From a virus: DNA of 64,000 nucleotides. Both the position numbers and the translations under genes were made by a program. This document shows positions 1 through 64,000 of this stretch, one piece after another. The notes below the pieces were generated by a model. It worked only from the letters and a program-made list of their open reading frames with translations. It was not told the origin of the DNA and made no database searches. The stretch spans positions 1 through 64,000 of IMG/VR virus record IMGVR_UViG_3300033153_008203, one strand, 5' to 3'. The number at the start of each line of letters is the position of its first letter. Within the stretch, counting starts at the first letter, position 1.

Positions 1-60
1 GAGAAGACTTTGTCAACTCCTGCTCGAAAATACATAAGAAAAACCAAGTAAACCAAGAAT

Positions 61-88
61 CTGGGGGTCAGTTAAGTCTGGCCCCTAG
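61..88 (+). other. Strong RNA hairpin upstream of the first gene
   Basis: Bases 61-71 pair with 78-88 around the 6-nt loop TTAAGT, giving an 11-bp stem with two G-U pairs. No T-run follows, so an RNA processing or stability hairpin fits better than an intrinsic terminator. It ends 14 bases before the first ATG at 103. Confidence 0.55.
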
Positions 89-102
89 ACGCTATTAATA
101 CA

Positions 103-300
103 ATGAAAAAGAATAAGAAGAGTAAGAAAAGAAATAGAAAGAAGAAGAAAAAGATTACTGCACGTAATCCTTGTGTAGCAGATGGCTCTTTGTTTAACAA
201 AAAGGGAGGCCTCCTAAACCAGGATAAAAAAGAATTTAAAACCAAAAAAAGAAGACAAGAAGATAAAAGTGTAATAGAAGATGGGCGAAATAACTTATAG
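103..300 (+). CDS. Small very basic phage protein
   Basis: A 65-residue protein whose first 17 residues are almost all Lys, Arg and Asn, followed by ARNPCVADGSLFNKKGG and a second Lys/Arg-rich half. The ARNP...FN...K-rich pattern resembles small nucleic-acid-binding-like phage proteins of unknown function. No ribosome site is obvious before the ATG, but the hairpin at 61-88 lies just upstream. The function is unknown; binding of nucleic acid is inferred from charge alone. Confidence 0.55.
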   Translation: MKKNKKSKKRNRKKKKKITARNPCVADGSLFNKKGGLLNQDKKEFKTKKRRQEDKSVIEDGRNNL

Positions 301-325
301 ATTTTAAAATTAAAGGAAAGAACGA

Positions 326-589
326 ATGACTGAAGAAAAGAAAGAAGGAATATTAGCAAAGATTAACACAGCATTTAAAAAGATATCAAATGAGCTTTTT
401 GATGGCTTAGATGCAAAAATGGCATTTGATATAGGAGCTATTATAGGAACTATAATAGGTGCTATATCACTTGGTATTGGTCTTCAGTTTGTAAATAAGA
501 TATTTATTGTCCCAGGTTTTGTGTTGCTAATAATGGGAATATTCCGTTTCATATTCAGAATAGGCGGCTTTACTCCAAGCAGATATTAA
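326..589 (+). CDS. Small membrane protein, two predicted TM helices
   Basis: An 87-residue protein with a charged, amphipathic N-terminal third and two hydrophobic stretches at about residues 33-53 and 58-76 separated by a short polar turn. AAGGAAAG lies just before the ATG. The stop overlaps the next ATG at 589 (TAATG), so the two are translationally coupled. It could be an inner-membrane protein of the early region. No family recognised. Confidence 0.7.
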   Translation: MTEEKKEGILAKINTAFKKISNELFDGLDAKMAFDIGAIIGTIIGAISLGIGLQFVNKIFIVPGFVLLIMGIFRFIFRIGGFTPSRY

Positions 590-942
590 TGAAGAAAGAG
601 CTAGAAGATAAATTATTTTCAATACACTCCTCGTTGTTCGCCCAGAGAAACCTCTCTGGTAGCGTGACGAGGATGTGTGATGGAATTATGGTTAGCGATT
701 CTTGGTACGATGTTGTTGATCGTATGTGTGAAGAACTTCAAACATTATCTGATGAAACTGGAATTCAAATAGAATTCTTACAAGTTAAAGAAAAACTAGC
801 CGGATTAAGAGTCTACATCAATAAGTATAGTGACAAAGCCCGAGCAATCATAAATAAGTACGAAATAGAAGCATCACAAACATGTGAACAATGCAAAAGC
901 ACAGATGAAACTGTTGATATACGTGAAGTTGAAGGTTTTTAG
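589..942 (+). CDS. Phage protein with zinc-ribbon end cut by an amber codon
   Basis: The frame reads 117 residues to a TAG at 940-942 and then stays open in frame to a TAA at 988-990. The first half of a zinc site is CEQC near residues 98-101. The second half, LCSKC, lies only in the readthrough part (13 further residues). In similar phage proteins the equivalent place usually reads G-W-x-x-T-L-C, so the TAG sits where a Trp (TGG) would be expected. A nonsense mutation, readthrough or a sequencing error are all possible. TAG ends other genes here (for example at 17316), so general recoding is unlikely. The function is unknown. Confidence 0.6.
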   Translation: MKKELEDKLFSIHSSLFAQRNLSGSVTRMCDGIMVSDSWYDVVDRMCEELQTLSDETGIQIEFLQVKEKLAGLRVYINKYSDKARAIINKYEIEASQTCEQCKSTDETVDIREVEGF

Positions 943-967
943 TTAGAAACATTATGTAGCAAATGCC

Positions 968-1297
968 ATGCAGATAAACAAAATAAATAACTTCAATTTA
1001 ATAGAGGTCAACTTAAGAAAACTCTATCCATCCTTGTTTTATACTCTGCCAAATAATAAAGAAGCGATAGCTCCTATAGAAAGAAAAGCATTAGCTTATG
1101 CACTTGGCAACTGTGAAATACGTAACCCATATATTAATAATTGTATGGATGTAATCAAAGATCAATATAATATTTCTCTTATGCCAGATAAAAATTACGA
1201 ACAGTATGAAATATTTTTAGGCAAAAATATTTGGGTCTTATGTTATAGACTTTATAATAACGATGTAAGTATTATATCAGTGCTGGAGGCACCATGA
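968..1297 (+). CDS. Hypothetical protein
   Basis: A 109-residue soluble-looking protein with no recognised motif. The start at 968 lies inside the readthrough extension of the previous gene (to 990), and no clear ribosome site precedes it. The end overlaps the next start at 1294 (ATGA), which supports a real coupled operon gene. Confidence 0.5.
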   Translation: MQINKINNFNLIEVNLRKLYPSLFYTLPNNKEAIAPIERKALAYALGNCEIRNPYINNCMDVIKDQYNISLMPDKNYEQYEIFLGKNIWVLCYRLYNNDVSIISVLEAP

Positions 1298-1575
1298 ATA
1301 AGCATTTTGTAAATGGAAAGTTCAATTTTAATTCAGATGTAGAAGTATTAATAAAAAGAAAAAAAGCACATACATACCTTGCTGATGCTAGATTTCGTTT
1401 TCTTGATTCTTTAGTAGGACGAACAACAAATGCGGTTGATATACTGCAGGACATAAAACCATCTAACAATAATAGTATACATATGCTAAGGTATCTTAAA
1501 AGATTCGATCTTATGAGAAGGACAATCGTATATAATGACGCTATAATCGGGAGACTAGTAAACAATGGAAAATAA
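1294..1575 (+). CDS. Hypothetical basic protein
   Basis: 93 residues, basic, not recognised. GGAGG precedes the start (1285-1289), the start overlaps the previous stop, and the end overlaps the next start by 11 bases. Its place in a run of overlapping genes is the main evidence that it is expressed. Confidence 0.55.
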   Translation: MNKHFVNGKFNFNSDVEVLIKRKKAHTYLADARFRFLDSLVGRTTNAVDILQDIKPSNNNSIHMLRYLKRFDLMRRTIVYNDAIIGRLVNNGK

Positions 1576-1825
1576 AGAAGAAATGAAACAAACTTTAATT
1601 GCTTCTGCAGGTGTAGCGTTGCAAGCATCAGCGTTATCTGTTTCATACAGTGTTGGGTATGGATTTGGAGCATCAGTCAAGCAGTTTAAAAGACTTGTGG
1701 GCGACAGTGATGATTTAGGCTTTACTAAAGAACTATATAAAGAGATGGGCAATGGCTATAATGATGCAATCAATCGAGAAGAAATAGAAAAGAATTTGAT
1801 AGGAGTTACAGAGCAGCCAGCATAA
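1565..1825 (+). CDS. Hypothetical protein
   Basis: 86 residues. The N-terminal half is rich in Ala, Ser and Gly (residues 10-38) and could be a weak membrane-associated helix; the C-terminal half is charged. It is last in the overlapping group that starts at 326, and a 70-bp gap follows. No family recognised. Confidence 0.5.
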   Translation: MENKEEMKQTLIASAGVALQASALSVSYSVGYGFGASVKQFKRLVGDSDDLGFTKELYKEMGNGYNDAINREEIEKNLIGVTEQPA

Positions 1826-1895
1826 CAATAAAACATATATTTTTTTCCTTGAGTATTAAGAATGTTAAAGCTTAAATTAAATCAAAGGAGAAGTT

Positions 1896-3410
1896 ATGAA
1901 CAACGGTTATTCTGCAGAAGATATATTTAATGGAACTAATCCTAATGAAAACATTTTCATAGTAAAGGGAGAGAAGGGATCAGATGGTTTGCTTGAAAAT
2001 GATAACAGGCACTCTATGATAGGCGACGCTGTTAAAAAACATGAATCCAGCCTTAGTGCAATAGATAGAGTATTGTTTCATGAAGCAATACACTTCGCAG
2101 ATGGCAATATCGTTATGAAAGAACCAAACATGTATCAGATCGTTCATGATCATAGAGACATGGACAAAGGTGCAGCGGCTGAATATCTGGCAGCCAAAGG
2201 CGTATTTATGGATATAGATCCCAATGATATGCTTGAAGCAGGAATTATGACTGGAATATCCATAGAGGATTACGAGAAAAATATAGAGCCTCGTGAAGTT
2301 CCATCAACCCCGAAGGATAAGTTCAGATACTGTGGAAATTCCAGACAATCATTCTATGATAGTTTTCCAGAGGACCATCCAGAGGCAGACAAAATCAACA
2401 TGCTTCTTATGATGTTTAAGAATAATATAGATAAATTCTTTGGCCCTTATAAACATGTGTCTGCATCAGGTAAAAAAACTGAGTATTCTGACTGGCATGA
2501 ATATTATAGTAAGCTAATAGAAAACTGGCATGAAAATGGCACATTAAGTACTGCTGTAGCCTGTACATTTCTTGATATCACAAGATTTATAGCTCATGAG
2601 GATACAAATGAGAATGAAATCAAAGAAGTTATAGCACAGCATCTTACAGAACTAGACGCTGTACATGGTGCAACAGTTCGTTTTGAAGCAGACTGTAGAA
2701 CTCTTATGGGATACGAAGAGGGAAACAATAGGCATGCTCCAAATGAGGCATACCAAATACTTGCTAAAAAGGAAGTAGAGTGGGAAGAACAGTATTCTAA
2801 GAATGCCAGCAGCACTAGTCTTAGAACTATTTACTCTGATATATGTAAGACCGGCTTTGATATGTACAGTACAGAGTATAACGAAGCAGACAGTGAGATC
2901 ACTCAAAGAAAGAAAATGGGTCTTGCTTGGTTTAAATATCGTGCACTTAAAAGAAGATTTGCACCAAGAATTGTTTTAAAAGGTGTCAATATTAATAGAT
3001 GCTTCAATACAGATACTCTTTGTAATTTCGTAGGCTTTACAAAGAATCAGGCAAGTGTTATAATAAGCAGACTGATTGAAAAGGAATTCAAAAGCCTTAA
3101 TGAGGTGTTTACTGTAGCAAAAACAGAGGCTAACAAGCTTATGACTCCAGTAGACAATGATAAAACAAAGATCATTACTGATATAATTGATACTGAATTC
3201 GATAAGGCTGTTAAATATAAAAATATTGACAGATTCTTAAAAATAGCGCCAGATCTTATAAGAAAACAAAAAGCAGGAGAAATTACCAAAGAATTTAAAA
3301 TATGGAAAGAGGTATGGGCTCACTACAGCGAGAAAAAAGAAGAAGCTATGGTAGCTAAGGCTAAATTTGCTAAGAAAGCACAAGCACAAAAAGGAGGCGT
3401 TAATGTCTGA
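1896..3410 (+). CDS. Large hypothetical protein
   Basis: A 504-residue protein behind a strong AAAGGAGAAG ribosome site. It is acidic in the N-terminal 120 residues and mostly helical and charged afterwards, with no signal peptide or membrane segment. An HEAIHFADG stretch near residue 62 superficially resembles a zinc-protease HExxH, but it reads H-E-A-I-H without supporting downstream ligands that I can place. The end overlaps the next gene. Function unknown. Confidence 0.7.
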   Translation: MNNGYSAEDIFNGTNPNENIFIVKGEKGSDGLLENDNRHSMIGDAVKKHESSLSAIDRVLFHEAIHFADGNIVMKEPNMYQIVHDHRDMDKGAAAEYLAAKGVFMDIDPNDMLEAGIMTGISIEDYEKNIEPREVPSTPKDKFRYCGNSRQSFYDSFPEDHPEADKINMLLMMFKNNIDKFFGPYKHVSASGKKTEYSDWHEYYSKLIENWHENGTLSTAVACTFLDITRFIAHEDTNENEIKEVIAQHLTELDAVHGATVRFEADCRTLMGYEEGNNRHAPNEAYQILAKKEVEWEEQYSKNASSTSLRTIYSDICKTGFDMYSTEYNEADSEITQRKKMGLAWFKYRALKRRFAPRIVLKGVNINRCFNTDTLCNFVGFTKNQASVIISRLIEKEFKSLNEVFTVAKTEANKLMTPVDNDKTKIITDIIDTEFDKAVKYKNIDRFLKIAPDLIRKQKAGEITKEFKIWKEVWAHYSEKKEEAMVAKAKFAKKAQAQKGGVNV

Positions 3411-3876
3411 CAAGGATGAGAAAAGCAGAAAAAAGAGCCTGGATATTTCCATAGGAGATGTATCAGGTAAGATTGTCAAGAAAACACAGGCAGCTAACAA
3501 TGAAGGTAATGATACTCCTTCTAAGAAAGATGACGAGCACGAGTGCTGTGGATCATGTAGTCCTAAAAAAACTGATCCTAAAAGGACAAAGGTAGTCGAC
3601 TTTCCTAAAGAAGTAGGAGAAGAGACAGAGATACGTATCCAAATTGGAAACAAAAAGATCTCGCTTGAAGACATAAAAAAAGAAGACCTTATAAATTGGG
3701 TAACAAATGCTCTTCATTTACCTGACGAAGCATATAGCGATCTATCAGAAATAAAGTTAGATACGTATAAGGAAAAAAGATCTTTATTTAATAAGACCAT
3801 TAGAAAGTGTGAACAGCAACATAAAGTTCAGCTCAAAATGGTAAACAAAAATAGGACAGGGTTCCCTATTGTTTAG
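3403..3876 (+). CDS. Hypothetical protein with CCGSC cysteine cluster
   Basis: The start is placed at ATG 3403 because AAAGGAGG lies 5 bases upstream; an in-frame start at 3367 lacks this. The 157-residue protein has a Lys/Asp-rich disordered N-terminus, a cysteine cluster ECCGSCSPKK near residues 48-57, and a more ordered C-terminal half. It overlaps the preceding gene by 8 bases. No function can be assigned. Confidence 0.6.
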   Translation: MSDKDEKSRKKSLDISIGDVSGKIVKKTQAANNEGNDTPSKKDDEHECCGSCSPKKTDPKRTKVVDFPKEVGEETEIRIQIGNKKISLEDIKKEDLINWVTNALHLPDEAYSDLSEIKLDTYKEKRSLFNKTIRKCEQQHKVQLKMVNKNRTGFPIV

Positions 3877-3886
3877 GAGGCAAAAA

Positions 3887-4540
3887 TTGAAAACTAAAAT
3901 CATTGGAACTATAATAGCTATTACAATAATTATAGCTTCAGCTACATATGTTAGTGGAGATATAAGCAGAGGAGGCTATGCATCTCCTATAAGTTGCGCT
4001 CAAGTGGATTGTGAAGCAGCCTATAAGCTATTTATGAAAACAAATAATCCATATTTAACTGATGCAGAGATAAGAGAAATATTAACTGCTATCAATAAAA
4101 ATGCTCCTAAGTACTTTGGAACAGGTACTACTCTTGAAATTGGAAAAGAGATGACTCTTGCAATTATAGCAGTTGAAAGTAGCTTCAAGACAGATCCAGG
4201 TGATGCTGGACTAGCTCATAAGTATATGCAAATACACAACTCAGCTGCTACAGAAACAATAGAGTACCATAAGTTCATAAGAAAGTATGATCTGAATAAC
4301 ACAGATCACAATATAGATCTTGGAATGGCGTATATAAGACTTCTACTTGATACATACAATGACAGGTGGAAGCCGGCTATACTAGCATATAATAAAGGAC
4401 CAAGAAGCGTTAATAAATTAATAGCTAGCAAAAGAATTAATAGTTATGGCGGCTATTGGCATAAAGTCTGGACCAAGAAATACGATATCCATTGGGATAA
4501 AGGAACAATTTTTAGAAAGGGAGAAAAAAACAATTCTTAA
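3887..4540 (+). CDS. Membrane-anchored lytic transglycosylase (SLT-like)
   Basis: A peptidoglycan-cleaving enzyme that would act in the periplasm. TTG at 3887 is chosen as the start because AGGAGG sits 5 bases before it; an in-frame TTG at 3869 lies upstream of that ribosome site. A signal or anchor helix covers about residues 4-22. The goose-lysozyme-like SLT fold is shown by AIIAVESSF (catalytic Glu in VESSF), the following GLAHKYMQI, and AYNKGP near the C-terminus. At 217 residues it is a typical single-domain length. It lies far from the lysis cassette, so a role in DNA entry or local wall opening is possible but inferred. Confidence 0.8.
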   Translation: MKTKIIGTIIAITIIIASATYVSGDISRGGYASPISCAQVDCEAAYKLFMKTNNPYLTDAEIREILTAINKNAPKYFGTGTTLEIGKEMTLAIIAVESSFKTDPGDAGLAHKYMQIHNSAATETIEYHKFIRKYDLNNTDHNIDLGMAYIRLLLDTYNDRWKPAILAYNKGPRSVNKLIASKRINSYGGYWHKVWTKKYDIHWDKGTIFRKGEKNNS

Positions 4541-4567
4541 ACAAAAAAAAGAAAGGAGAGAGAAGAT

Positions 4568-4885
4568 ATGCCGAAGACAAGTATGAGTGAGTTAGTAACA
4601 GATGTCAAACTTTGGAAAAAGGACTGGGATTCTACAGTCGCTACAGGCCACATAGTACTAGGTGGATGTATCCAGGTTGATGTCAGGCTGATCAAGTACG
4701 GTGATGGCTACTTTGTATCTTGGCCACGTAGGAAAAGCGTGGATCCAGAGACCAAAGAAGACGTGTACTACGATCAAGTGAAACCTATTGGTGATGATGG
4801 TAAGATCAGCAAAGAACTCGGTAACGAGATCAGCAAGATCGTCACTAAAGCTTACACAGATATGGATGATGATATTCCATTTTAA
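4568..4885 (+). CDS. SpoVG-like protein with SSB-type acidic tip
   Basis: 105 residues behind an AAAGGAGAG site. Residues 9-75 (VTDVKLW..., DVRLIKYGDGYFVSWP, then YYDQVKPI) follow the layout of the SpoVG nucleic-acid-binding family. The protein ends in DMDDDIPF, which matches the acidic C-terminal tip by which bacterial SSB recruits replication proteins. This suggests a phage single-stranded DNA-binding protein. The fold assignment is from pattern only. A strong terminator follows at 4910, so it ends a transcription unit. Confidence 0.6.
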   Translation: MPKTSMSELVTDVKLWKKDWDSTVATGHIVLGGCIQVDVRLIKYGDGYFVSWPRRKSVDPETKEDVYYDQVKPIGDDGKISKELGNEISKIVTKAYTDMDDDIPF

Positions 4886-4909
4886 TTAACAAGCCATGTT
4901 GATTACCTT

Positions 4910-4939
4910 AGCCAGATACGAAAGTGTCTGGCTTTTTTT
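4910..4939 (+). terminator. Intrinsic terminator after the SSB-like gene
   Basis: A 10-bp stem (4910-4919 with 4924-4933, one G-U pair) closes a GAAA tetraloop, and a run of seven T follows from 4933. This is a textbook rho-independent terminator. Confidence 0.92.
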
Positions 4940-4957
4940 GTCACTAAGTGTAAACAT

Positions 4958-5188
4958 ATGAAAAATAAAAATATAAAATATATAAAAATAGAACTTGATA
5001 ACGGAAGAATACTTGACATTGTTGAAAAAGTATCGTATGCTGAATCTGAGTTCTACGTAACATTTAAAAACTTCGAAAAAATAAAGAAGTATATAAAAGC
5101 GAACAATACAATTACTCCGATCAATGATTCTACTTTTAATAGCCTTATGCAAGCAGGCTTAATACAAAAGAAGGTTAAAAAGAAATGA
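4958..5188 (+). CDS. Hypothetical Lys-rich protein
   Basis: 76 residues, strongly Lys- and Ile-rich, no motif recognised. It lies just downstream of the terminator, has no clear ribosome site, and its end overlaps the next start at 5185 (ATGA). It may be the first gene of the unit that runs to about 11.4 kb. Confidence 0.5.
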   Translation: MKNKNIKYIKIELDNGRILDIVEKVSYAESEFYVTFKNFEKIKKYIKANNTITPINDSTFNSLMQAGLIQKKVKKK

Positions 5189-5448
5189 ATAAGACTGCAA
5201 GAACTAAGCTAATAGCAGATATAGTTGATAAGCTAAACGAACAGAAATTGAGCAGTGAGGAACTTATAGATGTGTATTCCCATCTTGGAATAAATATAGG
5301 ATGCTCTATAGCAGAGATAAAAGAAGTCCCGGATATGAAAGTCCTTGAAGAGCACTACTATACTAATCCAAATGCCGGGGAAGCTCTTATACTACAATCT
5401 ATGACTTTAATGGTATGGGCAGGTCCACAAGGAAAAGACAATGCTTAA
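5185..5448 (+). CDS. Hypothetical protein
   Basis: 87 residues, acidic, with predicted helices. It overlaps both neighbours by 4 and 8 bases, and AAGAAGG lies upstream inside the previous gene. No family recognised. Confidence 0.5.
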   Translation: MNKTARTKLIADIVDKLNEQKLSSEELIDVYSHLGINIGCSIAEIKEVPDMKVLEEHYYTNPNAGEALILQSMTLMVWAGPQGKDNA

Positions 5449-6052
5449 AGCAGGGGATATAGTACTTTTAAAAGAGGAATGTAATAGATTTGGGATAGTT
5501 ACTATTGGAAATGAAGATAATTTAGTTATATATCCAATATGTCCGACACAGTTTACATTGATACTTAGAAGAGCTGCAAGAGTAAAGGGATACAATATAA
5601 AGGATACTGTAGAGAACTTATTGTTTATGGATCCTATTGAACTAGCTGTTGAGTCATCGATATACGAGCCAGATTACGACAACATAATAAGACTTGACAA
5701 TATAATCCTTAAGGATATAAGATTTCCAATCAGCGCAACACTATATAAAGGTGATACAGTATTTGAAGTAGAAGGATACAATAATGGTTTAACATTAATA
5801 AAGGCTCCTTGGACTGATCAAAAAGTTGAAATGTCAATAGAAAAGATATTGAAATACTTTCCTGACGATTTTACAGTAATGGCAATCAAGGAGATCATAG
5901 AGGAAGTACTTGGACATAATGATGGAATCAAACATAATAAGATGATTAAAACTGCAGCTATTTTTAATGGAGAGAAAAAAGTTGTGGCCAAAAAGAAAAC
6001 GAGCAGAGTGTTACGAGGAGCAGCACTAAGAGCTGTAATTAAAAACACATAG
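5441..6052 (+). CDS. Hypothetical protein
   Basis: 203 residues. The first 150 look beta-rich; the C-terminal 40 are very basic (KKVVAKKKTSRVLRGAA) and may bind nucleic acid. It overlaps the previous gene, and the next gene begins 10 bases on behind AGGAGAGA. Unknown function. Confidence 0.55.
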   Translation: MLKAGDIVLLKEECNRFGIVTIGNEDNLVIYPICPTQFTLILRRAARVKGYNIKDTVENLLFMDPIELAVESSIYEPDYDNIIRLDNIILKDIRFPISATLYKGDTVFEVEGYNNGLTLIKAPWTDQKVEMSIEKILKYFPDDFTVMAIKEIIEEVLGHNDGIKHNKMIKTAAIFNGEKKVVAKKKTSRVLRGAALRAVIKNT

Positions 6053-6061
6053 GAGAGAGAA

Positions 6062-6499
6062 ATGGCAGGATTTATAAAGAGTTTTGATATATATAGAAGA
6101 GGGAAAGTAGCAGCACAATTTAAGTTGGCAGCTGATATAGATAGACCAGGAATATTCGTTGAAATGTCTGATAAAGCAAAAGGCGATGGCTTTGATTGGA
6201 AAGATGCTACAAGATTTAAGCTTGGTTTCAATGATATAGCTAAGGTTGCTAATGGTTTAGCTAACTCAGATGAAGAAATTAAACTGTTTCATGATCCAAA
6301 AGCAGGAACCACTGAAAAAGGACATATAAATAAGAACATTAGCTTTAAAAAGTCTGACAATGGATATTACATGAACGTAAGTGTCATGGAAGATAGAAAG
6401 CTTGTAAAAAGAATTAGTATAGCAATGAGTAAAGACGAAATATATATTCTTAAAGTACTACTTGACATATCAATACCAAAAATACTGAGGTGGACATAA
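6062..6499 (+). CDS. Hypothetical protein
   Basis: 145 residues behind AGGAGAGAA. Charged and beta-rich in appearance, ending in a hydrophobic helix-like stretch (ILKVLLDISIPKILRWT). The stop overlaps the next ATG at 6499. No motif recognised; the size and context fit small DNA-binding or replication-accessory phage proteins, but this is a guess. Confidence 0.55.
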   Translation: MAGFIKSFDIYRRGKVAAQFKLAADIDRPGIFVEMSDKAKGDGFDWKDATRFKLGFNDIAKVANGLANSDEEIKLFHDPKAGTTEKGHINKNISFKKSDNGYYMNVSVMEDRKLVKRISIAMSKDEIYILKVLLDISIPKILRWT

Positions 6500-7116
6500 T
6501 GGCAAATTTGTTAAAGCTTGAAATGGAATCAATTAGAAATAGTATAAAAACATTAATGACAAATGAGACCATTACACATAAGGTTCATACAGATCTTGAA
6601 TGTATTGCTGATAACATAGAAGCTGCAATAAGAATGATGGATGTTCTTTACTCAACAGATTCTCCAATGGCTGCTGCAACATCAAAGAATACTGCAATAG
6701 TAGCAGTTGCACTTGACGGTAGTCTTGAGCTTCAATTTCAAGATAGAATAATACAAAAAGGAATTATAGATATAAGTAAAAAGTCAAGCTTGTTAAGTAG
6801 ACTATTAGATGCTGTTGCACTAAGCTGTAATACAGGAAATATAGAATATTTGAAAATCAGCTTACATAAAGAAGTCTTAGATTATAGTAAGACTCAACTG
6901 ACTGCATTCTTAGAAAGACTCGCAGCATTCTCATCAACATCAGGAACTATTGTAATTATTCCTCCTGATGTAATTGTTTCTATAAAATTAAAAGATGAAA
7001 AAGCTAAGAAGAAAATAGAGAAGGAAGAGAAAAATTCCTCGACTGTGCCTTTGGTGAGGATGAAGTTGCAATACAACAAGCAGAAGAAAGATTTAAGAGT
7101 AGTAAAAGTAAAATAG
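6499..7116 (+). CDS. Hypothetical protein
   Basis: The start is placed at ATG 6499, where AGGTGG precedes and the previous stop overlaps. The 205-residue protein is helical at the N-terminus, hydrophobic in the middle (SGTIVIIPPDVIVSI), with a Lys/Glu-rich C-terminal tail. Not recognised. Confidence 0.55.
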   Translation: MANLLKLEMESIRNSIKTLMTNETITHKVHTDLECIADNIEAAIRMMDVLYSTDSPMAAATSKNTAIVAVALDGSLELQFQDRIIQKGIIDISKKSSLLSRLLDAVALSCNTGNIEYLKISLHKEVLDYSKTQLTAFLERLAAFSSTSGTIVIIPPDVIVSIKLKDEKAKKKIEKEEKNSSTVPLVRMKLQYNKQKKDLRVVKVK

Positions 7117-7132
7117 AGACTAAGGATTAAGA

Positions 7133-7459
7133 ATGAGCTTTAAAACACATGGAATACTAGAGGTAACGACTCCAGCCAGATTAACATATGAAGGACCAAA
7201 ATGGTCAAGAATTTCATTTGATGGAGTATCTATTGATCCTCATAATAAGCTATGCCAAAAGCACTCTTACTTCTTTGAGATGTTAGTTCCTACTGAGTAT
7301 AAGAATTTTGTAGATCAGCTTATTCCAGGAACATGGTGCGCTGTACATGTCGCCAAATTAGAAAGCCCATATAATAAAAGCTTTACAAAAATACAAATCA
7401 ACTATAAAGATTTTGAAATATTAAATATAACTAATACTAAGGAGCAAAAAGATGGCTGA
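7133..7459 (+). CDS. Hypothetical protein
   Basis: 108 residues with a beta-rich composition (SFKTHGILEVTTPARLTYEG at the start). Single-copy, soluble, no catalytic motif seen. It overlaps the next gene by 8 bases. Confidence 0.55.
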   Translation: MSFKTHGILEVTTPARLTYEGPKWSRISFDGVSIDPHNKLCQKHSYFFEMLVPTEYKNFVDQLIPGTWCAVHVAKLESPYNKSFTKIQINYKDFEILNITNTKEQKDG

Positions 7460-8066
7460 ACATAAGTTTGACGATGAAGGAGGCGCTAAATCTGCACCTA
7501 AATTAGACGCAAGAATGATAGATAGACTGTGTCAATTATACGCTACTGCTCAACCGATAGTAATAAATACAGAGGCCATGACAAAAGTTACTGCTTCATT
7601 GGAAGATGAAGATGGTGACGAGGCTTGTATGCAGGAGATCGTCAGAAATGTCCAGGAATATATAGAGGAAAGCCTCAAAGATCATGATAGTACTTTGGCT
7701 ACACAAATACAGCCGTTCCTATTTAACTCGATAACGACCTTTATACTTGAATCTTTCCCAAAGGAAACTGCGTTGTTCTTGCTTACAAATGATCTTGCTA
7801 AGCATGTATGTGCATCAGCGGTATTACATGGCTTTCTTATGGGAAAAGTTCTTACAAACAACAACTTACAAATTGTATCTACAGTTGAAGAGATTAGCGA
7901 AAATGAACTTGAGTTAATGAGAAAGAACGGAGAAGTTCAAGATCTTGCTACTAAGGCTGTTTTATCCGGTGACATGGAAGAATCTCTTAATGAAATATTA
8001 AGACAAAAAGCAGAAGAATTTAAAGAAGAATCTGAAGATGAAGGTGACAATGAAGACGAACAGTAA
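7452..8066 (+). CDS. Hypothetical acidic protein
   Basis: 204 residues behind AAGGAGC. It is acidic at both ends, with an Asp/Glu-rich tail (EDEGDNEDEQ), and is mainly helical. The end overlaps the next gene by 17 bases or more. No family recognised. Confidence 0.55.
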   Translation: MAEHKFDDEGGAKSAPKLDARMIDRLCQLYATAQPIVINTEAMTKVTASLEDEDGDEACMQEIVRNVQEYIEESLKDHDSTLATQIQPFLFNSITTFILESFPKETALFLLTNDLAKHVCASAVLHGFLMGKVLTNNNLQIVSTVEEISENELELMRKNGEVQDLATKAVLSGDMEESLNEILRQKAEEFKEESEDEGDNEDEQ

Positions 8067-8646
8067 ATTTTTTGTATATACAAGTGAGATAGCGCTTGCA
8101 AGGAAAGCATTTCATGTTGCTTTTAATGAAGTTGTTCCAGACAGCGATCCCAATGACTTCATAGTAGTAAGAGATATAAAGAGTCATGCTGGTAAGATAC
8201 ATGCTGATACAGATCAGGTGTACGTTACTAGCGAAGCTATTCATAAGAAGATGCCAAAAGCTACTTATATATATATCTCTGAGGATATGACTACAGATGC
8301 TAAGAAGACTGTTATAGGTGTCCTTAAGGAAAAAATTAAAGAATTTAAAAAAACAAACAGTAAAAATATTAGCATAATAGACATTAATATAGGATCTCTT
8401 CCTGAGATTCTTGACAAAGATAAGATAGTTGGTTTTATAGAGCAATACAAGAGAGCATATAAGAAGCCAATAGTTATTGTCGATAATGATGGAAAGAATA
8501 TAGGAATCTTTGATTCTAAAGAAGATTTCGCCGGTAAAGAAGACAAGTACGATATATTATTAACTGTAGATGAATACGTATCAGTAATGTTATCAGTACT
8601 AGGGTTCAATGCAAAATTAATAAAAATTGAGAGAAAAGAAGAATAA
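8050..8646 (+). CDS. Hypothetical protein
   Basis: Start at ATG 8050 (a further in-frame ATG lies at 8038; GAAGGTGA before 8050 is the better ribosome site). About 198 residues of alternating helix and strand, with IIDINIGSL and PIVIVDNDGKNIG segments. It could be an alpha/beta fold, but no catalytic motif is visible. Overlaps the upstream gene. Confidence 0.55.
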   Translation: MKTNSKFFVYTSEIALARKAFHVAFNEVVPDSDPNDFIVVRDIKSHAGKIHADTDQVYVTSEAIHKKMPKATYIYISEDMTTDAKKTVIGVLKEKIKEFKKTNSKNISIIDINIGSLPEILDKDKIVGFIEQYKRAYKKPIVIVDNDGKNIGIFDSKEDFAGKEDKYDILLTVDEYVSVMLSVLGFNAKLIKIERKEE

Positions 8647-8653
8647 AATAAAT

Positions 8654-8944
8654 ATGATTATAGAACAGCTAGTTAAAAATCTTATAATACAATATGGAAC
8701 AGCATTTTGTTGGTACCATATAAAGAAGCAAGGGAAGCTTCTCATAAATAGTATAGATGAAACACTAGTTAATACTCTCAAAGAAATAGCAGAAAATGGT
8801 AAAGAATTTCAGTATTATTGTCCATCATGTAAAAATACAATGGAATTATTCGGAGAAGAAGATGTAAAAAAACAATTTATGCAAATAAAAGAACAGTGTA
8901 TATATTGTGATTCAAATAAAATACATTTAAAAACAAAAAAATAG
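8654..8944 (+). CDS. Small zinc-ribbon protein
   Basis: The start is set at ATG 8654, because the longer frame would need a TTG inside the previous gene. The 96-residue protein has a Cys4 zinc-ribbon pattern, YCPSC then CIYC near the C-terminus, with helices before it. A structural zinc site is likely; the role is unknown. Confidence 0.5.
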   Translation: MIIEQLVKNLIIQYGTAFCWYHIKKQGKLLINSIDETLVNTLKEIAENGKEFQYYCPSCKNTMELFGEEDVKKQFMQIKEQCIYCDSNKIHLKTKK

Positions 8945-8959
8945 AAAAAGGAGAAGTTT

Positions 8960-10738
8960 ATGAATAAAGCTGCAAAGAAGAACGAAGAAAAGGAACTGAC
9001 ACCACCTGCAATATCTAAAAAGACTGTAGAGGTGATGGAAGAACCAATGAGTAAAGGTCTGGCAGAGCTAAACACTCTGGTAATGGCTAATACACAGATT
9101 ATGTACTGTGTAACTTCTGAAGAAGATCGTCTTATTAAAGATTTCAGAGAGAAAGTTGCTTTTCCAAATGGAATTGAAGTTATTCATTGGTCATCATTCT
9201 CTGGTCTTATAAGAGACAGTGAAAGAGGCAAAAGGTTTCATTGCGACGATGTTGAGCCTACAAAGCCAGAGTTTCCAAAGTCATTTAATCCTGTAACTGC
9301 ACTTAAAGAGATTGCCAAGTATGAAGTGACAGAAAAAGCTACAGGCGCTGTCTTCTTTATGAAGGATATGCATACGGTTTTTAATGAGCCTATTCCAAGA
9401 CAGTTAAGAGATACTATCAATTGGCTTGGTAAGCGTGATGACAGTGATCCTATTTCAATTATCATCGTTGCTCCTGAACTTGGATTTAGCAAAGGCAACA
9501 ACGGTGGAGGACTTCCAATAACATTGGAAAAAGACCTGGTTGTTGTTGATTATGATTTCCTTACAAGGCTTGATCTTGAGGATATAGTAACTACTGCTAT
9601 TACTGAGATCAACAATGCCAAGAAAGACGAAGGCATGGAGAATCTGATTGAGCTTAATTCAGACCAGATACAGGAAATAGCAAGGGCCGGTCAGGGAATG
9701 ACATTTGATGAGTTTACAAGGGCAATGGCTACATCGCTCATAGATACTCAAACAATTGACGTCAAGGCCATCCTTGAGCACAAGAAACAGGCGATTAAAA
9801 AGTCTGAGATTCTTGAGGTAATCAACTTGGACACCTCAATGAATGATGTAGGTGGACTTGATGAACTCAAGGCATATTTCGAAAGGTATAGCACTTCATT
9901 TAGCGACGAAGCTAAAGCATTCGGTGTTGAGCCACTGAAAGGTGTGATTATGACCGGTGTAGCAGGAACAGGAAAGTCTCTTGCAGCAAAAGCGGTAGCA
10001 ACTCATTGGAAAATTCCTCTTCTCAGAATGGACGTAGGAAAGATCATGGGCTCACTCGTTGGTCAATCTGAGCAAAGGATGAGGGACGCTCTTAAGCATG
10101 CTGCATCATGCGCTCCATGCGTACTCTGGATAGACGAAATGGAAAAAGGTCTATCTGGTACTCAAAGCAGTGGAAGTACAGATGGAGGTACTACTGCAAG
10201 AGTATTTGGTACTCTGCTTACCTGGATGCAGGAATGTGACAAGGACGTTGTAGTTGTAGCAACTGCAAACGACGTTTCCCAACTTCCACCTGAGCTAATC
10301 AGAAGGTTCAATGAAACTTTCTTTGTTGATCTTCCATTAGAAGACGAAAGGGAAGAAATACTCAGGATTCATCTCAATAAGAGAAAAAGAGATCCTGAAA
10401 CATTCGATATCAAAGCAATAGTCGAAGCAACTGTTGATTATACCGGGGCTGAGATAGAGAAGATTGTTAAGGAGGCTATCGCAGCTGCATATACACAGGG
10501 CGATGCTATCGTCACAACAGATCACGTCCTTAAGGCAGCTGGTGAGCTTAAGCCAATTGCAAAGCAGATGGCAGACAGGATTAGCGAACTCAAAACCTGG
10601 GCAGATGGAAAGGCAAGATTCGCATCTTCAGGAGCTCTTGAAGCAAGAACTAGTAAGAAGAAGAAGCTGAAAAAAGATCTTGATGCAGACTTGAGAAAGT
10701 CTTCAACACTTGCTAAGGTTGCTACAAAGAAAAAGTAA
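8960..10738 (+). CDS. AAA+ ATPase, Ycf46-like
   Basis: A 592-residue ATPase behind AAAGGAGAAG. The N-terminal 270 residues are a family-specific region; the AAA+ core has Walker A GVAGTGKS near residue 333, Walker B VLWIDEME near 387, sensor 1 ATANDVS, and arginine-finger region ELIRRFNETFFVDLP. The strings DVGGLDELK and PCVLWIDEMEKG match the Ycf46 group of AAA+ proteins from cyanobacteria and plastids. It is followed by DUF1257- and DUF2997-like genes, a trio that also travels together in those genomes. The role in phage is unknown; remodelling of a protein complex is inferred. Confidence 0.88.
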   Translation: MNKAAKKNEEKELTPPAISKKTVEVMEEPMSKGLAELNTLVMANTQIMYCVTSEEDRLIKDFREKVAFPNGIEVIHWSSFSGLIRDSERGKRFHCDDVEPTKPEFPKSFNPVTALKEIAKYEVTEKATGAVFFMKDMHTVFNEPIPRQLRDTINWLGKRDDSDPISIIIVAPELGFSKGNNGGGLPITLEKDLVVVDYDFLTRLDLEDIVTTAITEINNAKKDEGMENLIELNSDQIQEIARAGQGMTFDEFTRAMATSLIDTQTIDVKAILEHKKQAIKKSEILEVINLDTSMNDVGGLDELKAYFERYSTSFSDEAKAFGVEPLKGVIMTGVAGTGKSLAAKAVATHWKIPLLRMDVGKIMGSLVGQSEQRMRDALKHAASCAPCVLWIDEMEKGLSGTQSSGSTDGGTTARVFGTLLTWMQECDKDVVVVATANDVSQLPPELIRRFNETFFVDLPLEDEREEILRIHLNKRKRDPETFDIKAIVEATVDYTGAEIEKIVKEAIAAAYTQGDAIVTTDHVLKAAGELKPIAKQMADRISELKTWADGKARFASSGALEARTSKKKKLKKDLDADLRKSSTLAKVATKKK

Positions 10739-10763
10739 ACAATATAATTGAAAGGAGAAAGAA

Positions 10764-11153
10764 ATGTCACATTGGATCAAAGTTACGACAAAAATGAAGA
10801 ATGTACAAACAGCATCAAAGGCATTAACTGCACTTGGTCATAAGCACGAGGTAGCTGAAGCAGGTAAGAAGCTTTCAGTAAGTGCTGCTGAAACTACCTC
10901 AGATGTTGATATCAAGCTATGTAAAGATCTTGGTTTAAAACAACAAGCTGATGGTACACTTGCATTCGTTGGTGATTTTTATTACAACGAGTACAACGAA
11001 AAGAAGCTTAAAGAGTCTCTTTCAACCAAATACTACATAGAAGACGCTGTTGAAAAACTCGAAGAGCAAGGCTTCTTTGTGGATGCAGACGAATCATTTG
11101 CTGTAAACGAACGTGGTCAAATTGAGTTTACTGGTAATAATCCACACATGTAA
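10764..11153 (+). CDS. DUF1257 (Ycf35-like) protein
   Basis: 129 residues behind AAAGGAGAAAG. The opening MSHWIKVTTKMKNVQTASKA and the following LTALGHKHEV match the DUF1257/Ycf35 family, whose members begin MSHF-x-x-I-x-T-x-I. It lies between the Ycf46-like ATPase and a DUF2997-like gene, the known neighbourhood of this family. No biochemical function is established for the family, as far as I know. Confidence 0.82.
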   Translation: MSHWIKVTTKMKNVQTASKALTALGHKHEVAEAGKKLSVSAAETTSDVDIKLCKDLGLKQQADGTLAFVGDFYYNEYNEKKLKESLSTKYYIEDAVEKLEEQGFFVDADESFAVNERGQIEFTGNNPHM

Positions 11154-11212
11154 AGGTCCTAATATAAGGGTTTTTGAGAAAAATTTTTAATAGGCTTAAG
11201 GAGTCAAATAAA

Positions 11213-11392
11213 ATGGCAAATATTATAGTATGTATCGACCCAAAGAGTGGCGAAACTACATTCGAAGTAAATGGTATCAAAGGTTCAAGTTGCACAGCAA
11301 TCACTGATGCACTTGCAGCAGGCCGTGAAATAGAAGACGAAGGTGTAACAGAAGACATGCATTACAGAGAATCTTTACCTGATTACCTTTAG
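11213..11392 (+). CDS. DUF2997-like small protein
   Basis: 59 residues from ATG 11213, behind AAGGAG at 11199. It begins MANIIVCIDPKSGETTFEVN and continues G-x-x-G-x-x-C with a late YRESLPDYL, matching the short DUF2997 pattern of a beta-hairpin with a conserved Cys. It completes the ATPase/DUF1257/DUF2997 trio. A terminator follows at 11409, so the trio closes a transcription unit. Confidence 0.72.
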   Translation: MANIIVCIDPKSGETTFEVNGIKGSSCTAITDALAAGREIEDEGVTEDMHYRESLPDYL

Positions 11393-11408
11393 GAAAGAAC
11401 TCTATACC

Positions 11409-11439
11409 GTGGGTCTAGGAGACTAGGCCCACATTTTTT
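11409..11439 (+). terminator. Intrinsic terminator after the AAA/DUF1257/DUF2997 trio
   Basis: Bases 11409-11418 pair with 11423-11432 (10 bp, one G-U pair) around a GAGA loop, followed by six T at 11434-11439. Confidence 0.92.
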
Positions 11440-11487
11440 AATCTATATTTTTTTTCTTTTTAAATATTTAATAAATCAGAGGTTATA

Positions 11488-12501
11488 ATGATTAAGAATT
11501 TAACAAGAGGAAGAATTCATAAAACATCACTGTTTGTTCAGCCAGAATACAAATGTAACATAGGATGTAAAGGATGCTACGCTGTTAAAAATATAAGTCT
11601 TACTCATGAATTAGTAGAAGAACTTACGGATTTAGGTGAAGGAATCCATAATGATACAATTCAGATCGAACAAGTAACAGTCAGTCTTAATGGTCTTGAT
11701 CCGATAGATACTGAATATTCAGTAGCAATTGCTCATAACATATCAGAAGACTTTGGAAGAAAAAGTACTCACTATGCATGTGCAATAAATAACATAGCAA
11801 TGTATAGAGGCCTATTAGATTTTGATGCATGTGGTGTTTTAAACATATCGATAGATGTAAATAAATATAATAAATTAAACGAAGAAGAGTGCATGAAAGC
11901 TTGTGATACTATTAACTCTATAAGAGTAAAGCATAGGAATCTTCATATAAATGTTAATCTTCTAGCTCTAGACGATTCAGTAGATAGTGAAGATGAGAAT
12001 GTAAATGATATGCTTGAAGAGATATTTGAATCATCAGACTCTACACATCTCATAATGAACAAGCCTATAGATGATCTGTTTAATTTTGAAAAATTAGACG
12101 ATTTTAAAAATGGTTTCGAAAATTATATCATTGGTGTACTAGGAATAGCCGAAGTCCTTGGAGATAAATTTCATATGGATGCCTGTGTAACAACAGTGCT
12201 TAGTAATCTATTAAATAAAGAAACCTTTACTTGCAGAGCAGGAACAGACCATGCATCATTGTGGCCTGATGGAAAGTTTACAGGATGTGCTTATAGGATG
12301 CCTGATACAGAATTCTTTACTGGAGATGGCTCTACAGTAAAGTTTAAAGACTATGACAACATAAAAGATGTTGACGTAGCAGAGTTTAATCTGTGCCTAT
12401 ACAATAAACTTGCAACATTATATGGATCTTTTGACGAGCTATGTAAGAAACTTCATCTAGACAAAAAAGAAATAACACTGTTAAAATCTGTAATAAAATA
12501 A
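11488..12501 (+). CDS. Radical SAM protein
   Basis: 337 residues with the radical SAM cluster motif CNIGCKGCY (CxxxCxxC) at about residues 28-36, following an FVQPEYK lead. A second cysteine-containing region, TCRAGTDHASLWPDGKFTGC near residues 246-265, resembles the start of a SPASM-like auxiliary domain. Such enzymes use a [4Fe-4S] cluster and S-adenosylmethionine to make radicals for peptide, RNA or cofactor modification. The substrate cannot be told. It follows a terminator and starts behind a weak CAGAGG site, so it probably has its own promoter at 11440-11487, which I cannot define. Confidence 0.82.
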   Translation: MIKNLTRGRIHKTSLFVQPEYKCNIGCKGCYAVKNISLTHELVEELTDLGEGIHNDTIQIEQVTVSLNGLDPIDTEYSVAIAHNISEDFGRKSTHYACAINNIAMYRGLLDFDACGVLNISIDVNKYNKLNEEECMKACDTINSIRVKHRNLHINVNLLALDDSVDSEDENVNDMLEEIFESSDSTHLIMNKPIDDLFNFEKLDDFKNGFENYIIGVLGIAEVLGDKFHMDACVTTVLSNLLNKETFTCRAGTDHASLWPDGKFTGCAYRMPDTEFFTGDGSTVKFKDYDNIKDVDVAEFNLCLYNKLATLYGSFDELCKKLHLDKKEITLLKSVIK

Positions 12502-12517
12502 AACAAGGAGTAGTACA

Positions 12518-12907
12518 ATGAAGAAAGCAGTAAAAGCAGCAAAGCCGGACAATTTTGAAAGAAGATTTTATAATCTTAGTGACAGCAAAGGAAGGCCGGC
12601 TGTAACTGTCTGTGTTATGAGCAATAAGGCTCGTACTAGATTTTCAAGAGGACTATCTATTTGTTCCCCGGATTCAAATCCTACCAATAAGGAAGGAAGA
12701 GATAAGGCATGTGGTAGGGCAACACAAGCACTCTTGAATCACATTACTACTGGAGTAATCCGTAGGCCAGAAGCTCTTGAGCAGCTTAGAAATGTCGGAG
12801 CATTTGGAAAGAGTACAAGTAAAATTACCGAATGCAAGTCTTCGTACTTTGATAGTACAAAAGGTCTTACTGCTGATGAAGTTAGACTCATCGAAGTAGG
12901 TATTTAA
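12518..12907 (+). CDS. Hypothetical protein
   Basis: 129 residues behind AAGGAGT. Basic, with a cysteine-containing centre (TVCVMSNKAR, RGLSICSPDS). No family recognised. It ends just before a terminator at 12914. Confidence 0.55.
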   Translation: MKKAVKAAKPDNFERRFYNLSDSKGRPAVTVCVMSNKARTRFSRGLSICSPDSNPTNKEGRDKACGRATQALLNHITTGVIRRPEALEQLRNVGAFGKSTSKITECKSSYFDSTKGLTADEVRLIEVGI

Positions 12908-12913
12908 TCATTA

Positions 12914-12938
12914 AGGCTGCTTCGGCAGCCTATTTTTT
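12914..12938 (+). terminator. Intrinsic terminator with UUCG loop
   Basis: A 7-bp stem (12914-12920 with 12925-12931) carries a TTCG tetraloop, and six T follow at 12933-12938. It sits directly before the ribosome site of the next gene, so the latter is probably read through or has a promoter overlapping the terminator. Confidence 0.9.
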
Positions 12939-12957
12939 GAGAGAGGAGATGAGAGGA

Positions 12958-13539
12958 ATGACCAGCGGTACAAAAAAAATAGTAAATTCAGCAATGAAAG
13001 CTATAAAAGGCGACAAAGAAGATGAAGCTAAAGAATTTATAGCAAAAGTGAGAGAGAGTAAAGAGACATTTAACCGTGTACATGACAAGTTCTATGCAAA
13101 CTATAGGATAAACGGAAAGACAATGCCTGAATGGCAAGATTATTTCAGAGTAGATATACCGAAAGATATATCTCCAATTGGATGCATAGGAATGCTAGCA
13201 GAACTAGCAGCTAAGTATCATGAAGCTTCGTTCTATTATTCAAGCGCAGGTGCATTGGATAAGGCGTATGGATCGGAACGAGAAAAAGAATATAGAAAGA
13301 TATATAAAAGAGTAGCTGACGAAAGAACTGGTACAGATAAGAAGACAGCTGCTGCTACAACATTAGCTACATTGGCTGATCAAGAATGTCAACAGTTTGA
13401 TGACGTTATATATAACGCTCAGTTAACTAAGGATTTCTGGAAGAGTATACTAGATCAGCTCAAATATACTTTCAAAGTGCTTAACGATATAACAATTAAC
13501 AATAGTTTAGAGCTAAAAATAGTAATGAAAACAAGCTAA
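12958..13539 (+). CDS. Hypothetical helical protein
   Basis: About 193 residues from ATG 12958 (ATG 12949 is also in frame), behind GAGAGGAGATG. Long charged helices predominate, with a conserved-looking WQDYFRVDIPKDISPI and a helical C-terminal half. The pattern fits small recombination or DNA-binding accessory proteins of phages, but nothing specific is recognised. Its end abuts a homing-endonuclease remnant on the other strand. Confidence 0.55.
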   Translation: MTSGTKKIVNSAMKAIKGDKEDEAKEFIAKVRESKETFNRVHDKFYANYRINGKTMPEWQDYFRVDIPKDISPIGCIGMLAELAAKYHEASFYYSSAGALDKAYGSEREKEYRKIYKRVADERTGTDKKTAAATTLATLADQECQQFDDVIYNAQLTKDFWKSILDQLKYTFKVLNDITINNSLELKIVMKTS

Positions 13540-13643
13540 CATGGTATAAACTTATTGCTCTTTTCAGCATTTTCAGTAGCTGTAATAAAAGGTTTGATTA
13601 GTCCACATGGACCAGTACATTTTTTAGTTTTAACAGTTGTCAT
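13536..13643 (-). pseudogene. Internally deleted HNH homing endonuclease remnant
   Basis: A 35-codon frame on the minus strand starts MTTVKTKKCTGPCG, matching the N-terminus of the intact HNH gene at 43550-44287 (MKTSTKKCTGPCG). It ends ITATENAEKSNKFIPC, matching the C-terminus of the HNH gene at 23535 (STENSSKGNKFIPG). Everything between, including the HNH core, is missing. A weak copy of the late-promoter-like motif lies just upstream (13641-13653). This is best read as a deletion relic of an inserted homing endonuclease gene. Confidence 0.75.
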
Positions 13644-13734
13644 AATATTAACTATAGTTGCATAAAGACATGCTAATATATCTTGTTTCTTTAATAAAAA
13701 ATCTTAAAGAGATAAAATAAACAGGAGGATAAAA

Positions 13735-14025
13735 ATGATATTTAATGCGATAGTCTTAGCTGTAGTAACTTTTATAGGAATGATGTTAATATACATAAAG
13801 CTGCCTAACTTTGTCAAGAAGATAATGCTTAAGGGCGACATACTGACTGATCTCGGATGCGCAGCGTTGACTTACACATTCCTAGGAGGAACAGCCACAG
13901 CAATTATAGCTGCTGGTCTAGTAGGAATTATGGTAAGCATGTCATTGGCATATGTTAAGAGTCCACAATATCAAAATATTAAAAATAATATAAACGTTAA
14001 CAATTCAACATTAAAAAAAATATAA
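13735..14025 (+). CDS. Small membrane protein
   Basis: 96 residues behind ACAGGAGG. A hydrophobic helix covers residues 2-21 and a second one about residues 45-72 (TAIIAAGLVGIMVSMSLAYV), with an Asn/Lys-rich tail. Likely an inner-membrane protein. It precedes the MoxR-like ATPase by 18 bases and may be cotranscribed with it. Function unknown. Confidence 0.62.
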   Translation: MIFNAIVLAVVTFIGMMLIYIKLPNFVKKIMLKGDILTDLGCAALTYTFLGGTATAIIAAGLVGIMVSMSLAYVKSPQYQNIKNNINVNNSTLKKI

Positions 14026-14043
14026 AACAGGAGAAAAATAAAG

Positions 14044-15237
14044 ATGGCTGAAGAGAGTAAGGTTACAGGAGAGGAAACATCAGAAGTTACTGGAGAGGTA
14101 GCTGCTGAAGAGAAGAAGGTAGAAACAAAACCAACAGATAATCCTAAGAAAATTAGATTTAGATGTGAAACAGAAGGAAAGTTCACACTACTTAGTAACA
14201 CAGTAGATAGTGATGGAACAAATGCTCTTGCTGGATCAAAGGTAATAATCAACAGCAAGATAAAAACTAAGCTTGACCCACAAGAAGGCGAAATATTTTC
14301 TTGTACTAAGCTTAAGCATAGAGCAAAAACAAATGCATTTTATGGTAGTGGAAATATAAAGAAATGCGAAGATGCACCAAAGAAAGAACTGAGCATGTTT
14401 GAAATTCTAAGCAGGGCTCCAAAACCAGAAGGCTTTATAGTGACTGACGCTATTTGGACCCTGTTACTGAGAAATATTTTGCGTGGCAAGCACACAGTGC
14501 TTGTTGGCCCAACAGGCTCAGGAAAGACAGAGCTTGTAGCACATGCAGCTGAAACAATTGAGTATGCTTTTCACTCATACAATCTTGGAAATGCAACAGA
14601 CCCAAGAAGCAAGCTAATAGGTTCTATGAATCTTGTTATGGATGAAAAGGGCGAATGTAACGTAACTAGCTTTGTAGAAGCAAGATTTGTAAAAGATATT
14701 CAAACAGATAAGACAGTTATTCTTCTAGATGAAATCAATAGAAGTAATCCTGAAGTAAACAATATGCTTCTTGCTCTGCTTGATGGTCAAGGATATCTTG
14801 AACTTGATGAGCATCCAGAGCTACCTGTTATACACAAGAGTAAGTCATGTGTTCTGGTTGGAACTGCAAACATCGGTGACGAATATGTAGGCACAAACAT
14901 CCTTGATAGGGCATTTAAGGATAGGGTGTTCATGATAGAGATTGATTACCTGAGCAAAGACGAAGAGAAAGCTCTTCTTATAGAACGTACAAACATAGAC
15001 GAAGAAAGCGCCGATATGATCGCTGAATTTGCGGAAACTTGCAGGGCTATGTGGAAAAGAGATGAGCTTGGAACACCTATATCTACAAGGATGACTTTGG
15101 AAACAGGTTATCTAATGGCAGACGGCTTTGACTTTAACAAGAGTGTTGAAGCAACTATACTTCCGCATTTCGATAACGATGGTACTGCATCATCAGATGC
15201 TACAAAGATCAAGCAGGCCATGCAAAAAAAGGGCTAA
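14044..15237 (+). CDS. MoxR/CobS-like AAA+ ATPase
   Basis: 397 residues. A Glu/Lys-rich and beta-rich N-terminal domain (1-115) precedes the AAA+ module: Walker A GPTGSGKTE near residue 154, Walker B VILLDEINRSNPEVNN near 225, and sensor ATANIGDEYVG-type sequence near 280. These are hallmarks of the MoxR/CobS/NorQ group, which act with a von Willebrand A partner to load metals or activate enzymes. The next gene, 3 bases on, encodes such a VWA protein. The target is unknown; a link with the B12-dependent ribonucleotide reductase at 24.6 kb is conceivable but unproved. Confidence 0.85.
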   Translation: MAEESKVTGEETSEVTGEVAAEEKKVETKPTDNPKKIRFRCETEGKFTLLSNTVDSDGTNALAGSKVIINSKIKTKLDPQEGEIFSCTKLKHRAKTNAFYGSGNIKKCEDAPKKELSMFEILSRAPKPEGFIVTDAIWTLLLRNILRGKHTVLVGPTGSGKTELVAHAAETIEYAFHSYNLGNATDPRSKLIGSMNLVMDEKGECNVTSFVEARFVKDIQTDKTVILLDEINRSNPEVNNMLLALLDGQGYLELDEHPELPVIHKSKSCVLVGTANIGDEYVGTNILDRAFKDRVFMIEIDYLSKDEEKALLIERTNIDEESADMIAEFAETCRAMWKRDELGTPISTRMTLETGYLMADGFDFNKSVEATILPHFDNDGTASSDATKIKQAMQKKG

Positions 15238-15240
15238 TAA

Positions 15241-17316
15241 ATGAGCGAATATAAAAAGCTAACTGATTTAGCTAAAAAGGACGATGATTTTTCTTGGATA
15301 GACGACTATCTAGAAGAGACTCGTCACTCTGATTCAGAACCAGGACATAGCGGGTATCAAGGTACCCGCTCCATGTTCGATGAGAACTATGAACGTGGTG
15401 AAAGAAAAACATATGATCGTGATGATCATAGATCTCCTTCTTATGGAGGTCATGGAACCTACAAAGGCTATGGAACCTACGGAAGCGGCAAAGCATGGTG
15501 GGAAAGAGACAGAGTAGAAAGGAAGCCAACGTATTACGGTGGTGGCTCAGGGTCTGTATTTGGTAATACATTTACTACTGGATATTCATCAGGATCAAGT
15601 GACATAAAGAACTCGAAAGAGTTACTTGATGCTAAAGCTTTTGTTTCTAATTTGGTAACTATTCATGATCCATTAACTGCAAAGCGTGTAACAACACAGG
15701 TTGATGGGACAGCAAGAGGAATAGGGAATATTTTCTCTGATAAGTCTACAATTATACCTCTTCTACCAGAGATAAGTACTAAATTCAGTCTTGCATTTAA
15801 TAAAAGACTTGACATTCTTAGTGGACAAGGGCTAATGACGTCTACAATTAGTCATTCCAAACTAAAGGATAAGATTGTCAAAGAGAATGCTACTAAAATA
15901 AAAGAATACAGTAAGAAGCAAGCTGATCCTGAGACTGTTCATAAGACAGTAAAAGTAATAGCGTCGATACTAAGCGAACAATACATAGAAGAAGACATTA
16001 TAAGTAATAGCCCAGGATATGAAAATTATATAAAAAGCTTTAGAGACTATTACTATAATGAAAGATACGAAGATGGGATAAAACAACATAGAAGCTTTTT
16101 ACCAATAGACTTATTATATGTTAAGCTTAGGGATCCAGAGAAAGTAAAAGGACTACTTGAGCTTGCACGTTCAAGAGTTGGATCAGAAGAGTATGGTGTT
16201 TTAATCAAGGTTAACGAAGCTATTGAGAAATTGCTTAGACATATGAAGCCTGGAACAAAGAACATCTTTGGGAATGCTATAGCAATATTAATGACTCTTC
16301 TCTCTTCTTGCGTAAAAGATATCGAAGATGTAGCAAGTGCTGAAGCTGCACTTATGAATGCTGCTGCTTCTGAAGGAGCAATGGAAGGCATAGGTATGCA
16401 TCGCAACTTAACTGAAATGATGGACTCAAGAAGTTTAAGTAAAGCAGAAAGCAGTAGCTTAAGTGCTCTTGCACAGCTAGAAGAACATGATTATGTAAGT
16501 TATACAATGAAAGATCCTACTATTAATGGTCATAGTCATTATAAGAATTTTGAAATGAATTTCTATACTATGAAAGGAAACGAAACAGCTTATGCTAATA
16601 TCAGAAAAGGTATGGATGCATATGTAGCTCCTTTGAAGAGAATGATGAAATTCAGGGACTTCGTGAAGAAAACAACATTGACATCTCAGAAAAGAGGCAA
16701 GCTTGACAAAGGTAAACTTGCTATGGTAAACAGTACTGATAGAATATATAAGCAGACATTTACTGATAAGTCAAGTAATGTTTCTATCTGTCTATTGGTT
16801 GATGAATCAGGAAGTATGAATGGACCAGGAATAACAGCAGCTAAGGCACTTGCTTGTTTGTTTTCAGAAGCATTTACGGGTTCTAAAACAGTTGATCTAC
16901 ATGTGTATGGTCATACTGCTCAAGAACGGTATAGCGATGGTCCAGTATGTACTATCAGAAAATATCCAACGAAACAATCTATATCGGATATAAAGGCAAG
17001 ATGTCAGAATCTAGATGGCGCAGCTATATATGGCACTGCACAGGAATTTTTAAAGGTAGCTACAGGTGAACAAAAACTGATGATAATCCTATCCGATGGA
17101 AATCCATATGGATCTGGATATTCAGGTTCATCAGCAGTCAACCATACTAAGGAATGTGTTGACGCTGTTGAGAAGCTTGGGATTATTCCAATGCAGGTTG
17201 CTATAGCTAGCCATGTAAATAGCGACAGAATGTTTAAAAGATGGTTTAAGTTTACTGATATGAATAAGTTTATTCCCGAGATGGGAAAGATGATTAAAGT
17301 CCTACTTAAGGGCTAG
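15241..17316 (+). CDS. VWA-domain partner of the MoxR-like ATPase (CobT-like)
   Basis: 691 residues. The N-terminal 110 residues are low-complexity, rich in Gly, Tyr, Ser and His, and presumably disordered. A long helical middle region follows. A C-terminal VWA domain (about 510-691) has the MIDAS motif DESGSMNG near residue 520 and IILSDGNP near 613. The architecture matches CobT/NorD-type proteins that couple to a MoxR-class ATPase, encoded immediately upstream. It would form a chelatase-like or enzyme-activating complex in the cytoplasm. Confidence 0.85.
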   Translation: MSEYKKLTDLAKKDDDFSWIDDYLEETRHSDSEPGHSGYQGTRSMFDENYERGERKTYDRDDHRSPSYGGHGTYKGYGTYGSGKAWWERDRVERKPTYYGGGSGSVFGNTFTTGYSSGSSDIKNSKELLDAKAFVSNLVTIHDPLTAKRVTTQVDGTARGIGNIFSDKSTIIPLLPEISTKFSLAFNKRLDILSGQGLMTSTISHSKLKDKIVKENATKIKEYSKKQADPETVHKTVKVIASILSEQYIEEDIISNSPGYENYIKSFRDYYYNERYEDGIKQHRSFLPIDLLYVKLRDPEKVKGLLELARSRVGSEEYGVLIKVNEAIEKLLRHMKPGTKNIFGNAIAILMTLLSSCVKDIEDVASAEAALMNAAASEGAMEGIGMHRNLTEMMDSRSLSKAESSSLSALAQLEEHDYVSYTMKDPTINGHSHYKNFEMNFYTMKGNETAYANIRKGMDAYVAPLKRMMKFRDFVKKTTLTSQKRGKLDKGKLAMVNSTDRIYKQTFTDKSSNVSICLLVDESGSMNGPGITAAKALACLFSEAFTGSKTVDLHVYGHTAQERYSDGPVCTIRKYPTKQSISDIKARCQNLDGAAIYGTAQEFLKVATGEQKLMIILSDGNPYGSGYSGSSAVNHTKECVDAVEKLGIIPMQVAIASHVNSDRMFKRWFKFTDMNKFIPEMGKMIKVLLKG

Positions 17317-17340
17317 AGAGAAGAGAGATGGAGAAAGTAC

Positions 17341-18150
17341 TTGGAATACAAAAGCGGAGAAATATTTGTAGCAATAGAAGAACTTGTTAAAGAAGACATG
17401 CTTAAAGACGGGGTACCATACAACGATACCCTTAGTCTATCGAATGTCAATAAGAAAATAAAAGGCACAAACATAGCAGGAATTGATACATTCAGAGGAT
17501 GTAGACATGATTGTTTAGATTGCTATGCAAGGAAAATGAGTAAGATAGCAAGGAAAGATTTTGGTCATGCTGTTCCTGTCATTAAGTTTACTGGTAAGAT
17601 AATTCCAGAGAAAACTTATAGATTTGGAACTGTAGGTGATCCAGATCATGACTGGGCTCATACATCCTTTATAGTAAGAACGATGAAAGACCTTGGCCTT
17701 AAGAACTACTTCTTTATAACAAAGCTTCAGTCTATAGTTGGAATAGAATCCGGCGACATAAGAAACGTCCAAGTCTCTCTTGATCCTCTTAATAAGAAGC
17801 ACTTCTTTAAGACTTTAAAGAATATCAGAGACATAACAGGTAAGATAGACAACATAGTTATAAGATTAAGGACTGTACGGACACATAACAGAGATATAAA
17901 TCGTCTACAAAATATAGGCGTTGCTTTTACTGAAAAACATAAGCTACCTATACTTGAGACTAAAATGAAGTTCAGTAAAAAAAGATACATTGATGACCTT
18001 GAATTACATGGATACGAAAGAATCAACAATGGATTTCAAATTAAAGGTTCAATCTTAAGAGATTTTAAAAAGGATATCATGTCATGTGATGAGTTCAATA
18101 CAGGATCATGTACTGGATGTGACATCTGTCCTGTTCATGGGAGAAAGTAA
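17341..18150 (+). CDS. Radical SAM protein, photolyase-like subgroup
   Basis: 269 residues. TTG 17341 is taken as the start because GATGGAG lies 7 bases upstream and the previous gene ends at 17316. The cluster motif is CRHDCLDCYARKM near residue 54, and the style G-C-R-H-D-C-x-x-C-Y-A-R recalls the SplB/Rv2578c-like branch of radical SAM proteins. A C-terminal cysteine group (SCTGCDICPVHGRK) may bind a second cluster. It overlaps the next ATG at 18150. The substrate is unknown. Confidence 0.78.
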   Translation: MEYKSGEIFVAIEELVKEDMLKDGVPYNDTLSLSNVNKKIKGTNIAGIDTFRGCRHDCLDCYARKMSKIARKDFGHAVPVIKFTGKIIPEKTYRFGTVGDPDHDWAHTSFIVRTMKDLGLKNYFFITKLQSIVGIESGDIRNVQVSLDPLNKKHFFKTLKNIRDITGKIDNIVIRLRTVRTHNRDINRLQNIGVAFTEKHKLPILETKMKFSKKRYIDDLELHGYERINNGFQIKGSILRDFKKDIMSCDEFNTGSCTGCDICPVHGRK

Positions 18151-18602
18151 TGTTAAAAGATTTTAAAGAAGAAGACTTAGCTTTACTAATGGATTCTGAC
18201 CTAAAGAAAATAACAGGCAGAAGAACTGGAGATATAGAGCACCGTCTAGATGGATGCAAAGTAGAAGATCTTGGAGCATTAAGTCAAATGTTAGCAAATG
18301 AATATGGGGCTAATGGAATCATTAAAGTTGAACTTGAATATGATTGCGGAGATACATATCTAAAAGCTGAACTTGAATATGATCATATAGAATCAGACCA
18401 GGAACAGAAGACTAGGTTACAGTATTTGATAGGAGATATTAAAAGATTTAAGGCCTCTGAAACAAAGCGAAAAAAGAATAAAATTGCACAAGAAAAAAGA
18501 GACCTAGTCAGATTAACAAAAAAATATGGAGTACCAAAGGATGGCAAAGGATGCATAGTAGAAAAAGATTTGGGCCCAAAGAAAAAGACGATAAATCTAT
18601 AG
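18150..18602 (+). CDS. Hypothetical protein
   Basis: 150 residues, coupled to the radical SAM gene by a TAATG overlap. An acidic middle (VELEYDCGDTYLKAELEYD, a short internal repeat of ELEYD) is followed by a very basic C-terminal third. Function unknown. Confidence 0.55.
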   Translation: MLKDFKEEDLALLMDSDLKKITGRRTGDIEHRLDGCKVEDLGALSQMLANEYGANGIIKVELEYDCGDTYLKAELEYDHIESDQEQKTRLQYLIGDIKRFKASETKRKKNKIAQEKRDLVRLTKKYGVPKDGKGCIVEKDLGPKKKTINL

Positions 18603-18823
18603 GCGATGAATGCCCAGGATGTCAAAAGAAATTTAAAGTAGGAGACTATACAACACTGGTAGCAATAGGCCCTGGTGCGGATAAAGAGCAGCAGGAGAGA
18701 GCTAAGCTAGGCCACTCGTATAACGCAGTGGCACTTGAAGCACACTGGGCCTGTGTTACCGGTGAATTAGATCCTACTGATCCACCAAAACTTACGGTTA
18801 TAAAAGGAGGATCGAATGTCTGA
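18551..18823 (+). CDS. Small Cys/His protein, possible zinc binding
   Basis: 90 residues. ECPGCQKKFKVGDYTTLVAI and a later HWACVTG give a C-x-x-C ... H-x-x-C arrangement suited to one zinc ion. It overlaps the previous gene by 52 bases, so the start is uncertain, although no later in-frame ATG exists before the CPGC motif. The end overlaps the next ATG. Confidence 0.5.
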   Translation: MHSRKRFGPKEKDDKSIGDECPGCQKKFKVGDYTTLVAIGPGADKEQQERAKLGHSYNAVALEAHWACVTGELDPTDPPKLTVIKGGSNV

Positions 18824-19016
18824 AGATGGTCTTTTATGGTGGGAATATATCCATACAAATAAAGAGCTACAAGTGAAGAGATTCTTTGGATACGAAGACA
18901 TAAAGGAAGCTAAAGAAAGTCCATTTGTAAAAGAATTGTATGGTCCATTTGAAGCAAACAGTAAAGACGATGCTAGGGAGGAACTGAAAAGACATTTCGG
19001 ATCACTAGGACTATAG
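18816..19016 (+). CDS. Hypothetical protein
   Basis: 66 residues behind AAAAGGAGG. Aromatic at the N-terminus (LLWWEYIHTN) and charged afterwards. It ends in a TAG, evidence that amber codons act as stops in this genome. Unknown function. Confidence 0.6.
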   Translation: MSEDGLLWWEYIHTNKELQVKRFFGYEDIKEAKESPFVKELYGPFEANSKDDAREELKRHFGSLGL

Positions 19017-19033
19017 CAGAAGGAGAGAAAAAA

Positions 19034-19342
19034 ATGAGAAGACAATTAGTACAAATAGAATATCCAGTTCATGGAGAGGGAGTTACATTACCGAGAACTG
19101 TTCTTGTAATGGAAATGTATGAAGACAGATTTGTAGGAGTAGATATAGGAGAATACACTAGGACACACAGTGTAACAGAGTCCTATAGGACATTCAAGGT
19201 ATCAAAGATCCCACACAGAGGAATGACAACAATAAGCTTTCCAAATCTGCACAAGAAAAAAGACTTTCCTTATCCAAGAAGGGAAAAAATGGATAGGATA
19301 GCATTAGGATTAAGAAGAGATCATAAAAGTTTAGCGAGGTAA
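19034..19342 (+). CDS. Hypothetical basic protein
   Basis: 102 residues behind AGAAGGAGAG. Beta-rich N-terminal half, Lys/Arg-rich C-terminus. Not recognised; it is spaced 3 bases from the next gene in the same operon. Confidence 0.55.
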   Translation: MRRQLVQIEYPVHGEGVTLPRTVLVMEMYEDRFVGVDIGEYTRTHSVTESYRTFKVSKIPHRGMTTISFPNLHKKKDFPYPRREKMDRIALGLRRDHKSLAR

Positions 19343-19344
19343 CA

Positions 19345-19689
19345 ATGGATAAAAAAGACATCATAGAAGGAGCAATGTACTCAGTCATATCATCATTTGA
19401 ACTTGACGGAGAAACATTTAATCCTGGTCATGAATTTAAGATCTTAAAAATAGTAAAGCATGCAACAAACATCTCATATCTTTCTGTAGAATGGGAGCAT
19501 GTACTTGTACATGGACATGACGCTGAAAGTCTTGGAAAAGAAAAGCATTGCTGGGACATTGACCAAGATTATATAATGGATAATTGCAAGTTAACTACTG
19601 CTCGTACTGAAACTAAAGAAGAGCCAGTTGTTATTCTAAAAAGATTTACTAAGAAAGAATTTTTAGAGACACTGAAATCAGTTGTATGA
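19345..19689 (+). CDS. Hypothetical protein
   Basis: 114 residues. A beta-rich core (SVISSFELDGETFNPGHEFK) recalls small SH3-like or beta-barrel phage proteins; the C-terminal 20 residues form a basic helix. It overlaps the HNH gene at 19686 (ATGA). Confidence 0.55.
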   Translation: MDKKDIIEGAMYSVISSFELDGETFNPGHEFKILKIVKHATNISYLSVEWEHVLVHGHDAESLGKEKHCWDIDQDYIMDNCKLTTARTETKEEPVVILKRFTKKEFLETLKSVV

Positions 19690-20132
19690 AACTTGAGATA
19701 GAACTGGTTCCAGAGACAGCATGGTACAGTAATCTCAGAACAATACTGGTAGCATCTGGATGGAATAAAGTAAGACAAAAGGTTCTTGCTAGAGCAAATG
19801 ACCACTGTGAGATATGTGATGCTAAGGTCAAGAGATTAGAGTGCCATGAGATATGGAACTATGATGATGAAACTTTAGTTCAATCATTAGTAGATGTTAA
19901 AGCTCTATGCAGGAACTGTCATAGAATAAAGCACTTCGGACTGTCTCTAATGAAGTCACAGAAGGGACAAGCAAACATACAAACACTTGAGGATCATTTT
20001 ACAAGAGTTAATGAGTGTACGTATGCTGAATTTAAAGATCATGTAAACGAATCATTTAGAGTTCACGGAGCGAGAAGCAGGGAGGAATGGAGTATAGACA
20101 TATCTAACGTAGCACTATATTTAGACGATTAA
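19686..20132 (+). CDS. HNH nuclease-like protein
   Basis: 148 residues. CEICDAKVKRLECHEIWNYD at about residues 43-62, followed by ALCRNCHRIKHFG near 79-91, gives two CxxC zinc ligands and the HE...N/D...H framework of the HNH/zinc fold. It is unlike the homing HNH genes elsewhere in the window and lies in frame with the operon, overlapping the previous gene. It ends only 3 bases before the retron-like non-coding element, so a link with that element is possible. DNA cleavage or only DNA binding cannot be decided. Confidence 0.72.
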   Translation: MKLEIELVPETAWYSNLRTILVASGWNKVRQKVLARANDHCEICDAKVKRLECHEIWNYDDETLVQSLVDVKALCRNCHRIKHFGLSLMKSQKGQANIQTLEDHFTRVNECTYAEFKDHVNESFRVHGARSREEWSIDISNVALYLDD

Positions 20133-20135
20133 ATA

Positions 20136-20142
20136 CTGACAA
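20136..20142 (+). repeat. Left arm of terminal inverted repeat (a1-like)
   Basis: CTGACAA here is the exact reverse complement of TTGTCAG at 20508-20514. In retrons such a pair forms the base of the msr-msd transcript. A second short pairing, AAGTC at 20141-20145 with GACTT at 20495-20499, could extend or alternate with it. Confidence 0.65.
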
Positions 20143-20333
20143 GTCATATATGCCTATTGCTATCGGTAGGTGCTATATATTCCATTCTACGAATGGAGCC
20201 CCGCAACTGAATGTGTTCACGCGCTGGCTAAGTTTACAGTGTGTAACAATTGCGCCTGATCCACCAGGTAGAATCATGAGTTACGGGGACCCGGTGTATT
20301 ACTAACATCGAACAAGAGAGCTGGAGACCAGGG

Positions 20334-20480
20334 ACCGGTTATGTGCACAGCTGCAGTAGAAGAGCTCGGTTCCGCCACGCGTCGTATGCATCGATACACT
20401 TCGAGGCGGTCTGCGGGCCCGGACAAATATTGCTGCGCCTGGCGGAACAATGATTATACAAAGCTCTAGAGGATCCATGG
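20334..20480 (+). repeat. Array of thirteen different 6-bp palindromes
   Basis: Complete 6-bp palindromes, each occurring once: ACCGGT 20334, GTGCAC 20343, CAGCTG 20348, CTGCAG 20351, GAGCTC 20362, ACGCGT 20377, ATGCAT 20386, ATCGAT 20390, GGGCCC 20415, AATATT 20426, TCTAGA 20465, GGATCC 20471, CCATGG 20475. Four extend to 8 bp (20342-20349, 20414-20421, 20464-20471, 20474-20481). At one per 64 positions about 2.3 would be expected in 147 bp. Several overlap or abut. All are recognition sites of known type II restriction enzymes. The 5' half of the element shows no such excess. The array lies where the DNA-copied (msd) part of a retron would be. Confidence 0.85.
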
Positions 20481-20507
20481 ACCCTAAACACTTAGACTTT
20501 TAAATAG

Positions 20508-20514
20508 TTGTCAG
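20508..20514 (+). repeat. Right arm of terminal inverted repeat (a2-like), touching the RT ribosome site
   Basis: TTGTCAG pairs with 20136-20142. Its last two bases are also the first two of AGGAGAG, the ribosome site of the reverse transcriptase, so folding of the element could limit RT translation. Confidence 0.6.
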
Positions 20515-20521
20515 GAGAGAG

Positions 20522-21268
20522 ATGAGTTATAATATTTTTAAAATACCGAAGAGAGACGGTAAATTTAGAACGATTGAAGAACCATGTTATGAACTAAAAT
20601 TAAGACAAAACAGATTATTAATTGAACTTGAATCCTCACTCTGGATATCAGAGCATGCTCATGCATTTATTCAAGACAAGAGTATTGTAACAATGGCGGA
20701 GCCACACATTAATAAAGAATTTGTTGCATGCTGTGACATAAAGGATTTCTTTCCTTCTATTACAGCAGAGAAATTAGTTAGGATAACACCACGAACAACA
20801 TGGACACATGCAGACATAGCTACATATGATTTCGAAGATGGCAAAGGCAGAAGATTACCACAAGGAGCACCTACATCACCAATCTTATCTAATGCGTACT
20901 TGTATCATTTAGATCTTCACATGTCAGCAGCAGCAAACATAAGAGATTGTTCTTATACTAGGTATGCAGATGATCTTGTATTCTCTGGATCTAGTAAAAC
21001 CAAGATGAGATTCTTATTGGACTATGCAAAAGAAATACTTAAAGATGAGTTTCAATTAAACATAAACAATAAGAAAACTAGAATTATGCATCGATCACAA
21101 AGACAAATAGTATGTGGCGTTGTAGTAAATGAAAAATTAAATATACCGAAAGAGAAAAGAAAAAATCTTAGAGCTGAGATATACCAACAAAGAGCGAACG
21201 AGAAACTCAGACGTGACACAATAGGAAGGAGAGCCTTCCATAGTATGGTAAGAGGAGAAGCAACATGA
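20522..21268 (+). CDS. Retron-like reverse transcriptase
   Basis: 248 residues behind AGGAGAG. RT motifs in order: KIPKRDGKFRTIEEP (fingers), MAEPH at 58-62 in the place of the retron NAxxH, catalytic Asp in DIKDFFPSI (D72), LPQGAPTSP (114-120), YTRYADDLVFSG with YADD 148-151, and VCG 197-199 in the place of the retron VTG, followed by VVVNEKLNIPKEKRKNLRA. QGxxxSP separates it from diversity-generating RTs. It is short: the N-terminal extension and most of the thumb of typical retron RTs (about 300 residues) are missing. It presumably copies the adjacent non-coding element. The stop overlaps the YqeY-like start (ATGA). Confidence 0.85.
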   Translation: MSYNIFKIPKRDGKFRTIEEPCYELKLRQNRLLIELESSLWISEHAHAFIQDKSIVTMAEPHINKEFVACCDIKDFFPSITAEKLVRITPRTTWTHADIATYDFEDGKGRRLPQGAPTSPILSNAYLYHLDLHMSAAANIRDCSYTRYADDLVFSGSSKTKMRFLLDYAKEILKDEFQLNINNKKTRIMHRSQRQIVCGVVVNEKLNIPKEKRKNLRAEIYQQRANEKLRRDTIGRRAFHSMVRGEAT

Positions 21269-21699
21269 GTCTACTGATAAATATAAAAAATGACATAATG
21301 CTTTTAAGGAAAGCTAAAAGTAAATTTGCACTAAGTATAGTTACTACACTTTGTGGTGAGGCAGCTATGGTTGGTAAGAGTAAAGGTAATAGAGAATCTA
21401 CTGATGCTGAAGTAGTTCAGGTAGTTAAGAAATTTATTAAGAACATACAAGAGACTATGCTTAAGGTTAAGCTTTCTGAATCACAAATATATGATATGGA
21501 ATATGAGGTAGAGATATTATCAAAATATTTGCCTGAACAATTAACTGCTGATGAGCTTACTACATTAATAACTAAACTAATAAGTGATGAGTGTTATTCT
21601 CTTCCTAAAGATATGGGTAAGGTAATGAAACATTTATCTATTGAGTATGCTGGTAGGTTTGATGGTAAGGTTGCTAGCGATATAATTAAAAGAATGTAA
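21265..21699 (+). CDS. GatB/YqeY-like protein
   Basis: 144 residues, all helical. The family pattern is clear: LSIVTTLCGEAA near the N-terminus, E-x-E-I-L-S-K-Y-L-P-E-Q-L (residues 82-94), and DMGKVMKHLSIEYAGRFDGK near the C-terminus. YqeY resembles the tail domain of the GatB amidotransferase subunit and may bind tRNA; its role is not well defined. The start overlaps the RT stop, so RT and YqeY would be made from one message. Phage YqeY genes occur elsewhere, so it may be only a neighbour of the retron-like unit. Confidence 0.82.
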   Translation: MSLLINIKNDIMLLRKAKSKFALSIVTTLCGEAAMVGKSKGNRESTDAEVVQVVKKFIKNIQETMLKVKLSESQIYDMEYEVEILSKYLPEQLTADELTTLITKLISDECYSLPKDMGKVMKHLSIEYAGRFDGKVASDIIKRM

Positions 21700-21709
21700 A
21701 GGAGATATT

Positions 21710-21832
21710 ATGTTTGAAAAGATATTCGCCGCCATAAAGAAAGCAGTAATATTATTTGTAGGTCTAGCAGTGTATCCGTTTCTACACATGGCACATCAAG
21801 CATCACAAGGATTTCAAGCCGGCATAGGATAG
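21710..21832 (+). CDS. Small single-pass membrane protein
   Basis: A 40-residue frame behind AAAGGAGAT. It starts MFEKIFAAIKKAVILFVGLA, an amphipathic basic segment leading into a hydrophobic helix (about residues 10-27), and ends in TAG three bases before the next ATG. The ribosome site and tight spacing support expression. A small membrane protein next to a retron-like RT could be an effector, but it could equally be an unrelated operon gene. Confidence 0.6.
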   Translation: MFEKIFAAIKKAVILFVGLAVYPFLHMAHQASQGFQAGIG

Positions 21833-21835
21833 TAA

Positions 21836-22282
21836 ATGGATAACTACATTCTTGATGATGAGTTTAATACGATCCCTATCGCATATGATGACCCACGTAA
21901 TATTATAGGAGACAAAGAAGACTGGGAACTTAAGAGACGCATGGCATTAACCGAATTTACTTCTGGAACAAGAATCTCTACTGTCTTCCTAGGAATAGAC
22001 CATAATCACGGAGATGGTGTGCCGATACTCTTTGAAACTATGGCTTTTGATGATGATGGTGTTGATGCTGATATGATGGTAAGGCATACTACATTTGATA
22101 AGGCTATAACTGGGCATAATGCAATGGTTGAGCGAGTGCAAAAACTTGCCAGAAATTCTTTGGTACTTGAAAACGAATACATCAAAAAAAGACCACCAGT
22201 ACCTCCAAGAAAACTTGAGTACAGTAACGAGACCAGCAACTCCATATTAAGAAAAAGATTTACTAAAAGGATTAAGCTATGA
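21836..22282 (+). CDS. Hypothetical protein
   Basis: 148 residues, acidic N-terminal two thirds, basic Pro/Lys/Arg-rich C-terminus (KKRPPVPPRK). A FLGIDHNHGDGVPILFETM segment is reminiscent of immunity or alpha/beta phage proteins but is not assigned. It overlaps the next gene by 4 bases. Confidence 0.55.
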   Translation: MDNYILDDEFNTIPIAYDDPRNIIGDKEDWELKRRMALTEFTSGTRISTVFLGIDHNHGDGVPILFETMAFDDDGVDADMMVRHTTFDKAITGHNAMVERVQKLARNSLVLENEYIKKRPPVPPRKLEYSNETSNSILRKRFTKRIKL

Positions 22283-22866
22283 AAAGAGAAGGCATGCCAG
22301 ATACAGGAGTTATAGTAGGAAGATTTCAGGTTGATGATTTACATGAAGGACACAAAAACTTCATAGATGCAGTAGTCAAAGCTCATCCAAGAGTAATAAT
22401 CTTTCTTGGTATAAGTGTAGCTAAATGTAGCACTAATAATCCGCTTGACTATGATGCTCGTAAGAAAATGATTAACAGGCATTATCCTGACGTAAGCGTT
22501 CTTTACATAAGAGATACTAATAATGATAAGAAATGGTCAATGTATCTTGATGAACAGATCAAAACTATGATTGGACCTGGTCATACAGCATGCTTATACG
22601 GAGGAAGAGATTCCTTTATTAGTCATTATACTGGTAGCTTTGATACTACAGAACTGAGACAAGAAGTCTTTATATCAGGCACAGCTATTAGAAAGCAACT
22701 TGCTGTACAGTCTAAAGGTACTGTTGATTTTAACAGCGGCGTTATCTGGGCCACATTGAATCAGTATCCAGCTTGTCTACCAACAGTTGATATAGCTATT
22801 TTCAATGATAATGGACGCAGTCTTATCTCAATGTGGGGCAAAACAAAATGCAATCGCTCGCTATAA
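22279..22866 (+). CDS. NMN adenylyltransferase-like nucleotidyltransferase
   Basis: 195 residues of the HxGH nucleotidyltransferase class: VIVGRFQVDDLHEGHKNFI at residues 11-29 holds the first motif (H-E-G-H) and ISGTAIRKQL near 132-141 the ISxTxxR motif. It resembles NadM/NadR-type enzymes that join NMN and ATP to make NAD. In bifunctional relatives a Nudix domain follows; here VDIAIFNDNGRSL near the end looks like the start of one but stops after 20 residues. An open frame right after it (22838-22890) reads QNAIARYKDVIKRNKDK, like the three small paralogues downstream, so the C-terminus may be frameshifted. Confidence 0.78.
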   Translation: MKREGMPDTGVIVGRFQVDDLHEGHKNFIDAVVKAHPRVIIFLGISVAKCSTNNPLDYDARKKMINRHYPDVSVLYIRDTNNDKKWSMYLDEQIKTMIGPGHTACLYGGRDSFISHYTGSFDTTELRQEVFISGTAIRKQLAVQSKGTVDFNSGVIWATLNQYPACLPTVDIAIFNDNGRSLISMWGKTKCNRSL

Positions 22867-22893
22867 AGATGTTATCAAAAGGAACAAAGACAA

Positions 22894-23112
22894 GTGATTA
22901 ACGTAGCATGGAGCAACATTTGTAAATGTTATGTTGCAATTGACAGTGAAGATGTCTTTCTTCAGAAGAAAGGAATATCAGAAGCCAATGCTATAGTTAG
23001 AGCTAAATACACTAGAGATGATAAAGCTAAGAAAGATAAAGATAAAGGTAAGATTCGTTTCAAGCTTACAGCAGCAGATCTAAAAGCAATGAAGGCTGCT
23101 TGTACCCCATGA
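22894..23112 (+). CDS. Small paralogue 1 of a tandem family (ANAI motif)
   Basis: 72 residues, GTG start, AAGGA 12 bases upstream. It shares the order (hydrophobic strand)-CYVAIDSEDVF-QKKG-ISEANAIVRAKY-(basic tail)-K-x-x-x-AACTP with the next gene. The end overlaps the next ATG. Unknown function; the family looks like a small alpha/beta domain. Confidence 0.6.
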   Translation: MINVAWSNICKCYVAIDSEDVFLQKKGISEANAIVRAKYTRDDKAKKDKDKGKIRFKLTAADLKAMKAACTP

Positions 23113-23300
23113 TTAAAGTAGTGCAGAACAAACACAAGAACGTCTACCTTGCATATGATGATGAGGATGTCTTCAATCAGAAGGAAGGTGTATCAAAAGC
23201 TAATGCAATAGCCTTAGTCAAATATGCTAGCAATAAACATGGCATTAAGGTTACAGAAGCAGACATGAAAATAATGAGGGCTGCATGTACTCCATATTAA
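23109..23300 (+). CDS. Small paralogue 2 of a tandem family (ANAI motif)
   Basis: 63 residues from ATG 23109 (ATGA overlap with paralogue 1). VYLAYDDEDVFNQKEGVSKA, then NAIALVKYASNKH and a final MRAACTPY, align with paralogue 1 along the full length. Tandem duplication is evident. Confidence 0.62.
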   Translation: MIKVVQNKHKNVYLAYDDEDVFNQKEGVSKANAIALVKYASNKHGIKVTEADMKIMRAACTPY

Positions 23301-23301
23301 T

Positions 23302-23472
23302 ATGAAAGGCATAACAATAAAGCGACTTGAAAAATGGACAGGATATAAGTATGGATGTTACATGGCAACCTTTGATCCGTCCTCTTATGTTCTTAGACTA
23401 GGTATATCAAAAGCAAATGCCATTGCTAAACTTGAAAAGCTTCTAATCAGCAATGGTCTAAGATCGCCCTAA
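23302..23472 (+). CDS. Small paralogue 3 of a tandem family (ANAI motif)
   Basis: A 56-residue frame starting one base after the previous stop codon. It reads CYMATFDPSSYVLRLGISKA followed by NAIAKLEKLL, the same strand-loop-GISKANAIA layout as its two neighbours, but lacks the AACTP end. It completes a run of three related genes. Confidence 0.58.
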   Translation: MKGITIKRLEKWTGYKYGCYMATFDPSSYVLRLGISKANAIAKLEKLLISNGLRSP

Positions 23473-23504
23473 TATACCAAAAAATAATAAAAAAATTTTT
23501 AACC

Positions 23505-23522
23505 AAGATCCGGTTGGATCTT
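23505..23522. terminator. Hairpin between converging genes, possible terminator
   Basis: AAGATCC (23505-23511) pairs with GGATCTT (23516-23522) around GGTT. On the minus strand an A/T-rich stretch with a T-run follows (23484-23500), which suits termination of the HNH gene; on the plus strand no T-run follows. Confidence 0.4.
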
Positions 23523-23534
23523 CCAAAAAGTTAA

Positions 23535-24031
23535 TTAACCTGGGATAAACTTGTTTCCTTTGCTGGAGTTCTCAGTTGATGTAATTATTTGTAGATTGTA
23601 TTCAACATGCAAACCAGAAACTAGCTTACCTTGAAGTGGAACAATATGATCCACAACAAACTTATCACTACAACCAGCAGCTTTAGCTGCTAAACTTATT
23701 TCTACACAGTCAACATATACTTCTTTAATCTTGTCAAGATCCGCCCAACCAATAGATCGCTGTAGTTTTGCAGCTCTACGTTTGGCACTGTTAGCTATGT
23801 GAACGTGCTTGTTATTTTGATAGTATTCTTTATCACGATCAGGATGAGCAGCTTTATATCTCCTGTTGTGTTCAGCGCTCCAATTAGGATTGTTCTCACG
23901 CCAATCTCTACTATGATCACGCATACAAGTCTTGCACTTAGTTTTTAGCCCATCTCTGCCTAGCTTCTCAGCCCCAAACTCAGACACCGGTTTAACCTTA
24001 CCACACTTCTTACACTCTTTTTTCTTGACAT
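23535..24031 (-). pseudogene. HNH homing endonuclease with frameshift in an A-run
   Basis: The main frame (to 23987) contains CKTCMRDHSRDW, NSAKRRAAKLQRSIGWADLD and the HNH core FVVDHIVPLQGKLVSGLHVE, ending KGNKFIPG. This is the same family as 43550-44287. The natural start is ATG 24031 behind GGAAGGAG, giving MSRKK. One extra A in the A6 run at 24018-24023 would join it to ECKKCGKVKPVSEFG, the expected zinc-binding N-terminus. As read, the gene is out of frame. It may be a decaying selfish gene, a slippage-expressed gene, or a homopolymer sequencing error. Confidence 0.72.
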
Positions 24032-24046
24032 ATCATAATCTCCTTC

Positions 24047-24060
24047 CTATAATATTAAAC
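24047..24060 (-). promoter_or_regulatory. Late-promoter-like motif before the HNH gene
   Basis: Read on the minus strand: GTTTAATATTATAG, immediately followed by the GGAAGGAG ribosome site. It recurs at 35111-35124, 44290-44302, 30525-30538 and 63694-63706. Confidence 0.55.
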
Positions 24061-24151
24061 AATAGTAACAAACATACGCCTACTATTTTTTTAACCCTTT
24101 GCGCATTTGGCTTATCGAAAATGTTATTTTATATTATTCTGCAGAAAAGGC

Positions 24152-24179
24152 TTGACAAAACCTGAAATTCTGCTATAAT
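24152..24179 (+). promoter_or_regulatory. Sigma70-type promoter, first of tandem pair
   Basis: TTGACA at 24152 and TATAAT at 24174 with 16-bp spacing. The flanks and spacer match the promoters at 24234, 35182 and 35266, which points to one early promoter family read by the host polymerase. Confidence 0.88.
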
Positions 24180-24233
24180 AGACTAATCAATAAGAAATTT
24201 GTTCATAAAAGTGCTTGCAGCATCAGATTTTAC

Positions 24234-24262
24234 TTGACAAAACTGAAATTCCTTGCTATAAT
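24234..24262 (+). promoter_or_regulatory. Sigma70-type promoter, second of tandem pair
   Basis: TTGACA at 24234, TATAAT at 24257, spacer 17 bp. The stretch GATTTTACTTGACAAAA is shared with the promoter at 35266. It probably drives the nucleotide and replication operon from 24306. Confidence 0.92.
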
Positions 24263-24305
24263 ATATAGATAATCAAATGAATACATAATTAAGGAGGAAC
24301 ATCGG

Positions 24306-24632
24306 ATGACACATGAAAGACTGAACAAGTTGATCGCAGATATTTTAACTGAATCAGGAAAAACATTTGCAAAGAAGAACGAAGAATACTCAAGGGAGGA
24401 CGCACTATCAAACTTTAAGAAGGCAGGTAACGCAAAGAATTGTACGCCTGAAGACGCGCTGCTTGGAATGCTAACTAAACACTGGGTGTCAGTTGTTGAC
24501 CTGATCCAAGATATAGATCAGAACAAACTAGCACCATTGAGCATGTGGCAAGAAAAGTGTGGAGACATCAGAGTATATATGATGCTGCTTGAAGCATTGG
24601 TAACTGAAAGACTAGACGAGAGAGGAGAATAA
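24306..24632 (+). CDS. MazG-like helical phage protein
   Basis: 108 residues behind AAGGAGG and two strong promoters. The pattern KKNEEYSREDALSNFKKAG ... MLTKHWVSVVDLI ... KCGDIRVYMMLLEAL follows the all-helical layout of MazG-type pyrophosphohydrolases and related phage nucleotide-associated domains (E-x-x-x-Y, KH, and D-x-x-x-Y). A nucleotide housekeeping role fits its place just before the ribonucleotide reductase, but the catalytic Glu set is not fully convincing. Confidence 0.55.
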   Translation: MTHERLNKLIADILTESGKTFAKKNEEYSREDALSNFKKAGNAKNCTPEDALLGMLTKHWVSVVDLIQDIDQNKLAPLSMWQEKCGDIRVYMMLLEALVTERLDERGE

Positions 24633-26348
24633 ATGGGAATAAAAGACGACATATATCACCAAAGGTACAAGGCTTATGGAGAAGAGACATGGGAAAAAGA
24701 CTCTTCACTGAGGATTGGAAAGACTGCTGCACAAGCAGAAGCTCCTGATCTACAGGACGAGTGGACACAAAGGTTTCATCAGACAATAGCATCATATGAT
24801 TTTATTCCTGGCGGAAGGATCATAGTTAATGCAGGTAGGCCTAAGCCATATATGATGAACTGTAATGTCATTAGTGTTGACGACTCAAGAGAATCAATAG
24901 GCGAAATGCTTAAAGACATTCTTGTGATATCAGGTACTGGTGGTGGAGTTGGGGTTTCATTCTCAAAAATAAGACCTAAAGGCGCTCCTATCCAAACTAA
25001 TGGCGGAGAATCTTCTGGAACAATCTCTTTCATGCACTGTGCAGATCAGGTTGCTGGTACTATAAAGACTGGTGGTGGCAGAAGGGCAGCACTTATGATG
25101 AGTCTCTCTGTGTATCATCCTGATATCCTAGACTTCTTGCATGAAAAGCTTGATCTTAATAAGCTAAAGAACGCAAACATATCTGTTGAGATAGACGACA
25201 AGTTTATTGAAGCTGTCAATGCTAATGCAGATTGGGATCTGATATGGGCAGGTAAAGTATACAAGACTGTTAAGGCACGAGAGATATGGGATATACTTGT
25301 AAGTAATGCTCTTGCATCTGGAGAACCTGGAATACTTAACATAGGTCACATAAGGGAGATGGCTAACTCTTCTTACTTTACGCAGATAGAGACTACTAAT
25401 CCATGTGGTGAGCTTCCATTACCTGCTTACTCAGCATGTTGCCTTGGCTCTATTAATGTTGCTAACTTTGCAAGGGAAAAGTATCTCGATGTAAAAGGAT
25501 TCAAGCAAGCTATAGAAACTGGTGTTAGGTTCTTGGACGATATTATTACTGTTAATGAATATCCCCTCGAAAGAATCAAGCTCAATGCCACATCAGACAG
25601 AAGGATAGGTCTTGGTATCATGGGTCTACACTATGCTATGCTTAAGCTTGGCATCAAGTACTCTTCAGATGAAGGCGTAGCTTTTGTAGAAAAAGTATAT
25701 GAGATACTTAGGAATCATTCCTACTGGACTTCTGCTCAGATAGCATCTGAAAAAGGATCGTTCTCAAGGTTTGACAAGGAGAAATTTCTGAGTATGCCTT
25801 TTGTTAAGTCTCTACCGTCTAAGATTAGAGATGAGATAAGAGAAAAAGGTATGAGGAATGTATGCCTCAATACACAGGCTCCAACAGGAACCACATCACT
25901 GTTCGCTGGCACATCATCTGGTATCGAGCCTATATTTGCTCCAGTATATGAAAGAAAGTATCAGTCTGGTGGAGAGGACAAGACCGAGATCATAGCTGAT
26001 GAAATGTTTGTTATAGCCAAGAAAGAAGGCAGAGATATTTCTCACTTCGAATCATCACATGATATATCTCCAGAGGCTCATCTCAAGGTGCAAGAGGCAG
26101 CACAACGTTACATAGATAGTGCTATCAGTAAGACTATTAATCTGCCCAGTGACTTTAAGCAGGGAGAACTTTCAGATCTTATGCTTAAATATATTCCCGG
26201 CCTAAAAGGTGTAACAATATATAAAGAGGGAGCCAAAGCAGATCAACCACTAACCCCGCTTGACCAGTCTGCATACGAAAACAGGACTGTTGATGCGGAA
26301 GACATAGGGAAGCGTGCTGGATGCACAGCAGACAAGTGTGACTTATAA
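24633..26348 (+). CDS. nrdJ: Adenosylcobalamin-dependent ribonucleotide reductase (class II)
   Basis: 571 residues starting at the base after the preceding stop codon. It reduces ribonucleotides to deoxyribonucleotides for phage DNA synthesis, with a B12 cofactor instead of a separate radical subunit. Motifs: PGGRIIVNAGR near residue 52, GTGGGVGVSFSKIRP near 104, NPCGELPLPAYSACCLGS from 256, NTQAPTGTTS near 413, GTSSGIEP near 427, and redox cysteines in the tail CTADKCDL. No NrdB-like gene or NrdD glycine-radical motif is present. Length is short relative to many NrdJ proteins but all core motifs are present. The stop overlaps the next start. Confidence 0.9.
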   Translation: MGIKDDIYHQRYKAYGEETWEKDSSLRIGKTAAQAEAPDLQDEWTQRFHQTIASYDFIPGGRIIVNAGRPKPYMMNCNVISVDDSRESIGEMLKDILVISGTGGGVGVSFSKIRPKGAPIQTNGGESSGTISFMHCADQVAGTIKTGGGRRAALMMSLSVYHPDILDFLHEKLDLNKLKNANISVEIDDKFIEAVNANADWDLIWAGKVYKTVKAREIWDILVSNALASGEPGILNIGHIREMANSSYFTQIETTNPCGELPLPAYSACCLGSINVANFAREKYLDVKGFKQAIETGVRFLDDIITVNEYPLERIKLNATSDRRIGLGIMGLHYAMLKLGIKYSSDEGVAFVEKVYEILRNHSYWTSAQIASEKGSFSRFDKEKFLSMPFVKSLPSKIRDEIREKGMRNVCLNTQAPTGTTSLFAGTSSGIEPIFAPVYERKYQSGGEDKTEIIADEMFVIAKKEGRDISHFESSHDISPEAHLKVQEAAQRYIDSAISKTINLPSDFKQGELSDLMLKYIPGLKGVTIYKEGAKADQPLTPLDQSAYENRTVDAEDIGKRAGCTADKCDL

Positions 26349-26716
26349 TGAGAGATCTTAACTTTGAAGAGTGCAAAGAGTTGATGGGCATAACAATAGA
26401 TCAAGCAGTAACAGACTATGTCTTGTTCTTTTATCCAAAAACACAGAAGCAAAGAAAGGCGCTATCATCAGCAGAAGGTTTCCTGTTTGATGATACCTAT
26501 AAGCTGAACTGGGGTGGCAAAGAATATAGTCTTGAAGATATGCTTCTTGTTGTAAACGATGAAGACAAGAGGAAGCCGATTGATGTTGGCTCTCTTAGGA
26601 AAACAGTCAAGAAGAAAGCTTATAACTATAATATAGAGCAGAATAAAATAAAGAAGAGTGCTCAAATAACGCTTGACTTTATGGGAGTCGTAAGAGAGAA
26701 TGAGGGAGAAGAATAA
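26348..26716 (+). CDS. Hypothetical protein
   Basis: 122 residues, coupled to nrdJ (TAATG) and to recA (TAATGG). Mostly helical and charged, no catalytic motif. Its position between nrdJ and recA suggests a DNA-metabolism accessory role. Confidence 0.55.
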   Translation: MRDLNFEECKELMGITIDQAVTDYVLFFYPKTQKQRKALSSAEGFLFDDTYKLNWGGKEYSLEDMLLVVNDEDKRKPIDVGSLRKTVKKKAYNYNIEQNKIKKSAQITLDFMGVVRENEGEE

Positions 26717-27708
26717 TGGCAGATAAAAAAATATCAGACAGAATTAATGCGCTTGAGATAGCGAAAGCTATGATCATGAAATCTCAAGGTAAAGAGGCAA
26801 TTACAAACTTTGATGAAAAAGAAATCACAAAGATAGAGGCATTTCCAACTGGTTGTCAAGAGATAGATGAGGCCATAGGTATAGGTGGAATACCAAAAGG
26901 AAGGATGACTGAGATATTCGGTGGAGAAGCAACTGGTAAAACTACAATAGCATTGCATATGATAGCAGAAACTCAGAAGAATGGCGGAGTGTGTGCATTC
27001 ATAGACATAGAGCATGCTATTAACTTCCAGTACGCAGAAGATATAGGAGTAGATTTCAGCGCTGAGAAGATGGTGTTTAGTCAGCCTGACAGTGGAGAAG
27101 ATGCGCTTGAGCAGGTAGACTTTCTCATTAAGAGTGGCGCTATTGATATTATAGTTGTTGACTCTGTAGATGCTCTTGTGCCTAAAGCGGTACTTGAGAA
27201 CGGCATAACAGATGATACTATGGGTCTATTGGCAAGACTAATGGGCAAGGGATGCAGAAGGTTCAAGAGTACATGTAGTGAAACTGGTACGTCTGTAGTC
27301 TTTATCAATCAGATCAGAGACAAGATGAACAAGTTTGGCTTTGGTGATCCAACCACTACAAGTGGAGGAAAGGCTCTACCATTCTATGCTTCTCTTCGTA
27401 TGAAGGTCACAAAAGGCATGGCAATCAAACAAGGAGAAGAGATTGTCGGCACGAAGACGCATGTCAAAATAGTAAAGAATAAGGTGGCAGTTCCTTTCAA
27501 AGAAGCAGTGTTTGAGTTAGAGTATGGCAAAGGAATATCTAGTCTCAGAGCCACAATAGCTAAAGCAATTTCAGCAGGCATAGTAGATAAGAGTGGTTCA
27601 TGGTACTCTTTTAATGAAGAGAAGCTTGGACAGGGACTCAAGCCTGTGCTAGAGTTCTTTGAGGCGCATCCTTTGGCACTAGAAGAAGTAGAAGACAGAC
27701 TTAAATAA
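26716..27708 (+). CDS. recA: RecA recombinase
   Basis: 330 residues. It would form filaments on single-stranded DNA and exchange strands in phage recombination. Walker A GGEATGKTT is at about 69-77, Walker B IIVVDSVDALVP near 146, and FINQIRDKMNKFGFGDPTTT, the L2-loop region with GGKALPFYASLR, near 195-225. The length is close to bacterial RecA core without the long acidic tail. It lies in the replication operon. Confidence 0.93.
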   Translation: MADKKISDRINALEIAKAMIMKSQGKEAITNFDEKEITKIEAFPTGCQEIDEAIGIGGIPKGRMTEIFGGEATGKTTIALHMIAETQKNGGVCAFIDIEHAINFQYAEDIGVDFSAEKMVFSQPDSGEDALEQVDFLIKSGAIDIIVVDSVDALVPKAVLENGITDDTMGLLARLMGKGCRRFKSTCSETGTSVVFINQIRDKMNKFGFGDPTTTSGGKALPFYASLRMKVTKGMAIKQGEEIVGTKTHVKIVKNKVAVPFKEAVFELEYGKGISSLRATIAKAISAGIVDKSGSWYSFNEEKLGQGLKPVLEFFEAHPLALEEVEDRLK

Positions 27709-27719
27709 GAGGCAACTCA

Positions 27720-27962
27720 ATGACTAAGAATCAAATAATTCGTGAACTGATGGTAGAGATTCTAGAGAATGAAAAACTACTAGAATTAAATGGAGCTTCA
27801 AGCGAAACTAAAGAGAAGATTAAAAAATTTAAAAGCGCTATTGAAGTGATAAAAAGCCTGCCACCAAGATGCAAAAGATGTGACGACAGGACGTTTGTAA
27901 AAAACCATGCCGGAGAACTGATCCACTGTCCAGAATGCAACCCATACGGAGAAGCATATTGA
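27720..27962 (+). CDS. Small zinc-finger protein
   Basis: 80 residues behind AAGAGGCAA. An N-terminal helix-rich half is followed by a four-Cys zinc site, RCKRCDDR and HCPECNPYG (residues 50-75), resembling one zinc centre of DnaJ-type or replication-accessory proteins. The end overlaps the polymerase start. Confidence 0.6.
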   Translation: MTKNQIIRELMVEILENEKLLELNGASSETKEKIKKFKSAIEVIKSLPPRCKRCDDRTFVKNHAGELIHCPECNPYGEAY

Positions 27963-28861
27963 AAGAATACACGCACCTACATTTGCATACCCACTACAGT
28001 ACGCTTGACTGTACCATAAGGCCAGAACCTTTAATGCAGAAACTAAAAGCTGATGGACAAAAAGCTGTAGCAATAACAGATCATGGAAACATGCATGGAG
28101 TTGTTGACTTCTACAAGACTGCAAAGAAGTATGGAATTAAGCCCATACTTGGCTGTGAAGCATACTTTACAGACAAGCATAGAGTACACGATAGAAACAT
28201 GGGCGATAAAATATTTCATCTTGTTTTGTTGGCTATGAATAATACCGGCTACAAGAACCTTCTTAAGCTGGTATCGCTTGCGTATGAAGAAGGCTTCTAC
28301 AGATATGCTAGGGTAGACAGAGAGCTACTAGAAGAGTATGGTGATGGAATAATAGCTATGAGTGCGTGTATTAGTGGTGCGGTTCCCTGGATGCTTCTTA
28401 ATGGAAAAGAAAGAGAAGCATACGAAATGGCAGAGTTCTTTAAATTCAACTTTGATAAAAGATTTTTTCTTGAGATACAGGAGAATGGGTTAGACCTACA
28501 GAATGAAGTAAATCCAAAGCTCATTAAAATGTCTAAAGAAATGAACATACCTCTAGTTGGAACGTGTGATTGTCATTATCTTAACAAAGAAGACTCACAA
28601 ATTCACGATCTTATTAAACTGATTCAAACAAAGTCTACAATTAATAACAGAAAGATGGAGCCGCTTGACCCTGAGTTTTACGTAAAGACACAGAAAGAAG
28701 CAGCAGAGGCTTTCAAGAATAACCCCGAAGCTATCAAGTCAACTCAGCAAATAGTTGACATGTGCAACGTTGAGATTGAGCTTGGAGAGTTTCACTTCCC
28801 GGTGTTCGATATCAAAAGAGACCCTGACTATAAGGAGTTTATTAAATGTCAAAAGAACTAG
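27959..28861 (+). CDS. dnaE: DNA polymerase III alpha, PHP domain part
   Basis: 300 residues from TTG 27959 (CGGAG 6 bases upstream, ATTGA overlap with the previous stop). The PHP domain opens with HLHLHTHYSTLD, followed by ITDHGNMHGVVDFY, GCEAYF and TCDCHYL near residue 200, so metal ligands appear intact and proofreading is possible. The frame ends at the PHP/palm boundary and the polymerase core starts in another frame with a 16-base overlap. So the first piece of the alpha subunit is a separate polypeptide. Confidence 0.88.
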   Translation: MKEYTHLHLHTHYSTLDCTIRPEPLMQKLKADGQKAVAITDHGNMHGVVDFYKTAKKYGIKPILGCEAYFTDKHRVHDRNMGDKIFHLVLLAMNNTGYKNLLKLVSLAYEEGFYRYARVDRELLEEYGDGIIAMSACISGAVPWMLLNGKEREAYEMAEFFKFNFDKRFFLEIQENGLDLQNEVNPKLIKMSKEMNIPLVGTCDCHYLNKEDSQIHDLIKLIQTKSTINNRKMEPLDPEFYVKTQKEAAEAFKNNPEAIKSTQQIVDMCNVEIELGEFHFPVFDIKRDPDYKEFIKCQKN

Positions 28862-30513
28862 ATGACTATTTCGAATTCAAATGCAAGAAAGGATTTGATA
28901 CTCTTAATCTAAGTGGAACAGAGTACAGTGACAGACTTGACTATGAAATGAAGTGTATCAAGAAGATGGGCTTCTCTGGCTACCTTCTTATAGTTCAGGA
29001 TCTTCTCAATTGGGCTACCCGTAACGACATATTGTGTGGGCCTGGAAGAGGGTCAGCAGCAGGAAGCCTAGTCTGCTATGTCCTTGGGATAACTAAGGCC
29101 GACCCTATAAGACACAACCTTCTATTTGAAAGATTTCTTAACCCTGACAGGATATCTATGCCTGATATAGACATGGACTTTGAAATCGACAGACGAGAAG
29201 AGGTTGTCGATTATGTAAAGACAGTGTACGGTGAAGACAAGGTTGCCAGAATCACAACGTTTAGCGCAATGAACTGTAAGGGCGCTATACGTGATGTTGG
29301 TAGAGCTATGGCTCTAGAGTACACAGAAGGTGATGCAATGGCTAAAGCTCTGAATGATGGTACAGTTCAAGAAAACATAGATAACAATCTAGATTTTATA
29401 GCTATCCTTGAGAAGGACGAAAGATTTGAAGAGGTTGCCAAACTTGCAGCAAGACTTGAAGGTAACATTAGACACAGTGGAATACATGCTGCTGGAGTCG
29501 TGATAGGAGACAGGCCTCTCAACGAATACATGCCTGTTTACACATCAAAGAAGACTGGTGACAACCTTACACAGTTTGCTATGAACGAGGTTGAGGAAGT
29601 AGGACTAATCAAGTTCGACTTTCTTGGACTCAAGAACCTTAGTATCGTACACTTGACTCAGAAATTAGTCAAAGAGAGATACGACATAACAATAGACCTT
29701 GACGAACTCACAAATACGTTAGACGACAAAAGAGTATACGAGTTGTTTGCCAATGGAGATACAACAAACGTGTTTCAGTTTGAGTCAGGAGGTATGAAAA
29801 AGTATCTCAAGAAGCTTAAGCCGACATGTTTTGAAGATATAAGCGCGATGAACAGCCTCTATAGACCTGGGCCACTTGAGAGTGGGATGCTAGATGATTT
29901 TATTGAAAGAAAAAATGATCCGTCACTGGTTGAATACCCACATGAATGTCTAGAGCCGGTCTTAAAGGATACATATGGGGTTATGCCTTACCAAGAACAG
30001 GTTATGAAAGTGTGCCAAGTGCTTGCTGGATATACGCTATCAGAAGCAGACAATGTTAGGAAATACATAGGCAAAAAGAAAGAAGACGCACTAAAAAAAG
30101 AACGTCCAAAATTTGTAAAAGGATGTACAAAAAATGGTATGCACAAAGATGATGCAGAACAACTTTTTGATGATATTGAGAGGTTTGGTCGCTATAGTTT
30201 CAACAAATGTTTAGTCCCAGAAACTACAGTAGTATTGGCAGATGGAACTGTATCTTCAATAGAAAAGATAAAGACATTAATGGATTCAGGCAAAACAGTT
30301 GATATCGAAAGCTACAATACCGATAATGACACGGTCTTTTCTGATAAATGTGTTGAAGTTATAGATTCAGGAGAACAGGAAGTATACGAGATTGAATTAT
30401 CAGACGGAAGCACAATTGAATGTACAATGCAGCACAAGTTTCTTTGTTCAGACAACAAGAAGCATGAACTACAAGAAATAATAAAAAAAGATTTAGAAAT
30501 ATTAGCCATTTAA
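28846..30513 (+). CDS. dnaE: DNA polymerase III alpha core plus N-terminal half of split intein
   Basis: 555 residues. Residues 1-454 are the palm and fingers: GPGRGSAAGSLV, FERFLNPDRISMPDIDMDF (the catalytic Asp residues), SGIHAAGVVIG, YRPGPLESGM and MPYQEQVM, ending RFGRYSFNK. From Cys455 (codon at 30208) an N-intein of 101 residues follows: block A CLVPETTVVLADGT, block B GSTIECTMQHKFLC, then a stop. The insertion falls between SFNK and SHSAAY of the extein, a highly conserved site. The start overlaps the PHP gene by 16 bases. Trans-splicing with the product of 31409-32614 would restore the enzyme. Confidence 0.9.
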   Translation: MSKELDDYFEFKCKKGFDTLNLSGTEYSDRLDYEMKCIKKMGFSGYLLIVQDLLNWATRNDILCGPGRGSAAGSLVCYVLGITKADPIRHNLLFERFLNPDRISMPDIDMDFEIDRREEVVDYVKTVYGEDKVARITTFSAMNCKGAIRDVGRAMALEYTEGDAMAKALNDGTVQENIDNNLDFIAILEKDERFEEVAKLAARLEGNIRHSGIHAAGVVIGDRPLNEYMPVYTSKKTGDNLTQFAMNEVEEVGLIKFDFLGLKNLSIVHLTQKLVKERYDITIDLDELTNTLDDKRVYELFANGDTTNVFQFESGGMKKYLKKLKPTCFEDISAMNSLYRPGPLESGMLDDFIERKNDPSLVEYPHECLEPVLKDTYGVMPYQEQVMKVCQVLAGYTLSEADNVRKYIGKKKEDALKKERPKFVKGCTKNGMHKDDAEQLFDDIERFGRYSFNKCLVPETTVVLADGTVSSIEKIKTLMDSGKTVDIESYNTDNDTVFSDKCVEVIDSGEQEVYEIELSDGSTIECTMQHKFLCSDNKKHELQEIIKKDLEILAI

Positions 30514-30524
30514 AAACACTATGC

Positions 30525-30538
30525 GTTTAATACTATAA
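30525..30538 (+). promoter_or_regulatory. Late-promoter-like motif before the intein-associated endonuclease
   Basis: GTTTAATACTATAA on the plus strand, identical over 13 bases to the motif before the intact HNH gene (44290-44302). A 6-bp hairpin (CACATG 30543-30548 with CATGTG 30555-30560) lies between it and the ribosome site, as in phages that restrict endonuclease translation to late transcripts. Confidence 0.55.
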
Positions 30539-30588
30539 CATGCACATGAATACGCATGTGAAAAAAACACACTAAAGGAGAACAAAAA

Positions 30589-31437
30589 ATGGCTAACACT
30601 GGAAATGCATGGAACAAACGGATAACAACTGAAGACGAAAAATTTATTGTTGATGAGTATAAGGCAGGCAAGTCATCAGGAGAGATCTTAAAGTCTTTCA
30701 AAGGAAAGTTTAAAACAGGTAAAACTATACTAGATGTTCTTAGAAAATATGATGTAAAAAGACGAGATGGGATTACAGACTATGTTAAGCTTGACCATTT
30801 TTATTTCTCTGACATAGATACAAAAGAGAAAGCGTATTTATTAGGGTTTATTATAGCAGATGGATGGGTACATTCTAAAAGAAACCAAGTTGGGATATCA
30901 TGTCAAGATAAGCATATCATAGAGTTGGCTAAAAAAGAATGGGAAACCTCAAATAAAATAGTTGAAATAATAAAGAAAAAACCAATTATCGGAGATGATG
31001 GCCAAGAATATTTTTCTAAAAAACCAATGCATCAGCTTATAGTTCATTCAAAAAAAATGATAGACGACTTAGCTATGCTTGGAATAGTTGACAGAAAATC
31101 ATTAATTACTACTTTGCCATTGTTGAACAGAGATTTACAAGGTGACATGATGAGAGGCATAATAGATGGAGATGGCACAATATATATTCATTCCAACGGG
31201 AAAGATCCTTGTATAAGATTTTTAGGCAGCCATTACTTAATGGCACAAATATCTCTGTTCTTACATCTAGAGTTAGGTTTAGCATATAGGATTCCAATGA
31301 TTAAAGGCAACATATCAGCCGTAGAATGGACTATAAAAAATGAAGTTATAGTTTTGGCAAAATATCTATACGAAGACTCAACTGAAAACACACGTTTTAG
31401 GAGAAAATATGAGAAGATTGAAAGTCTTATCTGTTAA
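30589..31437 (+). CDS. Free-standing LAGLIDADG homing endonuclease between intein halves
   Basis: 282 residues behind AAAGGAGAAC. The two LAGLIDADG-type helices are AYLLGFIIADGWV (near residue 80) and MMRGIIDGDGTIYI (near 184), each with the catalytic Asp. An N-terminal helix-turn-helix-like segment (about 10-55) may add DNA contacts. It is a separate gene lying between the two halves of the polymerase intein, with its own promoter-like motif and hairpin leader. It presumably cuts polymerase genes that lack the insertion. The end overlaps the C-intein start by 29 bases. It appears intact. Confidence 0.88.
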   Translation: MANTGNAWNKRITTEDEKFIVDEYKAGKSSGEILKSFKGKFKTGKTILDVLRKYDVKRRDGITDYVKLDHFYFSDIDTKEKAYLLGFIIADGWVHSKRNQVGISCQDKHIIELAKKEWETSNKIVEIIKKKPIIGDDGQEYFSKKPMHQLIVHSKKMIDDLAMLGIVDRKSLITTLPLLNRDLQGDMMRGIIDGDGTIYIHSNGKDPCIRFLGSHYLMAQISLFLHLELGLAYRIPMIKGNISAVEWTIKNEVIVLAKYLYEDSTENTRFRRKYEKIESLIC

Positions 31438-32614
31438 GCCAAAAGGAACAAGGCAAACATATAATTTGCATATGCAAAGCAAGTATCATAATTTCGTACT
31501 TGGGAATGGAATAGTTTCTGGCAACTCTCACTCAGCTGCTTACAGCATCATAGCTTACTGGACTGCATGGCTTAAAGTATATTACCCGCTAGAATATATG
31601 GCTGCTGTATTAACATATGAAATAGATGACACTGAGAGTCTGTTCAAGTATACAAATGAAGCCAAGAGAATGGGAATAGAGTTCTTGCCTCCAGATATAA
31701 ACAAGAGCAAGTCATCATTTTCTATAGAGGACAATAAGATAAGGTATGGCTTTGCAGCACTAGAAACCGTTGGAGGAGATACTGGACAAGAGATAGTTGA
31801 GAAGAGAGACAAACATGGAGACTACACTACTATAAGAGGACTGGTAGAGCTGACAAACTCTAAGAAGGTTACAAGTCAAGTAATAGAAACGCTTATTAAG
31901 TCGGGCGCTATGGACTCAGTAGGACACGAAAGATGGTACATGCTTAAGCTTATAGAGCCGGCAGTAATCTTTAAGAAAAAGAAAGCAGCAAAGTTTCAGA
32001 AGAATCAACTTGCATTATTTGATAGGAAGTTAGAGCTTGACGATTTTGAGGTAGATCGTACTGACAGGCCTACAAAAGCAGACAGAGATAGGTATGAGAC
32101 AGAGGCACTAGGATTCTATTTGTTTGATAATCCGCTTAGAGACCATGTTGAGCTTATAAATCAGAGCACAACCCACTCTATATATCAGGTAAAAAACAAT
32201 GAAGTATCAAAGGAGGACAAAAATAGTGTAGTTGTAGCAGGATACATAGGCTCAGTTAAGAAGTTAAAACGTAGGAGTGATGGTGCACCAATGGCATTCT
32301 TAGAACTAAGCGATGGCCTTAATACCGTAGAAATATGTATATTTACTAGGGAATACAAAAAGCTTGAACATGTTGCAGTCAAGAATGAACTCGTAATGTT
32401 TCAAGGTCAGTTCAAAGAGTCTGAAGAAGGCGGACAAGTTGTAGCAAAAGGAGCCACTCTTTTGGATAGTCTACCAAAGCTTAAAGATGACGAAGGATTC
32501 TTTTATTTTACCACTGAGAGTGGACATAAAATACTATTAGAAGCTAAAGAGAAGATAGGATTTTTACATAAATTAACACAAACATTTAACAATTGCACAG
32601 AAGGGAGAAAATAA
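31409..32614 (+). CDS. dnaE: C-terminal half of split intein plus DNA polymerase III alpha C-terminal part
   Basis: 401 residues from ATG 31409, with AGGAG just upstream inside the endonuclease gene. Residues 1-39 are the C-intein: block F/G YNLHMQSKYHNFVLGNGIVS, ending in Gly-Asn39, with Ser40 as the +1 residue (codon at 31526). The penultimate residue is Gly rather than the usual His. The extein continues SHSAAYSIIAYWTAWLKVYY, then a helix-hairpin-helix region and an OB-fold (VVVAGYIGSVKKLKRRSDG). Together with the two upstream frames it makes a full alpha subunit. Confidence 0.9.
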   Translation: MRRLKVLSVKPKGTRQTYNLHMQSKYHNFVLGNGIVSGNSHSAAYSIIAYWTAWLKVYYPLEYMAAVLTYEIDDTESLFKYTNEAKRMGIEFLPPDINKSKSSFSIEDNKIRYGFAALETVGGDTGQEIVEKRDKHGDYTTIRGLVELTNSKKVTSQVIETLIKSGAMDSVGHERWYMLKLIEPAVIFKKKKAAKFQKNQLALFDRKLELDDFEVDRTDRPTKADRDRYETEALGFYLFDNPLRDHVELINQSTTHSIYQVKNNEVSKEDKNSVVVAGYIGSVKKLKRRSDGAPMAFLELSDGLNTVEICIFTREYKKLEHVAVKNELVMFQGQFKESEEGGQVVAKGATLLDSLPKLKDDEGFFYFTTESGHKILLEAKEKIGFLHKLTQTFNNCTEGRK

Positions 32615-32622
32615 TAGGGAAA

Positions 32623-32826
32623 ATGAAGATAGTATCTGATGGTACGCCTGTAGGTACATATATTTATGATGAGAATGGCAACATAATGAGCAATGTTTTT
32701 CGTGTAGAGCTTGACTTTGAAGTAGACGACATAGTTGTTGATGCAAAACTTACTGTTAGAGATATAGAATTAGAGTTAAATCTTGATAAAGAAAATGTAA
32801 CTATAGAGAAAGAGGAGAGAAAATAA
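32623..32826 (+). CDS. Hypothetical protein
   Basis: 67 residues from ATG 32623; a longer TTG-started frame lies inside the polymerase gene and is less likely. Beta-rich and acidic (VFRVELDFEVDDIVVDAKL). It overlaps the next ATG (TAATGG). Unknown. Confidence 0.5.
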   Translation: MKIVSDGTPVGTYIYDENGNIMSNVFRVELDFEVDDIVVDAKLTVRDIELELNLDKENVTIEKEERK

Positions 32827-34055
32827 TGGCAAGAAATGATTGGAGCTTAGAAGAGATTGGATTGCTTATAGATAATTTCACTAAGCAAAAAGATGAGATT
32901 GGAAAAATATTGCTAGAGAATGGATTCGATAGAACTATGGAAGCAATAAAAACTAAAAAAAGGGATCTCAAAAGACGTGGAGAAGTAGCTGGATCTAGAG
33001 ATGAGCGAGAGCCAGATGGTATGGAGCCAATAGGTTCTCTAGGTGTAGAGGCTGTTGAGTACGTAGGTGGCAAAGAAGAAAATGAAGGCGCTAGTGGGAG
33101 GGTTGCACCGGGATCAGGTGGAGCAGGATTTTTTCCATCGGCAACAAAAAGAGATATTTACGGAAATTATAAATCCATGATGGAGGAACTTATAGCAGAA
33201 ACTAGAGCTTCTAGTGTGGTTGTAGCTGATGGTTCACCTGTTGAGAGTGAAAATGAATCGCTTGTAATTATGTTAAGCGATTTACATATTGGCAAAAATA
33301 TCAAGGACGAATGTGGTGTTGAACGATACAATGTTGAAATCGCTCTTGAAAGAATAGAACAAATTGGCACCGGAATCAAGAGAGTCATAGGACATGTGAA
33401 AAAAGGTGCAAGGGTTGATGAAGTAGTCGTATGCATGATAGGTGACATGCTAGAAGGCGGAGGAGATATATATAAAACGCAAGCCCATCATCTAGATGAC
33501 CATGTTGCAGGCCAGCTAAAAGCAGCTACAAGATCGCTATGGAAATTAATCACAGATCTTGCAGACATAGAAGGGATTGAAAAAGTTCGTGTGGCTACAG
33601 TGCGCGGTAATCATGGCAGATTATCTGACTTTACTCACGAAGACAGTAATATAGATAACTTGCTTTATGATAACTTGGAATTCGCTGCAACATTACATGG
33701 TGATGAAAAAATTTCAGTTACTACTAAGTATGCACCTTATCATATTGTGACTGTAAAAGGCCATAGGCTACTATTAAGGCATGAAGCACCACTAACTTGT
33801 GATACATCTGCTGCTAGAGCTAAACTTGGTGGTTGGTGTGAAATTCATGGCCCAATTTCAGCAATTTTGTCAGGCCATTATCACCATACTCAGATCTCAA
33901 CTTATGGTGACAAGTATATTTTGAGAAACTCTAGTCTCTGTGGACCGGACGATTTGAGCGAGAAAATGGGGGTTCATGCTAAACCTGAACAAATAGTTTT
34001 TGGAATATCCCAAAAAAGAATGCCTACATATATTTATCCAGTTACACTTGCATAG
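32826..34055 (+). CDS. Calcineurin-like metallophosphoesterase with N-terminal Myb/SANT-like region
   Basis: 409 residues. The N-terminal 60 residues (WSLEEIGLLIDNF..., KTKKRDLKRRGE) look like a SANT/HTH DNA-binding segment, followed by a Gly/Glu-rich linker. The phosphoesterase has the metal motifs SDLHIGK (near 151), GDMLEGGGD (near 204), RGNHGR (near 260) and SGHYHHTQ (near 344). This set matches Mre11/SbcD and archaeal Pol small-subunit-like nucleases. Lying directly after the polymerase parts, it may serve replication as a 3'-5' nuclease; that is inferred. Confidence 0.82.
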   Translation: MARNDWSLEEIGLLIDNFTKQKDEIGKILLENGFDRTMEAIKTKKRDLKRRGEVAGSRDEREPDGMEPIGSLGVEAVEYVGGKEENEGASGRVAPGSGGAGFFPSATKRDIYGNYKSMMEELIAETRASSVVVADGSPVESENESLVIMLSDLHIGKNIKDECGVERYNVEIALERIEQIGTGIKRVIGHVKKGARVDEVVVCMIGDMLEGGGDIYKTQAHHLDDHVAGQLKAATRSLWKLITDLADIEGIEKVRVATVRGNHGRLSDFTHEDSNIDNLLYDNLEFAATLHGDEKISVTTKYAPYHIVTVKGHRLLLRHEAPLTCDTSAARAKLGGWCEIHGPISAILSGHYHHTQISTYGDKYILRNSSLCGPDDLSEKMGVHAKPEQIVFGISQKRMPTYIYPVTLA

Positions 34056-35006
34056 AAATCTCGAATTCTTCTAGTATGATTAGCGCAGACGCTTCAATAG
34101 ATGAAAGGAACCACTCTGTACGTCCATCACCACTTTTTGGACTTGTACTTTTTCTTTGAAGCGTTTGTGCATTTTTATTTCTAAAGCTGATGCTAAACCA
34201 TATGTAGTTGAGACAACTTTAATGACACTCGTCAATCCAAACTGATTTTTAATCTTCTTGATACGCTTGTCTAAATTAGTGCTGATACCTATCTTTACGA
34301 TACCTAAAGAAGCATTGGCTACAAGATAAATATCGCATGGTGTCGTATCGTTATTTTGCCTAAGCCTTGCATAGTGTTCTCTTAGGCTATACTTGTCTTC
34401 TCAGAAGCTCTTAGTTGTATATCTGGATTAGCAGCCAATGTGGCCTTAGTTTTTCTGACAATCCGTTCTATTAGGCCAGGAGTTGTACACTTAGTTTCTA
34501 CAGATTTCTTGGCTCTATTCTTTGCTATATCAGGATTTGCTCTAAGTGTTTGACTATTCTTTTTACCACCTTCTATTCTGATATTTGGATTTACTGTTAA
34601 AGTCTTTATAAGTTTTTTATTAATCTCTACTTGTATATGAGGATTGTCTGCCATTGTTTTTTTACGCTTAATGACAGCTTCTTTTTTTATAGAAGGATCG
34701 TTTTTGCAAGTTTCAGAATGTTTAGCACCTCTTTGCTTGCATAGTTCTGGATTATTATTGGCACATGCAATAGAACAGAATATCTGATAGCCTCTAGTCA
34801 TACTGAGAAGTATAGCTGGATCTCCACAAGTTGGACAATAAATAATATCAGGATTAATATATTTAACATAGTAATCAGTGACACTTGTATTGTGAATTTT
34901 ATTCACATGTATCCCCAGTCCATGTGAATTTTTAAACTCTCGGTCACACAGCCGACATTTAGTAAGATTGTCTTTTTGATTTTTCTTTTGAGGTAGGTAT
35001 TGGCAT
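34042..35006 (-). pseudogene. GIY-YIG homing endonuclease (T5orf172/Mug113 type) broken by three frameshifts
   Basis: Assembled from three frames on the minus strand. ATG 35006 behind AGGAG gives MPIPTSKEK. After a shift in an A-run near 34987 the frame reads a C2H2 finger, CRLCDREFKNSHGLGIH, then a CPTC zinc site and about five repeats of the type K-T-x-x-x-N-P-x-I (34400-34750). After a shift near 34395 it reads CDIYLVANASLGIVKIGIST, the nuclease core. After a shift near 34130 it reads SGDGRTEWFLSSIEAS, the typical end. The tail overlaps the phosphoesterase gene by 14 bases. Probably inactive. Confidence 0.75.
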
Positions 35007-35110
35007 GATTGTCTCCTAGTGTATAATAAGATTTAAGAGGGACAGCAGAATCCCTTATGGGCTCCGTTCTGTTTCCTGTCTGCGTCAACAGATAGGATTA
35101 TCTCTCATTT

Positions 35111-35124
35111 CTATAATATTAAAC
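35111..35124 (-). promoter_or_regulatory. Late-promoter-like motif before the GIY-YIG pseudogene
   Basis: GTTTAATATTATAG on the minus strand, identical over 14 bases to the copy at 24047-24060. About 100 bases of leader follow before ATG 35006, including a possible hairpin (CAGAA with TTCTG). Confidence 0.55.
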
Positions 35125-35181
35125 GATCTATGTCTATTATAAGCTGATTTAATTTAAAAAGAACTCCCGCCAAAATAATGC

Positions 35182-35210
35182 TTGACAAAACAGAGATTCC
35201 TCGCTATACT
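35182..35210 (+). promoter_or_regulatory. Sigma70-type promoter, first of second tandem pair
   Basis: TTGACA at 35182, TATACT at 35205, spacer 17 bp with the shared GAGATTCCTCGC. The stretch 35007-35333 has no gene and holds this promoter, the next one and the leftward motif at 35111. Confidence 0.85.
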
Positions 35211-35265
35211 ATATAAATAATCACCAAGCAATCACATATAAAAAAACAATAACTTAAGATTTTAC

Positions 35266-35294
35266 TTGACAAAAACGAAATTCCTCGCTATAAT
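35266..35294 (+). promoter_or_regulatory. Sigma70-type promoter, second of second tandem pair
   Basis: TTGACA at 35266, TATAAT at 35289, spacer 17 bp. Nearly identical to the promoter at 24234 over about 40 bases. It would drive the operon from 35334, including the primase-helicase. Confidence 0.92.
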
Positions 35295-35333
35295 ATAAAA
35301 ACAATCAAACGAAACCAAACAAGGAGAATGAAC

Positions 35334-35585
35334 ATGGCATTTGCAAAGAAAGGAAAAGCACGGATAGAAAAAATAGTTGGATCATTTCAAAAACATATTG
35401 ATGAACTTGCACTAGGCGTTCAGGAGGTACAAGATGAGATCTCTGGTAATGAGGGTACGCTCACCAGAGCAAGGCAAGTATTTGAGGCGTTAGAGACAAA
35501 CACTAGAGATAAAAACGGGGTGCTTGAGGATAGCAAAGACCAAGCGAATAAGATCAAGACAAACATAGAAGCACTTCTTAAGTAG
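35334..35585 (+). CDS. Small coiled-coil protein
   Basis: 83 residues from ATG 35334 (ATG 35328 is in frame but too close to AAGGAG). A basic N-terminus (KKGKARIEKIVGSFQKHI) leads into a heptad-like helical body. It is the first gene behind two strong early promoters, so it may be abundant. Unknown function. Confidence 0.6.
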   Translation: MAFAKKGKARIEKIVGSFQKHIDELALGVQEVQDEISGNEGTLTRARQVFEALETNTRDKNGVLEDSKDQANKIKTNIEALLK

Positions 35586-35593
35586 GAGGATAT

Positions 35594-36013
35594 ATGACAA
35601 AAGTGATCGATTTTAAGACAGGACAAACAATAGAAGAGGAGACAGAAGAAATGGAAAAGAAAAAACCAACAATGAAAGAAATGGAAGCAAGGGTTAAGCA
35701 ATTAGAAACAATAGTTGGTCAATTCCAAGGGGCATTACAGGGCATAAATGGTGAGCTTTTCCAGAACAACGCAAACGCAATTTCGTTGTTTCGTGCTCTC
35801 GAAGAGAAAGGCATAATCGGAGAAGACGACATCAAGGAATCATGGCAGAAGCACATCGTGGAACCATACGAGCAAGGACAAGAAGGTGAAGGAGAAGCAG
35901 CAAACGACACTATTCGTGGACGGAGCAAAGACGCAGTACACCTTGATGAGGCAAACTATAACGACACTGCAACAGAGCCTGTAACAACAGATGAAGAGTC
36001 CCATGAAGGATAA
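35594..36013 (+). CDS. Acidic coiled-coil protein
   Basis: 139 residues behind AGGAGG. A helical centre with heptads (MEARVKQLETIVGQFQGAL) is flanked by acidic low-complexity ends. Likely oligomeric. Function unknown. Confidence 0.6.
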   Translation: MTKVIDFKTGQTIEEETEEMEKKKPTMKEMEARVKQLETIVGQFQGALQGINGELFQNNANAISLFRALEEKGIIGEDDIKESWQKHIVEPYEQGQEGEGEAANDTIRGRSKDAVHLDEANYNDTATEPVTTDEESHEG

Positions 36014-36176
36014 AGATCCTATCATAAGCAATAAAGGGTTTTGCGATGAAGATTGTCCATTTTATCATCTTCGTTTTGAAGACCTTGGAAGCACATGCAC
36101 TAGAGACAACAAAAACATTGAACACGATAGTAGCTGTAATGGCGCATGGATACCACACTGTAAGACAGAGGCGTAA
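36003..36176 (+). CDS. Small Cys-rich protein
   Basis: About 57 residues from ATG 36003 (ATG 35991 also possible). Five cysteines (CDEDCPFY, STC, SSCNG, HC) in a short chain suggest a metal-bound mini-domain. It overlaps the previous gene and lies 3 bases before the primase-helicase. Confidence 0.5.
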   Translation: MKDKDPIISNKGFCDEDCPFYHLRFEDLGSTCTRDNKNIEHDSSCNGAWIPHCKTEA

Positions 36177-36179
36177 ACT

Positions 36180-38642
36180 ATGAATAGAGAACTGTTTCGT
36201 GAAGCAATCGAAAAAATAAGAGTACATCTACCCGAGTACCTTGAAGAGCAAGGCATAGACCCTAACTTCAACTTTACATGTATTCATCCTGACCACAATG
36301 ATGGCAATCCATCAATGGGATTACCAGGAGAGAAGGTAAACTTCAACTGTCTTGGCTGCGGAGCAACTGGAGATATATTTACAGCAGCACATTACCTTGA
36401 AGACAAACCTCTACTTGGACCTGAATGGATAATAGAAAATGTAAAGTATCTGGGCGACAAATACGGGATAGAGATGCCTGAGTACGATCTATCCGAAACA
36501 GATCTCTATGAAATAGACACATACAAGGCATACAAGTTAGCATCAGACTACATCGCCAGCAGAGAGAACGGTAACTATGAGCTCTTCGATAAAGAAATGG
36601 AAAGGCGAAAATGGAACCCTGAATTGCTGACTGAGTTACTTATTGGAACTGTATCTCATAACAAGTATAAAGAGTACATGAAGTCTCTTGGATTCACAGT
36701 AAAATTCTTAGGAGAAATAGATCTTATAAGAAAAGACCTCTTCAATGATGATCATATGGTATTTACCGTGTGTGATGAGTATGGAAGGCCATGTGGATTT
36801 GCAGCAAGAAATCTTACTTATGTTAAAGGTGATAAAAGTAGTGGAATAAAATATGTTAACCAAAAGACAACTGGCGCCAAATGCAATATTTATAAAAAAG
36901 GATCTAGGCTCTATGGTTTTCATCGTGCAACCAAAAACTCTCCACCCCTGTATATATTTGAAGGCTATGCAGATGTTATCACAGCCATACATAATGGCAT
37001 CAAAAACACTTGTTGCATCGGCGGCACAGCTTTTACAACAGACCATGTGATAGCTCTCAAAGAAGCTAAGCAGTACGATATAGTTCTGGCACTAGACTCT
37101 GATGAAGCAGGACAAAATAAAACACAGAAGATTCTAGATGAAAAGCTAGCCGGTCATAGAGATATGAAGATAAGGCTTATCAATTTTCCAGAAGGACAAG
37201 ATCCTGATGACTTCATAAGAGACAATGGAGCATCAGAATTCCACGAGCTAACAAAGTATGATGCCTTTGCGTGGAGGCTTGAAAGGTATGACGACTTAGT
37301 AGAAGACCCTCAAGATATATGTGACCAGATGATTCCTTTTATTGTCAATGAACCTAATCATTGCACTAAAGAGATCATGGTCAATACGCTTAGTATGCAC
37401 ACAGGGGTCAGCAACAAGTCCATACAGAACGAGCTTAACAGGCTTGACAATGTTCATGATGCAGAGCTACAACAAGAGAAAAGTCTTATAATCGACAAGA
37501 TGAATAAGGAACTCAGGCGTGATCCTGATAATGCAGCACACATCATGAGTATGGCGCTCAACAATATCGACAATGTTAGTAAGGTATACAACCTAGATAA
37601 CTTTAGTAAGGAAAGCTGGACAGAAACTATCAGGTCTAATAAAGAGAAAGAGGAAACAGAAAGCGACCAAGACCCTGGGTTTAAACTAGACGGCTTACCA
37701 TTACTTGAAAAAGTATTAAAAGGTAACTGGAGAGAGGATGTCTTCTTATGTATAGGCGGTAGCCCTAACACAGGCAAGACAGCAATCATGGCATCACTAG
37801 CATATAACATAGCAGCATACAATGATGATGTTTGCGTTATCTTTCATACGATAGATGACAGTGCAGGGCAGTTTCTACCAAGGCTTGTATGTATAGCTAA
37901 TGATGACCCTACTCTAGAAATTAACCATGTAATGAATCCTGTGTATTATAAGCGTCCTGATCTGCTTGATAAAAGAAGCTTTGGATATCAGAAAATAGAT
38001 CAGCTTGCACAAGATGGAAAGCTTATAGTTAAGGATGCGTCAGCAGGTGGGTCATTAGCATATGGAGAAAGCCTTGTTAAGTATTATCAGGACAAGTATC
38101 CTAATAGGCAGATAGTGTATTTTCTTGACAACTTTCATAAGCTTAACGAAGCATCTGGTATGAGTGAGAAGGACGAGAGGTTAAAAATTAAATCATTCTC
38201 TCATTATGTTAAAAATAATATCGCCGTCAAATACCATATACCTGTGATAGCTACAGTTGAGTACACTAAACTTGAGCCCACAAAGAGACCTACTAACAAC
38301 AACGTTGCTGAGTCTGTCTCGATAGAGTACGACTGTAACCTCATGTGTCACCTATACAATGATATGCATGCACAGGGAGCAGCAGCAAAACTGTACCATA
38401 GAACAATAGTAGATGGAGAAGAAGTAAGGCTACCAAGGATAGAAATGAGTATAGGAAAGAATAAGATCACGTCCTTTAAAGACAAGATGTATTTCGATTT
38501 TTATCCTGCAAGCTCCATGTATAGGTGCTGTGACAGAAGCGTTGCTGAAGATGAATTAAGCAGTGCAGAGCAAGTATCACGACAGAGTTTCGATAATTCA
38601 AAACGAGCCACTCCTGGTGGCAGAATGGTAGGAGTAAAATAA
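36180..38642 (+). CDS. Primase-helicase (DnaG/DnaB-type fusion)
   Basis: 820 residues. A CHC2-like zinc finger at about 38-66 (CIHPDHNDGNPSM, then FNCLGCGATGD), a TOPRIM primase centre with LYIFEGYADVITAIHNG and IVLALDSDEAGQ (about 258-330), and a C-terminal RecA-fold helicase with Walker A GGSPNTGKTA near 525, Walker B VYFLDNFHKLN near 645, and a late RIEMSIGKNK element. The layout matches T7 gp4-like enzymes that prime lagging strands and unwind DNA. Its stop overlaps the next start (TAATG). Confidence 0.9.
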   Translation: MNRELFREAIEKIRVHLPEYLEEQGIDPNFNFTCIHPDHNDGNPSMGLPGEKVNFNCLGCGATGDIFTAAHYLEDKPLLGPEWIIENVKYLGDKYGIEMPEYDLSETDLYEIDTYKAYKLASDYIASRENGNYELFDKEMERRKWNPELLTELLIGTVSHNKYKEYMKSLGFTVKFLGEIDLIRKDLFNDDHMVFTVCDEYGRPCGFAARNLTYVKGDKSSGIKYVNQKTTGAKCNIYKKGSRLYGFHRATKNSPPLYIFEGYADVITAIHNGIKNTCCIGGTAFTTDHVIALKEAKQYDIVLALDSDEAGQNKTQKILDEKLAGHRDMKIRLINFPEGQDPDDFIRDNGASEFHELTKYDAFAWRLERYDDLVEDPQDICDQMIPFIVNEPNHCTKEIMVNTLSMHTGVSNKSIQNELNRLDNVHDAELQQEKSLIIDKMNKELRRDPDNAAHIMSMALNNIDNVSKVYNLDNFSKESWTETIRSNKEKEETESDQDPGFKLDGLPLLEKVLKGNWREDVFLCIGGSPNTGKTAIMASLAYNIAAYNDDVCVIFHTIDDSAGQFLPRLVCIANDDPTLEINHVMNPVYYKRPDLLDKRSFGYQKIDQLAQDGKLIVKDASAGGSLAYGESLVKYYQDKYPNRQIVYFLDNFHKLNEASGMSEKDERLKIKSFSHYVKNNIAVKYHIPVIATVEYTKLEPTKRPTNNNVAESVSIEYDCNLMCHLYNDMHAQGAAAKLYHRTIVDGEEVRLPRIEMSIGKNKITSFKDKMYFDFYPASSMYRCCDRSVAEDELSSAEQVSRQSFDNSKRATPGGRMVGVK

Positions 38643-38854
38643 TGCCGATATTCGAATTTTCTTGTACGAAGTGCGGATTTGTTACCGAAAAGATAGTCCA
38701 ACTTAATAGTGCAAACGAAGAAGAGTATACCACAGTAGTAGAACCGTGCCCTAACTGTGACAATAATACGTTTAATAAGATTATGAGTAGTTCAAGTTTT
38801 CGCTTAGAAGGCGGAGGATGGGCATCTCAGGGCTATCAGAAAAAGAAAAGCTAA
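38642..38854 (+). CDS. FmdB-type zinc ribbon protein
   Basis: 70 residues. MPIFEFSCTKCGFVTEKIV, PCPNCDNNTF and SFRLEGGGWASQGYQKKKS match the short FmdB-like regulatory zinc ribbon pattern (CxxCG ... CPxC ... F-x-L-x-G-x-G-W). A single zinc site is expected. Often found in phages beside replication genes; the role is unknown. Confidence 0.8.
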   Translation: MPIFEFSCTKCGFVTEKIVQLNSANEEEYTTVVEPCPNCDNNTFNKIMSSSSFRLEGGGWASQGYQKKKS

Positions 38855-38904
38855 TATTTCGGCGGGAACATTTTTAAAAAAATAAAGCAACAAAGGAGGA
38901 CTAA

Positions 38905-39660
38905 ATGATTGGCGAGATAAGACTTGGATTTCATGTAGATGGGATAGGATGGTACAGAGACTGCAGTGAACTAATATATAAGATAGATTCAAACTCTAAC
39001 CTTAAGTGCTTTAAGGAAGGAGAGATAATTGAAATGGATGAGTCACTATTTAAAATAGAATCTATTGAGCTTGCCTTTATACCGTATCCAGGCAGGAAAA
39101 ACTTTGAGAGACAGAAGCCTATAAAGCTTGTCTATGTATCTAAGGCTAGTGTTCTTACAGGAGATACTAAGATAAGAAATGCTGTTAAGCTAGAAGACAT
39201 AGAGCCTGCAAAAGAATTAAATATCAAAGAAGAAAATATTAAGGTGGATAAAGGGTACGATAAGAAAGAGTTTAACGAAGAGTTCAGTCACGTTGTTAAA
39301 CCAGAGAAGCCAAAGAAGAAATCAAAGAGGAGGACCAAGAAAGATGAAGCACCAACAAGGAAAACATCAACAAAGAAAGCTAAGACTGAAAAGAAAGCCG
39401 CGTCCGAACCTGAAGTTTCAAAAAAGTTTCAGAAAACTAAAGTGGAAAGAAAGAAGCGAACTACTGGAAGAGCTAAGAGTGTCAAGATAGTTCCAGCTGA
39501 GCCTATTAAAAAAGCTACTAAGGCCATGGCAAAGGTCAATGCAAAAAGTAAGGCTGAGGACAGCCCTAGTGTCTCTAAGAAGCACTCTAGGAGGAAGAGA
39601 TGTCCAGGTTGTAAGGGATTATTTAAGAGTTTAGGGAGGCATAAATGCAAGACGAAGTAA
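38905..39660 (+). CDS. Lys-rich protein with C-terminal zinc knuckle
   Basis: 251 residues behind AAAGGAGG. An ordered N-terminal 90 residues are followed by a long Lys/Ala/Thr/Glu-rich linker reminiscent of histone H1 tails, and a C-terminal CPGCKGLFKSLGRHKC zinc finger. Binding to nucleic acid is likely from composition. The end overlaps the next gene. Confidence 0.6.
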   Translation: MIGEIRLGFHVDGIGWYRDCSELIYKIDSNSNLKCFKEGEIIEMDESLFKIESIELAFIPYPGRKNFERQKPIKLVYVSKASVLTGDTKIRNAVKLEDIEPAKELNIKEENIKVDKGYDKKEFNEEFSHVVKPEKPKKKSKRRTKKDEAPTRKTSTKKAKTEKKAASEPEVSKKFQKTKVERKKRTTGRAKSVKIVPAEPIKKATKAMAKVNAKSKAEDSPSVSKKHSRRKRCPGCKGLFKSLGRHKCKTK

Positions 39661-39887
39661 GGAAAGCTACAAAATACAAAGTAGTATTAGAGAGAGAAGA
39701 TGGAGAACCACTTGACAAGCTTACGACTTGTATTGAATTGACGTTTTGTTCAGATGAGTACCTCACTAAAGAGTACTTGCAGAACATGAGAGAAGGACTT
39801 AGAACTATTATAGATAGCGAATCATATCGTTATACTTCAAAAAAGGAACAGGAACTCTATGAAAAACTACACAAGAAAACAGATTAG
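39645..39887 (+). CDS. Hypothetical protein
   Basis: 80 residues, with AGGGAGGC just upstream of the start inside the previous gene; overlaps both neighbours by 16 and 29 bases. Charged, beta then helix. Not recognised. Confidence 0.5.
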   Translation: MQDEVRKATKYKVVLEREDGEPLDKLTTCIELTFCSDEYLTKEYLQNMREGLRTIIDSESYRYTSKKEQELYEKLHKKTD

Positions 39888-40617
39888 CACAGACGATATA
39901 GATGCTTACTCTATGTGTCCTAAGTTCTATGAGCTTAGCCAAGATAAAGTCGAGACCGTAGATGAAGACGATGACACTATCTTTAATACTTACATCAAAG
40001 AAACAATACTACAAATGCATATCATGGAGTTAAGCACAGGACACAAGACAGAATTTCATTCTGTAAAGATTTTTTTTGACAAGGTGTTTTGGAAGTCTTT
40101 TACTGATGATATCTTGGTAACTAAAGCGTTAGAGTATTCAGAACGTGGACTAGATATTCTTCATAAGTATCACAGTACTGTGTACTCTATGTCAAGAAAT
40201 AAGATAGTTGCGGTTAAAGCACCATATGATTACACACTCAACTCAGAGAAGATAGCTGTACCAGCAGAACTAGAAGTTATATCTGTTGACAAGGAGAATG
40301 ATGTGGTGTATCTTATGGTTTTTACGGATAAAGAAAGTGTTGCCGCGATTAGAGAAGATGCGATTACATCGGCATGCAACATGGTAAAAATGTCTGCAAT
40401 CTTTAAAGAAACACCTAGCAATCATACTGTAAAAGCCACATTCTATAATGCTGAAAAAAATATAGGGTGTACTTTTGATGTTACAAATGATATGGTTAAC
40501 GAAATAGATAGACAAGTAAAGTATCTTGCTCAAGGTATACATAATAAGGTCTACTATAAGTCTAAGACTGACATGTGTAATGAATGCAAATATATAAAAG
40601 AATGTGATAAGGAGTAA
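39859..40617 (+). CDS. Cas4/RecB-like protein with degenerate nuclease site
   Basis: 252 residues. Cys20 (MCPKFYEL) and Cys240/243/249 (CNECKYIKEC) reproduce the four-Cys iron-sulfur layout of Cas4/AddB-type nucleases. The PD-(D/E)xK core should follow; here VPAELEVISVDKENDVVYLM then VFTDKES lacks a clean D...ExK. It may bind DNA ends without cutting, or the site may be rearranged. A second member with intact motifs lies at 45089-45964. Overlaps the preceding gene by 29 bases. Confidence 0.65.
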   Translation: MKNYTRKQISTDDIDAYSMCPKFYELSQDKVETVDEDDDTIFNTYIKETILQMHIMELSTGHKTEFHSVKIFFDKVFWKSFTDDILVTKALEYSERGLDILHKYHSTVYSMSRNKIVAVKAPYDYTLNSEKIAVPAELEVISVDKENDVVYLMVFTDKESVAAIREDAITSACNMVKMSAIFKETPSNHTVKATFYNAEKNIGCTFDVTNDMVNEIDRQVKYLAQGIHNKVYYKSKTDMCNECKYIKECDKE

Positions 40618-40620
40618 ATA

Positions 40621-41181
40621 ATGGTTTTATCTGATAGACAAATAACACAAAGATGTAGAGAAGAAAGCATGATTTATCCATTTGAAGTTGGACAAGTCAA
40701 AAGGAATGGCAGCAAAGATATTATTAGTTATGGTACATCTAGCTTTGGATATGATGCACGTATAGCCAATGAGTTTAAGATTTTTACTAATGTAAATCAT
40801 TCTGTTGTAGACCCAAAGAACTTTGATGAAGGCTCATATGTAGACGTTATTGGAGAGGAAGTAATAATCCCGCCAAATTCTTTTCTTCTTGGAAGGACTA
40901 TAGAGTATTTTAAGATCCCTAGAGACATTCTTACCATATGTCTTGGGAAAAGCACGTATGCTAGGTGTGGTCTTATAGTAAATGTAACTCCACTTGAGCC
41001 TGAGTGGGAAGGCCATGTTACAATAGAGATATCAAACACAACTCCGTTGCCTGCCAAGATATATGCAAATGAAGGGATCTGTCAGTTCCTATTCTTGAAG
41101 GGAGAACTCTGTACTACATCGTATGCAGATAGAAGAGGAAAATATCAAGGCCAAACAGGCGTAACTTTACCTAAAACATAA
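40621..41181 (+). CDS. dcd: dCTP deaminase
   Basis: 186 residues behind AAGGAG. The enzyme converts dCTP to dUTP for dTTP supply (or dUMP in the bifunctional form). Motifs: [19 protein letters not shown] (substrate loop), [26 protein letters not shown] in two parts with the catalytic Glu in PLEPEW, and the C-terminal [12 protein letters not shown]. Length is typical. It sits with other nucleotide-metabolism genes. Confidence 0.92.
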
Positions 41182-41194
41182 GGAGATAAAAGAT

Positions 41195-41767
41195 ATGACA
41201 TGTATAGTAGGATACGTTGATGGAAATGATATTTATATGGGTGGAGATAGGGCAGGAGTTGGTGGTTATAGTTTAAGGGTTAGAGATGACACTAAAGTGT
41301 TTAGAACTGATGACTTTGTCTTTGGTTACACAAGCTCTTTTAGGATGGGACAGCTTATAAGGTTTAAGTTTAAGCCACCTAAGCATCATCCTGATATTGA
41401 GAACTTTGAATATATGTGCACCTCTTTTATAGACACACTTAGGGATTGTCTTAAAGATGGAGGCTATGCTAAAAACTCTAATAACGTAGAGACAGGCGGC
41501 ACATTTTTGGTAGGTTATAAGGGAACCATCTATCAGATATGCAATGACTTTCAGGTCTCAATCCAGTCTACTAATTTTGATGCTTGTGGTTGTGGTGAAG
41601 AGTATGCGATGGGGGCTATGAATATTTTATATAAGGATAAGAAAATGTCCCCGCAAGAAAAAGTAGAAACAGCATTGAAGTCAGCAGAAAGTTTTTCAGC
41701 AGGAGTAAGAGGCCCGTTTGATGTCATAAAGCTTGAAGGAGAAAAGGATGCTAAAAATAAAAAATAA
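41195..41767 (+). CDS. Proteasome-like Ntn-hydrolase
   Basis: 190 residues behind AAGGAG. It begins MTCIVGYVDGNDIYMGGDRA, the beta-strand opening of proteasome/HslV-type proteins, with Thr2 as potential nucleophile after Met removal, and GGDRAG in place of the GD/A-x-R turn. A CGCGEEYAMGAM segment matches the G-x-G-x-x-x-A-x-G element of HslV. Such single genes occur in phages, where a chaperone or protease role is not settled. A host or phage AAA+ partner could be needed. Confidence 0.75.
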   Translation: MTCIVGYVDGNDIYMGGDRAGVGGYSLRVRDDTKVFRTDDFVFGYTSSFRMGQLIRFKFKPPKHHPDIENFEYMCTSFIDTLRDCLKDGGYAKNSNNVETGGTFLVGYKGTIYQICNDFQVSIQSTNFDACGCGEEYAMGAMNILYKDKKMSPQEKVETALKSAESFSAGVRGPFDVIKLEGEKDAKNKK

Positions 41768-41888
41768 AAAAGGAGAGACAATAGCTACACTAGAAGACGA
41801 AGATGAAGCACCACAGTTCATCAAAGATAAGAAAGACAAAGATGAGGACACAGACGATGAGAGAAAAGACGAAGACGAAGAGGTATAA
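41748..41888 (+). CDS. Small very acidic protein
   Basis: A 46-residue frame behind GAAGGAG. Short basic start, then a run of Asp/Glu with Lys (DEDEAPQF, KDKDEDTDDERKDEDEEV). It overlaps the previous gene by 20 bases. The strong ribosome site supports it. Acidic phage proteins can mimic DNA, but no more can be said. Confidence 0.5.
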   Translation: MLKIKNKKGETIATLEDEDEAPQFIKDKKDKDEDTDDERKDEDEEV

Positions 41889-42066
41889 AGTTTCACTTTC
41901 AATAGAAACGATCAAAGTGTTAAAAGAAGTTATGGAAGATCATCTTAAAGAAGAACCTAAAAGCAAATGGACTAAAGATTATCATAGAACTATCTCAAAC
42001 CTTAATACAGTAATCAATAAACATAATAAGGAGACAAAAGAAAATGGACATGAATCAAAGAATTAA
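41857..42066 (+). CDS. Small basic protein
   Basis: 69 residues from ATG 41857 (GAGGA about 9 bases before); ATG 41803 and 41842 are also in frame. Lys/Arg-rich N-terminus (REKTKTKRYKVSLSIE), then a helix. Its first part is read from the same DNA as the acidic protein in another frame. Confidence 0.45.
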   Translation: MREKTKTKRYKVSLSIETIKVLKEVMEDHLKEEPKSKWTKDYHRTISNLNTVINKHNKETKENGHESKN

Positions 42067-42337
42067 AGACAACTCAAAAAATATGAAATGTGTATGCGGT
42101 AACGCCTGGCTACAGGAGATTAGTGTTGCACAGTTCAATGGAGACATGGTAGTTGCACTTGGACAGAAGCTACAGAGATTATCTGAGACATTTATAGCAT
42201 ATTACTGCCCAAGGTGTGGAGACTTCACAATGCCTAAGGTTCATCTGACTACTCAAGATGGTATTAGAAAAGAGTATGACGAAATGTATGATGAGCTTGC
42301 AGCGCCTATGCCGGTGCCGGAAGAAACAGAGAAGTAA
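42044..42337 (+). CDS. Small zinc-ribbon protein
   Basis: 97 residues behind AAGGAGAC. Two CxxC pairs (MKCVCGNAW, YYCPRCGDF) form a zinc ribbon of the type seen in small phage regulatory proteins. Overlaps the preceding gene by 23 bases. Confidence 0.65.
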   Translation: MDMNQRIKDNSKNMKCVCGNAWLQEISVAQFNGDMVVALGQKLQRLSETFIAYYCPRCGDFTMPKVHLTTQDGIRKEYDEMYDELAAPMPVPEETEK

Positions 42338-42371
42338 GGTGGCACTTGTTAGACTAGAGGAGGAGTATAGT

Positions 42372-42641
42372 ATGGAAAGCGTATTTGAAAAATGGAAAGA
42401 AACGATAAAAACTATAAGTCCTACTCCTTCTACTTGGACTACAATTGGTACGTCTGCGACTGGAGAAGTTTATATCGAGCCTTATGTTTCTTCTGAGTTT
42501 ATTTCCATGTCAATGGTAGTTGACGAAAAATGGATTGGAACTATTGTTAAAGATGAGCCAGAGCCAATTAAACCAGCTAAGCCTATTAAAAGGTACAGTA
42601 AAAGAGAATTTAAAAAGAAGCTGAAGGAACTCTGTGGCTAA
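42372..42641 (+). CDS. Hypothetical protein
   Basis: 89 residues from ATG 42372, placed behind AGAGGAGG; a longer frame to 42258 has no ribosome site. Beta-rich middle (TPSTWTTIGTSATGEVYIEP), basic C-terminal helix with Pro/Lys. Unknown function. Confidence 0.55.
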   Translation: MESVFEKWKETIKTISPTPSTWTTIGTSATGEVYIEPYVSSEFISMSMVVDEKWIGTIVKDEPEPIKPAKPIKRYSKREFKKKLKELCG

Positions 42642-43167
42642 AGCATCTAGATTTAGGTATAGTTATAGAAGCAATGCTAGCAAGTTACACAAGGCAGTTG
42701 GGGAGGTCCTTAGGACCGACCCGCTGCTGAAGTGTTACAAGGCCTACCAAGAATATCCTGTCAATAGGATTAACCCAGATTATCCAAATGGCTCACATAA
42801 GTTCGATTGGTGTATCCCTGACTTAAAATGCGTGATTGAAGCACATGGACAACAACATTATGCGCAAAATTCTTTCTTCCATAAAACAGAGGCTGACTTT
42901 ATCGAACAACAAAGAAGAGACAGAGAGAAGAAAGCTGCTGCTGAAGAAGCAGGTTGGACTTATGTCGAGGTTAGATATGATGAAGAATTGGATCCAAGCA
43001 TATTAGTTGACCTTGCTATTAAAAATAGTGCGCCAATTAAAAAGAAAGAGAAGAGTCCTGGGATGTCTGATGACCAAAAGGCTTGGGCCAGGCTCAAACG
43101 CAAGGAAGCAAGCAAGAGTAAAAAAGAGTATATTAAAAAGCTCAAACATAGTAAGTCCTCTGATTAG
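42634..43167 (+). CDS. Vsr/DUF559-like PD-(D/E)xK endonuclease
   Basis: 177 residues, GTG start overlapping the previous stop. The core reads FDWCIPDLKCVIEAHGQQHY followed by RRDREKKAAAEEAGWTYVEV and RYDEE, the Vsr-fold pattern: Asp in the first strand, I-E-x-H-G-Q-Q-H-Y, and R-D-x-x-K on the following helix. A nicking or restriction-like nuclease is likely, and Vsr-fold proteins also occur as free-standing homing enzymes. The Lys-rich C-terminal tail may bind DNA. It is the last rightward gene. Confidence 0.7.
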   Translation: MAKASRFRYSYRSNASKLHKAVGEVLRTDPLLKCYKAYQEYPVNRINPDYPNGSHKFDWCIPDLKCVIEAHGQQHYAQNSFFHKTEADFIEQQRRDREKKAAAEEAGWTYVEVRYDEELDPSILVDLAIKNSAPIKKKEKSPGMSDDQKAWARLKRKEASKSKKEYIKKLKHSKSSD

Positions 43168-43553
43168 GTTAGTTTAAATTCGGCTGAATAAATGATTAGC
43201 TCTGTGTATGACTCTGGTACTTTTTGTCCACCTATGCTACACCTGTGCTGAGATATATATTTATAGCTATCATCAGGTATGACTTCTATCTCAACTAGAC
43301 TATCACATATTAGTTTGTTAGCACATATGTAGTTGTCTGGATCTCTTCTACGGTTGTCTTTAAAATGAGAGATAGTTTCTACTATTAATGGATAATCTGA
43401 CTCTTTTATAATAGGGACGCTTTGCTTATTGATTTGAAAATATCCCCGCCAAACCTTCTTATGCTTGTCTCGTTTTGACCAGTGGTTCTGGCTATACCAT
43501 TCGTTCAAAGAGCAGCTTACCATCGGGATCTTTAGTCTAAATAATTCTTTCAT
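43164..43553 (-). CDS. RusA-like Holliday junction resolvase
   Basis: 129 residues. The RusA signature is seen in RRRDPDNYICANKLICDSLV and the following VIPDDSYKYI: Asp residues of D-x-D-N and the paired DD coordinate metal. It would cut four-way junctions in recombining or branched phage DNA. It is the last gene of the leftward set and its stop overlaps the rightward nuclease stop, with no terminator seen between. The start overlaps the HNH gene upstream (ATGA). Confidence 0.82.
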   Translation of the reverse strand: MKELFRLKIPMVSCSLNEWYSQNHWSKRDKHKKVWRGYFQINKQSVPIIKESDYPLIVETISHFKDNRRRDPDNYICANKLICDSLVEIEVIPDDSYKYISQHRCSIGGQKVPESYTELIIYSAEFKLT

Positions 43554-44287
43554 CGTATAACTCCTGGCGCGAACCTGTTTCCCTTGTTAAGGTTTTCTTT
43601 AACCGTGATAATTTGTAAGTTGTTTTCCACGTGTAATCCACTCGCCAACGAAGCTCTTAATGGGATTATGTGGTCTACCACAAATGTTTCCGTACACCCT
43701 GATGTTTTGGCTGCAAGATTAATCTCTTCGCAATCCTTGTAGATCTCTCTAATTGCGTCTAGATTAGCCCAGGATACTGTACGCTGAAGCTTAGCAGCAC
43801 GTCTTTTTGCAGTCTGATACTTAACCTTGCCTAAATTGTTCTTCACCCATTGTCTTCTGTTTTTTCTACACTTATCAAGATTGTCAACTCTCCATTGTTT
43901 AGCTCTATCAGACTCTTGCTCTAAATTGTCAAGCCTATATTGTCTTTGGTAAGCTCTAAGTGACTCTCTATTATTGCTTCTGTAAATAGCTCTAAGTTCT
44001 AGTGTCGCTTCTTTATTGTTGTGTCTATCCTCTCTTGATACAGTATTGAGCCTGTCTTTGTTTTTGTCTCTAAAGCCTTTTCTTTGTAAGCTAATCGCAT
44101 CACTATTGTTTTGCCTATATTCTTTACTATTAGCGGCTAGTCTTTCTTTATTCTTAGCGTAATAGTTACTCATACACTTTTTGCAATATGTTTGTCTATT
44201 GTCTTTAGTGTTTTTGTTTTTTCCGAACATGTCTAGTAGCTTAAATTCTCCACATGGCCCAGTACATTTCTTAGTTGATGTTTTCAT
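43550..44287 (-). CDS. Intact HNH homing endonuclease
   Basis: 245 residues. N-terminal zinc-type cysteines (KKCTGPCG, CKKC), a long run of repeated helical segments of the type (Y/W)-x-x-x-N-x-(D/E) at about 45-150, a KRRAAKLQRTVSWANLD segment, and the HNH core FVVDHIIPLRASLASGLHVE with NLQIITVKENLNKGN at the end. It lies between rusA and the sigma-like gene, has the motif GTTTAATACTATA directly before its ATG and no ribosome site, so translation may be leaderless or weak. It is the only free-standing HNH member of this family that reads in one frame. Confidence 0.85.
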   Translation of the reverse strand: MKTSTKKCTGPCGEFKLLDMFGKNKNTKDNRQTYCKKCMSNYYAKNKERLAANSKEYRQNNSDAISLQRKGFRDKNKDRLNTVSREDRHNNKEATLELRAIYRSNNRESLRAYQRQYRLDNLEQESDRAKQWRVDNLDKCRKNRRQWVKNNLGKVKYQTAKRRAAKLQRTVSWANLDAIREIYKDCEEINLAAKTSGCTETFVVDHIIPLRASLASGLHVENNLQIITVKENLNKGNRFAPGVIR

Positions 44288-44289
44288 AT

Positions 44290-44302
44290 TATAGTATTAA
44301 AC
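44290..44302 (-). promoter_or_regulatory. Late-promoter-like motif touching the HNH start
   Basis: GTTTAATACTATA on the minus strand, two bases before ATG 44287. If it is a -10-like promoter the transcript would start within or at the ATG. Confidence 0.5.
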
Positions 44303-44313
44303 AAGTACTAAAC

Positions 44314-45099
44314 TTATCTTCCTTCTAATATCTTTATTTTTCTAAATATCTTTTCCATGTGTACTGTTATTGTGTCTTTGCTGCGCCCTAGGCGTTTAGC
44401 TATTACAGTAATCCCTTCTCCTTTTGTGAAGTAAAGATATATTAGGAATCTTTGATATGGGGTAAGCTTTTTAAAAATCCACTTATCGCAGTGAATCACC
44501 CAGCAAAGCGATATGTCATCTGGATGAATCTTCTTGTCATCTAACAAGTCGCTTATGCTTTTGCTTTGCTGCTCAAAAAATAATGTGTTTTGTGACACTA
44601 GTTCTATAGCTACATCAGATTCTATAGCTTCTCCTTCATATTCAAGCTCTTCAATATGAAACAAAGGATCACGACTCAATCTACACAAATAGTTTCTCAG
44701 TTTCCAGCGAAAATATCTTGTAGCATAACGCATAAAGTTTATGCCTTCTCTCTTCTCATACTTGTCTAGCAACACTATGAAGATAACTACGTATTCATTA
44801 AAAAGATCTGAGTGATCATAAGCGAACAGAGTTGCAGCGATGTTTGCCTTGACTTCACTAAAGCTCTTCTTTGAACCGTCCTTAGTACTGACAAACAGTC
44901 TTAAGAACTCCTGAGCATCACGGTTGTCGTAAGCATTCTCTTTGCTTCCCTTAGTTAGCTTAACATACTTAAGAAGATAAGGAGTAAAAATATCTATGAG
45001 AAGAGAAAGAGCGGCAGGTTTTTTAGGCCCACCACTCTGATATGTTGCTACAATATCGTCTATCTCTTCTAGAGTATAGTCTGTCTTTTTAGATGCCAT
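44314..45099 (-). CDS. Phage sigma-like transcription factor
   Basis: 261 residues from ATG 45099 (an upstream ATG overlaps the previous gene further). A region 2-like segment, KYEKREGINFMRYATRYFRW followed by KLRNYLCR (about 105-135), and a C-terminal helix-turn-helix like region 4, LTPYQRFLIYLYFTKGEGIT with VIAKRLGRSKDTITVHM, give a diverged sigma70-family layout. It probably directs the host polymerase to phage late promoters, perhaps the GTTTAATAYTATA motif. It overlaps the Cas4-like gene. Confidence 0.75.
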   Translation of the reverse strand: MASKKTDYTLEEIDDIVATYQSGGPKKPAALSLLIDIFTPYLLKYVKLTKGSKENAYDNRDAQEFLRLFVSTKDGSKKSFSEVKANIAATLFAYDHSDLFNEYVVIFIVLLDKYEKREGINFMRYATRYFRWKLRNYLCRLSRDPLFHIEELEYEGEAIESDVAIELVSQNTLFFEQQSKSISDLLDDKKIHPDDISLCWVIHCDKWIFKKLTPYQRFLIYLYFTKGEGITVIAKRLGRSKDTITVHMEKIFRKIKILEGR

Positions 45100-45964
45100 C
45101 GTCTTTATCACAGTGTTCCCTGTACGAACAATACGCACAAGCCCAGTCTCCTATAGGATATTTCTCTGGGTTACGCTTGTAGTTCTCGTACTTGGTCTTG
45201 GCTACCTCACCACGTGCCTGTTGTATTTCAACTTGCTCTGGCGTATAGGTCTTAACAAAATCAGATGGAGGAAGCTGCTTCTTGTCTATATAGTCTTGAG
45301 CTAACCTATACCTGTCATGTATGTCTTCTACCGCGAATGCTTTAAAAAGTGTTCCGTCGATTCTTGGATAGTGTCTACCATCATCTTCAACAAGCTCAAT
45401 TATGAATTGCTTACGTTCTTTATTCTCAAGATTGAAGTAGAGCAACACTCCTTTTTTAACTTGATCCCTAAACTCATACAAATAGAGCATCAACTGTAGT
45501 AAGTGTGCCGGCTTAGCCTTTCCTTTAGTAGACTTGTTTCCAGCTACCTCTTTCCAGCTGTAGTAGCCCGCAGTGGTCTTGAGCTCTACTATAACAAGTT
45601 CTTTTGTAGCTGGGTCTTCTACGAGAACGTCTATTTCCCCTGAAAGCTTAATGTCGGTGTTAAAAAACTTTTGGCTATTTGCTCTCCAAATTCCTGCTTG
45701 TTTACACTGCTCAATGTACCAGTCTTCAAATATATTGCCGCAGGCAAACGTATAAAAAGTCCTAGTATTAAAAGGCTCTGGTGTAGCACCAGTACAGCGA
45801 TAATACATAGCTCTGATGCAGGCTCCTTTTATCATGTCTTCGTCATAACCAGTGTGGTGATACATAACGGAGGCCTGCGAGGGATACATGTTTGATCTAT
45901 TTCTATAGCTTTTAAGAATAGATTCTTTGCCAACATGATTGTCTATTAGTTTCATTAAATCCAT
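45089..45964 (-). CDS. Cas4/RecB-like PD-(D/E)xK nuclease
   Basis: 291 residues behind AGGAGG. Catalytic motif GEIDVL (Glu110, Asp112) and VELKT (Glu127, Lys129), then QLMLYLYEF as the family QxxxY helix. Cys49 and Cys276/279/285 (CAYCSYREHC) fit a [4Fe-4S] cluster as in Cas4 and AddB. No other CRISPR gene is present, so a role in DNA end processing, recombination or packaging is more likely than adaptation. Confidence 0.85.
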   Translation of the reverse strand: MDLMKLIDNHVGKESILKSYRNRSNMYPSQASVMYHHTGYDEDMIKGACIRAMYYRCTGATPEPFNTRTFYTFACGNIFEDWYIEQCKQAGIWRANSQKFFNTDIKLSGEIDVLVEDPATKELVIVELKTTAGYYSWKEVAGNKSTKGKAKPAHLLQLMLYLYEFRDQVKKGVLLYFNLENKERKQFIIELVEDDGRHYPRIDGTLFKAFAVEDIHDRYRLAQDYIDKKQLPPSDFVKTYTPEQVEIQQARGEVAKTKYENYKRNPEKYPIGDWACAYCSYREHCDKDDGI

Positions 45965-45975
45965 ATGTATCCTCC

Positions 45976-46170
45976 TTATAGTGCGTCTTGAATTATTTGG
46001 ACTGTAGCTTCAAGCTGTGTCACCCTTGCTTCAAGAGTCTCTATCTCTTGTTGCTTCAATAGGCTTAGCTGCTTAAGCTGCTTCTTGCTTGCCAAATTAA
46101 CTATGATTGTTTGAAGTTGAGAAACGGCTTCTTCTAGAGCGTCTAGTCTCTGATCGTCTGTTAGTGACAT
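45976..46170 (-). CDS. Short coiled-coil protein
   Basis: 64 residues of continuous heptads (LEEAVSQLQTIIVNLASKKQ..., LEARVTQLEATVQIIQ). Likely a small oligomer. Overlaps the gene upstream by one base (TAATG type). Confidence 0.65.
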   Translation of the reverse strand: MSLTDDQRLDALEEAVSQLQTIIVNLASKKQLKQLSLLKQQEIETLEARVTQLEATVQIIQDAL

Positions 46171-46385
46171 TAGATGCTTTCTCCTTCAGCAGTAGTTTCA
46201 ACTAACGCCTTAAGAGCAGAGATAGCTCCTGCCTTTATAGTAATTCTCTTTTCTATGTCCTTCATTGTCTCATAGCACTGCTTATATTCGTCTCTCAAAG
46301 CGCCTATGTCTTCTGCATACTTCTGTATCTCTGACGAGATTGTATCGCTACTTATTTGTTCTATTTTTTCTTTCTTTTTTGCCAT
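46170..46385 (-). CDS. Short helical protein
   Basis: 71 residues behind AAAGGAG, basic start MAKKKEKIEQ then helical with heptads. Possibly pairs with the coiled-coil protein encoded next. Unknown. Confidence 0.6.
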   Translation of the reverse strand: MAKKKEKIEQISSDTISSEIQKYAEDIGALRDEYKQCYETMKDIEKRITIKAGAISALKALVETTAEGESI

Positions 46386-46427
46386 GTTTATTTCTCCTTT
46401 GTTATTTGTTTTTATATATAAATTATA

Positions 46428-47237
46428 TCATAAGTTTTGTTTTTTGGAAGGCCCTACAACTGGCAACATTTGCTCATATTTCAAATCGTTTAATGGAATA
46501 TTTTCCGGTGCTCCTGGGCCAGGATGTACCTGCTCTATCTTGTTTTTGTTGAGCTGATTTTGAGTTCTAAATTCAGTAAGCATTGTTTGAAAACCATCTC
46601 CTAAAGACCTTACTTCTTCTTTAAGTTTTTCAACGCAATAATCATACAATTCAATATCTACACTATTGGCCTCTTTTACAATACTAATAATGTCACTGTC
46701 AATGTCATCAGCCTTAATCGTATTATGCGAAGGGTTTTCTATTACGTAATAAGGAATGCTCCATGCTAATTTTTTTCTTATTAACAATATTGACTCGTCA
46801 AACATCTCTGTAATCCCTACAACAGAGAAGCTATTATTTAAGTTATGGATTGCTAGATCGATATCGACTGTTCCGCCTGACAACATTTTTGTTTGAAGGT
46901 TACTGCCTTGTTCACGAGTAGTTAGAGACTTAAGCCATTCCATATCTTGCTTGCCTGTTCTTGCTGTATGCCTATATGTTGAGAGCACTCTCTCGATTGG
47001 GTCTCTAAGCATCGTAATATAGGCACATGGACCTTTAATGTATTCGTGCATTCCGAAATACTGATGACCAGAAATAACTTCAACACTATTAAGAGTATCT
47101 ATTCCGTATATATCTACAAAGCCGCTATTATTATGTAATCCTTCTATCTGAAGCTTTCTTTCGAGACCATATTCTCGATCTATGATCATCCTTAATGTTG
47201 TACCAGCAGTCTTTGGTATGTGTAGGTTTATCAGCAT
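46428..47237 (-). CDS. Sulfotransferase-family protein
   Basis: 269 residues from ATG 47237, 8 bases after the preceding stop. MLINLHIPKTAGTTLRMIID is the 5'-phosphosulfate loop (HIPKTAGTTL) of the carbohydrate sulfotransferase family, and the PAPS 3'-phosphate site follows as YITMLRDPIERVLSTYRH. It would transfer sulfate from PAPS to a sugar hydroxyl. It lies in a block with two methyltransferases and two glycosyltransferases, so the acceptor is likely a glycan on the virion or host surface. Confidence 0.82.
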   Translation of the reverse strand: MLINLHIPKTAGTTLRMIIDREYGLERKLQIEGLHNNSGFVDIYGIDTLNSVEVISGHQYFGMHEYIKGPCAYITMLRDPIERVLSTYRHTARTGKQDMEWLKSLTTREQGSNLQTKMLSGGTVDIDLAIHNLNNSFSVVGITEMFDESILLIRKKLAWSIPYYVIENPSHNTIKADDIDSDIISIVKEANSVDIELYDYCVEKLKEEVRSLGDGFQTMLTEFRTQNQLNKNKIEQVHPGPGAPENIPLNDLKYEQMLPVVGPSKKQNL

Positions 47238-47247
47238 GCCAGTCTTT

Positions 47248-47838
47248 CTACTTCTTCGTAAAGTAGCACTGATATTTCGCGCTAACTGTAATCTCTTCTG
47301 GTTTATCACTTAAGAATTCCTCCAAAGACTTTTTAATACCAGGACAACCTTCCCACTCATAGTCGTCAAACACTATGATTCCACCTTTAACCATCTTTTG
47401 ATAAAAGTATTCCAGAACATCTACATTACATTGGTATAAATCTACATCAGAATGAACAAGGCTAAATTTTTCGCTAACCATTTCATCTACAGTTTCTGGA
47501 AACATCCCTTGATAGAATCTAGCATTACTACACTCATCCAGTGCACTCTTAACGCCATCTAACGATGTATCATTGAAGTCTCCCTCTTTGTGCATATCAA
47601 TTGAAGGATCATCTTTTGCAGGCATCCCTTGAAACGTATCAAACAAATGCACAAGCTTGTCTGGACAAGACAACGATAACAGCTTTGCTGTACCACCCTT
47701 GTATACTCCTATTTCAGCAATGTCACCGTCTAGTTTATTGGCTTTTTGTACTAGCTTAAATAGCGCTTCACACCTGTCCTTAGATACTAGTGTAAGCCCG
47801 CTCATTTTCTCATGTATTTGTTCAAACTTTTTTGACAT
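47248..47838 (-). CDS. TylF/MycF-type O-methyltransferase
   Basis: 196 residues. IAEIGVYKGGTAKLLS (SAM loop), HLFDTFQGMPAKDD, then LVHSDVDLYQ and GGIIVFDDYEWEGCPG with the metal-binding Asp residues are all typical of macrocin-type sugar O-methyltransferases. It would methylate a sugar of the glycan made by neighbouring enzymes. Overlaps the next upstream gene by one base. Confidence 0.85.
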   Translation of the reverse strand: MSKKFEQIHEKMSGLTLVSKDRCEALFKLVQKANKLDGDIAEIGVYKGGTAKLLSLSCPDKLVHLFDTFQGMPAKDDPSIDMHKEGDFNDTSLDGVKSALDECSNARFYQGMFPETVDEMVSEKFSLVHSDVDLYQCNVDVLEYFYQKMVKGGIIVFDDYEWEGCPGIKKSLEEFLSDKPEEITVSAKYQCYFTKK

Positions 47839-48422
47839 TATATTACTCCTTTAAGTACAAGCTCATCCTTGACTCTATTAAAATCTTGCTCTATGTTATC
47901 TGTTTTCCAGAAAAAGAAAGCTCCTTTACCGTAATCCTTTTGATGCCATTCAGGACAAACCACCTTAGCATATCCAGGAAGATCTTCAGGTAACCATCCA
48001 CTCTTATGTGTATCTGGATCACTATAATCTTGAGACACCATGAGATCACCAAGAGGAGTAAAGAGTATCATCTTACATATAGATAGACTATCCATTCTTC
48101 TTAATAATTTTTGTCCATCTTCCTTGTTGAAATGCTCTATAGCATCCATAGCAAAACACATGTCATACATCCGCTTGCTTACTGCCTCGTGATCTCCCAA
48201 TACATCGGTCACATAGAATTCTCCTACATCTGAAGTAACGCCTCTATCGTCATCTATTATATCTACAAAAACCTTACTAGCAAAATCTAAATGCCTAGTG
48301 AATGGAGCGTGGCAACAACATAGATCTATCATACTAAGACTAGACGTATTGTCTCCAACTATAGCCTTTAGTATGCTACTATATGTGTCTCCTGTTCCTT
48401 GTCCATGTACGATTATTTCCAT
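47838..48422 (-). CDS. SAM-dependent methyltransferase-like protein
   Basis: 194 residues from ATG 48422 (TAATG overlap with the glycosyltransferase upstream). SLSMIDLCCCHAPFTRHLDF resembles SAM motif I, and MCFAMDAIEHFNKEDGQKLL the D-A-I-E-H motif after it. ILFTPLGDL and a Trp-rich end follow. Acceptor unknown. Confidence 0.7.
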   Translation of the reverse strand: MEIIVHGQGTGDTYSSILKAIVGDNTSSLSMIDLCCCHAPFTRHLDFASKVFVDIIDDDRGVTSDVGEFYVTDVLGDHEAVSKRMYDMCFAMDAIEHFNKEDGQKLLRRMDSLSICKMILFTPLGDLMVSQDYSDPDTHKSGWLPEDLPGYAKVVCPEWHQKDYGKGAFFFWKTDNIEQDFNRVKDELVLKGVI

Positions 48423-49198
48423 TATTTTCTGAGCCTCTCTACTAAATTGTGAGCCACTTTTGGATGAGGAATAGTAAGCTCTATAGTATCCTCTATGTCC
48501 TTGCATTTCCATGGACTAAACTCTTCGTTATTCTCTTTCATTGCAACAACCCTATGATCAGGGGTGCTATCTGGACCATGAAACCATGACTGCATATCTA
48601 TTACCTTATCAACAAAAATTTTCTTGTCTCTTACCATGCCATAATGAAAGATCTTAATCTTATCTGTATGATCTTTATTGCAACTTGGTAGCTGAATTGA
48701 TTCTGCATCACTATACGTATTATATTGAGTTTTTGCTAATCTCATTACTGCATCACTACATGGCTTAGTATTATTTACTATATCAAATCGTATATACCTA
48801 TCGACATCACCGTAAAAATTATATCTTCTACACATGTATCCTTCTGGTCCCTTATGATTTATGAGTCGCCTAATATGATCGTAACTTTCTTCATGTAACA
48901 CTTCATCAGCCTGTAGCATAAAATGCCAATCAGTTTTTAAATTACTCTTTACCTTATTGGCTAGAATAGAAAGCCTTTCATAATTATTAGCACACTCCCA
49001 GTCAAGACCCTCTATAACAGTTATGTTAGAGTGTTCTCTAGCAAGCTTTCTTAAAATGTCTAACGTACCATCAGTACTCTGTGCATCTCCAACTACAACC
49101 TCATCACATACTGGTACAAGGCTCAGTATTGCCTCTTCTATACAGTAGTCAAGCTCAATTGCATTACGTATAAAAATAGATCCGCCCAAACTATTCAT
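48422..49198 (-). CDS. Family 2-like glycosyltransferase
   Basis: 258 residues from ATG 49198. GT-A features are FIRNAIELDYCIEEAI near the start, VVVGDAQSTDGTLDIL, and LQADEVLHEE (a D-x-D-like metal site). No membrane segment. It overlaps the large glycosyltransferase gene upstream by 8 bases. It would add a sugar within the same glycan pathway. Confidence 0.78.
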   Translation of the reverse strand: MNSLGGSIFIRNAIELDYCIEEAILSLVPVCDEVVVGDAQSTDGTLDILRKLAREHSNITVIEGLDWECANNYERLSILANKVKSNLKTDWHFMLQADEVLHEESYDHIRRLINHKGPEGYMCRRYNFYGDVDRYIRFDIVNNTKPCSDAVMRLAKTQYNTYSDAESIQLPSCNKDHTDKIKIFHYGMVRDKKIFVDKVIDMQSWFHGPDSTPDHRVVAMKENNEEFSPWKCKDIEDTIELTIPHPKVAHNLVERLRK

Positions 49199-51920
49199 GT
49201 AAAGCCTCCACAACCTTCTCGTACATCATATCAACAGTAACATTCTCTATGCACTGTTCTCCGTCAGCTCTGATACATGCGCCTGTTGCATTTTTGTCTC
49301 CTTTTTTCCAATGATGACAGCCTATACATACAAGGTCTTTTACATTGACTCCTATAACATTGTCATTTACGATCCTGTACTCAGGGTTTATGCACCCAAA
49401 AAATACTACGCTAGGAACATTCTGGCTTTGTGCAATATGAAAAGGAGAGGAGTCTATTCCGATAAAACATCTTGCCTTTTTTATCACACTACCAGTTTGA
49501 GCAAAACTAGTCTTACCTCTTAAATCAATATCGCATGTGATACTAGGAGTTCCATCAGTGCCTATCAAAACTACACTGTACCCTAAAGACTTTACTTTTT
49601 TCGCTAGCTCATCAAATCTGTCTTGTCTCCAATTACGTCCAGCCCAAGCTGTTGGGCCAGTATGAAAGACAACATAGTCTCCGCTTACATCAACATTATA
49701 GTTTTCGGTACTGAAGCTTATATCTCCAAGTTCTTCTTTTTTAAGATCACATGAATCAGCGTAAGCATCAAGAACGTGTATTTCTTGTATGTTTTCATAT
49801 GAGTCATCTAAGTCATAAAATATGTCGTACTTGTCTCTATTGATACTTGTAACACACTTATGTACATGCTTGTTCTCTGCTAATATTTCTGCACATTTTG
49901 TTATTACCGTTATATTGCTAAGTGGATACTTGTTCTTAAGGCCTTCTATAACAGGGGTAGCTAGAAGAACATCTCCTATGGCGCCTAATCTTTGAACGCC
50001 AATCTTGTATTTGAATGTCCTGTTTTTTAGATAATGTTTCCATCTGTCTAGAAAGTAGTCTCTATTTTTTGCCTGATATCCTCTAAGATCTTCCTTGATA
50101 GTTGACGATGTCTTCTCTCTGTGATGCACTATTGGTACATCTATTGTTGCAATATTCCATCCTTGCTCTCTAAGCCTTAGAGATAGATCGCTATCTTCTT
50201 GGTATGCAAAATGGAGATTCTTTTCGTCAAACAGGCCATATTCATCATATATTTTTCTTGGCATTACCATACATGATGCTTCTACATACTCTGTAGCATG
50301 TCCATGTGTTCCACATCCATCATTGCTTATCGCTGTACACGTGTCGCTCACACCTATTTGAGCAAGTGTTTCGTCAGACTTAAGCTTGTCAATCATGGTC
50401 TTTGCCCAATCTTTGCACAACGTCATATCATCATTAAGCAGACAAATGTATTCGCCTTTGGCTTTTTTTGCTATCACATTATTAGGCTCTAAAAAACCAG
50501 AATTCTTTTTATCTTTAATTAGCTTTATACTTTTATTCTTCATGCATAGATCATCAAGATATGCTGACACTGCACTGCCTTCAACCCTAGCATTCTGATA
50601 GATTATTAGCTCAAAATCTATTGTATATTTTAATACATCATGAATAGTGTTTCGTAAGTAACCAAGGTTGTCCATTGTTACCATCAAAATAGACAGATTG
50701 CATTTTGTTTTCTTGGCTTTTTTTGTAATCCTTCTAACAGGAAAAACCTCATTCTTAGAAAAATCTAAAAACTTGTCTTTTCTGCTATATGTTATGCCAT
50801 AAAAGTAGTCTATATTCTTAAGCTTAGACATGTCATTACTAGTTCCTACATTCCATTCGTCAAGCATGAATAGCGTAGCGTTAAATACATCGTCTATCTC
50901 TAAGGCTTTCATACAATAGTAGTGGTTCTTACATGCCTTATACCAACATGGAGCGCAAGCAAGATCTTTTTGCCATACTGCTATACAGTTCTTAAACCAA
51001 TTAATTCTTGACTGAGGATGAGTAGACCCAAAGATAGAAACTATTTTACAATCTAGTGCTCCTGCCAAATGAAGAAGGCCTGAGTCATGAGCTATAACTA
51101 AGTCAGACTGTTCCATTAAAGCAGCGATGCTTCTTATATTGTACTCGCTTATATTAATACAGTTTACAAGAGAGCTCCATCTATCCTTGTATTCACCTAC
51201 ATTGAAATCATGTATCAAAAATACTAGAGAATTATCATGCTCGTGCATCTCCTTGATAAACTCTATCATTGTATCTCTTGGCCAGTTTCTTCTGTCTGCA
51301 AAACTTCCTGGCTGTATAACTATGAATCTGCTTTTTCTAACTTTCTTGTGATCGTCTAACCAATCCTTTGCCCACTTACGCTCGTCTTCCTCTACAGCGT
51401 ACACGCATTTACCATCGTCTATGTCTATACCTACATAGTTGCCCCACATTGTTTGTCTATCTTTTGGTGCACCTAGTATGTATTCGTCTCTTACTCCTAT
51501 AGCTGTTAGGTCTGCATATATGTCGAATGCTTCTTTCTTAATCTGTTGATAAGGAACTAGTTCGTCTATGTAAGGATTGTTTTGTAATACGTCAAAAAGT
51601 ACCCCGCCAGAATATTCCTTAGTAGTACCATAAGTGATATGACAATCAGGATACTTTTCCTTAAGTGCCTTAAATGTTGGAGTCACCATAAGAGCGTCAC
51701 CAAGCCCACCAAGAGTTCTAACAAGCGCAAACCTTGGAGGTCTGCCATGCATAAGACCATCTATCTTACTAAGCACACTAGAATTTCTAGGTCCTTTAGC
51801 ATCTTTTGCTTTTTGGTTTGCTTCTATAGCTGCATTAAGTCTTTGTGTTTTAATGTCTTGTCTTCTCCTGTCTCCATGACCAGTAAGCATTACTCCACCA
51901 TGAAATTTTCCTTTTGCCAT
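49191..51920 (-). CDS. Three-domain glycosyltransferase (GT9-GT2-GT9)
   Basis: 909 residues. Domain 1 (about 60-360) is heptosyltransferase-like: ALVRTLGGLGDALMVTPTFK, FIVIQPGSFADRRNWPRD, then LVIAHDSGLLHLAGAL. Domain 2 (about 395-630) is GT2: LSILMVTMDNLGYLRNTIHD, NNVIAKKAKGEYICLLNDD. Domain 3 (about 640-909) repeats the GT9 layout: GVQRLGAIGDVLLATPVIEG, VFHTGPTAWAGRNWRQDRF, CFIGIDSSPFHIAQ. The N-terminal 40 residues are basic and disordered. One chain could thus add several sugars in order. The combination is unusual for a phage. Confidence 0.82.
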   Translation of the reverse strand: MAKGKFHGGVMLTGHGDRRRQDIKTQRLNAAIEANQKAKDAKGPRNSSVLSKIDGLMHGRPPRFALVRTLGGLGDALMVTPTFKALKEKYPDCHITYGTTKEYSGGVLFDVLQNNPYIDELVPYQQIKKEAFDIYADLTAIGVRDEYILGAPKDRQTMWGNYVGIDIDDGKCVYAVEEDERKWAKDWLDDHKKVRKSRFIVIQPGSFADRRNWPRDTMIEFIKEMHEHDNSLVFLIHDFNVGEYKDRWSSLVNCINISEYNIRSIAALMEQSDLVIAHDSGLLHLAGALDCKIVSIFGSTHPQSRINWFKNCIAVWQKDLACAPCWYKACKNHYYCMKALEIDDVFNATLFMLDEWNVGTSNDMSKLKNIDYFYGITYSRKDKFLDFSKNEVFPVRRITKKAKKTKCNLSILMVTMDNLGYLRNTIHDVLKYTIDFELIIYQNARVEGSAVSAYLDDLCMKNKSIKLIKDKKNSGFLEPNNVIAKKAKGEYICLLNDDMTLCKDWAKTMIDKLKSDETLAQIGVSDTCTAISNDGCGTHGHATEYVEASCMVMPRKIYDEYGLFDEKNLHFAYQEDSDLSLRLREQGWNIATIDVPIVHHREKTSSTIKEDLRGYQAKNRDYFLDRWKHYLKNRTFKYKIGVQRLGAIGDVLLATPVIEGLKNKYPLSNITVITKCAEILAENKHVHKCVTSINRDKYDIFYDLDDSYENIQEIHVLDAYADSCDLKKEELGDISFSTENYNVDVSGDYVVFHTGPTAWAGRNWRQDRFDELAKKVKSLGYSVVLIGTDGTPSITCDIDLRGKTSFAQTGSVIKKARCFIGIDSSPFHIAQSQNVPSVVFFGCINPEYRIVNDNVIGVNVKDLVCIGCHHWKKGDKNATGACIRADGEQCIENVTVDMMYEKVVEALHE

Positions 51921-51922
51921 TC

Positions 51923-52909
51923 TTATTCTTCCTCAGCTAAAGACGCACATATAAGAAGCCCGTTGGCAACTGCAGTAAGAGGATCGTTAGCATGTTTTAC
52001 CTCAGACACTTCAACAGGAAGAGGATTTCTCTCCAGTGATTCTCTAAACTTGCCTATAAAGTTGCCTGCCAAGGATGTTCCGCCTGACACCACAATAGGA
52101 ACAGGATTCTTAAAGCTAGGTAAGTCATCGGACTTGGATAGCCTACCAGCTATATTCTTAATAACATAATCTATTAGGTTTCCATAATATATGGAGATCG
52201 CTTCTTGTATTCTTCCTTCAGGACTAAGTAGATCAATACCTTTTTCTTTCTCGGTCTGAACCTTACTTGCTGTAAGATCAAGTGCAGTGGCAACGCTCTG
52301 ATCTATCCAGTCTCCTGATCTTGCTATTGAGAACTGAACTGCAGGAACACCCATGATTCCAACTGATACGTTAATCATACCTGCGCCACAACTGATTGCT
52401 ATACCAGTAAGTCCATCGTCCAAGAGTTCTGAGTAGGCAATAGCTTCAGCTTCATTAAGAGAGCATGGCTCGTACCCAAGATCAGAAAGAATCTTATTGA
52501 ATACGTTCTCGTGATATATGATGTCAAAGTTCTCGTCTACAGGCGCAGCCGGCACTGAGTAGTAACACTTTTCTCCTTTTTTAGAGGCCTTACCTATGGC
52601 CTTTTCAATAATGATTTTTATAACAGGAAATGCATCTTTTTCTTTCGGAGAGATTACACCTTTACTCATTGGTCTCTGAGCATTTGCGTTAAACATATTG
52701 GCAAACTCAACTGCTTCGTTACCTATCACAAGGAGCTTCCCATCCTTAGCAAGAAAATTAGCTTTAACTTGCTTTAGCATCTTTTGCCTGAAAGGATTGT
52801 CTTCTATTTCAAAGAACGAATCCCGGATACTTGTAAATTCCGTGTTCCCATCTTTATCTAGACGTCCTCCTACGATAAAGCCTGTTCCGATATCTAATGA
52901 TTTTCCCAT
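51923..52909 (-). CDS. Actin-like ATPase (ParM/MreB-type)
   Basis: 328 residues. The actin-fold phosphate loops appear as SLDIGTGFIVGGRLD near residue 4 and GIAISCGAGMINVSVGIMG near 170; the adenosine motif is VVSGGTSLAGNFI near 275. The pattern is close to ParM/StbA and MreB-like proteins. It may form filaments for genome or virion positioning. The start overlaps the stop of the upstream 132-residue protein, a possible adaptor. Confidence 0.78.
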   Translation of the reverse strand: MGKSLDIGTGFIVGGRLDKDGNTEFTSIRDSFFEIEDNPFRQKMLKQVKANFLAKDGKLLVIGNEAVEFANMFNANAQRPMSKGVISPKEKDAFPVIKIIIEKAIGKASKKGEKCYYSVPAAPVDENFDIIYHENVFNKILSDLGYEPCSLNEAEAIAYSELLDDGLTGIAISCGAGMINVSVGIMGVPAVQFSIARSGDWIDQSVATALDLTASKVQTEKEKGIDLLSPEGRIQEAISIYYGNLIDYVIKNIAGRLSKSDDLPSFKNPVPIVVSGGTSLAGNFIGKFRESLERNPLPVEVSEVKHANDPLTAVANGLLICASLAEEE

Positions 52910-53307
52910 TACGTGTCTCCCTTTATTTTTTTAAGTTTATTCATTTTTTCTTTAATGCTTTCGCCTTTAGTTGATTCTATATTATCTAAATTGACAGAGA
53001 AATCCTCTGACTCAGTAGGATCTACGAAGCTCGATTCAAGTTCTATTGTATCAGAGTCTACAGGTTGTGGAACCCCTGCGTTACTCACTACTATTTGTTG
53101 TTGTGGGATATTTTTCGATATTTCTTGAGCCATCTCTTTAGCCATTGCTTTGGCCATCTCAAGCATGTCTTCTTTGGTGAAGCCTTCTGATTTCTTGGGA
53201 GATTTTTTGTGTGTGATTGTTGGCATGATTGGCCTACCTTTTGACGCAGGCCTATTAGAGCATACTACGCCACCTTTTAGATATACTTTCGGATATGATG
53301 TATTCAT
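52909..53307 (-). CDS. Hypothetical protein coupled to the actin-like gene
   Basis: 132 residues (start could instead be ATG 53226). A basic N-terminus, a helical centre (EDMLEMAKAMAKEMAQEISK), Gln-rich and acidic stretches, and a basic end. Its one-base overlap with the actin-like gene suggests a partner such as an adaptor, but no homology is recognised. Confidence 0.55.
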   Translation of the reverse strand: MNTSYPKVYLKGGVVCSNRPASKGRPIMPTITHKKSPKKSEGFTKEDMLEMAKAMAKEMAQEISKNIPQQQIVVSNAGVPQPVDSDTIELESSFVDPTESEDFSVNLDNIESTKGESIKEKMNKLKKIKGDT

Positions 53308-53313
53308 GTTTCA

Positions 53314-53451
53314 TTACTGTTGTAAGCGTCTAGATGCGTTCCAAGTAGGCTCCCCAGTTAACCCTACCGACCCAGTCTTTGATCCTTGAATCCATGGCCT
53401 TAATACTTGATGCCAACTTAATGTACCAGAGGAAGCATCGTATAAGTTCAT
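53314..53451 (-). CDS. C-terminal fragment of a DNRLRE-like domain
   Basis: A 45-residue frame whose ATG overlaps the TGA of the next upstream frame (ATGA). LSWHQVLRPWIQGSKTGSVG followed by TGEPTWNASRRLQQ aligns in style with WYKVLRDWGEGSEID in the paralogue at 58053. It continues the domain begun in the upstream frame, so either a frameshift split the gene or two coupled pieces are made. Confidence 0.5.
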   Translation of the reverse strand: MNLYDASSGTLSWHQVLRPWIQGSKTGSVGLTGEPTWNASRRLQQ

Positions 53452-53639
53452 CCAAAATGGGAGGTTATTGGAGTTGACCCTTCAAGTGACGTTAAGTCAA
53501 CTTTTATTAACCCTGTCTGAGAACCAAATCTAGCAGCTACAGTTGAAGCGACACCAAAATTCCAAGTAGGAACATTAGAATAAAGATAAGTATCTTCAAT
53601 AACACCACCGTCAACGCCATCTTCAATAGTTACTTCCAT
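53448..53639 (-). CDS. N-terminal fragment of a DNRLRE-like virion protein
   Basis: 63 residues: MEVTIEDGVDGGVIEDTYLY followed by SNVPTWNFG matches MNVTIDDDSGILEDNYLASN of the 226-residue paralogue at 58053-58733. A one-base shift near 53450 would fuse it to the 45-residue frame that follows. Truncated against its paralogue by at least 100 residues. Confidence 0.58.
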   Translation of the reverse strand: MEVTIEDGVDGGVIEDTYLYSNVPTWNFGVASTVAARFGSQTGLIKVDLTSLEGSTPITSHFG

Positions 53640-53992
53640 TAAGCTATTGTATCTCCAGATATAACAACTAATTGAGGATCTATTTCATGAACATAGCTAT
53701 CGCTAGCTCTATATATTTGAACAGATAAGTAATATGTTCCGTATGTTAAGTTTTCTCCTGCTATAGCAGCCTCTTGAGCAGTAGAGCTCAGAACAAGATT
53801 AACTGTTCCTCCATCCACTTCTGCATCTGCTACAACGCTAGCTATAATAGGTACTGCTTGAGTACCTAATGTTCTTGACGGCTTATCATATAGTCCAGCA
53901 GTAGCTGTGAAACCGTCTAATGAAAATGGAGCAGTAACCGTTACTACTGGTGTCCAAGTATTTCCTAATCTAAAATTTAGTTGTGTTGCCAT
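53639..53992 (-). CDS. Beta-rich virion-type protein, BppU-like N-terminus
   Basis: 117 residues, all beta in appearance: LNFRLGNTWTPVVTVTAPFS, FTATAGLYDK, and a late YYLSVQIYRAS. The G-x-T-x-x-P-x-V-T-V opening recalls the N-terminal domain of phage baseplate or tail-fibre proteins. Part of the run of leftward structural genes. Confidence 0.55.
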   Translation of the reverse strand: MATQLNFRLGNTWTPVVTVTAPFSLDGFTATAGLYDKPSRTLGTQAVPIIASVVADAEVDGGTVNLVLSSTAQEAAIAGENLTYGTYYLSVQIYRASDSYVHEIDPQLVVISGDTIA

Positions 53993-53997
53993 AATAA

Positions 53998-54159
53998 TTA
54001 CTCCGGATCACAAGTTATAGTGTATGTTATTTCGTCTGACTCTATGACAACTGTAATGGCTGGACTGTCAGCAAAAGTAGTTTCAATCTCACCATCAACA
54101 GGAACAACTTGTCCTGCTGTGCCACTACCGCCTATTCCTACTGGAAAAAGATTTGCCAT
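53998..54159 (-). CDS. Small beta-rich protein
   Basis: 53 residues from ATG 54159, which overlaps the upstream stop (TAATG). Gly-rich start (FPVGIGGSGTAGQVVPVDG) and a strand-rich end. A short virion or fibre-associated protein is plausible. Confidence 0.5.
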   Translation of the reverse strand: MANLFPVGIGGSGTAGQVVPVDGEIETTFADSPAITVVIESDEITYTITCDPE

Positions 54160-54761
54160 TATGCTCTTATCCTGCTTATTGGATTGTCTACATTTGGAGC
54201 CAGATCCCATCTTGCTATCTCAGTATCATCAGTGTCTTTTAGTATCAACTGAGTACCTTCTATGGTATAGTTACCTATTCCTGCAACAGATGCTTCTTTA
54301 GATAGGTCTCCTACAACCTCTAGAGAGTGCTTTGTTCTGTCGAATAGCTGAGCTCCATCTTTATTCTTCATCTCATTTAAGTTGCCTAGTACCGTATTTG
54401 TACTATAAGCTGATGACGATGGAACATAAACTGCCCCGGAAAAATAGTGTGCCTCAAAATCATTGCCGGGAGCATTTGTCCCACCGTTATTCATGTACAC
54501 ATTATATATCTCTGCTGTCACATCTATATGAGTAATATCAAGAGCGTATACTCCAGGAAGATTAGTAGCATCTACTTCATTTATAGTAACATCATTGTAT
54601 CCACCTTGCCACCCGTCTAAAGAATCATTGAGCCACTCATCTGTAGATTTTTTCTGTACTGCAATAGCAGGTGTCTCTCCAGTTTGGCCAACATTATTTT
54701 TAAATATCTCAAAATACAAGGTTACAGTGTCTCCCATACCGTGCTTAAAATATGTTTGCAT
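54159..54761 (-). CDS. Virion-type structural protein
   Basis: 200 residues. A beta-rich N-terminal half with GVYALDITHIDVTAEIYNV and a C-terminal segment GNYTIEGTQLILKDTDDTEI, a pattern of small fibre or baseplate proteins that end in a strand-hairpin. It overlaps neighbours by one base on both sides. Confidence 0.6.
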   Translation of the reverse strand: MQTYFKHGMGDTVTLYFEIFKNNVGQTGETPAIAVQKKSTDEWLNDSLDGWQGGYNDVTINEVDATNLPGVYALDITHIDVTAEIYNVYMNNGGTNAPGNDFEAHYFSGAVYVPSSSAYSTNTVLGNLNEMKNKDGAQLFDRTKHSLEVVGDLSKEASVAGIGNYTIEGTQLILKDTDDTEIARWDLAPNVDNPISRIRA

Positions 54762-56155
54762 TATCCATTCACCTCTACTGGTTCATATAGCCAATAAGTA
54801 CGTATACTTAATGCAGATGCAGATGAAGCACCTATATCTGCAAAATTACAAATAGGCTTATATCGTCTATCACAATAAAATAATTGAGCATCGCTCTGTA
54901 TAAACTTTGTAGTTAAACTTGTATCATTGTGAAAAACATGACGAATTATATCATCTTGTATTTGATCAGTTTCGAAATCAATAGTATGAATTAACAATTC
55001 ACTCGAACCAGCACTTTCATCAGTCTTTACCTCTATTTTAGTTAGCAATGCAGGGCAAGCACAATATATTACAAAGTAACATGATCTTTCTGCATCTGTC
55101 ATTATATCTGAGCCATTGACACTGAAGCAACTAGCAGAATTATATTTTTGAGTTGCACTACCATATATTTTACATTCACCGCTAGTAGGATTTTTAATAT
55201 GGATTCCATAATAATTACCGACAGTCAATTGATTGCCATACTCATGCGAACCATAATGCATATGATAAATGCCAATTCTCTTCGTAAGACCTAAAGCAGT
55301 ATACAGTGATGTATTACCATTATCAAGAGTTAACACAGTTCCTTCTACAGTAATATTGTCACTGTTAACAGGAGCAGTTAGTCCGAAATCTATTAATTCG
55401 ATTTCAATCTCTCCCGCAGAGCCATGTAATTCTATATCATCTAAATAGAATGTGTGGAGCGCTGAAGTACAACTAATCATTTCAAACTGTACATACCTTA
55501 TATTACTCCAATCCATATTAGCAAAATTAGAAAAATCAAAGAAACTTAAATCTTGTTCGAACCACTGACTAGGTGGTTGATTAAATACTAGACTAGCTAC
55601 ATTCGCTGAATTATCTATTATATTTATTTGCCATATACAAGTTAAATCTACATCATTCCATATCCAAAAGTTTATATTTGCATATGGTGACCAATCCACG
55701 CCACCAGCACCTAAATCTCGTGTTACTGTATCTCCTGGTGATTGGTTTTTTCTACATTGAATAGCCATAGATTGTGAACCACTGTGAACTGTAGAGGTAT
55801 CTAGAGTAACAAAAGTATTTGTTGGATCAGAAGCTACCCATTCTGTTTCCAATTCTGACGTATCTGCATAACCTTCGAAATCTTCTGAAATATCCTCACT
55901 ACCACTTCCTTGTAAAGTTAAGTGAATGTCATGTAAGTTATTAGTAGATGCCTTGAAGACTTGACATACTGTGTCTCCAGTGGTTGTCAAAGTATGCGTA
56001 ATTTCACTCTTGTCGACCATATTCTCATTAGGAATGTGTGGAGATATATCAAACTCTAAATTAACACCTCTAGAAGTTATAATTTTATTAGTAAAGTCCA
56101 ATAACTGCTTAGATTTTCTAGAATCAATTACTTCTTGTGTACCATATATTGCCAT
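54761..56155 (-). CDS. Virion-type protein with carbohydrate-binding-like module
   Basis: 464 residues. Residues about 95-245 (SEDISEDFEGYADTSELETE, SGSQSMAIQC, INFWIWNDVD, LDDIELHG) follow the jelly-roll plan of galactose-binding/CBM11-like modules. The rest is beta-rich. A tail-fibre or surface adhesin that recognises host glycans is the likely role. Confidence 0.6.
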   Translation of the reverse strand: MAIYGTQEVIDSRKSKQLLDFTNKIITSRGVNLEFDISPHIPNENMVDKSEITHTLTTTGDTVCQVFKASTNNLHDIHLTLQGSGSEDISEDFEGYADTSELETEWVASDPTNTFVTLDTSTVHSGSQSMAIQCRKNQSPGDTVTRDLGAGGVDWSPYANINFWIWNDVDLTCIWQINIIDNSANVASLVFNQPPSQWFEQDLSFFDFSNFANMDWSNIRYVQFEMISCTSALHTFYLDDIELHGSAGEIEIELIDFGLTAPVNSDNITVEGTVLTLDNGNTSLYTALGLTKRIGIYHMHYGSHEYGNQLTVGNYYGIHIKNPTSGECKIYGSATQKYNSASCFSVNGSDIMTDAERSCYFVIYCACPALLTKIEVKTDESAGSSELLIHTIDFETDQIQDDIIRHVFHNDTSLTTKFIQSDAQLFYCDRRYKPICNFADIGASSASALSIRTYWLYEPVEVNG

Positions 56156-56165
56156 TTTAAATTCC

Positions 56166-56954
56166 TTAGTTAAGTTTTAGATATCCATTCCAAGAAGCAG
56201 AAACATATGAACCAACAAAATCTGACCATGCTGTTACCTTTATTAATGACAACTCTGGTATTTTATATGGTTCTGGAAAAGTATTAGAATAATTCGAATC
56301 TTGTAAAAAACAATCATCAATAAAAATAAATGCTCCTGGATATTCTGTATGGAATTTTATACCATCATGAGATGTAGAACGAATACGTATTTCGACAGGT
56401 TTACCGCCAACACTATTTGCTCTCCAAGAAGTTAGATACAGTGTATGGCCTTTTGGGACCATTCTCATAGTATTTAGTGCCATATTCCCACCAGTCGATA
56501 TCTCTTGATAAATCTTAGTAGAATCACTAGTTCTGTATATAGTTATATTTCCAACTGCTACACCATTACTACCAACAACCGCAGTATGCATGTTCTGAAT
56601 AAATCTTACATTAGGATCTGAAAGATTAACTGGAGTAAGACCAGCCATCGTAACTACTTCAGTTTGTGAATCACCATTGGCATCCAAATAATCAACACTT
56701 AAAGTATTAACACCTGTTCCGGCATTAGTGTCATTACCATCATCAGATACAACACTAATTTGCTCTCCTGCTTCTGGTGGTACTGGAAGTTTTGCATTTA
56801 TTCCAGTCCATATATCACTACCTTGTGGAACAATACTAATGCTTCTTCGTGAAGAATAGCCAGCAAACGGTATTCGATCATCTACTAAGCCTTCAGCTAT
56901 AGCGTTTCCTAATGGTATATTCTTTACTTCATCTACAATATTTATTGCGCCCAT
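56166..56954 (-). CDS. Virion-type structural protein
   Basis: 262 residues, Gly/Ser/Thr-rich and beta-rich. The stretch SVVSDDGNDTNAGTGVNTLS followed by VDYLDANGDSQTEVV resembles a domain I associate with virion proteins of large phages (D-x-D-x-x-G-T-G-x-x-T-x-x-V-x-Y-L-D). Starts 5 bases after the upstream gene. Confidence 0.6.
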   Translation of the reverse strand: MGAINIVDEVKNIPLGNAIAEGLVDDRIPFAGYSSRRSISIVPQGSDIWTGINAKLPVPPEAGEQISVVSDDGNDTNAGTGVNTLSVDYLDANGDSQTEVVTMAGLTPVNLSDPNVRFIQNMHTAVVGSNGVAVGNITIYRTSDSTKIYQEISTGGNMALNTMRMVPKGHTLYLTSWRANSVGGKPVEIRIRSTSHDGIKFHTEYPGAFIFIDDCFLQDSNYSNTFPEPYKIPELSLIKVTAWSDFVGSYVSASWNGYLKLN

Positions 56955-56958
56955 AATA

Positions 56959-58056
56959 TTATCCTATTTTATTTCCAGTTTCTTTTAAGCTGTGCTGACC
57001 TGTATCGAATCCCGTGCCTTTTATCTCGTCTAAAGATGCTTCAATTGCCAAGGTGTCAAGCTCTATATCTATACTGTCGATGGTATCTTGTATTGACTTG
57101 AGAGTTTCATCAGTCCAACCAGCACCCTTTATCTCATCAAAAATATCTTTTAATGCAGACAATCCATATGCTGTGTCCTCTAAAAGGATATTAGTATTTT
57201 GTATACCAACGTTATCAGCAGGTATATACAGTTGTTCTAGATGACCAAAGAATATTGAATCTATCCACAACTCATGAGTTGGCCACGATGTAGGTTCGTG
57301 AGTAATACGAATTCTTGCAGTATATGGAGCGCCGCCAGCAGAATAGTAGTCTGCTACAGTCCCAGGAATATTAAAGTCAACAACGATATCCTCATTTGAA
57401 TTAGGAATATCTCTAGCACCAGCTCTGATATTGTCCCACTGAGCTAAAGTATAGTTCCAGATTAATACTTCAACTTGATGACCAGCAGAGCCTAAATATC
57501 TACCTATAAAGTGGAAAGAAGGATGCAATTCATCAATGTTTTGAAAATCGAAATCTATTATAAAACTACCATCTTCTGCAAATTTCATATACTGCTGATT
57601 GACAGTCTCAATGTCTGAAATCGTACCTTCTATTACAGAAGAGTCTTGCACAATATCATACGCATGAGGATAGTGACCCATTATATAAGGAGCTGATGCA
57701 AGTCTAGTCTTTATAATCACCATAAGCTCTTGTAATGTTTCGGTTGAAAAGCCTCCGCCCATAATAGTGTCTAATGTAGCTTCTTTGGCTACTGTACTAT
57801 TTAGTGCTATGTCTCCGTCTGCTATACCAAAGATCCCTATTGCAAAATTGTCAGGAGTAGTTGTCTCTTTAATGTAGAAATCAGTATCTTCAGTTATGTT
57901 TGGATTTGTAAGCCTATAAAAACCATTTCCGCGCTCTACTAATGTCATGCCTGTTTGAGACACGTCTGTATTGTCTGATATCTTCTTACACCAATCGATA
58001 GTGAGATCTCCAAATACTAATCCAGTACTTGTTAGATTTATTATTGCTTCCATCAA
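56959..58056 (-). CDS. Virion-type structural protein
   Basis: 365 residues. The N-terminal 100 residues have the compact beta pattern of baseplate-wedge/upper-fibre domains (GLVFGDLTIDWCKKISDN). A jelly-roll-like middle is followed by three short helical repeats of the type I-K-x-A/T-G-x-x-x-E/T-L (about 300-365). Overlaps the DNRLRE-like gene by 4 bases. Confidence 0.6.
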   Translation of the reverse strand: MMEAIINLTSTGLVFGDLTIDWCKKISDNTDVSQTGMTLVERGNGFYRLTNPNITEDTDFYIKETTTPDNFAIGIFGIADGDIALNSTVAKEATLDTIMGGGFSTETLQELMVIIKTRLASAPYIMGHYPHAYDIVQDSSVIEGTISDIETVNQQYMKFAEDGSFIIDFDFQNIDELHPSFHFIGRYLGSAGHQVEVLIWNYTLAQWDNIRAGARDIPNSNEDIVVDFNIPGTVADYYSAGGAPYTARIRITHEPTSWPTHELWIDSIFFGHLEQLYIPADNVGIQNTNILLEDTAYGLSALKDIFDEIKGAGWTDETLKSIQDTIDSIDIELDTLAIEASLDEIKGTGFDTGQHSLKETGNKIG

Positions 58057-58733
58057 TATATTCTCCTAGATCGCTGTGGCGAATTTATGCTAGCTATTTT
58101 TCTATTTCCATAATACGAATTTGAGTTCCATCCTGGTGCTGCTTCCGTATATTCCATATAAAAATAAGGTTTATTTCCGGCTACTGTTTGAGAAGATCTC
58201 CATGCTATCCTCGATGGATTCTCAGGCCTTAACAAGAGTCCAAAGTTAGTTGATGAGTTGTCAATCCAATCTTGAGTTAGCGTATTAGTTACAACTAGAT
58301 GTTGGTCTGAGGTTACCCCTGTTATAGAGACCGTTCCATCTGCAACCGATTCCCTGTCTGGGTCTGCCCCTTCTGTACCTTCACAACCTGCGGTATCCCA
58401 TAAAACGGAAGGTCTTATCGCAAAATCCCAATCCGAAGCACCTACTTCTGGCCCGTCTATCTCACTACCTTCACCCCAATCGCGGAGAACTTTATACCAA
58501 GCTGCACTCATAGGTACTGTGGTTGCAGAATGCACATCAACCCCAAAATGTGCTGTGGTTACGGTGACATCTGAATAAGCAGTCAGTATTATTTTAAATA
58601 TCGCATTGTATCTAGTACCGTCTACACTAATTGGTGAGACTTCAGGCCTACCTCCTAGATTCCATGTTGGCACGTTACTGGCTAAGTAGTTGTCTTCTAG
58701 TATTCCACTATCGTCATCAATCGTTACATTCAT
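58053..58733 (-). CDS. DNRLRE-like virion protein
   Basis: 226 residues. MNVTIDDDSGILEDNYLASN and the later TAHFGVDVHSATTVPM, WYKVLRDWGEGSEIDGP, and QDWIDNSSTNFGLLLRPEN match the DNRLRE/CBM96 beta-sandwich plan (NYG-like strand, W-x-x-G loop). A shorter, split paralogue is at 53314-53639. Probably binds sugars or stabilises the fibre. Confidence 0.65.
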   Translation of the reverse strand: MNVTIDDDSGILEDNYLASNVPTWNLGGRPEVSPISVDGTRYNAIFKIILTAYSDVTVTTAHFGVDVHSATTVPMSAAWYKVLRDWGEGSEIDGPEVGASDWDFAIRPSVLWDTAGCEGTEGADPDRESVADGTVSITGVTSDQHLVVTNTLTQDWIDNSSTNFGLLLRPENPSRIAWRSSQTVAGNKPYFYMEYTEAAPGWNSNSYYGNRKIASINSPQRSRRIY

Positions 58734-59407
58734 TACATCCTTACAGGCGCTGCAGCTGCTCTAAGCCAGGCTTCGTCAACCACCTTTTTAAATGTTTGAA
58801 GTCCACCAACAACCTCAGTCAATACTAAAGTAACAAGACTCTCTTCCTCATTAGCATCTGTAGCAGGATTGACTCTCATTGTAATAGATTTTAAATCGTT
58901 ACCCATTGCTACTATGGCACCTTCTTGCTGAATATAGGTATAGTCCTGACCATATGTTTTGATTGAAAAGGTATACTCAAAAGGAGCTGTTGAAGGATCG
59001 CTAATTATAATGTTTATAGCTACGCCTTTATATGTAGGAGTATGCTCAATCTCTACTCCATTATCGCTAGTGAATTTAGGTTTACCATTAGATACATCAG
59101 GTAATGCACTGTCTCCACCAAGATATTTAAAGCTAATCCCTTTGTTATCTTTGTATTTTATCTTACATAGATGCTTGTTGGTTTCACCGGAATCTGTAAA
59201 TCTAAGCTCACCATATCTACCACGATTCACCTGATGAGTTGTCACTCCATCAACGACAGAATCTATGCTCATATCACAAGGGACGAACGATCCGTCTTCC
59301 TGTATATCGTTCAGACCATTTTGAAAGGTAGTGCCTATAATAGGTTTGCCATTCTGGAACCTACCAGTTGAACTTTCATTAATATCCCAATCCTTATGCT
59401 TAATCAT
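58733..59407 (-). CDS. Virion-type structural protein
   Basis: 224 residues, beta-rich with an alanine-rich end (AWLRAAAAPVRM). Nothing specific recognised. Its start overlaps the stop of the GIY-YIG pseudogene (TAATG). Confidence 0.58.
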   Translation of the reverse strand: MIKHKDWDINESSTGRFQNGKPIIGTTFQNGLNDIQEDGSFVPCDMSIDSVVDGVTTHQVNRGRYGELRFTDSGETNKHLCKIKYKDNKGISFKYLGGDSALPDVSNGKPKFTSDNGVEIEHTPTYKGVAINIIISDPSTAPFEYTFSIKTYGQDYTYIQQEGAIVAMGNDLKSITMRVNPATDANEEESLVTLVLTEVVGGLQTFKKVVDEAWLRAAAAPVRM

Positions 59408-60047
59408 TATACGTACCTCATACTAGTGTTATTTTTTAAATCTCCTCGTAGCTTTGCCGCTAGTTGTGTCCTAGAGGTACCTAAAAGCTTTGCTGCATCT
59501 GCTATACTATTAAAAACTCTACTTCCAGCTACACAGATCACTTTGATTGACTTTGCATTATTTTTTTTCATTTCTTGCTTAGACTTATCCGTGTGCTTTA
59601 TCCCAAGTTTAGCAAGACTATCATTCTTCCTGTGTTCATCAGTGTGTTTTATCCCAAGCTTAGCCTCGCTCATTTTCTTCTTTGATTCATCGCTATGCTT
59701 CCTTCCAGCTATAGCAATACTTAGCTTATGTTTAGGCTCGTTGGATAGCTTGCCTGACCTATCATATGTTCCTATTAATTTGCAGTTCAAGCCTTTGTCT
59801 TCTATTACACTATGTAGATCTTGATAGAAACGTTCTCTTTCGTTTAGAGATGTTCGCTACACAGTTCTATTATTTCAAGCATGTGATTTTCTACGCCATG
59901 TTTTTTAAATGACCTATACAATCTAGTCTGCTCTTTGCAATCTAACCGCACATACTTTTTAAATCTTTTCTCTATATTTACAGACTGGCCAATATACACT
60001 CGTCCTGACGGACTCGTTATCTTGTATATTCCTTGCTTCTTATTCAT
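59407..60047 (-). pseudogene. GIY-YIG homing endonuclease with NUMOD3-like repeats, frameshifted
   Basis: The first frame (59844-60047) has GIYKITSPSGRVYIGQSVNI and RFKKYV, the GIY-YIG core. Near 59850 it runs into a stop after ELCSEHL; shifting one base continues SLNERERFYQDLHSVIEDKG and then the frame from 59790, with NUMOD3-like repeats (RKHSDESKKKMSEAKLGIKH, KHTDKSKQEM) and a helix-turn-helix end (AKLLGTSRTQLAAKLRG). One frameshift thus splits an otherwise complete enzyme. It lies between virion and lysis genes. Confidence 0.78.
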
Positions 60048-60053
60048 AGGTCC

Positions 60054-60467
60054 TTATAACAATAATAACAGTGTTAATAGTATACTGGCGCCTGCACTCT
60101 TGAAGTCAATCTTCCACCAAGGAAGCTCACCACAATCAACTGAATCTTCAACACAAGTTGAATACTTTTTTTTCCAGGCTCCTGCTTGCTTATCTTTTAT
60201 CTTAAAGTTATCATCGCACTTATCGTATTGCACAGAAAAATTGTCAGCTCTTTGTTTTTCTATTTCTAGTATATTGCTAAGAACTATGATCTTCTTGTTC
60301 TTAGTGATAATATTGTCTCTGCAAGCGCTAAACTCTGCGATAAGCTCTTTTGATTTTTCTATGTTTAGCTTTACTTTACTGTTACTTGCCATCGACGATG
60401 ATGTCGTCGCAAATATCAAAGCCAATATCACTAAACCCTTTACAAGCCTCTTCGACAGTCTTAACAT
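60054..60467 (-). CDS. Secreted coiled-coil protein, second spanin-like component
   Basis: 137 residues. A signal-type hydrophobic stretch (about 8-24, LVKGLVILALIFATTSS), an extended helical periplasmic part with several Cys, and a second hydrophobic end (SAGASILLTLLLLL). It overlaps the Rz-like gene by 86 bases, as spanin genes often do. Whether it works as outer-membrane spanin is uncertain, since no lipobox was found. Confidence 0.55.
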   Translation of the reverse strand: MLRLSKRLVKGLVILALIFATTSSSMASNSKVKLNIEKSKELIAEFSACRDNIITKNKKIIVLSNILEIEKQRADNFSVQYDKCDDNFKIKDKQAGAWKKKYSTCVEDSVDCGELPWWKIDFKSAGASILLTLLLLL

Positions 60468-60822
60468 ATTCTAGCATCTCCATATAGTCTTTTGATTCTA
60501 CATCTCCACCACTGTTTAAAGCATCGTATGCTGTCCATAGGTCTTGAAGTTTTTTATCTAACTCTTTGTTATCTTTTTTTAATCTATTTATCCAGTCAAG
60601 ATTATCTTCAAGCTTTGGTTTATCTTTCTCTATTCGTAAAGCATCTTCAGAAAGCGTTAAAGCAGCCTCTAAACGATTAGACTTACCTCTATAGTGATTG
60701 GCTGACCAAGAAGTTGTTGCTATTCCAAGAATACAAAAGATAATAACAATGTCTTTCTTAGATAGGTTTAAATTCTTTAGAAAACCTGTTATATTATTAA
60801 CTATCGCTACGATATCAAACAT
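60382..60822 (-). CDS. Rz-like inner-membrane spanin
   Basis: 146 residues. An N-terminal membrane helix (about 24-40, IVIIFCILGIATTSW) and a long coiled coil (45-110) facing the periplasm match Rz-type spanins. It lies directly downstream of a holin-like gene and near an amidase, in the order expected for a lysis cassette. Confidence 0.65.
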   Translation of the reverse strand: MFDIVAIVNNITGFLKNLNLSKKDIVIIFCILGIATTSWSANHYRGKSNRLEAALTLSEDALRIEKDKPKLEDNLDWINRLKKDNKELDKKLQDLWTAYDALNSGGDVESKDYMEMLEYVKTVEEACKGFSDIGFDICDDIIVDGK

Positions 60823-60825
60823 TGT

Positions 60826-61059
60826 TTATTCCTTGTCTTTCCATGCTTTTATAAGCTCTATAAACATTGGAATCTTTTTCCAACCATTATATAGCAATAA
60901 AAAACCAAGTGCATAAAGATGGAGTATCTTAATATCTTCTCCAATCCACCATGTGTGTACAGCAGGGATAAGAGTTAACCACAGAGTTACTCTGCCGATA
61001 CTCATATTTTTATTCTTACCTTCACAAAATAACGTATTAGGCTTCCAGAAAATTGCCAT
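60826..61059 (-). CDS. Holin-like small membrane protein
   Basis: 77 residues from ATG 61059, behind GGAGG. A longer frame to 61143 only shadows the HNH pseudogene. Two hydrophobic segments (RVTLWLTLIPAVHTWWIG and ILHLYALGFLLLYNG) and a charged end (IKAWKDKE) suit a small holin. Position between amidase and spanin genes supports this. The HNH pseudogene end overlaps its first 23 bases. Confidence 0.6.
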   Translation of the reverse strand: MAIFWKPNTLFCEGKNKNMSIGRVTLWLTLIPAVHTWWIGEDIKILHLYALGFLLLYNGWKKIPMFIELIKAWKDKE

Positions 61060-61701
61060 CTTGCCCTCCAAGTCCAGGATTAAATTTATTACCTTTACTA
61101 TTGTTTTCTGTTTTAGTGATGATTTGCAGATTCGTATGTACATGAAAACCAGAAACCAGCTTACCTTGTAGTGGCACTATATGATCAACAACAAATTTCT
61201 CAGTACAGCCTGCAACTTTAGGGCTAGGTTGATTTCCTCACAGTCACAATAGATTTCTTTTATTTTGTCTATATCTGCCCATAACGGCATAGCATTTAGT
61301 TTTGCTGCTTGATATTTTCTGACCAAAGCATTTACTTTTCCCTTATTGTTTTGCCTATACTGTTTGCCATACTCTAATATTCTACGCTTATTCTTTACAT
61401 AGTATTCTGCAGAGTCATTAGGGTCCCTTTCATCATGATATTTTTTAAAACGCTCCTCATTGCTTTCTCTATATCTTTTACTGTATTCTAAAAAATATTC
61501 TCTATTATTTTTGCGATACTCTATGTAATAATCTTTATGTTTGTTTCTATAGGCCTTATTCTTTATTCTCATACATGCTTTGCATTCTGTTGCAATTCTT
61601 TTTTCATTCTTGCGACCTTTCCTAATATAGAATTCTTTCAATGCTAATTCAGGCCCATCTGTGTGTACACATTCATCTTTGTTCTTGCATACCTTAGTCA
61701 T
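61037..61701 (-). pseudogene. HNH homing endonuclease, frameshifted in the active domain
   Basis: The first frame (61177-61701) has CKACMRIKNKAY, repeated Y-x-x-x-N helices, and KLNAMPLWADIDKIKEIYCD, then drifts to a stop. One base change at about 61225 (LALK for LAAK) restores KVAGCTEKFVVDHIVPLQGK and LVSGFHVHTNLQIIT down to a TAA at 61037. The HNH catalytic part is thus out of frame. It lies between amidase and holin genes. Confidence 0.78.
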
Positions 61702-62176
61702 TTTTAAATCCTATATCATCCATAAACTTGCATACAGGAAACGATGACCCTGGATCTACTTTACGATTTGGACAGAGTTCGCTGTGAGTGTTAATCGATT
61801 TTATCTCATGCCTATCACACAATCCTTTAACTAGCTCAACTCCAGCATTATATTGAGCTTTTCCTAAGTATGGTTCTTTAATTCTTTCTACGAATGTCCC
61901 ATATGTGTGTAGCCCTGCTACTAAGAATTCTACGCCTATACTGTTCATATTATGACCTTTGCAATGCCAAGCTACCTGATCATCTTCTCTACACTTGATA
62001 ATTACTCCTGTAGGGGTTATAAGATAATGTGCTGATAGACCTATTTTTTTAAGAAATTCCGGCGCATAATAATCGTTGCCTTCTGTATCTATAAATTCAC
62101 CCATACTGTGTATCACTATTAAGGAAGGCGTCTGTTTTCCTCCCCCATTGTCTGATGGTATATTTGCTACTCTCAT
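61694..62176 (-). CDS. N-acetylmuramoyl-L-alanine amidase (endolysin)
   Basis: 160 residues. Zinc ligands and neighbours of the T7-lysozyme-like amidase_2 fold are SLIVIHSMG (first His), SAHYLITPTG, WHCKGHNMNSIGVEF and HSELCPNRKVDPGSSFP (last His, Cys). It would cleave the amide bond between MurNAc and the stem peptide. No signal peptide, so release through the holin is expected. It overlaps the HNH pseudogene by 8 bases. Confidence 0.88.
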   Translation of the reverse strand: MRVANIPSDNGGGKQTPSLIVIHSMGEFIDTEGNDYYAPEFLKKIGLSAHYLITPTGVIIKCREDDQVAWHCKGHNMNSIGVEFLVAGLHTYGTFVERIKEPYLGKAQYNAGVELVKGLCDRHEIKSINTHSELCPNRKVDPGSSFPVCKFMDDIGFKND

Positions 62177-62184
62177 ACTGTCTC

Positions 62185-62541
62185 CTAATGATTGTAATAT
62201 ACTTCGCCGATAACTGCTAAGAACTGTGCTGAATTAATCGGCTTACTTATAACCATTATATTATGTTCTATGAAAGTCTGAAGCCCTCTACTGTCACTAT
62301 AAGAAATAATTATCGTAGTTTTTGGCGAGCACTTTTCTATCTTCTGAACCAAGTCTAAGCTATTCATGAATGGTAAACGACTATCTAATAAAATAGCATC
62401 AGGACTTTCATTTTCTATACGACTACAAACATCGGTTGACTTTAGCTCTTCCACTTTTGCATCGCTATACTCTTCATTAATCAAATTCTTTTCGTAATTT
62501 GAATAGAAGCTACTGGCATCTGTCACCCATATCGTACACAT
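62185..62541 (-). CDS. CheY-like receiver-domain protein
   Basis: 118 residues. AILLDSRLPFMNSLDLVQKI has the phospho-acceptor Asp and the typical P-x-x-x-G/S-x-x-L turn; IIISYSDS is the beta4 Ser/Thr region; ISKPINSAQFLAVI has the conserved Lys. The N-terminal acidic pair is reduced (VTDAS). There is no output domain. It lies between the amidase and a coiled-coil membrane protein, an unusual place for a signalling domain. Confidence 0.7.
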   Translation of the reverse strand: MCTIWVTDASSFYSNYEKNLINEEYSDAKVEELKSTDVCSRIENESPDAILLDSRLPFMNSLDLVQKIEKCSPKTTIIISYSDSRGLQTFIEHNIMVISKPINSAQFLAVIGEVYYNH

Positions 62542-62542
62542 A

Positions 62543-62977
62543 TTAGAATCTCCATCCTACTAGCGCTGCGAAGAATCTTAGTAATGCCATTCCAGGATCA
62601 GATCCGGATAGCACTAGTACTATAAGAACCAGTATGATCCCAGCAAGCATTAGCTGCGCAGATAGTATCTTATTGTTTCCTACAAATTTAAAGAATCCAT
62701 CATTGCTTTTGTAGTCATCAAAATCTTTTATGTGGTTTTCAAGCTTCGTTGGTATACCACTCAATTCTTCTTCAAACTCTTTTAGTTTGACAGAGAACTC
62801 AGTAAACTCGCTGACTATACCTTGTAACTGCAAAAGCACGTCCCTAAACTCTTTGCTATGGACACCATACTTTACATATATATCCTGTATGCTATCATGA
62901 AGCTCTTTAAGCTTTACGTCATGAGCCTGTATCCATACTTCTACAGCAGCAACTCTACCACTTATATCATCTGCCAT
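62543..62977 (-). CDS. Coiled-coil protein with C-terminal membrane helix
   Basis: 144 residues. Heptad-rich residues 5-95 are followed by a hydrophobic segment (LMLAGIILVLIVLVLSGSD) and a short second hydrophobic end. It could be a tail-associated or lysis membrane protein. Starts 35 bases after the end of the duplicated virion genes. Confidence 0.62.
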   Translation of the reverse strand: MADDISGRVAAVEVWIQAHDVKLKELHDSIQDIYVKYGVHSKEFRDVLLQLQGIVSEFTEFSVKLKEFEEELSGIPTKLENHIKDFDDYKSNDGFFKFVGNNKILSAQLMLAGIILVLIVLVLSGSDPGMALLRFFAALVGWRF

Positions 62978-63012
62978 AGCGTCATATCTCCTTTATCCAT
63001 TTATTAGTTAAA

Positions 63013-63336
63013 TTACGTTACAAATATATCAACATCTACATCTGTGCCAGTAATCTTTATACTAGCTACAGGGATCTTGTAGACTGAAAACGAAAATGTT
63101 TCAGATGCAGCGACAGGTATGCCCATCATTGATCCATGAACATCTTTTAAATGATTAAGGTAAATGGTTATTGGAGACGTATCATTGTTGGTAATGATTC
63201 CTGTTTTAGCAGGCCTACCAAAATCTATCTCAAAATTAACAGACACTTCTGTCGCGTCAGTCAAGTCGTTATAATACTGAGACATCTGTGTAGAAGGTAC
63301 CTTCCTATCTATTGGTTGTGTATATAGGGTTGCCAT
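63013..63336 (-). CDS. Virion-type protein, tandem copy A
   Basis: 107 residues, beta-rich. It aligns over its full length with the next upstream gene: IDRKVPSTQMSQYYN versus IDRAVPPTYRYQYYD, FGRPAKTGIITNN versus LGRAAKTGLVVNN, and the same VDIFVT end. Likely a small beta-sandwich decoration or fibre protein. Confidence 0.65.
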   Translation of the reverse strand: MATLYTQPIDRKVPSTQMSQYYNDLTDATEVSVNFEIDFGRPAKTGIITNNDTSPITIYLNHLKDVHGSMMGIPVAASETFSFSVYKIPVASIKITGTDVDVDIFVT

Positions 63337-63356
63337 ACTTAATATCCTCTATTCTA

Positions 63357-63680
63357 TTATGTTACAAAAATATCAACGTTTACAGTACTTCCACTTGTTA
63401 TCTTGATCTCGCTTACATTCATTTCATATATAGTAAAAGAGAATGTTCCGCCAACATCAACAGGTACTGGTATCATTGTTCCTAGAATGTCTCTTGAGTA
63501 GTTAAGGTAAACAGATAATGCTCCTGTACCATTATTTACAACAAGCCCAGTCTTAGCAGCTCTACCAAGATCCTCATTAAAATCAACAGTTATCTCTGAA
63601 GCATGAGATATTCCATCGTAATACTGATACCTATATGTAGGTGGAACTGCTCTATCTATCTTTAGTGAATGCGAAGCCAT
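63357..63680 (-). CDS. Virion-type protein, tandem copy B
   Basis: 107 residues behind AAGGAG. Paralogue of copy A at 63013. The motif TTTAATATTATAG lies about 14 bases before its start, so it is the best candidate for a late-promoter-led virion gene in this window. Confidence 0.65.
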   Translation of the reverse strand: MASHSLKIDRAVPPTYRYQYYDGISHASEITVDFNEDLGRAAKTGLVVNNGTGALSVYLNYSRDILGTMIPVPVDVGGTFSFTIYEMNVSEIKITSGSTVNVDIFVT

Positions 63681-63693
63681 GTCTATCTCCTTA

Positions 63694-63706
63694 CTATAAT
63701 ATTAAA
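63694..63706 (-). promoter_or_regulatory. Late-promoter-like motif before virion genes
   Basis: TTTAATATTATAG on the minus strand, followed by AAGGAG and ATG 63680. The only copy of the shared motif found in front of a non-endonuclease gene. Confidence 0.55.
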
Positions 63707-63733
63707 AATCTTTTTTAAGCGTTTGCCTAGTTA

Positions 63734-64000
63734 TTATGGGCGATACGGAGAACCAAACGAAATACCAAATCTATAGACTCTTAGGTCTTCTTGTGTAGCG
63801 TCTATAAAAGATATATCAGTACCATTAAGTGCTGCCAAAGCTGGCGTGGATATTGATGCTATACTTAAACCGCTTCCTTCTTGAGTCCAATCACTTCCAT
63901 CAAACCTATAAACTCTAAGATTATCTGCTGTACTGTCAATAAAAGCTACATCGGTACTATTTAATGCAGCTAATGCTGGACTCGTTGTTCCTGATATACT
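63734..64000 (-). CDS. Repeat-containing virion-type protein, partial
   Basis: The C-terminal 88 residues of a gene that runs past the window edge. Two copies of a 40- to 47-residue repeat are seen: PALAALNSTDVAFIDSTADN then LRVYRFDGSDW, and PALAALNGTDISFIDATQED then LRVYRFG. The repeat plan (A-L-N-x-T-D-x-x-F-I-D, L-R-x-Y-R-F) suggests a beta-propeller-like or fibre repeat. Stop at 63734-63736. Confidence 0.7.
   Translation of the reverse strand, partial: SISGTTSPALAALNSTDVAFIDSTADNLRVYRFDGSDWTQEGSGLSIASISTPALAALNGTDISFIDATQEDLRVYRFGISFGSPYRP

What the first reader, a model, noticed from the sequence alone, without database searches (positions are those of the whole stretch)
20334..20480. 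Restriction-site-like palindrome array in the part of the element that would become DNA
Thirteen different 6-bp palindromes, none repeated, occur in 147 bp; about 2.3 would be expected by chance at one per 64 positions. Four extend to 8 bp. Phage genomes usually avoid such sites, so the concentration looks selected. The array lies in the 3' half of the element, where retron msd DNA is templated, while the 5' half shows no excess. Hypotheses: (1) a decoy DNA that binds or saturates host restriction enzymes, (2) a bait or sponge for methyltransferases, (3) self-annealing palindromes that let copies pair into duplexes. The site diversity favours a target that is itself diverse, such as restriction-modification enzymes.
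Basis: partly seen in the sequence, partly recalled or inferred. Interest (0 to 1): 0.96.

Follow-up and report, generated by a model that had tools for sequence, protein, structure and literature searches.

The report
Natural restriction-site catalogues in phage retrons
Several unrelated large bacterial viruses carry, next to a reverse-transcriptase gene, a short non-coding stretch packed with many different six-letter restriction-enzyme target sequences, like the cloning site of a laboratory plasmid, which most likely serves as a DNA decoy against the restriction enzymes that bacteria use to destroy viral DNA.

Summary
Window 20334-20480 holds 13 different 6-bp palindromes (about 3 expected), the maximum of the whole 145-kb phage contig. 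It lies in the a2-proximal part of a 379-nt retron-type ncRNA directly upstream of an intact retron-fold RT gene (20522-21268). The nearest homologue (RT 58% identical, same upstream gene) has an unalignable element that is again its genome's maximum. A blind scan of other retron-RT loci found eight more arrays in large phages, in a second RT clade, at one syntenic place 2.4-3.5 kb downstream of the RT or directly upstream of it. None lies elsewhere in about 2.4 Mb of phage DNA. Pooled: 197 sites versus 47 expected. The unit is exactly 6 bp: extension to 8 bp is at chance. Sites repeat less often than chance, and 2-GC palindromes without a known type II enzyme are depleted. This fits diverse type II restriction-modification enzymes as targets and argues against self-annealing. 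Reverse transcription, double-strandedness of the product and anti-restriction activity are inferred. The best reading is an RT-made DNA decoy against type II systems. No precedent was found in the papers searched.

The parts
20334..20480 (.). palindrome array: 13 different 6-bp palindromes (AgeI, ApaLI, PvuII, PstI, SacI, MluI, NsiI, ClaI, ApaI, SspI, XbaI, BamHI, NcoI type sites)
   Evidence: direct scan and shuffles
20136..20514 (+). putative retron-type ncRNA (a1 to a2)
   Evidence: a1/a2 complementarity plus structured 5' half (z -2.87) and conserved ends with L026
20136..20142 (+). a1 arm CTGACAA, followed directly by the candidate branching G at 20143
   Evidence: 7-nt perfect complement of a2 (P 0.08 alone)
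20508..20514 (+). a2 arm TTGTCAG; reverse transcription would start just 5' of it
   Evidence: AGTTGTC conserved in L026
20151..20173 (+). msr hairpin 1 (loop ..AT then CGG), form conserved in L026, L206 and L291
   Evidence: folds and sequence
20182..20196 (+). msr hairpin 2 CCATTC-TAC-GAATGG, form conserved in L026 (TTTTACCC-TGC-GGGTAAAA)
20199..20288 (+). third structured domain, absent from L026
20369..20448 (+). only long inverted repeat in the array (arms 20369-20381 and 20436-20448)
20522..21268 (+). retron-type reverse transcriptase, 248 aa, YADD intact, lacks the usual N-terminal extension; VCG in place of VTG, MAEPH in place of NAxxH
   Evidence: Pfam RVT_1, PADLOC retron RT models, Foldseek to retron Ec86 RT
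19686..20132 (+). upstream 148-aa HNH-like ORF (Cx2C, ECH, Cx2C), also directly upstream in L026; no Pfam family
21265..21699 (+). YqeY-like ORF overlapping the RT stop; not next to the RT in L026, so probably not an effector

Best explanation
The element is a phage-borne retron-type cassette whose reverse-transcribed part is a catalogue of type II restriction sites. Proposed mechanism: the phage transcribes the ncRNA; a1 pairs with a2; the RT primes at the G after a1 and copies the a2-proximal half into many DNA copies. The copies carry a dozen or more different 6-bp palindromes. Once duplex (by second-strand synthesis, or locally by strand-strand pairing at the palindromes) they occupy or divert host type II restriction enzymes, and possibly their methyltransferases, while the phage genome is vulnerable. 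Variety rather than copy number of any one site is what selection keeps, because the phage cannot know which enzymes the next host has. Shown here: the arrays, their exact 6-bp unit, their low repetition, their recurrence in two RT clades, their linkage to retron RTs, and, for several of them, their place inside retron-like units. Inferred: reverse transcription, duplex form, binding by restriction-modification enzymes, and benefit to the phage.
For: 13 sites vs 3.0 expected in the window, 10 vs 2.0 in the unalignable L026 element; each is the maximum of its genome. Eight further arrays were found by a scan that did not use homology of the array. In the ten array genomes the strongest array of the contig is always within 3.6 kb of the RT, with none comparable elsewhere, and 13 other retron-RT phage contigs have none at log10P <= -3.1. 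Pooled ten arrays: 197 sites vs 47.3 (z 22.7); 6-to-8-bp extension 53/197, the chance rate; 4-bp palindromes outside 6-bp ones not enriched. Distinct sites 182 vs 162 expected, P<0.0003. Palindromes with two G/C and no known type II enzyme: 1 vs 8.4 expected, P=0.0012 (enzyme list from own knowledge, fixed). a1/a2 with G directly after a1 flank several arrays (pooled P=0.0016). RT model matches retron Ec86 RT. No phage DNA methyltransferase of three Pfam families in G000 or G001.
Against: Retron msDNA is normally single-stranded, and most type II enzymes need duplex DNA. An RNA:DNA hybrid is a poor competitor at least for AvaII (PMC7337904). Unprotected duplex decoys would be cut and released. 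Array sites are not those avoided in the phage genomes. Arrays are missing in close RT relatives (L206, L291, L027). No host, restriction-modification content or cDNA data exist. a1/a2 is weak for single elements and was not found for G009 or as a perfect stem in L026. Four-letter sites, used by many restriction enzymes, are not enriched.
Confidence: 0.52

Rival explanations
1. The array is a bait or reporter rather than a competitive decoy: its DNA is methylated or cut by host restriction-modification enzymes and the altered DNA-RNA-RT complex then triggers something (for example titration of methyltransferase or S-adenosylmethionine, or release of a partner), as defence retrons use their msDNA as a sensor.
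For: Same site evidence as the decoy. Known defence retrons sense changes to their DNA (own knowledge of retron biology).
Against: No conserved effector next to the RT: the downstream genes differ between window and L026.
Confidence: 0.17
2. Self-annealing: palindromes let RNA or cDNA copies pair with each other into duplexes or dimers.
For: Palindromes pair intermolecularly by nature, and the msd has no excess intramolecular fold (z -0.04 and -1.15).
Against: Selection for pairing should favour longer and stronger palindromes, but extension to 8 bp is at chance (53/197). Palindromes are not preferentially unpaired. Diversity and low repetition are not needed.
Confidence: 0.08
3. The array acts in the phage genome itself, for example as a sacrificial or recombinogenic cleavage site or landing pad, and its nearness to the RT is incidental.
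For: In clade B the array is 2.4-3.5 kb from the RT, and between the two lies a GP88-like gene.
Against: Each listed site occurs 2 to 107 times elsewhere in the phage genome, so one extra copy adds nothing. In window, L026 and L207 the array is directly upstream of the RT. Several clade B arrays sit between a1/a2 arms.
Confidence: 0.1
4. Mutational by-product: template switching during reverse transcription plus recombination of cDNA back into the genome turns near-palindromes into perfect ones.
For: RTs and foldback synthesis can perfect quasi-palindromes (own knowledge).
Against: This would give spaced or longer inverted repeats. The excess is almost wholly at spacer 0 and 6 bp. It does not predict low repetition or depletion of sites without enzymes.
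Confidence: 0.05
5. Chance, laboratory polylinker contamination or misassembly.
For: It looks like a cloning site.
Against: Ten different arrays in contigs of different metagenome accessions, none alike in sequence, at conserved places.
Confidence: 0.02

Closest known systems
Retrons (RT + msr-msd ncRNA, e.g. Ec86/Eco1, Eco7, Ec78, Ec83)
   Same: RT of the same fold and family; ncRNA beside the RT with terminal complementary arms and a G directly after a1; structured msr-like 5' half.
   Different: In large phages, no effector; the msd is a restriction-site array without a dominant hairpin (z -0.04) where sibling units have strong hairpins (z -6 to -7); clade A RTs lack the N-terminal extension and have VCG instead of VTG.
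Phage anti-restriction by protein decoy (Ocr, ArdA DNA mimics) [own knowledge]
   Same: Proposed outcome: restriction enzymes are occupied by something other than phage DNA.
   Different: Here the proposed decoy is nucleic acid carrying the real sites, aimed at type II enzymes rather than type I.
Defence-associated RTs that make defined DNA (DRT2, DRT9, DRT3)
   Same: An RT makes DNA whose sequence matters.
   Different: Those are bacterial defence systems with repetitive or concatemeric products; this is phage-borne with a non-repeating catalogue of palindromes.
Plasmid multiple cloning sites
   Same: Tightly packed, overlapping, mostly non-repeated 6-bp type II sites.
   Different: Natural, and different in every phage that carries one.

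Membership tests
Retron | RT of the retron/retron-like clade with catalytic YxDD | tested here: met
   PADLOC retron RT models E down to 3e-67, Pfam RVT_1, Foldseek top hits retron Ec86, Ec78, Ec83 and Eco7 RTs; YADD present
Retron | RT motifs NAxxH and VTG | tested here: not met
   Window RT has MAEPH and VCG; clade B array RTs keep VTG or ITG
Retron | ncRNA with a1/a2 complementary ends and priming G directly after a1 | tested here: inconclusive
   Window CTGACAA|G...TTGTCAG (P 0.08 alone); five of eight clade B arrays have 10-13 bp arms (G-U pairs allowed) with G after a1; pooled P 0.0016; not found for G009 or as a perfect stem in L026
Retron | msd forms a long stable hairpin | tested here: not met
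   z -0.04 (window) and -1.15 (L026), against -6.3 to -7.3 for L028 units and L206 unit 2
Retron | multicopy branched RNA-linked DNA is made | not testable with these tools
   needs cDNA from infected cells
Retron | effector gene or domain in the operon (defence retrons) | tested here: not met
   RT stands alone; neighbouring downstream genes differ between window (YqeY-like) and L026 (DUF2695)
Type II restriction-site decoy | enrichment limited to the site length of type II enzymes (6 bp), uninterrupted | tested here: met
   4-to-6 extension 64% vs 25%, 6-to-8 27% vs 28% background; spacer 0 z 22.7, other spacers weak
Type II restriction-site decoy | variety of sites kept above chance; sites without enzymes under-represented | tested here: met
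   182 vs 162 distinct (P<0.0003); 2-GC orphan palindromes 1 vs 8.4 (P 0.0012); no depletion in the A/T-only class
Type II restriction-site decoy | product is double-stranded and bound by restriction-modification enzymes; phage protected | not testable with these tools
   needs bench work

The most novel reading that the evidence does not exclude
Large phages in at least two lineages have evolved RT-templated multicopy DNA catalogues of type II restriction sites: a nucleic-acid anti-restriction system that diverts diverse host enzymes by offering them their own recognition sequences.
Probability: 0.5. Interest if true: 0.97.

Novelty: categorically new. Interest (0 to 1): 0.94.

Why it matters
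A natural, evolving polylinker has not been described in the papers found. If the reading holds, it gives phages a nucleic-acid counter to type II restriction, a function for effector-less retron-type RTs in phage genomes, and a record, written by evolution, of which restriction specificities phages meet. Even if the decoy idea fails, ten different arrays with an exact 6-bp unit beside retron-type RTs demand an explanation.

Tried and rejected
Chance and composition: rejected by shuffles, Markov expectations and genome-wide ranks. A general retron property: rejected, since upstream regions of 168 retron-type RT loci are not enriched in general, and bacterial RT loci show no non-coding arrays. 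Hairpin by-product: rejected, since spaced dyads are not enriched in the window and folding z is about 0. Kissing loops: rejected, since sites are not preferentially unpaired. Array sites specially avoided in the phage genome: not so (P 0.78 and 0.73). Rfam and tRNA searches: nothing. Cultured relatives: none by DNA or close protein match; the query was by mistake a splice of two glycosyltransferases, so it carries little weight. The search for related loci with single proteins found little; profiles worked. Motif search for the msr start found only L026 again. Alignment of the window and L026 arrays gives no homology beyond the ends. A mild excess of 5-bp interrupted dyads (z 4) was left uninterpreted.

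Full report
WHAT IS THERE. The window belongs to a 145,069-base IMG/VR virus record. Between an HNH-like ORF (19686-20132) and a 248-aa reverse transcriptase (20522-21268) lies 389 bp of non-coding DNA. Its 3' half, 20334-20480, carries 13 different 6-bp palindromes, exactly as described. Shuffles that keep dinucleotides give 3.0; none of 20,000 reaches 13. The 5' half has 5 against 3.6 expected. Because the boundaries were picked by eye, I ranked every 147-bp window: this one is the maximum of the 64-kb window and of the whole 145-kb contig, with 13 distinct sites against 8 for the next.

THE UNIT IS SIX BASE PAIRS. Of 4-bp palindromes in the stretch, 13 of 18 extend to 6 bp, against 25.6% in the 64 kb. 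Of the 6-bp ones, 4 of 13 extend to 8 bp, against 28%, which is chance. Three-base arms with spacers of 1 to 15 show no excess in the window. This is the signature of targets read as uninterrupted 6-bp palindromes and not of hairpins or of long self-complementary segments.

THE CARRIER. The ORF is a retron-type RT by Pfam, PADLOC and structure: the AlphaFold model (pLDDT 72.8, last 55 residues poor) matches retron Ec86 RT best, E 4e-17, then Eco7, Ec78 and Ec83. It keeps YADD but lacks the usual N-terminal extension, and has MAEPH for NAxxH and VCG for VTG. The non-coding element starts with CTGACAA followed by G (20143) and ends with TTGTCAG (20508-20514), the arrangement of retron a1, priming G and a2. 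Two hairpins follow a1, conserved in form in L026. The 5' half is more structured than shuffles (z -2.9 in the window, -2.75 in L026), while the array part is not (z -0.04, -1.15). In sibling units of related phages the corresponding part is a strong hairpin (z -6.3 to -7.3 in the three L028 units and L206 unit 2). So the array stands where a retron's msd stands and replaces its hairpin. By analogy with Ec86 the DNA copy would begin just 5' of a2 and run through the array; this is inference.

THE FIRST INDEPENDENT TEST. The nearest RT (58%, IMG/VR 3300033388_005265, locus L026) has the same upstream gene and a 216-nt element. The ends align but the middle does not. That middle again carries 10 palindromes (9 different), four of them head to tail (ACCGGT TACGTA TCCGGA TGGCCA): full element 10 vs 2.98, P 4.5e-4; 3' part 10 vs 2.0. 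Its 147-bp maximum is the maximum of that 119-kb genome too. The property is kept while the sequence is not.

THE SECOND TEST: RECURRENCE. Scanning all loci fetched because they encode retron-type RTs (2.7 Mb) for local excess of different 6-bp palindromes, without using array homology, put non-coding arrays of viral contigs at the top. I then read whole contigs. In G000, G001, G006, G007, G008, G009, G010, G011, G012 and G013 the strongest array of the contig lies within 3.6 kb of the retron RT, and no comparable array lies elsewhere. Thirteen further retron-RT phage contigs (1.29 Mb) have none at log10P <= -3.1; G016 has a weaker one, rank 1 of 210 kb, at the syntenic place. The ten were noticed near RTs, so the near-RT position is partly by selection; the absence elsewhere is not. 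Two further contigs (G014, G015) gave only weak or ambiguous signals and were left out.

TWO LINEAGES. A tree of 101 RTs places the array RTs in two supported clades: window + L026 (100/98), nested among L206, L027 and L291, which have two or more ordinary units and no array; and eight of a 16-row clade (98/95). In the second clade the array is mostly in the gap between a GP88-like gene and a glycosyltransferase, 2.4-3.5 kb downstream of the RT, but in L207 directly upstream of the RT. Flanking complementary arms followed directly by G are found around G008, G010, G011, G012 and G013, with different sequences in each: CCCAATTTACA|G / TGTAAATTGGG, GATGTTCGTA|G / TACGAACATC, GCGCAAGCTCACA|G / TGTGAGCTTGTGT, ATTTTTCATA|G / TATGAAAAAT, AGCCAGCTCGCA|G / TGCGAGTTGGTT. 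Each alone is weak; pooled P is 0.0016.

WHAT IS SELECTED. Ten arrays, 2,801 bp: 197 sites against 47.3 expected, z 22.7; 53 of 197 extend to 8 bp (background 28%); 4-bp palindromes outside 6-bp ones are not enriched. Within arrays, sites repeat less than chance: 182 distinct against 161.6 (P<0.0003) or 169.4 under the simpler null (P 0.0045). For a single array 'none repeated' is not significant. Eight of the 64 palindromes have no type II enzyme known to me (list from memory, fixed before the pooled test). They make up 11 of 208 sites against 28 expected. By G+C class against each phage's own genome the depletion is in the 2-GC class, 1 against 8.4, P 0.0012; the A/T-only class shows none. 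Short interrupted dyads show a small excess. Together this points at many different type II specificities as the selecting agent.

MECHANISM. Most likely an RT-made DNA decoy against type II restriction-modification. The weak step is duplex form. Retron DNA is usually single-stranded, and each site occurs once, so the molecule cannot fold the sites into duplex by itself. An RNA:DNA hybrid is doubtful: only a minority of enzymes cut such hybrids, and AvaII binds them much more weakly than dsDNA (PMC7337904). Second-strand synthesis or transient pairing of two copies at the palindromes is needed. Neither phage carries a DNA methyltransferase of the three main Pfam families, so it has no evident protection of that kind. 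The phages do not avoid 6-bp palindromes strongly (O/E 0.95) and the array's sites are not specially avoided, which neither supports nor excludes the decoy.

STATUS OF EACH STEP. Shown: array, unit length, recurrence, RT linkage, position within retron-like units for several arrays. Likely: reverse transcription (intact RT, position). Inferred: multicopy duplex DNA, enzyme binding, benefit. Unknown: host, expression.

NOVELTY. Searches of the open PMC library found no description of restriction-site arrays in retrons or of phage retrons used against restriction; subscription papers and preprints were mostly not searchable. The machinery is retron-type; the array as a kind of genetic element has no known counterpart I could find. 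I rate the feature categorically new while saying plainly that its function is untested.

Noticed in passing
L027:3679-4490, L028:4440-4940, L206:2526-2973, L291:2673-2980: Related phage retron RTs are preceded by two to four or more tandem msr-msd-like units with different hairpins (L028 shares a 64-nt repeat in three units), i.e. multi-template retron cassettes.
   Followed up: partly
window 14044-17316; L027:1751-3043; L291:321-2662; L206:59-2053: MoxR-type ATPase and/or VWA/DUF2201 metallopeptidase-like genes sit upstream of the retron RT in window, L027, L206 and L291; L206's copy holds a LAGLIDADG domain.
   Followed up: partly
L209/G010 array start; L240/G007 before the array: G010 has six CCCGGG sites at short regular spacing and G007 four 30-bp repeats each with CCTAGG just 5' of the non-repeating array, the only strong repetition seen.
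   Followed up: no
G009, G010, G012, G013, G016-G018 downstream of the RT: Conserved order RT - GP88-like gene - long non-coding gap (with array) - glycosyltransferase in uncultivated phages; G017 keeps the gap but with little array.
   Followed up: partly
L106/L107: MAG contigs with a short RT related to the window's and a single upstream unit whose first hairpin (GCTATGCTG-TTT-CGGCATAGC) resembles the Ec86 msr hairpin as I recall it.
   Followed up: no
pooled arrays: Mild excess of 5-bp interrupted dyads (CGNCG, CCNGG, CTNAG; z about 4), perhaps further restriction sites.
   Followed up: partly
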